Shown one piece after another: positions 1 through 27,405 of a stretch of 27,405 bases of DNA. The stretch comes from a virus. The DNA lies in the IMG/VR virus record IMGVR_UViG_3300027849_000050, positions 1 through 27,405 of that record, one strand, 5' to 3'. A program made the position numbers and the translations under genes. Numbering within the stretch: position 1 is the stretch's first letter; the number at the start of each line of letters is the position of its first letter. The notes beneath the pieces are model-generated. The model worked only from the letters and a program-made list of their open reading frames with translations, was not told the origin of the DNA and made no database searches.

Positions 1-129
1 AGAGAAAACACAGCAGGAATAATAAACTTCATAAAAGATGCATGGGTTTGGATTATTATAATTATATTTGCGCTCATATACTTACCAAAAATTATATCAT
101 GGATAAAAAAAACACAAAAAGAAGAGTAA
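1..129 (+). CDS. C-terminal end of a membrane protein (partial)
   Basis: An open frame enters the window at base 1 and runs 42 codons to a TAA at 127-129. The visible part has a short polar stretch, then a strongly hydrophobic segment (WVWIIIIIFALIYL, then PKII) and a lysine-rich tail ending KKNTKEE. This is the pattern of one transmembrane helix followed by a positively charged cytoplasmic tail. The start lies outside the window, so family and length are unknown. Its last 31 bases overlap the start chosen for the metallophosphoesterase gene, which suggests translational coupling. A small holin- or spanin-like protein is possible, but nothing visible proves that. Confidence 0.55.
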   Translation, partial: RENTAGIINFIKDAWVWIIIIIFALIYLPKIISWIKKTQKEE

Positions 130-1316
130 GAGCCACTAAAGAACAGGCTTCGCTAATGGGCTGGACTCCTAATAAGAACGGGAGATACCGAGCTACGGAC
201 TCAGAAAGGGAAGAGTTAACTCTTTTGATAGAAAGAACAGGCACATCCAGACAGAGACAATCAAACACCGAGAGAAACGGAACGCCTCAAGACGTATTTA
301 CTGCCGTTAAGAATGGCTTAATGATGTCTATAGATGAATACTGTGAGCATTATAATCTAATAAGAGATAATGTAAAGTCTTACAAGTTGATCACTCATAG
401 TTCTACACCGTATTATAATATTCAGTTTAGAGATGTAACAGAAGGTGATAAGCCTAACAGCGTTTTAAGCGACTTTATAGAGAATGTGAAGGCATACGCT
501 CCTAAGTACCCAAAACTAGCTAGAAAGACATCTAAGGACGGTCATTTACTAGTTATAGATATAGCAGACCTACACATTAATAAATACGCTAACACAGACT
601 TCGCAGGTGATAACTACGATAGTGGTGTAGCAGTAAAAAGAGCAATAGAAGGGACGCAAGGTTTAATAGACAAAGCCTCTGGTTTCAATATAGATAAGAT
701 TCTATTCGTGGTGGGTAACGATGTACTAAACACAGACAACGTATTTAAGCAAACGACAAAAGGAACAAACCAAGACACAGACTTACACTGGTTCAAGGCT
801 TTCAATATAGCGAAAGACTGCTACGTTAAATGTTTAGAGTTATGTTTAGCTGTAGCTGACGTGGACGTAATACATTGCGCTTCTAATCATGATTTAATGA
901 GTGGTAGTTTCTTAGCTGTTACTCTAGAGGCTTGGTTTAGGAATAATAAGAACATAACATTTAACACGTCTCCGAAATACAGAAAGTACTATCAATATCA
1001 TAACACTATGATAGAGCTAGAACATGGAGATAAGGGCAAACTGGCAAACATTCCATTAATAATGGCGCAAGAACAGCCTAAGATGTGGGCAGAAACTAAG
1101 TTTAGATACGCGCTCCTTCACCATTTTCACCACCAAGATAAAACTAATTGGAAGAGTGGAAAGGACTACATTGGTGTAAACGTCACGTATTTACGCTCTC
1201 CAAGTTCAGCGGATCTATGGCACTACGAAAACCACTTTATTAACTTGGTAGCTGTAGAAGCGTTCGTACATTCAAAAGATTTAGGAAGAGTAGCTCAGTT
1301 AACGCATTACTTTTAA
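99..1316 (+). CDS. Calcineurin-like metallophosphoesterase
   Basis: A 405-residue protein with the metal-binding motifs of the calcineurin-like phosphoesterase fold in order: D157-L-H159 (DxH), G206-N-D208, S262-N-H-D265 (the GNHD position), H309-G-D, and a histidine cluster HHFHH at 341-345 where GHxH is usual. The reaction is expected to be two-metal hydrolysis of a phosphoester; the substrate is unknown. The first ~110 residues are basic and include a helical stretch (SIDEYCEHYNLIRDNVKSY) that could be a DNA-binding or adaptor region. The frame is open to an ATG at 42, but the ATG at 99 is preferred because it leaves a short overlap with the upstream gene and begins with a typical phage N-terminus. 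A hairpin terminator follows about 20 bp after the stop. The class is clear; a role in DNA end processing is only inference. Confidence 0.8.
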   Translation: MDKKNTKRRVRATKEQASLMGWTPNKNGRYRATDSEREELTLLIERTGTSRQRQSNTERNGTPQDVFTAVKNGLMMSIDEYCEHYNLIRDNVKSYKLITHSSTPYYNIQFRDVTEGDKPNSVLSDFIENVKAYAPKYPKLARKTSKDGHLLVIDIADLHINKYANTDFAGDNYDSGVAVKRAIEGTQGLIDKASGFNIDKILFVVGNDVLNTDNVFKQTTKGTNQDTDLHWFKAFNIAKDCYVKCLELCLAVADVDVIHCASNHDLMSGSFLAVTLEAWFRNNKNITFNTSPKYRKYYQYHNTMIELEHGDKGKLANIPLIMAQEQPKMWAETKFRYALLHHFHHQDKTNWKSGKDYIGVNVTYLRSPSSADLWHYENHFINLVAVEAFVHSKDLGRVAQLTHYF

Positions 1317-1336
1317 AGATAATTAAGATAGAGAAG

Positions 1337-1369
1337 CCCCTTCTAGAAACGTCTAGAGGGGTTTTCTGT
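1337..1369 (+). terminator. Rho-independent terminator after the phosphoesterase gene
   Basis: A hairpin pairs CCCCT-CTAGA with TCTAG-AGGGG (one bulged T, 4-base loop), followed directly by TTTTCTGTTTT. It closes the unit that contains the phosphoesterase gene. Confidence 0.85.
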
Positions 1370-1457
1370 TTTCAATAGTGAAAGTTTTCTAGCATCTAAT
1401 CAGTACTTTAGCATTTATTTGCAAAATAATTCAATCTTTTCTTAGTTGTAATGTAAA

Positions 1458-1483
1458 ACCAATGATAAGTGAATGTATATTTG
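1458..1483 (+). promoter_or_regulatory. Promoter, ACCAA class
   Basis: ACCAATGAT starts at 1458 and a -7-like box TATATTTG lies at 1476-1483, 18 bp after the start of ACCAA. The -7 box fits the Bacteroidota consensus TAnnTTTG. The usual -33 TTG is missing at the right distance; ACCAA sits there instead. The same arrangement with identical spacing occurs at 6042 and 15325. It would drive the acidic protein gene at 1513. Confidence 0.55.
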
Positions 1484-1512
1484 TACTATAATTAATCAAA
1501 CACATAATCACA

Positions 1513-1773
1513 ATGATTACACAAGACTTAATGTACACACTAGCCGCACACATCAACTTAGAGCTTTGCGATGCTGGGAAGAAAGTAATGGATATGGACA
1601 TCTTTATGGATAACGGTGAAGATCATATTATCGAGGGAGATATAGCATGGGATTTTGACGGTATCTTATTCAAAGTAGACTTAACATTCAGTGACGAAAA
1701 CGGTGAACTTTTTGTTATGAGTGAAGAGCAGGAGCAGTTCCTATGTGACAATACTATAAACTATACAGAATAA
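1513..1773 (+). CDS. Small highly acidic phage protein (paralogue of the 8171 gene)
   Basis: An 86-residue protein with about 21 Asp/Glu against 3 Lys, so a very negative net charge. No known catalytic motif is seen. Its middle and C-terminal part resembles the protein encoded at 8171-8464: both have GDI, then an alternating hydrophobic stretch, then DE-x-GE followed seven residues later by QEQ (DENGELFVMSEEQEQ here, DEFGEEYFLTNKQEQ there). The two therefore appear to be paralogues. The gene stands alone between an ACCAA-class promoter and a TTG-class promoter. Small acidic early proteins often bind host proteins or mimic DNA, but no specific function can be read. The start follows an A-rich leader. 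Confidence 0.8.
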   Translation: MITQDLMYTLAAHINLELCDAGKKVMDMDIFMDNGEDHIIEGDIAWDFDGILFKVDLTFSDENGELFVMSEEQEQFLCDNTINYTE

Positions 1774-1785
1774 ATACGATTTTTC

Positions 1786-1816
1786 TTGTGGGTAAGGAAT
1801 ACATACTTTATCTTAG
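1786..1816 (+). promoter_or_regulatory. Promoter, TTG class
   Basis: A -33 TTG at 1786-1788 (context TTTTTCTTGTGGG) and a -7 TATCTTAG at 1809-1816 are separated by exactly 20 bp, matching the Bacteroidota housekeeping-sigma layout. The site at 8103-8133 shares the same context and spacing, and both continue with CCGAATATTAATAA. It would start the recombination operon beginning at 1849. Confidence 0.7.
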
Positions 1817-1848
1817 CCGAATATTAATAATAACAAACACACAAAACA

Positions 1849-2061
1849 ATGAAAGATTTAATTTTAAAACACAAAAGCCTTCTAGGAGGTTACGAGAGAA
1901 TGAGCTACCTATCAGACAGGCTGAGAGTAGAACAGAAAATGAAGGGGTGTTTCACCAGCGTAAATTTGAAAAGCGAGTTTATAAGCGAAGACATACTAAG
2001 GACTAGAAAGAGTATCTCTAGACTATTAGTATTAACTAATCATATTAATAACAATTACTAA
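1849..2061 (+). CDS. Hypothetical small basic protein
   Basis: A 70-residue, Lys/Arg-rich and probably helical protein with no motif I recognise. It is the first gene after the promoter at 1786-1816, preceded by an A-rich leader. Its stop codon overlaps the start of the next gene (TAATG), so the two are likely co-translated. A competing frame from 1788 is less likely because its start would lie inside the promoter spacer. Confidence 0.7.
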   Translation: MKDLILKHKSLLGGYERMSYLSDRLRVEQKMKGCFTSVNLKSEFISEDILRTRKSISRLLVLTNHINNNY

Positions 2062-2216
2062 TGAGTATCACTGAACAAGTAAAGCACCTAGAAGGCGCAG
2101 AATGGTTTTACAGACAAAGAGCTAACTTTGAGACCTCACTAAGAAACAAAGCCTATTGGCTAAATAAAGCCATTGAAAAGAAAGAAAAAATTCAACAACT
2201 AAACCAAATATCATGA
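2061..2216 (+). CDS. Hypothetical 51-residue protein
   Basis: A 51-residue open frame starting MSITEQVKHLEGAEWFY and rich in Lys, Glu and Gln, with a likely C-terminal helix (KAIEKKEKIQQLNQ). It is held in place by overlaps on both sides: its ATG shares a base with the previous stop (TAATG), and its TGA overlaps the ATG of the ERF gene (ATGA). That tight coupling is the main reason to accept it. Function unknown; a small partner of the recombination proteins is a guess from position only. Confidence 0.7.
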   Translation: MSITEQVKHLEGAEWFYRQRANFETSLRNKAYWLNKAIEKKEKIQQLNQIS

Positions 2217-2758
2217 GCAAAGAACTACACGCAAAATTAGTAAACATTCAGAGCGAATTAAAAGCGCCAAAGAATCAGTTTAACTCCTTCGGGAAGTATA
2301 AGTACAGGTCAGCTGAGGACATTCTAGAGGCTGTTAAGCCACTATTAAAGAAAGAAGGTGTATCATTAAGGATTACAGAATTCACTGAAGAAATAGGCGG
2401 CTTTCTAGTAATGTCATCTACCGCAATATTAACAGATGGTGAATCTGATATCTCAGTAACATCACAAGCTGGAATAAATCCACAGCGAAAAGGTATGGAC
2501 ATAGCCCAATCTTTTGGTTCTTCTAGTTCATACTCTAAGAAATATGCTCTCGGAAATTTATTTCTTTTAGATGATACTAAGGACGTAGATTCAAATAAGG
2601 AGCAGACCCCGACAGTTAAAAAGAAGCCTACATTTACAGAGGACAATTTTAAGAAAGCCATAGCTAAACGTGCTACTATTGAAATAATAGAAAAGGTTTA
2701 CGATATGCCTGCGGACTTAAAAGAGAGTTACGAAATAGCTTTAAAGCTAGCACAATGA
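2213..2758 (+). CDS. erf: ERF-family single-strand annealing protein
   Basis: A 181-residue protein whose first ~130 residues fit the ERF superfamily of phage recombinases: an N-terminal helix, the F-G-K-Y-K-Y-R-S-A-EDI segment (about 26-39), a central beta-rich part, and the family block ending SSYSKKYALGNLFLLDD. ERF proteins anneal complementary single strands during phage recombination and genome circularisation. The C-terminal part is a short charged extension. The next gene encodes a YqaJ-type exonuclease with a 4-bp overlap (ATGA), the standard annealing protein plus exonuclease pair of a two-component recombination system, which strengthens the call. Confidence 0.9.
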   Translation: MSKELHAKLVNIQSELKAPKNQFNSFGKYKYRSAEDILEAVKPLLKKEGVSLRITEFTEEIGGFLVMSSTAILTDGESDISVTSQAGINPQRKGMDIAQSFGSSSSYSKKYALGNLFLLDDTKDVDSNKEQTPTVKKKPTFTEDNFKKAIAKRATIEIIEKVYDMPADLKESYEIALKLAQ

Positions 2759-3387
2759 TAGAACAAAGAACAGATGAATGGTTTGAGGCTAGACGTGGTA
2801 AGTTCACCGCTTCTAATATTAGCCAGATATTAACTAAAGGCAAATCTAAGGATAGTGTGGGCGTGAGCCTGCACACCTTAGCTTTAGACAAGGCAATAGA
2901 ACAGCTTTACGGTGTAGAGAGAGATAACTTCATTTCATTCGATATGCAGAGAGGTGTTGATCTAGAACCTAAAGCCTTCAGTAAGCTATCAGAGATACTA
3001 GCTGAGGACTTTATAGAAACTACAGAGGCTTCTTTTGTTGCTTACGGAGATAACGCTGGAGCATCACCAGACGGATCAGCTTCTAATAACTGGAACATCG
3101 AGATAAAATGCCCTAACAGATTAAACTTCTTTAAGTTCGTAGCTAGTGAGGATATCAAAAAAGAGTACGTAGACCAAATGCAAATGCAAATGCTAGCTAC
3201 AGGTACAGAAGGAACGTATTTCTTCAACTATTACGAGGACGCTAACGGTAGAGTGTTTTACCACTTACTAGAAGTACTTAGAGATGAAGAAAGAATACAG
3301 TTAATTAGAGAGCGCATCGAATTAGCTGCAGAGTCAAAGATGGCAGCTATGGAGGAAATAAAACACAAAGCACAATATAACGTCTAA
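2755..3387 (+). CDS. YqaJ / lambda-Exo-like recombination exonuclease
   Basis: A 210-residue PD-(D/E)XK nuclease of the YqaJ type. The start QRTDEWFEARRGKFTAS is the family's N-terminal signature. Catalytic elements follow: RG at 66-67 with E71, GASPDG with D106, and E116-I-K118-CP as the ExK pair. Later residues (QMQMQMLATG) match the helix that packs against the active site. Such enzymes degrade one strand of double-stranded ends to produce the single strands that the annealing protein loads onto. It overlaps the ERF gene by 4 bp. Length is normal for the family and all key residues are present. Confidence 0.93.
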   Translation: MIEQRTDEWFEARRGKFTASNISQILTKGKSKDSVGVSLHTLALDKAIEQLYGVERDNFISFDMQRGVDLEPKAFSKLSEILAEDFIETTEASFVAYGDNAGASPDGSASNNWNIEIKCPNRLNFFKFVASEDIKKEYVDQMQMQMLATGTEGTYFFNYYEDANGRVFYHLLEVLRDEERIQLIRERIELAAESKMAAMEEIKHKAQYNV

Positions 3388-3403
3388 ATTTAAAACTAAC
3401 GAA

Positions 3404-3943
3404 ATGATTAATTTAATATTAGGAGAGATATTCAAAGACGTACCAAACTATGAAGGGCTTTACCAAGTTAGTAACTTTGGTAACGTTAAAAGTTTAGATA
3501 GATACGTTAAGCAGAAAGACAAACGAGGGGTATTAATCACAGCTAACTACAAAGGTAGAACTCTTAAGAAGGAGTTGGTTAGGAATGGTTACTACAGAGT
3601 AACGCTTTCTAGAGGTGATAAACAAAAAAGATTTCAAGTTCATAGGCTAGTGTGTTTTGCTTTCTTAGAGAATCCATTAAACAAACCATGCGTTAATCAC
3701 AAAGATGGTAATGGAATGAATAACGAGTTAACGAATCTAGAATGGTGTACTTATTCAGAAAATGAAAGGCATTCTATTGACGTATTGGGGAAGATTAACG
3801 GTAATAAAAAACTAACAGATTCACAGGTTGAAGATATTAGGTTTAACGCAAAGAAGAGAGTTAATATATCTAGTTATATGGATAAGTACAAAGTGACTAG
3901 GAATATTGTTTTAAATGTATTAAATAATAAATACTATGTCTAA
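3404..3943 (+). CDS. NUMOD4-HNH homing-type endonuclease
   Basis: A 179-residue protein with an N-terminal NUMOD4 domain from about residue 8 (EIFKDVPNYEGLYQVSNFGN) to about 60, then an HNH nuclease core: H80 in VHRLVCFAF, N98-H99, and the NNELTNLEW helix. The last ~50 residues (LTDSQVEDIR, then YKVTRNIVLNVLNN) look like a helix-turn-helix used by this class to contact the target. Such free-standing enzymes cut DNA at specific sites and spread themselves among phages. It sits between the exonuclease and helicase genes and overlaps the helicase gene by 8 bp. No intron is evident. The NUMOD4 part is closely similar to the gene at 11136. Confidence 0.9.
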   Translation: MINLILGEIFKDVPNYEGLYQVSNFGNVKSLDRYVKQKDKRGVLITANYKGRTLKKELVRNGYYRVTLSRGDKQKRFQVHRLVCFAFLENPLNKPCVNHKDGNGMNNELTNLEWCTYSENERHSIDVLGKINGNKKLTDSQVEDIRFNAKKRVNISSYMDKYKVTRNIVLNVLNNKYYV

Positions 3944-5141
3944 TTTTCAGTTGAGGTCTTATCAAGTTGATATAGCCAATAGAGGGTTGAATATATTAAA
4001 AGCGCGTAAAGTGTTGATACTTAACCTAGAAGTTCGCTGTGGAAAAACTTTGACATCTCTAGAGATGGGAAAGAATTACAAGAATGTTCTATTCGTTACT
4101 AAGAAGAAAGCCATCTCCAGCATAGAGGACGATTATAAGATGGGGAGCTATACGTTTCCTGTCACTATAATAAACTATGAGAGCCTTCACAAAGTAGAAG
4201 GTAAGTTCGACCTAGTTATAGCTGACGAGTCGCATTCGCTTGCTGCGTTTCCTAAGCCGTCAAATAGAACTAAGGCACTCAAGAAATTAGTTACAGGTCA
4301 TTTAATACTAATGACAGGTACACTAATACCAGAGTCTAACTCTCAGATATTTCATCAGCTATGGGTTAGTCAACACTCACCCTTTCCACACTCTAACTTT
4401 TACAAGTGGTTCAACGAGTACGGAGTGCCTAAATTACTACGTACTTCTTACGGTATGAGTAAGTGCTACAAAGATTCAAAGTGGATGCTTATAAAGCCTC
4501 TGATAGATCCTATACTGATAACCTACACACAGAAGGAAAGCGGTTTTAAATCTGAGATAAAAGAAAGCATTATACATGTACCTACTAAGACTAACGATAT
4601 AATAAGAAGACTTAAAAGAGATTTGATAATAGAGGGAAAGGACGAGGTACTACTAGCAGACACAGCGGTTAAGCTTATGCAGAAAGTACACCAGCTAGCA
4701 AGTGGAACGGTAAAGTTTGAGAGTGGTAACAGAATGGTGTTAGACCATAGCAAAGCTAATTACATACGTGATAACTTCAAGGGCAAGAAGCTAGCTATCT
4801 TCTACAAGTTCACAGCAGAGTTAGAAGCTATTAAGTCAGTTCTTAACGTGACTCAAGACATCAGAGAGTTTGACGAAGGAGGGAAGGACTTACACATCGC
4901 GCTTCAGATAGTAGCAGGACGTGAAGGTACAAAGCTTAGTTCTGCTGATTGTCTGATCTTCTATAATATTGACTTTAGTGCTGTATCTTATTGGCAAGCA
5001 CGTGACCGAATGACTACTAAAGAACGACCCGTTAACACAGTCTATTGGTTATTCAGTGAAGGAGGAATAGAGAACGACATCTACAAATCAGTGAGCGCAA
5101 AGAAAGACTTTACACTTAAATTATTCAACAAAACTCTATAA
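3936..5141 (+). CDS. SNF2/SF2-type phage DNA helicase
   Basis: A 401-residue superfamily 2 ATPase. Near the N-terminus LRSYQ (about 6-10) is the Q-motif region. Walker A is degenerate but recognisable, VRCGKT at 33-38. The Walker B box is DESH at 97-100, and motif III is LMTGTLIPE at 125-133. The second RecA-like domain carries GREGTKLSSADCLIFYN and YWQARDRMTT, matching motifs V and VI (Q-x-x-x-R). This layout matches the compact SNF2-like helicases of phages, thought to work in replication fork restart, recombination or branch migration. It is expressed with the ERF/YqaJ genes and followed 1 bp later by a VRR-NUC-type nuclease, a partnership common in phage genomes. Confidence 0.88.
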   Translation: MSNFQLRSYQVDIANRGLNILKARKVLILNLEVRCGKTLTSLEMGKNYKNVLFVTKKKAISSIEDDYKMGSYTFPVTIINYESLHKVEGKFDLVIADESHSLAAFPKPSNRTKALKKLVTGHLILMTGTLIPESNSQIFHQLWVSQHSPFPHSNFYKWFNEYGVPKLLRTSYGMSKCYKDSKWMLIKPLIDPILITYTQKESGFKSEIKESIIHVPTKTNDIIRRLKRDLIIEGKDEVLLADTAVKLMQKVHQLASGTVKFESGNRMVLDHSKANYIRDNFKGKKLAIFYKFTAELEAIKSVLNVTQDIREFDEGGKDLHIALQIVAGREGTKLSSADCLIFYNIDFSAVSYWQARDRMTTKERPVNTVYWLFSEGGIENDIYKSVSAKKDFTLKLFNKTL

Positions 5142-5142
5142 G

Positions 5143-5406
5143 ATGGCTAGCAAGTTTCAAACTAAAATTATCAAGGAATACGAAGCAAAGGGTTACTTTG
5201 TAATTAATCTCATTAAAACGAATAAGAACGGAATAACCGACTTACTTTGCTGCAAGAACGGTGAGTCTATCTTCATAGAAATTAAGGAAGCTAACGACAC
5301 ACTAAAGCCATTACAGAAATTCAGAATAGACGAACTAATTAAAAACGGATTTAATGCGTTCTGCTTACACTCAGTAAAAGGAAACATTTATCCACCAAAC
5401 AAATAA
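5143..5406 (+). CDS. VRR-NUC / Holliday-junction-resolvase-like nuclease
   Basis: An 87-residue minimal PD-(D/E)XK nuclease. The active-site core is visible as G-I-T-D-L-L (catalytic Asp), a turn with NGES, then F-I-E-I-K-E-A (the ExK pair), followed by PLQKFRIDELIKNGF, the helix conserved in VRR-NUC and archaeal Hjc-like enzymes. Small single-domain proteins of this kind cleave branched DNA, usually as dimers. The gene begins directly after the helicase stop, so helicase and nuclease probably act together on recombination intermediates. Length is typical for the stand-alone phage form. The exact substrate cannot be read from sequence. Confidence 0.82.
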   Translation: MASKFQTKIIKEYEAKGYFVINLIKTNKNGITDLLCCKNGESIFIEIKEANDTLKPLQKFRIDELIKNGFNAFCLHSVKGNIYPPNK

Positions 5407-5412
5407 CAACAA

Positions 5413-5976
5413 ATGAAGAAAGCAGTAATGATGATCCTAGCACTGACGTTGATGGTTGGATGCTATAAAGAAGAGGTGATCATTGAAAGTAACAAGAGCG
5501 TTAACCTAGATTACACCTACGAGAATAGCCTAGCTTATCTATGGGGAACTAACTACACCGTCCACAGAATAGATAGCATTCAAGGCTACGAGGTTGTAAA
5601 CACTCAGTACTTCAATAATAACGTGGTTCTGAACAGCCTACTAATTCACTACGGCCAAGACACAACCAGCTTCACTGATTCGTTTAGAGATACTCTAACA
5701 CAGGTGCAGTTAAACAAGTATCTAGCAGGATGGGGTACTAACTACGAAATAGGTTTAGACACTATTTACAAGGACTTCTGGAACTCTCATGGTACTATCT
5801 GCTATAGTCCTAGCGTCGGGTTCATAGATGCTAACAGCACGAAGTGGGATGAAGCCGCAGGTGTTAACTCAAACCCAGAGCCACATAAGTCATTTACTAT
5901 TATGATTCCGTTGAGCGGTGGAGGTAATCAGATAGTTTATTACCTTATTAATAACTCAACGCCACCGACCTACTAA
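5413..5976 (+). CDS. Phage lipoprotein with a surface-export signal
   Basis: A 187-residue protein with a classic lipoprotein signal peptide: MKKAVMMILALTLMVGC, lipobox LMVGC, acylated Cys at 17. The residues after the Cys are Y-K-E-E-V, close to the lipoprotein export signal (consensus near QKDDE) that sends lipoproteins to the outer face of the outer membrane in flavobacteria such as Capnocytophaga. The mature part is rich in Tyr, Asn, Thr and Trp and appears beta-rich; I recognise no domain. It ends the recombination operon, 6 bp after the nuclease gene, and is followed by a hairpin terminator. A plausible role is surface exclusion of competing phages, inferred only from export signal and context. 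A second lipoprotein with the same signal layout is at 15381. Confidence 0.82.
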   Translation: MKKAVMMILALTLMVGCYKEEVIIESNKSVNLDYTYENSLAYLWGTNYTVHRIDSIQGYEVVNTQYFNNNVVLNSLLIHYGQDTTSFTDSFRDTLTQVQLNKYLAGWGTNYEIGLDTIYKDFWNSHGTICYSPSVGFIDANSTKWDEAAGVNSNPEPHKSFTIMIPLSGGGNQIVYYLINNSTPPTY

Positions 5977-5983
5977 AGTTTTT

Positions 5984-6016
5984 TAGCTAACTCTCAACAA
6001 GTTAGCTATTATTTTA
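5984..6016 (+). terminator. Terminator after the first lipoprotein gene
   Basis: A 9-bp perfect stem TAGCTAACT / AGTTAGCTA (5984-5992 with 6000-6008) with a 7-base loop, followed by TTATTTTAAAAT. It ends the 1.8-6.0 kb operon and lies just upstream of the promoter at 6042. Confidence 0.75.
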
Positions 6017-6041
6017 AAATAAAGTTTGGTGGTTATGTAAT

Positions 6042-6067
6042 ACCAATGATATGTAGTACTATCTTCG
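6042..6067 (+). promoter_or_regulatory. Promoter, ACCAA class
   Basis: ACCAATGAT begins at 6042 and TATCTTCG lies at 6060-6067, with the same 18-bp offset as the sites at 1458 and 15325. The flank TATGTAATACCAATGAT resembles the region before 1458 (ATGTAAAACCAATGAT). It would drive the unit from the 34-residue membrane peptide onward. Confidence 0.55.
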
Positions 6068-6096
6068 TTAAACAATTAATCACATAAACAAACATA

Positions 6097-6201
6097 ATGA
6101 AAGAATTTTTTAAAGGAGACACTAGAGCAGAAATCAGATTTAACATCATCTGCACATTAACAGGATTTTTCATATTACTAGCGGTGGCATTCGCTGTATA
6201 A
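6097..6201 (+). CDS. 34-residue single-helix membrane peptide
   Basis: A short open frame with a charged start (MKEFFKGDTRAEIRF) and a hydrophobic C-terminal half (NIICTLTGFFILLAVAFAV) long enough for one transmembrane helix. It is the first open frame after the promoter at 6042-6067 and lies 10 bp before the next gene, the close packing expected of a real gene here. Function is unknown. Such peptides may act on the host membrane or as regulators. Confidence is limited by length. Confidence 0.5.
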   Translation: MKEFFKGDTRAEIRFNIICTLTGFFILLAVAFAV

Positions 6202-6211
6202 ATCAAACGAC

Positions 6212-6607
6212 ATGGACAAGATAGAAATAAGCAAAATGAAATTAAGAGACTTGCAAAACGATTTATTACTAGAAGAGGACGCAATAGACTTGCAACTAAG
6301 AATAGAGGCAGAGGCTAAGAACACGGAAAGAAAAGGTACACCTGTTTATTCAGGTTTTATTAAATACTTTCCTAATGCTATTAAGGAGGTTGCTAAATGC
6401 TCACAAGCAGGAAATGACCAGCATCATAAAGACGAACCATTGCACTGGGATAAGGATAAGTCTAAGGACGAGCTAGACTCATGCATGAGGCACTTACTAG
6501 ATCACGCAGAAGGAATAGAGTTTGACGACTGCGGCACGAGGCACTTAGTTAAATGTGCATGGAGAATGATGGCTATGCTAGAAAGAACCTTAACCGATAA
6601 ATTTTAA
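6212..6607 (+). CDS. dATP/dGTP diphosphohydrolase-like protein (MazZ / DUF5664 type)
   Basis: A 131-residue protein whose C-terminal ~90 residues follow the all-alpha pattern of the phage dATP/dGTP diphosphohydrolase family: a helix with FIKYFPNAIKEVAKCSQAGN, a W-D-K-D-K-S-K-DELDSCMRHLLDH segment with Glu, Asp and His positioned for metal binding, and RHLVKCAWRMMAMLE at the end. Enzymes of this type remove pyrophosphate from purine deoxynucleotides, shaping the dNTP pool; in some phages they assist genomes with modified adenine. No purZ-like gene is visible here, so ordinary pool control is more likely. The first ~40 residues form a separate acidic helix. The next gene is a DNA methyltransferase. 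Confidence 0.6.
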   Translation: MDKIEISKMKLRDLQNDLLLEEDAIDLQLRIEAEAKNTERKGTPVYSGFIKYFPNAIKEVAKCSQAGNDQHHKDEPLHWDKDKSKDELDSCMRHLLDHAEGIEFDDCGTRHLVKCAWRMMAMLERTLTDKF

Positions 6608-6635
6608 TAACAAAACAAAATTAAAAACAAAAATT

Positions 6636-7454
6636 ATGAATGTATTAAGTTTATTCGATGGGATGAGTTGCGGACAAATAGCACTCGACAAATTAGGAAT
6701 TAAGTATAACAACTACTTTGCGAGTGAAATAAAACCACACGCCATAAAGGTTACTCAGCATAACTACCCAGAAACGATACAGCTTGGAGATGTTACTAAG
6801 TTAAAAGGCTCCGAGCTTCCTAAAATAGATTTATTAATAGGTGGCTCTCCTTGCCAGAATTTAAGTAATGCTCAATGGAATGGACAGAGAAATGGATTAG
6901 AAGGAATTAAAAGTGGTTTGTTTTATGAGTACGTTAGAATGATAAAAGAAACTAATCCCACATATTTCTTACTTGAGAACGTTAAGATGAAAAAAGAATA
7001 TAAAGATGTTATAAGTGGTATATTAGGTGTTGAACCTATTAACATAAACTCAAAATTAGTTTCAGCAGGAATGAGAAATAGACTATACTGGACTAACATA
7101 CCTAATGTAACAGCACCTGATGACAGAAATATAGTTCTTAAAGATGTTTTAACGGATGGTTTCACTAATAAAGAAAAGGCTTACTGTTTATTAGAGAGTG
7201 AAAGCAGACCACAAAAAACTAACTGGAAAAGGTTTAGAAGGTGGAGGAAAAAAGGTTTTGTAAATATAGTTTTTGAGACTCCTGATTTAAACCTATTCAA
7301 GAATAGGATATTAAACCAAATAGAGTTGGAACGATTACAAAATATACCTGAGGGTTATACAAGTATATTATCTAGAAACGATGCGGCTTCCTTATTAGGT
7401 GACGGCTGGACAGTAGATGTAATAGCTCACATATTTAAAAATATACCACGTTAA
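6636..7454 (+). CDS. C5-cytosine DNA methyltransferase
   Basis: A compact 272-residue C5-MTase with the canonical motifs in order: motif I LSLFDGMSCGQ (4-14), an acidic residue E31 for the cofactor, motif IV GGSPCQ (69-74) with nucleophile C73, motif VI ENV (114-116), motif VIII around RNRLYW (147-152), motif IX LERLQNIPEGYT and motif X LGDGWTVDVIAHIF. The target recognition region between VIII and IX is short (about 70 residues), as in DNMT3-like phage enzymes. It transfers a methyl group from SAM to C5 of cosine-type bases (cytosine) in a specific site. No restriction endonuclease gene is adjacent, so it is solitary and most likely protects phage DNA from host restriction. Confidence 0.95.
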   Translation: MNVLSLFDGMSCGQIALDKLGIKYNNYFASEIKPHAIKVTQHNYPETIQLGDVTKLKGSELPKIDLLIGGSPCQNLSNAQWNGQRNGLEGIKSGLFYEYVRMIKETNPTYFLLENVKMKKEYKDVISGILGVEPININSKLVSAGMRNRLYWTNIPNVTAPDDRNIVLKDVLTDGFTNKEKAYCLLESESRPQKTNWKRFRRWRKKGFVNIVFETPDLNLFKNRILNQIELERLQNIPEGYTSILSRNDAASLLGDGWTVDVIAHIFKNIPR

Positions 7455-7495
7455 AAATAAATTAAATAAAAAGCGGATATATCCAGATTAATGTT

Positions 7496-7503
7496 TATAT
7501 TCG
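7496..7503 (+). promoter_or_regulatory. Possible -7 box and repeat-rich leader of the OB-fold gene
   Basis: TATATTCG resembles the -7 boxes elsewhere in the window. No TTG, ACCAA or TTAyGTTA element is at the expected distance, so the promoter is uncertain. Bases ~7509-7533 are a run of AAAT/AAAC four-base units leading to the ATG at 7538. Confidence 0.3.
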
Positions 7504-7537
7504 CAATTCATAAATAAATAAACAAATAAATAAAAGA

Positions 7538-7879
7538 ATGAAATTAAATGTAAACGCGAAGATTATATCTATTACAGATGTAACGACAACAGACACAGGA
7601 GCTAAATGGTTAAGCTTTAGAGCTGAAACCTTAGAGGACTACACTCAGACTATTGAGGTTAAGATCTACAAAAAAGCAGAGTACGCACAACACGCTGACA
7701 ACTTTATTAAGTTCAACCATGTAGGTGACGAAGTAGCTCTAGAGTTAAACGTAGAGTGCAGACCATACCAAGAAAAGATATTCACGAACCTTTCTATGTG
7801 GAGATGTGAGAAGATAACAAAAGACGAACCCCAAGCGGCAATCGTAGCAGAAACAGAATCAGAAGATCTACCTTTCTAG
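7538..7879 (+). CDS. OB-fold single-strand-binding-like protein (DUF3127 type) with SSB tail
   Basis: A 113-residue protein with a single predicted beta-rich OB-type domain: NVNAKIISI, a glycine turn, KWLSFRAET, then QTIEVKIYK, GDEVALELNVECRPY and FTNLSMWRCEKI. This is the strand order and spacing of the DUF3127 family found in Bacteroidota and their phages. After a short linker the protein ends SEDLPF, closely matching the acidic C-terminal hook of bacterial SSB (DDDIPF), which recruits replication and repair proteins. The likely job is coating phage single strands during replication or recombination. It is followed by two hairpins, so it ends a unit. Confidence 0.75.
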   Translation: MKLNVNAKIISITDVTTTDTGAKWLSFRAETLEDYTQTIEVKIYKKAEYAQHADNFIKFNHVGDEVALELNVECRPYQEKIFTNLSMWRCEKITKDEPQAAIVAETESEDLPF

Positions 7880-7900
7880 CTAGCCGTTACCAGACAAGTG

Positions 7901-7932
7901 AAACCCTACTATTAAATTAGTGGGGTTTTTTT
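7901..7932 (+). terminator. Terminator after the OB-fold gene
   Basis: AAACCCTACTA (7901-7911) pairs with TAGTGGGGTTT (7918-7928) with one T-G wobble and a 6-base loop, running into TTTTTTTT. Confidence 0.88.
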
Positions 7933-7944
7933 ATGCATTAAAAA

Positions 7945-7971
7945 GCCCCATCGAAACTAATCCAATGGGGC
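7945..7971 (-). terminator. Second hairpin, T-run on the minus strand
   Basis: GCCCCAT (7945-7951) pairs with ATGGGGC (7965-7971). On the + strand it is followed by CTTCTATTG, but on the - strand by five Ts, so it works better against transcription from the right. It may block antisense transcription, since no minus-strand gene is seen, or act as a back-up terminator. Confidence 0.55.
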
Positions 7972-8102
7972 CTTCTATTGTATAACCAAAAATACAACCA
8001 TAAAACACACCTTGCAAATATATGTGATTAACTCGATAGTAACAGAATCTTAATAGAGAAAATTTAAATTATTTCCTTACCTTAAAAAAAGTAAAGTTTT
8101 TC

Positions 8103-8133
8103 TTGTGGGAACTAATTACATGATTTATATTAG
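8103..8133 (+). promoter_or_regulatory. Promoter, TTG class
   Basis: A -33 TTG at 8103-8105 in the context TTTTTCTTGTGGG and a -7 TATATTAG at 8126-8133 with 20 bp between. It has the same context, spacing and downstream CCGAATATTAATAA as the site at 1786-1816. It would drive the replication unit starting with the acidic protein gene at 8171. Confidence 0.7.
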
Positions 8134-8170
8134 CCGAATATTAATAACAACAATTTAAAAATATAACACA

Positions 8171-8464
8171 ATGAATAATTTAACCGAGATGGATTTTCAC
8201 ACACTACTTGCAGAAATCTACAGAGTCAACGCCAACGAGAAAGGATGCTCCATAAGTATAGGTATTTATGAGGATGTAACTTTCGATGGCGATATACTTC
8301 TAAGTAATCCCAGAGGCTCAGAGACCGTTTACCTAGGTAATACACTTGAGATATACGATGAATTTGGTGAAGAGTACTTCTTAACTAATAAACAAGAGCA
8401 AGTTATTAAGAGGCTACTTACTACGTCGGATATAGATAACGATTCAGAAATAGAAGAAGATTAA
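8171..8464 (+). CDS. Small acidic phage protein (paralogue of the 1513 gene)
   Basis: A 97-residue protein with about 22 acidic against 6 basic residues, ending in the acidic tail DIDNDSEIEED. It shares with the 1513-1773 product the arrangement GDI, beta-like stretch, DE-x-GE, seven residues, QEQ, so the two look like diverged copies. No catalytic motif is seen. It is the first gene after the promoter at 8103-8133, and a further -7-like box follows it before the next gene. Possible roles are a host-protein inhibitor or DNA mimic; neither can be shown from sequence. Confidence 0.8.
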   Translation: MNNLTEMDFHTLLAEIYRVNANEKGCSISIGIYEDVTFDGDILLSNPRGSETVYLGNTLEIYDEFGEEYFLTNKQEQVIKRLLTTSDIDNDSEIEED

Positions 8465-8504
8465 AATAAATACGAATTTAGTAGATAGATAAGTTATTAT
8501 ACAT

Positions 8505-8512
8505 TATCTTAG
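8505..8512 (+). promoter_or_regulatory. Possible -7 box before the small basic gene
   Basis: TATCTTAG followed by CCAAATATTAAAAATAAC closely resembles the -7 region and start of the promoters at 1786 and 8103 (TATCTTAG, CCGAATATTAATAA). The -33 TTG is missing at 20 bp, so it is likely weak or activator-dependent. Confidence 0.45.
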
Positions 8513-8534
8513 CCAAATATTAAAAATAACCATC

Positions 8535-8750
8535 ATGAATTACAAGGAATATGCCACTAGAGTATCTAACGCAGTAATAGAATTAAGAGGCAGGAGATAT
8601 CATAGCTTTACAGTCAGAGCAAACTTAGTAGACATCGAAAGGGTTGCAGCGAAGTATGATGTAACAGTCAAAAAGTTACTGCGTTACGTGGTCGTTAGAA
8701 CAAGAAAGCCTAAGAGTACAATAGACCCAGATAACTTTATTCAATATTAA
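8535..8750 (+). CDS. Small basic protein, unknown function
   Basis: A 71-residue protein with about 15 Lys/Arg against 7 Asp/Glu. The sequence DIERVAAKYDVTVKKLLRYVVVR looks like two short helices with a turn and could be a small DNA-binding motif, but it matches no family I can name. It precedes the primase-helicase gene by 12 bp and follows a promoter-like box, so it is probably a replication accessory or regulator. The start has an A-rich leader and the stop is TAA. Confidence 0.7.
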   Translation: MNYKEYATRVSNAVIELRGRRYHSFTVRANLVDIERVAAKYDVTVKKLLRYVVVRTRKPKSTIDPDNFIQY

Positions 8751-8762
8751 TAACACACAACC

Positions 8763-11111
8763 ATGAAAATATCCTATTATAAAAACCTTTACTCATCTTC
8801 ACCTACTAAGGACTTGGATGTTTCCAAAGTGTTAGACCTTATGAGAGGCGAAGAGTACGCACAGTTAATAAAGAACGTTAGGTTTTACATTAATGACGCA
8901 GAGAAACGCTCAGAAGAAAAGAAAAAGTTACCGCTAATTAGCTTCGGTGGTACGTTCACAAGTAGAAAAAAAGACGGAGGCTTAAAGGCTGCCTCTGGTA
9001 TAGCTTGTTTAGATTATGATCACTTACAAGACGTAGCGTTAACTAAAGCTAGAGTAATAGAGGACGATTACACATTGGCCGCTTTCGTATCTCCAAGCGG
9101 TGACGGTTTAAAGGTACTCGTTAGAATCCCTCTAGTGGATAATGACAAGGACTACAAAAGCTTTTACACAGAGCTACAGAAGTATTATAATCAATACGGT
9201 CAAACTGACACAGCTACCAGCGACATCTGCAGAGCTACATTCGTATCTTACGACCCGGAGTTATACACTAACTTAGACAGTGCTTTATTCGCTATCCAAG
9301 CTGCGCCCGTAGTTATCACTGCGCCTGTTATCTATGCTATTAAAGTAGAGGAAACCAACGAGATTGCAAGGCGCTTAATAAAATGGTTTTCTAGCACTTG
9401 GACTACAGGAGCGAACAGAAACAATAACCTTTTTAAGTTAAGTTCAGCGTTCAACACCTATGGTTTACCTTCTAGCATAGCATTAGACTATTGTATGCAG
9501 TACATAAGTAAGGACTTCGGTGCTTCTGAGATTAACCAACTGGTAAACTCGGCTTATAAAAACACGTCAGACTTCGGCACTAAGTCTTTCGAGGATAAGA
9601 CTAAGAGTAACGAAATAGCTAGACTGGTTGGCAACGGACAAAGCCTAGAGGACATAGGTAACAAGATAGAATTAACTGAAGATGTCAAGGCTGAAGTTGC
9701 TAGGTTAACAGATGAATATGATATCAATGTCTTCTGGGATGTAGATGAGAAAGGTAGAATACAACTTAACGCTCTTAGGTTCGATGCTTACTTAGGAGAT
9801 AAAGGAATAGCTAAGTACTATCCATATGAAGGGAATACAGACTTCGAGTTTGTAAAGAAAGACGACAACTTCATAGATTGGATTGACACAACCAGAATTA
9901 AAGATATAGTTAAAAGAGACCTAATTAAGAGGTGCGAGTCTGAAGTGTGGTGTAGTCTTGCTATGAAGACTCAGCTATTTAAAAAGGATATGCTTTCTAT
10001 GTTAGACACTGTGGACGTTCAGCCTAAAAGAGATACTAAGGAAGAGTCTTTCCTATACTACAAAGATTTCGCTGTTCAAACTACAAAAGAAGGATCTAAG
10101 TTAGTAGATTACTCTGAGCTAGAAGAATTGGTTTGGAAGAATCAGGTTATAGACAGAGAGATTAAATTAAACGAAGACTCAGAAGGTGAGTTTAAAACAT
10201 TCATTTGGAATCTAAGCGGTCACGATGCAGAGAGATATTACACTCTTAAATCAGTACTCGGTTACTTACTTCACTCCTATCAGAATGACTCAAAGCCTAA
10301 GGCTATTATCTTTAACGATGAAATGATTTCTGAGGACGTTCCTAACGGGGGGAGCGGTAAAGGTTTAATACACAAAGCAATAGGTCATATTAAGAGTATC
10401 GCAATGGAGAACGGTAAGAAGTGGGATTCAAACTCACAATTCGCTTATCAGAAAGTAAGTAAGGATACTCAGATATTTCAGATTGACGATGTAAACAAAG
10501 GATTCAATTTCGAGAACTTGTTTAGCGTTATTAGTGAAGGAATGACAGTTGAGAAGAAAGGACAAGATAGCTATCAAATACCATTCAAGGAGTCACCAAA
10601 GATTAGCATCACAACTAACTACACCATTAAAGGAGAGGGAAGCTCACACGCTAGAAGAGTATTTGAGGTAGAGGTGGCTAATCATTACAATGCAGATAAT
10701 ACTCCAGAGGATGAGTTCGGACATCAGTTCTTTTCTGAGTGGTCAGAAGAAGAGTGGGGAAAATTCGACAATTATATGATCCGTTCTATACAGTTTTATT
10801 TAGACAGAGGATTAGTAGAATCTAATAAGATAAACTTAGAAGAGCGTAAGTATAAAAACGAATTAGGCGCTGAGTTCATAGAGTTTATGCAGGAAACGCA
10901 GCTAACGGATAGAGTATCTAAGAAAGCATTTCGTGACCTTTTCCACTCAGACTACCCACAACAGGCAAGATACACAACAGCAATGAAGTTCAATAAAAAG
11001 GTTAAGCAGTACTGTTCTTTTCATAAGATAGGATTAGTAGAACTACAGGTTAACGGTGTTCTGTCCTTCGAGTTTACACCAGCTATAAACGAAGACGAAG
11101 CGCCATTTTAA
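8763..11111 (+). CDS. Primase-helicase: BT4734/VirE_N-type primase with SF3-like helicase
   Basis: A 782-residue replication protein. The N-terminal ~180 residues fit the BT4734-like (VirE_N) archaeo-eukaryotic primase fold: LDYD with D84 and D86 as the metal pair, SPSGDGLK at 111-117, and a third acidic region at DTATSDICRATF (149-160). Residues ~195-270 (IARRLIKWFSS to LVNSAYKN) look like a PriCT-type linker domain. A helicase domain follows: Walker A GGSGKG (529-534), Walker B IFQIDD (571-576) and motif C PKISITTN (612-619, sensor Asn 619), an SF3 arrangement. The C-terminal ~100 residues form a winged-helix-like region. It likely primes and unwinds at the phage origin. Such primases are especially common in Bacteroidota and their phages. 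Confidence 0.87.
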   Translation: MKISYYKNLYSSSPTKDLDVSKVLDLMRGEEYAQLIKNVRFYINDAEKRSEEKKKLPLISFGGTFTSRKKDGGLKAASGIACLDYDHLQDVALTKARVIEDDYTLAAFVSPSGDGLKVLVRIPLVDNDKDYKSFYTELQKYYNQYGQTDTATSDICRATFVSYDPELYTNLDSALFAIQAAPVVITAPVIYAIKVEETNEIARRLIKWFSSTWTTGANRNNNLFKLSSAFNTYGLPSSIALDYCMQYISKDFGASEINQLVNSAYKNTSDFGTKSFEDKTKSNEIARLVGNGQSLEDIGNKIELTEDVKAEVARLTDEYDINVFWDVDEKGRIQLNALRFDAYLGDKGIAKYYPYEGNTDFEFVKKDDNFIDWIDTTRIKDIVKRDLIKRCESEVWCSLAMKTQLFKKDMLSMLDTVDVQPKRDTKEESFLYYKDFAVQTTKEGSKLVDYSELEELVWKNQVIDREIKLNEDSEGEFKTFIWNLSGHDAERYYTLKSVLGYLLHSYQNDSKPKAIIFNDEMISEDVPNGGSGKGLIHKAIGHIKSIAMENGKKWDSNSQFAYQKVSKDTQIFQIDDVNKGFNFENLFSVISEGMTVEKKGQDSYQIPFKESPKISITTNYTIKGEGSSHARRVFEVEVANHYNADNTPEDEFGHQFFSEWSEEEWGKFDNYMIRSIQFYLDRGLVESNKINLEERKYKNELGAEFIEFMQETQLTDRVSKKAFRDLFHSDYPQQARYTTAMKFNKKVKQYCSFHKIGLVELQVNGVLSFEFTPAINEDEAPF

Positions 11112-11135
11112 TCACACACTTAAAACATTAAAACA

Positions 11136-11621
11136 ATGGAAATATTTAAAGACATACCAAACTACGAGGGTATTTACCAAGTGAGCAATTTAGGAAATGT
11201 AAAGAGCTTACCAAATAAGAAGCGTTTCTCAGAAAAGATAATGAAACCTCGAAAAAGCACTCTTGGCTATCTTACCTTAGGTCTAAGAAAGGAAGGTAAG
11301 CGTAAAGCGAGAACAGTTCACTCGTTAGTAGCTGAAGCGTTTCTTAACCATACGCCTTGCGGTTATAAGCTAATAGTTAATCATATTGACCACGATAAGC
11401 TAAACAATAAGCTAGATAATTTAGAGTTAGACACGCAAAGAAATAACTCTAACAAAAAGCATTTGAAGAGTTCCTCTGAATACGTTGGGGTTAACTGGGA
11501 TAAGCACGCTAATAAATGGAAGGCTGCAATTTATATAAACGGAAAGCAGAAGCACTTAGGTTACTTCACCTGTGAAAAAGAAGCATCAGAAGCATATCAA
11601 TTTAAACTTAAAAATATATAA
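11136..11621 (+). CDS. NUMOD4-HNH-AP2 homing-type endonuclease
   Basis: A 161-residue protein with three modules. NUMOD4 covers residues 1 to ~45 (EIFKDIPNYEGIYQVSNLGN). The HNH core covers ~60-100, with H62 in VHSLVAEAF, N82-H83, and NNKLDNLELDT. An AP2 DNA-binding domain covers ~115-158 (YVGVNWDKHANKWKAAI, then LGYFTCEKEASEAY). It is closely related in its N-terminus to the gene at 3404, which lacks AP2. It sits 24 bp after the primase gene. These enzymes are selfish elements that cut related genomes lacking the insertion. The AP2 part resembles the stand-alone AP2 protein at 14317. Confidence 0.92.
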   Translation: MEIFKDIPNYEGIYQVSNLGNVKSLPNKKRFSEKIMKPRKSTLGYLTLGLRKEGKRKARTVHSLVAEAFLNHTPCGYKLIVNHIDHDKLNNKLDNLELDTQRNNSNKKHLKSSSEYVGVNWDKHANKWKAAIYINGKQKHLGYFTCEKEASEAYQFKLKNI

Positions 11622-11623
11622 TA

Positions 11624-11788
11624 ATGAAAACTATTTTAGAACTAGAGGAAGAGTTGAAGAATACCGTAGACTTCGAAGAACAGATTGAGTTAGCAGGATT
11701 AATTCATCAATTAAAGATGGAGTTGATGGGCATCAAACCTAACGACAACTGTGACATGAGTGACGAATGTACCTCTTGCGGTAGCTAA
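11624..11788 (+). CDS. 54-residue protein with UVR-like helix pair and cysteine cluster
   Basis: A short protein starting MKTILELEEELKNTVDFEEQ. The segment LEEELKNTVDFEEQIELAGLIHQLKMEL follows the UVR motif of UvrB/UvrC and related proteins, a helical hairpin with F-E at the turn and L-x-x-x-I-x-x-L in the second helix. The tail CDMSDECTSCGS has three Cys residues that could bind a metal. It begins 2 bp after the HNH gene and ends the unit before a hairpin. UVR motifs usually mediate protein-protein contacts; a repair or regulatory role is inference. Confidence 0.6.
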   Translation: MKTILELEEELKNTVDFEEQIELAGLIHQLKMELMGIKPNDNCDMSDECTSCGS

Positions 11789-11792
11789 GTTC

Positions 11793-11826
11793 AAGGGGAG
11801 TCGCTCAGTCGTGGCTCCCTTCTTTA
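11793..11826 (+). terminator. Terminator at the end of the replication unit
   Basis: AAGGGGAGTC and GGCTCCCTT form an imperfect stem (one bulged G, one wobble) with the loop GCTCAGTCGT, followed by TCTTTATT. It abuts the promoter at 11837. Confidence 0.7.
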
Positions 11827-11836
11827 TTACGTTCGG

Positions 11837-11870
11837 TTATGTTACTTTGTAGAGAATTCCTTATCTTTGC
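11837..11870 (+). promoter_or_regulatory. Promoter, TTAyGTTA class (terminase unit)
   Basis: TTATGTTAC at 11837-11845, 16 bp, then TATCTTTGC at 11862-11870. The same two boxes with exactly 16 bp between them occur at 15903 and 20044, always before structural or packaging genes. The -7 box matches TAnnTTTG, while TTAyGTTA replaces the usual TTG. Confidence 0.7.
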
Positions 11871-11905
11871 TAAAGGCACAATTAATGCCTCAAACAACTT
11901 AAACA

Positions 11906-12085
11906 ATGAATGATTTAGACTTAGGTCAAGAGATACAAATAATAACAGATTATGGAGATGGTCATCAATTCCATTATCTGGAGATTTGTGAGGTTACTTG
12001 TATCTGCACCGATGGATTGATATACGCTCAGTCAGAAGAATCTGGAGAGTGGATCTTATCAAACAAAGATTACATAATACTTTAA
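11906..12085 (+). CDS. Hypothetical 59-residue acidic protein
   Basis: A 59-residue open frame (MNDLDLGQEIQIITDYGDGH...) that is the first gene after the promoter at 11837-11870, with an A-rich leader (AAACAATG). It has three Cys (CEVTCIC) and a beta-rich pattern ending EWILSNKDYIIL, reminiscent of a small SH3-like barrel, but no family is recognised. The next gene starts 2 bp later. Position suggests a late gene linked to packaging; function unknown. Confidence 0.65.
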   Translation: MNDLDLGQEIQIITDYGDGHQFHYLEICEVTCICTDGLIYAQSEESGEWILSNKDYIIL

Positions 12086-12087
12086 TC

Positions 12088-12333
12088 ATGAAACAAACGA
12101 AATTACAATTAGAGGCTTACATATTAAGTATTCTCTTGCTGGAAAGATTGGACGAGATTAACGACAATTCCAAGCAAGGAATGAAATATTACACAAGTAA
12201 ACTAATTCAGGAGATTGAAGGTAGTAGTAAGGACTTATCTAAAACCACTACAGGCGTGGCTTCTGTGCTTAGTCAAGGCTTAGAGAATATGCTCAATTCT
12301 TTAATGGAGGAAGTAGCTAAAACTAATTTATAA
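12088..12333 (+). CDS. Hypothetical 81-residue helical protein
   Basis: Starting at the ATG at 12088, 2 bp after the previous stop, the product is 81 residues and appears all-helical (LQLEAYILSILLLERLDEIND, then VLSQGLENMLNSLMEEVAK). The same frame is open further upstream to 11998, but that would overlap the previous gene by ~88 bp, so the later start is preferred. No known motif is seen. It lies immediately upstream of the small terminase gene. Confidence 0.65.
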   Translation: MKQTKLQLEAYILSILLLERLDEINDNSKQGMKYYTSKLIQEIEGSSKDLSKTTTGVASVLSQGLENMLNSLMEEVAKTNL

Positions 12334-12338
12334 CTAAA

Positions 12339-12647
12339 ATGGACGGACGAAGAAACAACAAGGGGCAAAAGGGAGCGGCTAACGGTGGAGGGAGACCTAC
12401 TAAGACACAGAAACAACTTTTAGTACAAAGATTATCACCTTTGGATGATGTGGCTCTAACGGCCCTTAAAGAGGCTTTAAATGAAGGGCAAGGTTGGGCG
12501 GTTAAATTGTTCCTCCAGTATCGTCTAGGAATGCCTAAGCAGAGTGTTTCAGTTGAAACAGTTAATTCTCCATTTACACCAATCAATATAGATGTTATCA
12601 AAAACAACGGCTCAGACGAAGATACTGAATTTGAGGAAGAGAGTTAG
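12339..12647 (+). CDS. terS: Small terminase subunit-like protein
   Basis: A 102-residue protein with a basic glycine-rich start (RRNNKGQKGAANGGGRPTK) typical of small terminase or terminase-associated DNA-binding proteins, a helical middle (LDDVALTALKEALNEG, WAVKLFLQYRLGMPKQ) and an acidic tail (GSDEDTEFEEES). The gene lies directly before the large subunit and overlaps it by 56 bp. Small subunits recognise phage DNA and stimulate the packaging ATPase. The call rests mainly on the N-terminal pattern and position; sequence families of TerS are very diverse. Confidence 0.75.
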   Translation: MDGRRNNKGQKGAANGGGRPTKTQKQLLVQRLSPLDDVALTALKEALNEGQGWAVKLFLQYRLGMPKQSVSVETVNSPFTPINIDVIKNNGSDEDTEFEEES

Positions 12648-13761
12648 AATAGTACAGGGAGGCTCAAGTTCTTCTAAGACATTCACTATCTTGCCCATCT
12701 TAATCGCATATTGCACTCAAAACGACAATAAGTTAGTTTCGGTTGTCGCTGAGTCTATACCGCATCTTAGGAGAGGTGCGATACGTGACTTTATAAAGAT
12801 CATGGGGTGGCTTAATAATCCAATGGATTTGTTTAATAAGTCCAATCTAACCTATACGTTTCCTAATGGTAGCCAAATAGAGTTCTTTAGTGCTGATAGT
12901 CCTGATAAGCTTAGAGGGGGTAGGAGAGACGTCTTATTCGTTAACGAGTGTAACAATATAGACTTTGAGAGTTATCAACAGCTTAGTATCCGTTGTAGAG
13001 AGTTTATCTATTTAGATTACAATCCGACTGCTGAGTTCTGGGTACATACGGAATTGAAAGGAGAGGAAGATAGTGACTTCATAATACTCACTTATAAGGA
13101 CAACGAGGCGTTAGAACCAAGTATCATTAATGAATTTAAGAAGGCGATAAAGAAAGCGGCCACATCTGACTACTGGCAGAATTGGGTGAACGTGTACGTC
13201 TATGGTATCATTGGTTCTTTAGAGGGTGTTATATTCAACAACTGGAAGACCATTGATAAGATACCACAGTCAGCTGAGTTATTAGGATACGGCATGGACT
13301 ACGGGTTCTCCAATGATCCTAGTACATTAATAGCTTGTTATAAGCATGACGGTAAGATAATATGGGATGAGCTAATGTATAAGAAAGGAATGTCTAACAG
13401 CGACATGGCAAAGGAAATGAAGCGCCTGAAGGTAGGTTCATCCAAAACCATTGTAGGTGATTCAGCAGAACCTAAGACTATATCTGAACTCAAGTCTTAT
13501 GGTTTCAATATAAGAGGTGCAAAGAAAGGAGCAGATAGTATCAAACATGGTATAGCTTTATTACAAGATTATGAGATGTTAGTCACCAGTAATAGTTTAA
13601 ACCTCATAAAAGAGTTGAGACATTATGCTTGGAATGATAAAAAAGCTAATGTTCCGATTGATAATTACAATCATTTAATTGATGGGATGAGATACTTAGC
13701 TACCGAAAAGCTATCAAACAGGTCTGATTCGGGTGAAATGAACCTAGCGGAAAGATGGTAG
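12592..13761 (+). CDS. terL: Large terminase subunit (packaging ATPase/nuclease)
   Basis: A 389-residue TerL. The ATPase half has a Walker A variant GGSSSSKT (23-30), an adenine-binding region before it, Walker B VLFVNE (114-119) with the catalytic Glu, and the coupling motif DYNP (142-145). The RNase H-like nuclease half has D236 in MDYGFSNDPS, D290 in IVGDSAEP and D364 in NHLIDGMRYL as the metal triad. It translocates DNA into the prohead and cuts it. The start at 12592 overlaps the small subunit by 56 bp; no later ATG leaves the Walker A region intact. It is slightly shorter than many TerL proteins but has every key residue. No portal gene follows; a non-coding block does. Confidence 0.95.
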   Translation: MLSKTTAQTKILNLRKRVRIVQGGSSSSKTFTILPILIAYCTQNDNKLVSVVAESIPHLRRGAIRDFIKIMGWLNNPMDLFNKSNLTYTFPNGSQIEFFSADSPDKLRGGRRDVLFVNECNNIDFESYQQLSIRCREFIYLDYNPTAEFWVHTELKGEEDSDFIILTYKDNEALEPSIINEFKKAIKKAATSDYWQNWVNVYVYGIIGSLEGVIFNNWKTIDKIPQSAELLGYGMDYGFSNDPSTLIACYKHDGKIIWDELMYKKGMSNSDMAKEMKRLKVGSSKTIVGDSAEPKTISELKSYGFNIRGAKKGADSIKHGIALLQDYEMLVTSNSLNLIKELRHYAWNDKKANVPIDNYNHLIDGMRYLATEKLSNRSDSGEMNLAERW

Positions 13762-13830
13762 GTACTGATACTCAGTGCAGAATGAAAAAACACTTTAGTT
13801 AAGTTACTGATTATTAATAGTCTGTAAAAT

Positions 13831-13862
13831 AAAAGGCTTTTATTACTTAAAAAAAGGCTTTT
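13831..13862 (+). repeat. Paired AAAAGGCTTTT boxes, 21 bp apart (copy 1)
   Basis: AAAAGGCTTTT occurs at 13831-13841 and 13852-13862. The start-to-start distance of 21 bp is two helical turns, and the same pair with the same distance is present at 26946-26977. The near-palindromic shape and fixed phase suggest a binding site for a dimeric protein or an RNA element; not proven. Confidence 0.7.
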
Positions 13863-14024
13863 CTGCTTTTACTCTTTTTATCTTATTTTACTCTCTTTTA
13901 TTTACTTTAACTTACTATTAATTAACTCTTTAAAGAAGTATATTAATAGTATATTAATATAGATATAGAGTAGTAGAATGAAAAAAGGACTTTATTTACC
14001 AAGTTGAAAATATATTTGAAGAGG

Positions 14025-14072
14025 CTCTTCTTTTTGTTATAAAATAAGACAAAAGAAAGAAGAGTGTTTTTA
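14025..14072 (+). terminator. Terminator-like hairpin in non-coding copy 1
   Basis: CTCTTC (14025-14030) pairs with GAAGAG (14059-14064) and TTTTGT (14032-14037) with ACAAAA (14049-14054), with a small internal loop, followed by TGTTTTTAT. Its right arm and T-run belong to the 23 bases identical in copy 2, where a matching left arm is also present. Confidence 0.6.
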
Positions 14073-14264
14073 TAATCTATAGAGCTGGAGCCGTTATTTT
14101 TTAATAAACCCTTTTTTTTAGCTTAGTTGATTGATTGATAAGTAACTAACCAAAACAAGAAAACCCTTTTTTTTCCTTTTAAAAGTACTTTATTTTTCAC
14201 CTATCTAACAATCAACTCTTTAAGTGTTTTCAAAAAGCACTTCTGAAAATAGTTAAGATTATTC

Positions 14265-14295
14265 TTGCTATTCTAAGTATTTAATATTACATTAG
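14265..14295 (+). promoter_or_regulatory. Promoter, TTG class, at the end of non-coding copy 1
   Basis: A -33 TTG at 14265-14267 (context ATTCTTGCTA) and a -7 TACATTAG at 14288-14295 are separated by exactly 20 bp, as in the promoters at 1786 and 8103. The downstream TTTAATTAATAACAC is also similar. It would drive the AP2 protein and the two genes after it. Confidence 0.6.
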
Positions 14296-14316
14296 CGTTT
14301 AATTAATAACACAACC

Positions 14317-14487
14317 ATGAAGAAGGTATCAAAAAAAACAGGTGTAGTGTGGGATAATGATATGAAGAAGTGGAGAGCAGCTATACTAATAGGAGCTACT
14401 TACCAGTTTCTACATTACTACGATTCAGAACTAGAGGCGGCAGCAGGATTCAATGAAGCATTAAAAAGATTAGACAATGAAAGATAA
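14317..14487 (+). CDS. Stand-alone AP2-domain protein
   Basis: A 56-residue protein that is essentially one AP2 DNA-binding domain: GVVWDNDMKKWRAAI, a short strand region, then YYDSELEAAAGFNEALKRL. It lines up with the AP2 part of the HNH protein at 11136 (GVNWDKHANKWKAAI, then CEKEASEAY). No nuclease or other domain is attached. It may be a remnant of a homing endonuclease or a free DNA-binding regulator. It is the first gene after the non-coding block and its promoter, and it overlaps the next gene by 11 bp. Confidence 0.75.
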   Translation: MKKVSKKTGVVWDNDMKKWRAAILIGATYQFLHYYDSELEAAAGFNEALKRLDNER

Positions 14488-15037
14488 CAAAGCAACGCTA
14501 TCAGACATCACTGTGAGCTCATACGAGGCATTAGAAGATAAAGTGGACATAGACGTTGTCTTAGAATTTATAGAGCCTTCTAGCACCCTTAAAATGGCTA
14601 ACGGAACAGAACGGCTTCCATTGCAGAGCTCTATGAGTGAGTTCACATTTAAAGAAGTTATATTCTTTAAGAACAGCTTAAGAGAGGGAGATATAGACTC
14701 GGTATTTAAGAAGATGTACGATGTCGAAGATATATCAAACCTCAGTGTATACTCTGTTACTGCTGTATACAAGTTTATAAACTCTGAGATGGAAAGGATT
14801 CTAAAGAATGAGGAACGACTATCTAGCAAGAAAGATAGTGATACTTGGAGAGCCGCCGGTATCGAAAAGCTCAACGGATACGGAGAATATGCGAATGTAT
14901 TCATGTTAGCAGGAGGATTAATTTATGAAGACCAAATTCTAGCCATGAAATACTACAGAATTTTCGACTATCAAGAGATAAGTAAAGACTGGAACGAGAT
15001 TCAAGATAATTTTCAAAAATTAAAAACCAAACAATAA
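14477..15037 (+). CDS. Unknown protein, 186 residues
   Basis: A mostly helical, acidic protein with no motif I can name with confidence. Residues ~50-75 (FTFKEVIFFKNSLREGDIDSVFKKMY) and the C-terminal part (GYGEYANVFMLAGGLIYEDQ, then MKYYRIFDYQEISKD) loosely recall phage tail-assembly chaperones, where a GD-containing helical domain is followed by a segment ending in a YL-Y type helix. That is weak, and its TTG-class promoter suggests it is not in a late unit. It overlaps the AP2 gene by 11 bp, and its stop shares a base with the next start. Confidence 0.6.
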   Translation: MKDNKATLSDITVSSYEALEDKVDIDVVLEFIEPSSTLKMANGTERLPLQSSMSEFTFKEVIFFKNSLREGDIDSVFKKMYDVEDISNLSVYSVTAVYKFINSEMERILKNEERLSSKKDSDTWRAAGIEKLNGYGEYANVFMLAGGLIYEDQILAMKYYRIFDYQEISKDWNEIQDNFQKLKTKQ

Positions 15038-15264
15038 TGAAACGTAACGAAAAGAAGGCCGTCAAAGAATACTTAAAGAACAGTAAGGATTACCTATCCT
15101 ACAGAGATGAACTTAAGGACGAGATACTACACCAAAAGGCAGCTATGCTAACACAGTTAATGCATGACGGCCTAGAACTACCTTTAAAGTGGGAGTACCT
15201 TCTGGAATGTTTACGTGATGAGTTACAGGAGATTATAGATGAACACAAAATAATCTCAAACTAA
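15037..15264 (+). CDS. Unknown helical protein, 75 residues
   Basis: A charged, probably all-helical protein (KKAVKEYLKNSKDYLSYRDE, then LLECLRDELQEIIDEHK). It starts on the last base of the preceding gene (TAATG) and is the last gene of this unit. No family is recognised. A spacer of ~116 bp with the next promoter follows; no clear terminator hairpin is visible in it. Confidence 0.65.
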   Translation: MKRNEKKAVKEYLKNSKDYLSYRDELKDEILHQKAAMLTQLMHDGLELPLKWEYLLECLRDELQEIIDEHKIISN

Positions 15265-15324
15265 TATGAAAGTTTTCTCGCTGCTCCTTAGTTAGTTACG
15301 TTTTTATTTCACTTCCTTTGTCAG

Positions 15325-15350
15325 ACCAAGCATGTGTAATACTATCTTTA
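15325..15350 (+). promoter_or_regulatory. Promoter, ACCAA class
   Basis: ACCAAGCAT begins at 15325 and TATCTTTA lies at 15343-15350, the same 18-bp offset as the sites at 1458 and 6042. It lies 31 bp before the second lipoprotein gene. Confidence 0.5.
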
Positions 15351-15356
15351 CACCAT

Positions 15357-15376
15357 CAAACAAACAAACAAACAAA
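15357..15376 (+). repeat. CAAA tetranucleotide repeat in the lipoprotein leader
   Basis: Five tandem CAAA units end 4 bases before the ATG at 15381. They give an unstructured A-rich leader, which favours initiation in Bacteroidota. The number of units could vary by slippage. Confidence 0.75.
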
Positions 15377-15380
15377 CAAC

Positions 15381-15848
15381 ATGAAAAATTTAGTAACAGT
15401 ATTAGCAATCGCAGCATTAATGACTAGCTGCCAGAAAGAAGAGGTTAGTAATTACGTACCTGAGACATTTACAGTATTGGATTCGTATCTCGGTGGTATT
15501 ACTTACACAGGTTTAACGGTTAACGGTACAACTACGGACAACATCGTTAACGAGCTATGCGAACCAACGGAGGGCGTACCTGTAGAAACGAAAATACAAG
15601 AGGTGAAGATATGGAAGAACCACATAACGATTAACTCCAACGATGAGCTGATGTGTTTGTTTACCCGAACTGATGACTTCCCTTTAATCGCACAAGACGG
15701 AACTCTCATATTCGTAGAGGCTCTTAAGTTAAGATCTGCAACAGATAATGAAGACAAAGGAATATTAATTCTATTCGATGAATGCGGAGGGGATAACGTA
15801 TCTATGTATTTCTTTGAAAGTGAATTACTACTAATAACTCAAAAATAA
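15381..15848 (+). CDS. Second phage lipoprotein with a surface-export signal
   Basis: A 155-residue protein starting MKNLVTVLAIAALMTSC, a lipoprotein signal peptide with lipobox LMTSC and the acylated Cys at position 17. The mature start Q-K-E-E-V almost matches the flavobacterial lipoprotein export signal (QKDDE), predicting display on the outer cell surface. The frame is open to 15318, but that start would lie ahead of the promoter's -7 box, so 15381 is used. The mature domain is beta-rich and unrecognised. The gene is alone between an ACCAA-class promoter and a strong terminator. Its signal peptide parallels that of the 5413 product (Cys 17, then x-K-E-E-V); the mature parts do not look alike. 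Confidence 0.82.
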   Translation: MKNLVTVLAIAALMTSCQKEEVSNYVPETFTVLDSYLGGITYTGLTVNGTTTDNIVNELCEPTEGVPVETKIQEVKIWKNHITINSNDELMCLFTRTDDFPLIAQDGTLIFVEALKLRSATDNEDKGILILFDECGGDNVSMYFFESELLLITQK

Positions 15849-15874
15849 ACAGAGAACAAACTACCTTAACCTTT

Positions 15875-15904
15875 AGCCCCTGCATTAATTGCAGGGGCTT
15901 TCTT
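15875..15904 (+). terminator. Strong terminator after the second lipoprotein gene
   Basis: A perfect 10-bp stem AGCCCCTGCA / TGCAGGGGCT (15875-15884 with 15890-15899), a 5-base loop, then TTCTT. It runs directly into the promoter at 15903. Confidence 0.92.
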
Positions 15905-15936
15905 ACGTTATAATCATAGGTTATTGTTATCTTTGC
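15903..15936 (+). promoter_or_regulatory. Promoter, TTAyGTTA class (fibre gene)
   Basis: TTACGTTAT at 15903-15911, 16 bp, TATCTTTGC at 15928-15936. It shares AATCATA just after the first box with the site at 20044. It overlaps the end of the preceding terminator. Confidence 0.72.
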
Positions 15937-15963
15937 TTTTAAAACTAATTTAAAACTTAAGAA

Positions 15964-18900
15964 ATGATTAAAATATTTAGAAAAAATAATTTTGTTGTAA
16001 TCGATGCAACTGATTTACCTGTTAAATACCTAGCCTCGAACAAGGCTGACTTCGACCATGTACAAGATGGTCAGTTCGTGGTATGGAACGTAGACAATGT
16101 ATCAGAGGATTACACATTTGCGAGTGCTGAGCTTCAAGGTGAAGACGGTGTGGCTATCGGTGATACTGCTGCTGTATTAGAATATCTAACTACTAGTATA
16201 AATTTTAAGACAGGCAATGTTAGCAGCGAGTTAATAACATCTGCCGACATAGATACACTTTCGCATTTCATTTACAATCCTGTAACGGATAAGCTAGAAG
16301 CTGACAGGGCCATAGAAACAACGCTTAACTCCCTTTTCTTAGGTGAGCAACATAAGATGTCTTCTGGTGCTGAGAACATCTTCTTTACCAACTTAGGTAA
16401 CAACACTAACTTCTATCCTATGTGGGGAGGTCTTAAAGACCAGAGCTTAACAGTCAATCAAGGTTCAGACGGTTTTATCCCTCCAAGTGGACGTGTGTAT
16501 AGTGATATGTTTTCTTTACCTTTGGGTGGTAGTCCTACCTTGAATACTATAGGCTATTCAGGTAGTAACTACTTCGGTGTTAATATTGCAGGTTTAGGTA
16601 TTACTACAACAGCGGGAGAAGATGTTCCTGCTAACCAATCGTTAGTTTATTATCTTACCGTTAATGGCAGAAAGGTTTATAAACAAATTTTACCATCAAC
16701 AGCTGTAAGAGCTGAAGGTACTATATTTGCAGGAGATCTGATAGAATGGTTCTTTGACCATCCAGTAGAAATTCACGCAGGTACTACTATCTTCGCAGAG
16801 ATTAGAAAAGAAGACAGGTCAACAGATACTGACTTAGGTGTGTTCCAAGTGAGAGAGGGAGACGAACTACAAGCAGACGGTAACTACAGGTATCAAGCGG
16901 TTGTACATAATAGATTGTTTGAGGATAAAGATTTGGAGCTAATTAGTCCTTATCTAAAGTACAAAGCTATGGACTTCGGTTTAGATGCTACAGGGTCTAC
17001 TATAATACTTAGAGACTTAAGCCTAAGTTCTGACAATGTTCTAGTACCTCATGCGGTTAATACACTAGAGGCTATAGCTAACGGAACAGAGATACAGATA
17101 AAAGTTAAAGGTGGAGCTAAGATAATAGTAGAGTCTTTACCTGTTGGCGCTGTAAGTGTTGACGGTTCATTCGTTAACTCTGTACTTAATCAAGCTGTAG
17201 TGCAGCTTAATGCTATCTTTACTAATGCTTCTGGATTCATATCACCAGATACATTTGTCAACTCATTCACGTTAAGCGGTAATGACTTGACTCTAGGATT
17301 AACTGACGGAGTATCTTACACAGTTGATGTAACTACGTTAGGAGTAGATGAAAATAACTTCGTATCTAGTGGTTCATTAAGTGGTTCAGATTTAACGCTT
17401 ACGATGGCAGATGCTACAACAGTAGTAATTGATGCTTCTAGTTTAGCGGTTGACACTGATACTATTATCACCTTTGGAACTTTAGTGGGTAATGATTTAA
17501 CTCTTACAGCAAATGACTCTAGCACTGTTACAATAGACGTAACGGCTTTAAATGTAGATGCTAACTTACACGTTGTTAGCGGTGTTTTAAACGGTACGGA
17601 TTTAGAGCTCACAATGAGTGACGCTTCAGTAATTACTGTAGACGCTATCTCTTTAGCTATTGACAATAACACAACCGTAACGGGCGGTGTAGTTAGTGGT
17701 ACCGATATTGTATTGAGTCTTTCAGATGCTTCATTAATCACAATTGATGCTTCTACTTTAGGTGGAGCAGGTAGTTCAGGTAATCCTGTTGTAAGTGGTT
17801 CGGTTGTAGGTACTGATTTAGTTCTAGTCTTAGACGATGCTACGCAGATAACTATAGATGCATCTAACATGATTAACGGCTCTAGTGGATTAGCCACTAG
17901 CTCTGGTTGGTTTATATCTTACGGTACGAATGCTAACGATGCTGTAGGCACTTCGACTAACGACTCGACAGTAAACCAACAACTACCTTTTTACTTCGGT
18001 GAAGCGTTAGAGCAAGGTTCAGAGTTTAAGTGGAACTTTCAGAACAATGGAGGTACTAACTTAATATTAGGTATTTGGGATGGTGCAGAAGTAGCAACTC
18101 CTTATAACGGTGGTTCTATAACTCCTTCTAATTGGGGTACATCTTTTGCTTATGCTGGAGGATTCATAGATAGTTCAAATAGTACATTACTTACTACTAA
18201 CTCAGGTTCTAAGTATGTAGTGTCTAACGGTGATGCTATGGGTATTAGGTTCGGTAACGACGGGCACTTAACCTTGATTGATTATAGTGGAGCAACAGAG
18301 GTGGCTGTGGCTAAGACTACAATAGCTTTAGCGGTTACATCGTTCAATATGCAGATGCACACTTGGACAAATGGTGTACTACCTAATGGAATCATAAATA
18401 ATGTGGATTATATTTGGGACATAGTACATGACTTCGCAAATACTGAAGCTGGAATAATTAACGGTATATTGGACCACACAGTAATCAAAAGTGCCCTATC
18501 AATAGAGAAAGGTGAGAAGCTTATGTTTATGTTAGACGAAGTAGGTCAAGGTGATTTCTTCGGTACTAATTACACAGCAGCGGCTAGTGGAGTATCAACG
18601 GCAGAGGAGCAGATAGATAACATATTTCAATATCAAACTAACGAGGCTATAGTGTTTGATACGTCTGCTGGAGTTTCAGATTGGAACGCTAATACTAATG
18701 CCCCAGATTATTTCTTTGCGGCTAATCTTAACCAATACAGAGACGGAGGAGCAGGAACGATTCAAGGAATGTTTAGCTTGAGGTTTACTGATGATGGAAC
18801 ATTAACTTTATTTGATGAGGATTCAAATGTGAAGATAGCAACGGCTAAGTCTGATCCTACGATAGGCAGCTCGGTAAATTTATACTTTGGTGTAAAAGGT

Positions 18901-19983
18901 AACAGAGCTTACTATTCTATTCCTGTAATATCTAAGCAATCTATTAACGGAGGTTCACAGCCAGACGCTACTTTTGTACCTACTGTAGCTAATCAGACTG
19001 CGACAGTTACAGAGACTGGTGTATTAAATTTCCAAATCGTTTCAAGTGATAACATCGTCAACCAATTCGTAGAGGTTGATGCGCCTTCATGGATGAGCTT
19101 AAACCAAGATAGTGGAGTACTTAGCGGTACGGCTCCTGCATACTTAGGAACATCTGCTGACACTATTGTGGTTAATTGTAAGGCTGGTAATGCTGTCGGT
19201 GGTACTGTTGAGTTCACAGTAACTATAACGGTTGCACAGGTAGCTTATACAAATAGCAAGTCTCTTAAATTTCCTAGTGGCTCTACTGCATACCTGAACG
19301 GTAATCACGCACTAGTAACGTCTTTGCAGAGAACGGGCAACGGAACAGGGGCAAGTGATGCGTGGAGCATATCAATGTGGGTAAAGCCTTCTACAGTAAC
19401 TAACGCTCAAACATTGCTCTACTACGGTGGAGACGATTTAGCTAACGAAGGTAGAATAGAGATACAGCAATTTAGCGGCAATAATATAGTGTTTAGATAT
19501 GGTAAGAACGCTACGAATACTAACTACATAGGTGTAGGTAATTTCCCGACTGGACAGTGGAATCACATACTAGTTACCTATAGCGGAGCAGACACTCTTA
19601 TTGCTAATGGTGGTGCTACAGCTTTCCAGATGTTCATTAATGGAGTAAATGGAACGAGTCAACTACAGCAGACAGGTGGAGGACATAGTGGTAACATTCC
19701 TGCTGATAAGTTTAGAATAGGTAGGCTTCTAGGGTCTACAACTTCACAATACTTATCTAACGGAATAGTAAACCAAGTGGCTATATTTAATACTGACGAG
19801 ACAGCTAATGTAGCGACTATCTATAATAGTGGTGCGACTCAAGACTTAAGCCTATTGGCTTCTGCTCCTGATCATTATTACGAAATGGAAACCAGTGTAA
19901 CAACTATTCCAGATATCATAGGTAGTGCAGATTTAACGGGATTTAATTTCAGTGCATCAGATTTAGTGACTGATACACCGTAG
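15964..19983 (+). CDS. Tail fibre / receptor-binding adhesin with LamG-like lectin end
   Basis: A 1339-residue virion protein with modular structure. Residues 1-~430 are a non-repetitive N-terminal part, probably for attachment to the particle. Residues ~431-643 are six tandem repeats of 35-37 residues with the pattern SG-x-L-x-GTDL-x-L-x5-D-x5-TID-x-S-x-L. Residues ~645-790 and ~840-985 look like two copies of one beta-sandwich module (IRFGNDGHLTLID versus LRFTDDGTLTLFD). Residues ~1000-1095 are an Ig-like domain (PSWMSLNQDSGVLSGTAP). The last ~240 residues (WSISMWVKPS, GQWNHILVTY, MFINGVNG, RIGRLLG) are a LamG/concanavalin-type lectin fold. This suggests binding to cell-surface glycans. It has its own promoter and terminator. 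Confidence 0.82.
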   Translation: MIKIFRKNNFVVIDATDLPVKYLASNKADFDHVQDGQFVVWNVDNVSEDYTFASAELQGEDGVAIGDTAAVLEYLTTSINFKTGNVSSELITSADIDTLSHFIYNPVTDKLEADRAIETTLNSLFLGEQHKMSSGAENIFFTNLGNNTNFYPMWGGLKDQSLTVNQGSDGFIPPSGRVYSDMFSLPLGGSPTLNTIGYSGSNYFGVNIAGLGITTTAGEDVPANQSLVYYLTVNGRKVYKQILPSTAVRAEGTIFAGDLIEWFFDHPVEIHAGTTIFAEIRKEDRSTDTDLGVFQVREGDELQADGNYRYQAVVHNRLFEDKDLELISPYLKYKAMDFGLDATGSTIILRDLSLSSDNVLVPHAVNTLEAIANGTEIQIKVKGGAKIIVESLPVGAVSVDGSFVNSVLNQAVVQLNAIFTNASGFISPDTFVNSFTLSGNDLTLGLTDGVSYTVDVTTLGVDENNFVSSGSLSGSDLTLTMADATTVVIDASSLAVDTDTIITFGTLVGNDLTLTANDSSTVTIDVTALNVDANLHVVSGVLNGTDLELTMSDASVITVDAISLAIDNNTTVTGGVVSGTDIVLSLSDASLITIDASTLGGAGSSGNPVVSGSVVGTDLVLVLDDATQITIDASNMINGSSGLATSSGWFISYGTNANDAVGTSTNDSTVNQQLPFYFGEALEQGSEFKWNFQNNGGTNLILGIWDGAEVATPYNGGSITPSNWGTSFAYAGGFIDSSNSTLLTTNSGSKYVVSNGDAMGIRFGNDGHLTLIDYSGATEVAVAKTTIALAVTSFNMQMHTWTNGVLPNGIINNVDYIWDIVHDFANTEAGIINGILDHTVIKSALSIEKGEKLMFMLDEVGQGDFFGTNYTAAASGVSTAEEQIDNIFQYQTNEAIVFDTSAGVSDWNANTNAPDYFFAANLNQYRDGGAGTIQGMFSLRFTDDGTLTLFDEDSNVKIATAKSDPTIGSSVNLYFGVKGNRAYYSIPVISKQSINGGSQPDATFVPTVANQTATVTETGVLNFQIVSSDNIVNQFVEVDAPSWMSLNQDSGVLSGTAPAYLGTSADTIVVNCKAGNAVGGTVEFTVTITVAQVAYTNSKSLKFPSGSTAYLNGNHALVTSLQRTGNGTGASDAWSISMWVKPSTVTNAQTLLYYGGDDLANEGRIEIQQFSGNNIVFRYGKNATNTNYIGVGNFPTGQWNHILVTYSGADTLIANGGATAFQMFINGVNGTSQLQQTGGGHSGNIPADKFRIGRLLGSTTSQYLSNGIVNQVAIFNTDETANVATIYNSGATQDLSLLASAPDHYYEMETSVTTIPDIIGSADLTGFNFSASDLVTDTP
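17254..17892 (+). repeat. Six ~105-bp in-frame coding repeats in the fibre gene
   Basis: Four units of exactly 35 codons followed by units of 37 and ~36 codons. The protein consensus has GTDL-x-L and TID-x-S-x-L. DNA identity between units is modest, so the array is old rather than a recent tandem duplication. It likely forms a stalk of repeated beta hairpins. Confidence 0.85.
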
Positions 19984-20012
19984 TTAGTTTTATTAGTTTA
20001 ATTGGTTTAAGG

Positions 20013-20046
20013 AGCGTCATGGATTAAATTCTGTGGCGCTTCTTTA
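20013..20046 (+). terminator. Terminator after the fibre gene
   Basis: AGCGTCA (20013-20019) pairs with TGGCGCT (20034-20040) with one wobble and a 14-base loop, followed by TCTTTAT. It abuts the promoter at 20044. Confidence 0.7.
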
Positions 20047-20077
20047 TGTTACAATCATAACTTATCATTATCTTTGC
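20044..20077 (+). promoter_or_regulatory. Promoter, TTAyGTTA class (tail unit)
   Basis: TTATGTTAC at 20044-20052, 16 bp, TATCTTTGC at 20069-20077, identical boxes and spacing to 11837. It would drive the tail genes from 20099 to 26834. Confidence 0.72.
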
Positions 20078-20098
20078 TTAAACAAAAACGCACTATAA

Positions 20099-20533
20099 AT
20101 GGCCGTAGAATTAATTAAGAAAGTTGCTGAAGATAATGACTGGAGTTTTAGCTACGGCAGCGGGGCATGGCAAAATTTAGCTGACCACAAATCAGAATTC
20201 AGAAAAGACTTTGAAGATAGAAAGGTTCACTGCCTTTTGTACACTGTAACAAAGAATGAAGTTTACAACGACTTTGGAGGATTAGACTCTGAGACTTATT
20301 CATGCGTTTTACTTATGGGCGTAAGTTCTAACTTTAATGACAAAGATTATAATTTCAAGTGGGAGAACAATCTCAAACCAATGATAGAAACAAGAGTGGA
20401 AACTCTTAAAGCTGGATTGAGTGATTGCAGTTACACATTAACGGGCGGTTTATCTCAAAAAGAATTCTCAAACCTATTCGACAACAACTTAGACGGCATT
20501 ACTTTAGAGTTTACCTTAACTAAGACTCAATAA
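20099..20533 (+). CDS. Probable minor tail / tail-completion protein
   Basis: A 144-residue protein with alternating beta strands (KVHCLLYTV, ETYSCVLLMGVSS, GITLEFTLTKT) around a central helix (LKPMIETRVETLKAGL). I recognise no specific motif. It is the first gene of the tail unit, and size and position fit tail terminator or completion proteins. The TAA shares its last base with the next ATG. The role is inferred mainly from neighbours. Confidence 0.55.
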   Translation: MAVELIKKVAEDNDWSFSYGSGAWQNLADHKSEFRKDFEDRKVHCLLYTVTKNEVYNDFGGLDSETYSCVLLMGVSSNFNDKDYNFKWENNLKPMIETRVETLKAGLSDCSYTLTGGLSQKEFSNLFDNNLDGITLEFTLTKTQ

Positions 20534-21003
20534 TGCAGAGCAGAGACCAAATATACGCTAAGTATATGAACATTCTTAAAGGTATGTTTAAAGCTAGCTA
20601 TGAGTCTAAGGGTATAAAAGCCTCTGGTAAGTGGGGTGAGAGCCTTGCAACGTTTATAAACGGTGATTCTGTTGGTGTTACGGCTGAGTTTAACTCATCT
20701 ATAATGATTAGCAAGGGAAGAAAAGCAGGAAGTTACTCTAATATTGACGCTTTAAAGGAGTGGATCAGAGTAAAAGAGGGATTACCTCAAGCGTTTAAGA
20801 ACAATCCAGACAAATTCGCCTTCATTATTGCGCGTAATCACTTCAAAAATGGCGTTAAAATACCGAATAAATACAATAAAGGTAAGGTTTTATCTGAGCC
20901 TTTAGACGAATTCATAAGAGAACACCTTCCAAAAATGTGGTCTGAACTAGGAGAGTCCTACTTTTTCAACTTAAAAGAAGACATAACATCAATATTACGA
21001 TAA
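20533..21003 (+). CDS. Probable head-tail connector / minor tail protein
   Basis: A 156-residue protein. The part from ~75 on (SNIDALKEWIRVKEGLP, FAFIIARNHFKNGVKIP) resembles the pattern in HK97 gp10-like and related neck or minor tail proteins, where W-I-x-x-K is followed by an IAR helix and G-I/V-x-P. The N-terminal half has a helix and a beta hairpin. It is coupled to the previous gene by a 1-base overlap. Confidence is moderate because the match is to a loose pattern. Confidence 0.55.
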   Translation: MQSRDQIYAKYMNILKGMFKASYESKGIKASGKWGESLATFINGDSVGVTAEFNSSIMISKGRKAGSYSNIDALKEWIRVKEGLPQAFKNNPDKFAFIIARNHFKNGVKIPNKYNKGKVLSEPLDEFIREHLPKMWSELGESYFFNLKEDITSILR

Positions 21004-21004
21004 A

Positions 21005-22117
21005 ATGGCAATAGTATTTACAAAAAACTACAGTAGTACTGACTTACTAACAACGGGCAACTCTTGGATAGTTAAATTTAACTCTAGTACTGCGGAGTTT
21101 CCACAGCGAGCAAAGATATCTCTTGTTAATAAAGACTTTTATGTAGACCCAAGTCCAGACGGTAGCTTTAGCTTTGACTATAAAAGGATCATTAACAGCC
21201 TTATGAACTTAAACAATTTCGAGGATGTTTCAAATGGTATAGATATAAGTGGCACTTCTTACGTTGTTAACGGAGTCTATGAGTATGCTGATTTAGCGGT
21301 TCTTTACCTTATAGAATTCGCCTCAGGCTCTAACGCGTCATCTGCCAAGTCTTATAGGTTTAAAAAAGGTGTTTACGATCCTTTAGAGTTTAGGCTAGGC
21401 AATCAAAGTTTAGATGTTATATTTGATGTATTACTTCCTCAAGTTAACGGTGAGTCTTATGCTAGAATGACTTCAGAACAACCTTTTGATATTTCTGTGT
21501 ACTCTCAAAGTAGTGCTGTAGTAAATTTATTTAATGAAACTGCCGGAACAATTGAAAACATAAATGTAACGGAGGGTGTAAACAGAATATTCCTTCAAGA
21601 CGGAAGGAGCAACTACATGAACACTCTATCTTTGAGTGATGGCTGGAACAGGATAAGATTTACTTATTCGGGTGATATATCAAACCCTAAATTTGTGAAT
21701 GTATTCCAAGAACCTTCTTCGTGTAAGTCTGTCTTAAAGTGGTTTAACTTAGAAGGCGGTTGGAGTACTTTCCCTTTCATTCATGAGGTTGAGACAATAG
21801 GATCTAAGACTAAAGATTTTATATCTAATCACTACTCTACTTTTGACGATTACGAGTCTAACTTAACATCTACAGGTACGGACTTAATGAAGGAGAGAGA
21901 ACATACAGCCGTTAGGGTATCTTCTAATGAAGTTGCAGCGTTTAAAGGTCTTATAGCATCTCCTAAGGTTTATAAGCTACATACGGACTCTCTAGGGCTT
22001 CCAGTGTGGGAAGAGATATCATTCAAAGCGAGTGACGTTAGATTAACTCAAACAGGTAAGAACGCTTTTGACTTTCAACTGAAGACGTTCCAATCTGAAA
22101 ACGGATATACACTATGA
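21005..22117 (+). CDS. Tail protein, distal-tail-like (tentative)
   Basis: A 370-residue, mostly beta-strand protein (ISLVNKDFYVDPSPDGSFSF, YADLAVLYLIEFA, GWNRIRFTYSGD). It has no enzyme motif. Size and location between connector-like genes and a 658-residue tail protein suggest a distal tail or baseplate component of the kind found in phages of Bacteroidota. It begins 1 bp after the previous stop and overlaps the next gene by 4 bp (ATGA), so the two are probably made in step. Confidence 0.6.
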   Translation: MAIVFTKNYSSTDLLTTGNSWIVKFNSSTAEFPQRAKISLVNKDFYVDPSPDGSFSFDYKRIINSLMNLNNFEDVSNGIDISGTSYVVNGVYEYADLAVLYLIEFASGSNASSAKSYRFKKGVYDPLEFRLGNQSLDVIFDVLLPQVNGESYARMTSEQPFDISVYSQSSAVVNLFNETAGTIENINVTEGVNRIFLQDGRSNYMNTLSLSDGWNRIRFTYSGDISNPKFVNVFQEPSSCKSVLKWFNLEGGWSTFPFIHEVETIGSKTKDFISNHYSTFDDYESNLTSTGTDLMKEREHTAVRVSSNEVAAFKGLIASPKVYKLHTDSLGLPVWEEISFKASDVRLTQTGKNAFDFQLKTFQSENGYTL

Positions 22118-24090
22118 TAGTAACAGTGAATGGTTCAGAGGTGGACGTGGTTAGCAATGAGATAAAGCCAACCTTCCAGAGTAATACTCTGAATAATATA
22201 AACAATAGAAACTTACCTAATGCCACATTGAGGTTCCCTAGAACGCCAAAGAACGCTTTAGTTTTCGATTATTTAGATTATCAAGGGGCAAATTCAAGAG
22301 TGCCTTATACTACCACTTCTGTGGTTATTAAGATAGGCAACGAGGTGATACTAGACGGAACATTAAGGATAACTAAAACAACTGACAGCCACTACGAAGG
22401 AATGGCAAGAGGTAAGGGCGGTGATATATTCGATTTAATAAAGGATAAGAAACTAAGCGACTTAGACTTCAGTAGCTTTAACCACTATTTAGATAATGCT
22501 TCTTATGCTGCTGCAGTTAGTAATACTAACGGGTATAAGTACGCACTCGGATTATTTAAGGAGGAAGGAGTAGAGTCACCTATTGACATTTCTACTCAGA
22601 GCCCGTTAATGTATAAAGATTTTCTTTGGCAGTTAATTTTCGATACGGCTAACATAGCTTATACAGGAGACATCTTCTTAGACCCCTACTACAAAAGCGA
22701 GTTAATAACTATGGCAAAAGCGCAAGTGACAACAGGTAAACCTTTAGTTATGAGTTTGCCAGAAGGTTCAAACGAAATTTATACTTCTACTTTAGCTACT
22801 TATGACCTAGATTCTACTTTATCACCTCTAGATAGTTCAAGCGCGCACATAGACGATAGAATAAAAGTCTCAGAAGATGGAAGTATAGAGATTTTACAGA
22901 AGTGTAAGATTCGACTAGTAAATACTTTTACGGCTAACGTCAGACTAACCTATCCCAGTGCGCCTAGTGGTTCTAATACCGCTACTTTTGAAATAAAAAA
23001 AAACGGTATTGTTATTGACGATAACACACAAACCGTATCTATAACAGGCGTAGCTCCTTTATGGGATTCGTTAATAGAACATACTGCGTCGTTTTACTCT
23101 TTAGCAGAAGCTGGTGATATTTACACTTTTGAAACTACTTCTTCAGCAACTTGTAGTATAATGCCTTCGAGTGGAGTAACTGTTGAGCATTATTCAAGTG
23201 ATCTTTATATAGATATTCTAGAGCCTTACATAGACTTTAGCGAGTTAATCGGTGACATGACTCAAACCGATTTCATTAAAGACGTAATTAATCAGTATGG
23301 ATTACTCTTTCAAGTTACTAAATTAGCAGATGGTGAGTTATCATATGACTTTAAGCCAATGGAGGAAATACTGACAGACAAAGAAGGCGCTGAAGACTGG
23401 AGCGATAAGCTATCTAGAAGGATTTCCACATCGACTTCTATAGGTAGTTATGGAGTAGAGAATGAGTTTAAGTACAAGTATCATGCTGACGCCAATAGAG
23501 ATTTCAATTTTATTAGTGTAAGTACAAACGAAAACCAGAAAGAGGTTGGTGTTGTGGTTAGTAGTATTTACACGATGTACAATGATTACAATTATTTAAA
23601 CATTCCAGAGTATTATTTATTTGAATCTGAAATTAATGGTAATAAAATATACTTTAAGTCGCTAGAGCTGAAAAATACAACGTGTAAGGTTGTGGATTCT
23701 AGTCCTACCGTTGTAGTAGACGGAGGTCTTGCCATGATAAATGGGTCTCTCACATCGATAGACACTTACAACCCAATAGATGACGGACAAGGAGGCGCAG
23801 TAGATAGCGGAAACTTTCCAGCCTTAGAATATTTAAAGAAAGTGAGCTATAAAGATTGTCAATGGTCTTTTTACGTTACTAATTACTTTGAGGCTTTCCT
23901 AAGAATACTTAACAACCCCGTAACAGAGGTTATGGAGATTTATCTAAGCCCTTTAGATATAGAGGAATTAGATTTCTTTAAATTAAAATACGTTAGCACT
24001 ACAGGCTCTTACTATTATTTAAACAAAGTATCGAACTATAGAGAAGGGTACGCTACGAAATGCGAACTAGTTAAAGTCATAACAGAATAA
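22114..24090 (+). CDS. Tail-associated baseplate protein (tentative)
   Basis: A 658-residue protein. Its first ~100 residues are beta-rich and include RNLPNATLRFPRTPKNALVF, a segment typical of baseplate-type proteins of Bacteroidota phages, and a later part (EPYIDFSELIGDMTQTDFIK, DVINQYGLLFQV) resembles tail hub proteins that adopt a gp27-like fold. No lysozyme or peptidase motif is visible. It overlaps the gene before it by 4 bp and ends 14 bp before the tape measure gene. The hub assignment is inference from size, fold impression and context. Confidence 0.58.
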   Translation: MIVTVNGSEVDVVSNEIKPTFQSNTLNNINNRNLPNATLRFPRTPKNALVFDYLDYQGANSRVPYTTTSVVIKIGNEVILDGTLRITKTTDSHYEGMARGKGGDIFDLIKDKKLSDLDFSSFNHYLDNASYAAAVSNTNGYKYALGLFKEEGVESPIDISTQSPLMYKDFLWQLIFDTANIAYTGDIFLDPYYKSELITMAKAQVTTGKPLVMSLPEGSNEIYTSTLATYDLDSTLSPLDSSSAHIDDRIKVSEDGSIEILQKCKIRLVNTFTANVRLTYPSAPSGSNTATFEIKKNGIVIDDNTQTVSITGVAPLWDSLIEHTASFYSLAEAGDIYTFETTSSATCSIMPSSGVTVEHYSSDLYIDILEPYIDFSELIGDMTQTDFIKDVINQYGLLFQVTKLADGELSYDFKPMEEILTDKEGAEDWSDKLSRRISTSTSIGSYGVENEFKYKYHADANRDFNFISVSTNENQKEVGVVVSSIYTMYNDYNYLNIPEYYLFESEINGNKIYFKSLELKNTTCKVVDSSPTVVVDGGLAMINGSLTSIDTYNPIDDGQGGAVDSGNFPALEYLKKVSYKDCQWSFYVTNYFEAFLRILNNPVTEVMEIYLSPLDIEELDFFKLKYVSTTGSYYYLNKVSNYREGYATKCELVKVITE

Positions 24091-24104
24091 TAAAAAAAAT
24101 TAAG

Positions 24105-26834
24105 ATGAAAACTCAAATACTATTTAAAGCAGACATAGATACTGAAGGTTTTAAAGCCAAAATAGAAGGGCTTAAAGGCGGTATAAGTGATCTTACTGTC
24201 GAGCAGACTAAACTAGACACATCTACAAAAGAGGGGGCGGCTGCTTTCGTTAAAAACGATGCAGCTATTAGAAAGCTCACTAGTGAATCCAAGAAGTATG
24301 AGAGAGTGCTCAAGGATTTAAGCATGGGGTCTGTCGATGCTGCTCTAAACAATAAGACGTTAAACGACTCTTTAGACGCAGAGGTTAAAAGTATTAACCA
24401 AGCCAGAGCAAGCAATAAGAAGTTACTAGCAATAAGAAATGACCTGAACCTATCTACTGACGAAGGCTCTGACGCACAGGAAAAGATAAACGACCAAATA
24501 GAGAAAAATAATGAATTCATTAAAACGAACGTAGGAGCATTAGAAAAGCAAAAAATAAACATCGGTAACTATAGTAGTGCCTTAAGTGGTGCTGAATCAG
24601 CTTCTAAGGGTGCCAATAATAAGACAGTGGATCTAACCGCGTCTTTTGAGGATATGCACGGTGAAATGAAGCCGCTTACAAATAGAATGGGTGAGATGGA
24701 AGACAGGTTGTATGAATTAGCACAGGCTGGAGATATGGCTTCTGATGAATTCAAGCAATTAACCGCTGAAGCAGGTAGATTAAAGAAGGCTCAACAAGAC
24801 GTTGACTTAGCTGTGGATTCTGCTGCTACTACTATGGGGCAAAAACTAGGAGGTGCTGCTTCTTTTGCTGCTGGTAGCTTGGAGGTTGTGGTTGGTGGTA
24901 TGACCGCTATGGGCGTAGAGTCTGAAGAGGCGGAGCAAGCAATTGCTGGGGTCGTGGGTGCTATGGCTGTGACTGATGGGGTAGAGACTATGAGGGAAAG
25001 TTTCCACGCGGTTAAAGATTTAGGCAGAGCCATTAAAAGCTCCACTATATTCCAGAAACTAGCGGCTGCCGCACAATGGTTATGGAATGCTGCACTCAAC
25101 GCGAACCCTATCGGTTTAATAGTGATGGGGGTAGGAGCCTTAATTACCGCAGGTTATGGTTTACTGAAATTATTCCAATTCTTAACTAAAGACACAGATA
25201 ATTCTGCGGAGGCTAATATAAGAAAAGCCGATTCACTCAAGGAATTAGAAAAGCAACAACGCAAAAACTCAGCGGAAACAAAAAAAGCCTCGGAAAACGA
25301 GCTAGATCTAGCCAGAGCAAGCGGTGCAAGTAAAGACGCAATTAGAGCCTTAGAGAGAGCAATAGCAGGTAAGAATATAACAGCGGCAGAGGAGCTTAAA
25401 TTAACTCGTTTACGTATTGTAGAGCAGGAAAAACTAGCCTTAGTAGCTTTGAGAAATGCCGATGCTGACAGTGAAGAATTAGAGGCACAAGAAGAAAGAC
25501 TAGAGACAGCACGTAAGGGGTTTAAGGAAGCAATTAAACTTGAAAAGGAAGCACACGAAGAGAGGAAGGAATTAACACATAAATACGCAGTTGAGGATGC
25601 CACTGAGAAAACACGCGCAGAAGACGAGCAGAAAGCAAGCCGAAAAACAGCACGAAACAATAAAAAGGCAGATAACGATAAAGACAAAGAGACTGCTAAA
25701 CAGAAGTTAATTGACGATGCAAAGATAATAGAGGATAGTCAAAAGAAAGCAGTTGAAATGGAAGCTGAACACGCTTTACAGATGGCTGAGGCTGCGTTTC
25801 GTGAAGATGATTTGACACCAGAGCAATTAGCAGAGAAAGGAGCAGCATTAGCTGAAGCTCAACAAGGAATTTATGACGTTGCTTTAGAGGCGTTAAAAGA
25901 GGATTTTAACAATAAGTTAATAAGTCAAGAAGAGTACGATATTTCTGTAGAGATGCTTAAGGATGTTAGGGATGAGAAAAACATAGAAAGGCAGGAAGTT
26001 TTAGACGCAGACCAAGACGAGAGAGACGCGGAGCAAGCAGAAAAAGATAAGATAAAAGGAGATAAAGAAATAGAAGGCGCTGAGTTTGTGGCTGCTGCTA
26101 AGGCTCAAATACGTGACCAGAACATTAACAGCGTAGCTGATGGTGTAGCATTACTAGCTAGTCTAGACGATAAAAATAAAGGTTTACAGATTGCTAGTAT
26201 ATTAGCCGCTAATGCTGCGCAAATAGCTAAAACAGTAATAGCCACACAGGCGGCTAACGCTGTTATAACAGCTGAAGGTCTAGCTTTATCTATACCTACC
26301 TTAGGGGCTTCTGTAGTTACTGCTGCTGGTTTAGTGGCCTCTAACAATATATCTGCCGGTATCAGTATCGGTGGCATGGCTGCTGCTGCTGCTAAAGGTG
26401 TAGCAGGTCTGAATAAGAAAGCAGAAAGAGGTATCTCGTTTGAAGGTACTCTACAGGGAGCATCACACGCTAATGGAGGTATAGACTTAGGAAACGGTGT
26501 AGAGGCTGAAGGTGGAGAGAATATGTACGTTTCTGGAGGTCAAACACACATAGTGAATAAGAAAGCCTCTAGTCTTATTAATAGGCTTGGTATCATGGGA
26601 GCTTTATCTATGATAAACCAGAGAGAGGGAAACGGTATAGCTTTAAATGTTCCAACTTCTTTTGCTGCTAGAGGAGGTTTAGTTTCGACAGGAAACAATG
26701 TAGAAATAGATTACGCGAAATTAACAGAGGCATTTATAACAGGAGGCGCTCAAATTAGACCTACCGTTTCTGTTACAGATATTAACAACGTCGGTAGCAG
26801 AATGATTTCAGTTAGTGATTTCTCAACGATTTAG
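24105..26834 (+). CDS. Tape measure protein
   Basis: A 909-residue protein with the tape measure pattern. A long coiled-coil N-terminus is rich in Lys, Glu, Ala and Gln (~1-300). A hydrophobic segment around NPIGLIVMGVGALITAGYG (~330-350) is followed by another long charged coiled coil (~370-680). A second hydrophobic Ala/Gly-rich stretch lies at ~695-770, and the C-terminal region contains SHANGGIDLGNG and ISGG-type turns ending in a short tail. It sets tail length and helps pass DNA into the host; at about 0.15 nm per residue it would predict a tail near 135 nm. It is the last gene before the second non-coding block, downstream of the baseplate-like genes rather than upstream as usual. Confidence 0.88.
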   Translation: MKTQILFKADIDTEGFKAKIEGLKGGISDLTVEQTKLDTSTKEGAAAFVKNDAAIRKLTSESKKYERVLKDLSMGSVDAALNNKTLNDSLDAEVKSINQARASNKKLLAIRNDLNLSTDEGSDAQEKINDQIEKNNEFIKTNVGALEKQKINIGNYSSALSGAESASKGANNKTVDLTASFEDMHGEMKPLTNRMGEMEDRLYELAQAGDMASDEFKQLTAEAGRLKKAQQDVDLAVDSAATTMGQKLGGAASFAAGSLEVVVGGMTAMGVESEEAEQAIAGVVGAMAVTDGVETMRESFHAVKDLGRAIKSSTIFQKLAAAAQWLWNAALNANPIGLIVMGVGALITAGYGLLKLFQFLTKDTDNSAEANIRKADSLKELEKQQRKNSAETKKASENELDLARASGASKDAIRALERAIAGKNITAAEELKLTRLRIVEQEKLALVALRNADADSEELEAQEERLETARKGFKEAIKLEKEAHEERKELTHKYAVEDATEKTRAEDEQKASRKTARNNKKADNDKDKETAKQKLIDDAKIIEDSQKKAVEMEAEHALQMAEAAFREDDLTPEQLAEKGAALAEAQQGIYDVALEALKEDFNNKLISQEEYDISVEMLKDVRDEKNIERQEVLDADQDERDAEQAEKDKIKGDKEIEGAEFVAAAKAQIRDQNINSVADGVALLASLDDKNKGLQIASILAANAAQIAKTVIATQAANAVITAEGLALSIPTLGASVVTAAGLVASNNISAGISIGGMAAAAAKGVAGLNKKAERGISFEGTLQGASHANGGIDLGNGVEAEGGENMYVSGGQTHIVNKKASSLINRLGIMGALSMINQREGNGIALNVPTSFAARGGLVSTGNNVEIDYAKLTEAFITGGAQIRPTVSVTDINNVGSRMISVSDFSTI

Positions 26835-26896
26835 AGCTAAAATGATGCTGTAACTAACTAAGGTTCAGTGGAAAATGAAAAAATAATCTAAGTTCC

Positions 26897-26919
26897 CTAA
26901 CTCTATGTCACTGAGTTAG
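26897..26919 (+). terminator. Possible hairpin after the tape measure gene
   Basis: CTAACTC (26897-26903) pairs with GAGTTAG (26913-26919), loop TATGTCACT. The following TGGCGCTTATGTTTATT is only partly T-rich, so it would be a weak terminator. No comparable hairpin is clear at this point in copy 1. Confidence 0.45.
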
Positions 26920-26945
26920 TGGCGCTTATGTTTATTGTTATTCAA

Positions 26946-26977
26946 AAAAGGCTTTTCTCAAACAAAAAAAGGCTTTT
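26946..26977 (+). repeat. Paired AAAAGGCTTTT boxes, 21 bp apart (copy 2)
   Basis: AAAAGGCTTTT at 26946-26956 and 26967-26977, the same start-to-start distance as in copy 1 although the bases between them differ partly. Confidence 0.7.
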
Positions 26978-27138
26978 CTGCTTTTACTCTTTTTTCTTAC
27001 TATTTACTATCTATTTACTCTTTAACTTACTCTTTACTAACTATTTAAAGAAGTATTTATTCTTAATAAATAGTAAAGAATAGATAAAAGAATGAAAAAA
27101 TAGAATAAATATAGAGATTCAGATTCAAATAAAACGTG

Positions 27139-27188
27139 TCTTCTTTTTATTAAAAAAACGTACATGAAAAAAGAAGAGTGTTTTTATA
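27139..27188 (+). terminator. Terminator-like hairpin in non-coding copy 2
   Basis: TCTTCTTTTT (27139-27148) pairs with AAAAAGAAGA (27168-27177), followed by GTGTTTTTAT. The left arm differs from copy 1 but still pairs. Confidence 0.6.
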
Positions 27189-27388
27189 ATCTCTTAGGGT
27201 AGCCGTTTAGTTTTCATTTTTCACTTCTTTAGCCTCTTTTTAAGCCTAACTAACTGATTGCTTCAATAGTAACCAAAAGTGTTTTTTACTTCTAAAACTC
27301 TTCCAGAAGTACTTTATTTTACAGCCCATTAAAACTCAGCTATTTAAGTGCTTCATGTTTTTTACTTTTACTTTTTATAAGATTTATC

Positions 27389-27391
27389 TTG
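27389..27391 (+). promoter_or_regulatory. Incomplete promoter: -33 TTG at the window edge
   Basis: TTG in ATCTTGCTA matches the -33 box of copy 1. With the usual 20-bp spacing, the -7 box would lie at 27412-27419, outside the window. Confidence 0.4.
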
Positions 27392-27405
27392 CTACTTTCG
27401 ATAAG

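Follow-up and report, generated by a model that had tools for sequence, protein, structure and literature searches.

What could a tailed phage use two long gene-free stretches for, when both carry the same sequence in diverged form? This question is raised by a linear IMG/VR record of 27,405 bp (the window, by which we mean the whole stretch of DNA that was analysed), in which one such block, B1, lies in the middle and another, B2, runs into the right end (Table 1). A first-pass annotation, made from the sequence alone, had described the blocks as copies of one element at unit boundaries and had offered three functions for them: a structured RNA, a regulatory platform, or a DNA site such as an origin.

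Genome context of the two blocks

The window phage is a flavobacterial phage. The named phages with the closest TerL are those of Flavobacterium psychrophilum, for example Fpv5 (54.6%), and the closest IMG/VR records are contigs at 53–62%. The genes before TerL encode an exonuclease (42–1316), an Erf-like annealing protein, a RecE-like exonuclease, a helicase, a methyltransferase, an SSB and an AEP primase-helicase (8763–11111), and the primase carries a BT4734-like_N domain plus a sub-threshold DUF5906 match. They are followed by TerL, B1, the late genes, the tape-measure gene and B2. The location at unit boundaries thus fits, with B1 after TerL and B2 after the tape-measure gene. In relatives, the late module ends with the exonuclease gene, some 9 kb past the tape measure, so the window probably represents part of a circularly permuted genome, with several kb absent between its end and its start.

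The first gene after B1 is a small stand-alone ORF without a Pfam match, which resembles part of HNH endonucleases (AP2-like; compare 11136–11621) and may be a gene remnant or may encode a small DNA-binding protein. Two NUMOD4-HNH homing-endonuclease genes were found at 3404–3943 and 11136–11621, with 78% identity across 72 bp at the 5' end.

Table 1. Coordinates of the features discussed (window positions, except for the last row)
Feature	Position	Strand	Remarks
Block B1	13762–14316	.	24% G+C; gene-free; from terL (12592–13761) to next ORF (14317)
Block B2	26835–27405	.	27% G+C; gene-free; after tape-measure gene (24105–26834), into contig end
Island pair AAAAGGCTTTT ... AAAAAAAGGCTTTTCTGCTTTTACTCTTTTT, B1	13831–13879	+	90% identical to 26946–26994
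Counterpart of AAAAGGCTTTT ... AAAAAAAGGCTTTTCTGCTTTTACTCTTTTT islands, B2	26946–26994	+	90% identical to 13831–13879
Iteron-like direct repeats, B1	13867–13924	+	Four TTACTHT: 13869, 13888, 13902, 13912
Iteron-like direct repeats, B2	26983–27047	+	Five TTACTHT: 26984, 26997, 27004, 27015, 27027
Least stable 100 bp of window, duplex-unwinding-like, B1	13868–13967	.	Nearest-neighbour profile, z 4.2
Second least stable 100 bp of window, B2	27014–27113	.	Nearest-neighbour profile, z 3.8
Hairpin HP2, B1: CTCTTCTTTTTG.../...AAAGAAAGAAGAG	14017–14072	+	3' arm within 23-nt identical island
Hairpin HP2, B2: TCTTCTTTTT/AAAAAGAAGA	27131–27185	+	
Island with 9-bp stem and long loop, B1: AAAGTACTT/AAGTGTTTT	14182–14230	.	
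Counterpart of this stem, B2: GAAGTACTT/AAGTGCTTC	~27306–27354		
Promoter TTCTTG-N20-TACATTAG, right edge of B1	14262–14295	+	21 bp before ATG at 14317
ATCTTG, B2 counterpart of the promoter's upstream box	27386–27391	+	From B1/B2 alignment; downstream box would lie past contig end
56-aa stand-alone ORF, first gene after B1	14317–14487	+	Resembles part of HNH endonucleases (phrog_99, E 9.2e-7)
Post-TerL blocks of relatives	L064 11150–11568; L069 9923–10370; L070 3272–3807		TTTGCGTC, TTATCAACA content

B1 and B2 are diverged copies of one element

A search of the record with B1 returned B2 at 26946–27192 (76% over 247 nt, E 3.4e-37) and, as a second match, at 27307–27353 (81%, E 1.3e-5). The local alignment of the two blocks scored 206, whereas none of 300 dinucleotide shuffles scored above 46, which confirmed that they are diverged copies of one element. 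An assembly duplicate was ruled out, because even the best-matching part shows differences at about one position in four. The results also showed eight islands in conserved order, each with at least nine identical columns, as had been proposed; the longest spans 31 nt (13849–13879/26964–26994), and the next is the 23-nt island (14056–14078/27170–27192) already pointed out. Identical columns were clustered beyond chance in column permutations (longest run p 0.0002; sum of the top eight p 0/5000), with the caveat that the aligner itself favours identical runs. Identity is ~61% across the homologous span, rising to 80–88% in the two best 50-column stretches and standing at 38–62% elsewhere. The extents first given for the two copies need small corrections: homology begins only at 13831/26946, inside the block edges, and B2 is cut by the contig end (27405), so the right edge seen here may not be its true one.

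The G+C content of the whole window is 37%, well above that of either block. There is no ORF of more than 40 aa in B1, and the single 54-aa T-rich frame of B2 has no counterpart in B1, so no ORF is conserved across the blocks and a coding function was ruled out. A gene in the block, which the first-pass annotation had named among the findings that would speak against it, was not found, and neither block contains a tRNA.

No block similar to B1 or B2 was found in phage or IMG/VR records, save the positional blocks of three relatives that are described below. Exact and gapped pattern searches of IMG/VR found none; a looser gapped pattern gave 7 matches, all in coding-type sequence without homology to the window, which we took as chance. 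Searching a phage collection with the blocks gave chance-level matches only, and BLAST of both blocks against the collected loci gave nothing significant.

Direct repeats and unstable stretches in the two blocks

The strongest non-coding tandem repeats of the window, as called by TRF, sit in B1 and B2. In B1, TRF reported a period of 19 (13867–13909, 2.3 copies, score 63), and TTACTHT occurs four times against 1.2 expected, although this p of 0.03 is nominal only, the motif having been picked after looking, and unbiased k-mer counts were at chance level. The B2 repeat (period 30, also 12) has a score of 95, the highest in the window; TTACTHT is enriched here (7 against 1.0 expected, again for a motif chosen after looking), the word TTTACT is present in 7 copies (p 0.004), and B2 was the only block with significant unbiased word counts.

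An adjacent AT-rich, easily melted region, as looked for in iteron-type origins, was present in both blocks (Table 1). Within the unstable stretch of B1 there is an imperfect inverted repeat (HP1), and that of B2 holds one of the same kind. DnaA boxes, which are common but not universal in iteron-type origins, were absent from both blocks (pattern TTAT[CA][CA]ACA), and the GC skew did not switch at either of them.

The island pair at the left of B1 forms a weak stem (AAAGGC/GCTTTT) with a T-rich tail, which is at most terminator-like. A scan for intrinsic terminators (GC-rich stem, then a T run) called nothing in B1 and gave one weak call in B2 (26906–26924), outside the conserved part. Elsewhere in the window, two GC-rich terminator-like hairpins were observed at 7898–7973, between the SSB gene and 8171, where an Rfam match to ncr1175 was far below threshold; no terminator as strong as these is present in B1 or in the conserved part of B2.

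Folding of the blocks as RNA

The blocks could encode or form a structured RNA, either a small RNA or a structured 3' UTR or processing region of read-through transcripts. On the + strand, their fold energies were better than those of dinucleotide shuffles (z -4.6 for B1 and -2.1 for B2), and the two-sequence consensus fold beat column shuffles with a z of -5.7, a value that such shuffles inflate. Moreover, in 16 of the 80 consensus pairs both partners are changed from one copy to the other, and the stems of HP2 and of the island with the long loop are kept in both copies. However, two alignable sequences allow no meaningful covariation test, and HP2 and the right part of the element are near chance in B2. 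HP1, from which the main folding signal comes, folds on both strands, the + strand being better in B1 and the - strand in B2, and this opposite preference fits an RNA no better than it fits repeated sites in two orientations or an inverted repeat acting as DNA. Searching with Rfam 15 covariance models (phage ncRNAs, riboswitches, group I/II introns and others) gave no match in the blocks at E up to 1, and two irrelevant matches elsewhere in the window. In addition, the promoter of B1 described below is at its right end, so the block itself would not be transcribed from it. We consider an RNA function improbable: the favourable folding energies behind this option stood, but a consistent strand bias and an Rfam match were both lacking. 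A group I intron or other ribozyme was rejected, as Rfam gave no match and both blocks are intergenic.

A promoter motif at the right edge of B1

The housekeeping promoter of Bacteroidetes, including Flavobacterium, has a -7 box of TAnnTTTG (PMC9723704). A Bacteroidetes-type promoter, defined as TTG, ~20 nt and TAnnTTnG a short distance ahead of an ORF, was found at the right edge of B1 (Table 1). It resembles the housekeeping promoter in having TTG followed by a TAnnTTnG box, and differs from it in that the box is TAnnTTAG at 20-nt spacing, which is common to two other promoters of this genome. The pattern TTCTTG-N20-TAnnTTAG occurs 3 times in the window, at 1783, 8100 and 14262, against 0.03 expected, and each site stands shortly before an ORF. 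In B2, the contig ends 14 nt after the ATCTTG that corresponds to the upstream box.

Other promoter-like repeats were also observed. A 68-nt promoter-leader unit of the same promoter class as the B1 edge is present three times before early genes (1769–1836, 8086–8153 and 8465–8532), and two of the three copies carry [TTCTTG]N20[TAnnTTAG]. A second, different pair (15894–15938/20035–20079; 45 nt, 80% identical, ending TTATCTTTGCTT) precedes the gene of a large lectin-domain protein (15964) and the gene at 20099. In Flavobacterium phage Fpv5, a different non-coding promoter-leader sequence is repeated, 84–89% identical, at 19967–20046, 27033–27111 and 24304–24355 of its locus (L006).

Post-TerL blocks in three related phages

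Using a TerL profile scan, we collected 80 loci of relatives. In three of them (L064, L069 and L070), whose TerL proteins are 60% identical to that of the window, the gap directly after TerL is 419, 448 and 536 bp long, respectively, with 26–28% G+C, compared with less than 150 bp in most other loci. These gaps occupy exactly the position of B1, between TerL and the first late gene. The L064 and L069 blocks are 95% identical, and that of L070 matches at 73% over 160 bp. The motif TTTGCGTC was found 11 times in the L064 locus (1.35 expected) and 7 times in the L070 locus (1.09 expected). In L064, three copies are spaced at 20–21 bp with the DnaA-box-like TTATCAACA between them (TRF period 20, 91% matches); further copies in both orientations are present in the relatives' blocks, and ordered direct repeats of ~17–22 bp are clear in L064 and L070. 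In two of the three relatives, a TTTGCGTCTTTGCGTC pair of these repeats, with an upstream GACGCAAA, forms part of the leader directly before the AEP primase-helicase gene, and in the third it lies one gene upstream.

Iterons common to the post-TerL block and the primase-helicase leader are the layout expected of one DNA-binding protein at both. In the relatives, a single protein would then bind both a replication site and its own operator, and operon boundaries would share control sequences; the post-TerL iteron blocks are probable replication origins of this uncultivated phage group. A palindrome, CTTATTTAGAATGATTCTAAATAAG, in the right part of the relatives' block recurs in part just after the exonuclease gene, another operon boundary. 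It was rejected as a terminator, because no T run follows it, and a role as operator or structural element is more likely.

The window blocks resemble those of the relatives in position (B1), length, AT content and the order of tandem repeats, AT-rich stretch and hairpin. They differ in the repeat itself, as TTTGCGTC does not occur in the window, and sequence similarity is weak: B2 against the L064-genome block scored above all 300 shuffles by one point, and the other comparisons gave p from 0.017 to 0.35 (0.09–0.35 for B1). Homology between the two sets of blocks therefore rests mainly on position. No full second copy was seen in the parts of the relatives examined. The alignment suggested in the first-pass annotation succeeded between B1 and B2; in other phages it returned no similar block beyond this marginal resemblance.

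The narrow distribution is what would be expected if the pair came from a past duplication or a mosaic-exchange linker, kept as young or recombinogenic, with islands that have no present function. The lack of similar sequence in other phages marks the element as narrow and fast-changing, and relatives lack a gap where B2 stands. The clustering of the islands (p 0.0002), the promoter motif of B1 and the comparably long gene-free blocks that relatives have at the B1 position all argue against this origin of the pair, and we regard it as very unlikely.

Comparison with iteron-type origins

Staphylococcal islands have initiators of the primase-helicase type that act through iterons; in SCCmec, the short direct repeats bound by the Cch2 helicase lie in an intergenic region together with inverted repeats (PMC7581432). 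One or both blocks of the window may likewise be iteron-type origins, at which the AEP primase-helicase or another initiator would bind the repeats, melt the core and load a fork, the second copy serving as a second or spare origin. Like staphylococcal pathogenicity-island Rep origins, the Cch2 site and the origins of iteron plasmids, B1 and B2 are non-coding and AT-rich with direct and inverted repeats, they hold tandem repeats together with the least stable stretches, and the genome encodes a primase-helicase. The relatives add 20-bp iterons with DnaA-box-like sites and an AT-rich flank in the block, and the same iterons before the primase-helicase gene. In contrast to known iteron origins, the window repeats are degenerate, the window contains no known iteron and its blocks no DnaA box, neither block adjoins the primase-helicase gene, and the element is present twice, at a distance of 13 kb. 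Iteron origins go with a cognate initiator gene that is usually autoregulated through these sites. A candidate initiator is present in the window; the shared upstream sites are found in the relatives and not in the window, where no B1/B2 repeat lies beside the primase gene. There is no skew switch, and origin function is itself an inference even in the relatives. This reading is possible but unlikely. In our view the element works like an iteron-type control or origin region, yet it is not assigned to that class, because DnaA boxes and operator-origin pairing are absent in the window and the B1 repeats are weak.

Discussion

With little more than even confidence, we favour the reading that the element of which B1 and B2 are diverged copies is an operon-boundary control element acting as DNA. 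Among the three functions first offered, the regulatory platform is the best supported, because a promoter lies at the right edge of B1 and a gene-free block recurs at the same position in three relatives. The absence of TTTGCGTC and of DnaA-box-like sites from the window blocks, the weakness of the B1 repeats, the marginal similarity to the relatives' blocks, the lack of a B1/B2 repeat beside the primase gene, the unchanged GC skew and a B2 promoter of which the contig holds the upstream box at most speak against a control element. The DNA site or origin is backed by analogy, through the iterons and DnaA-box-like sites of the relatives and the repeats and unstable stretches of the window, and it is plausible, if unproven, that at least the B1 position serves as an origin.

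Each block comes after the last gene of a module. From left to right, it has short T-tailed repeats, a direct-repeat array (clear in B2, weak in B1), a very AT-rich core, a conserved hairpin and a promoter. The array probably binds a phage protein, and the promoter, whose motif is present in B1 and which in B2 would be cut off by the contig end, would start the next operon. The bound protein would set the time at which the late operons are switched on, and it may also melt the AT-rich core and so start replication, at least at the B1 position, in the manner of iteron-type origins. A stronger version, in which both copies are active and one initiator-type protein is responsible for the start of replication as well as for turning on two late operons, so that replication and late transcription are coupled at each boundary, seems to us very improbable.

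Repeated non-coding sequences near promoters at gene junctions are a feature of other phages, as in the start-associated sequences of mycobacteriophage cluster K and the boundary sequences of lambdoid phages, which are tens of bp long. The blocks described here are alike in that similar non-coding sequence stands at several junctions of one genome, and differ in being ~450–550 bp long, with internal repeats and hairpins.

In phages of Bacteroidetes, the timing of late genes and the start of replication are little known. The gene-free space itself marks such sites: there is a post-TerL block in several relatives, its iterons are common to the primase-helicase leader, and a second, diverged copy exists in the window. 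If the control-element reading is true, these blocks would offer candidate origins and late promoters that can be tested in a group of phages that is abundant but poorly studied.
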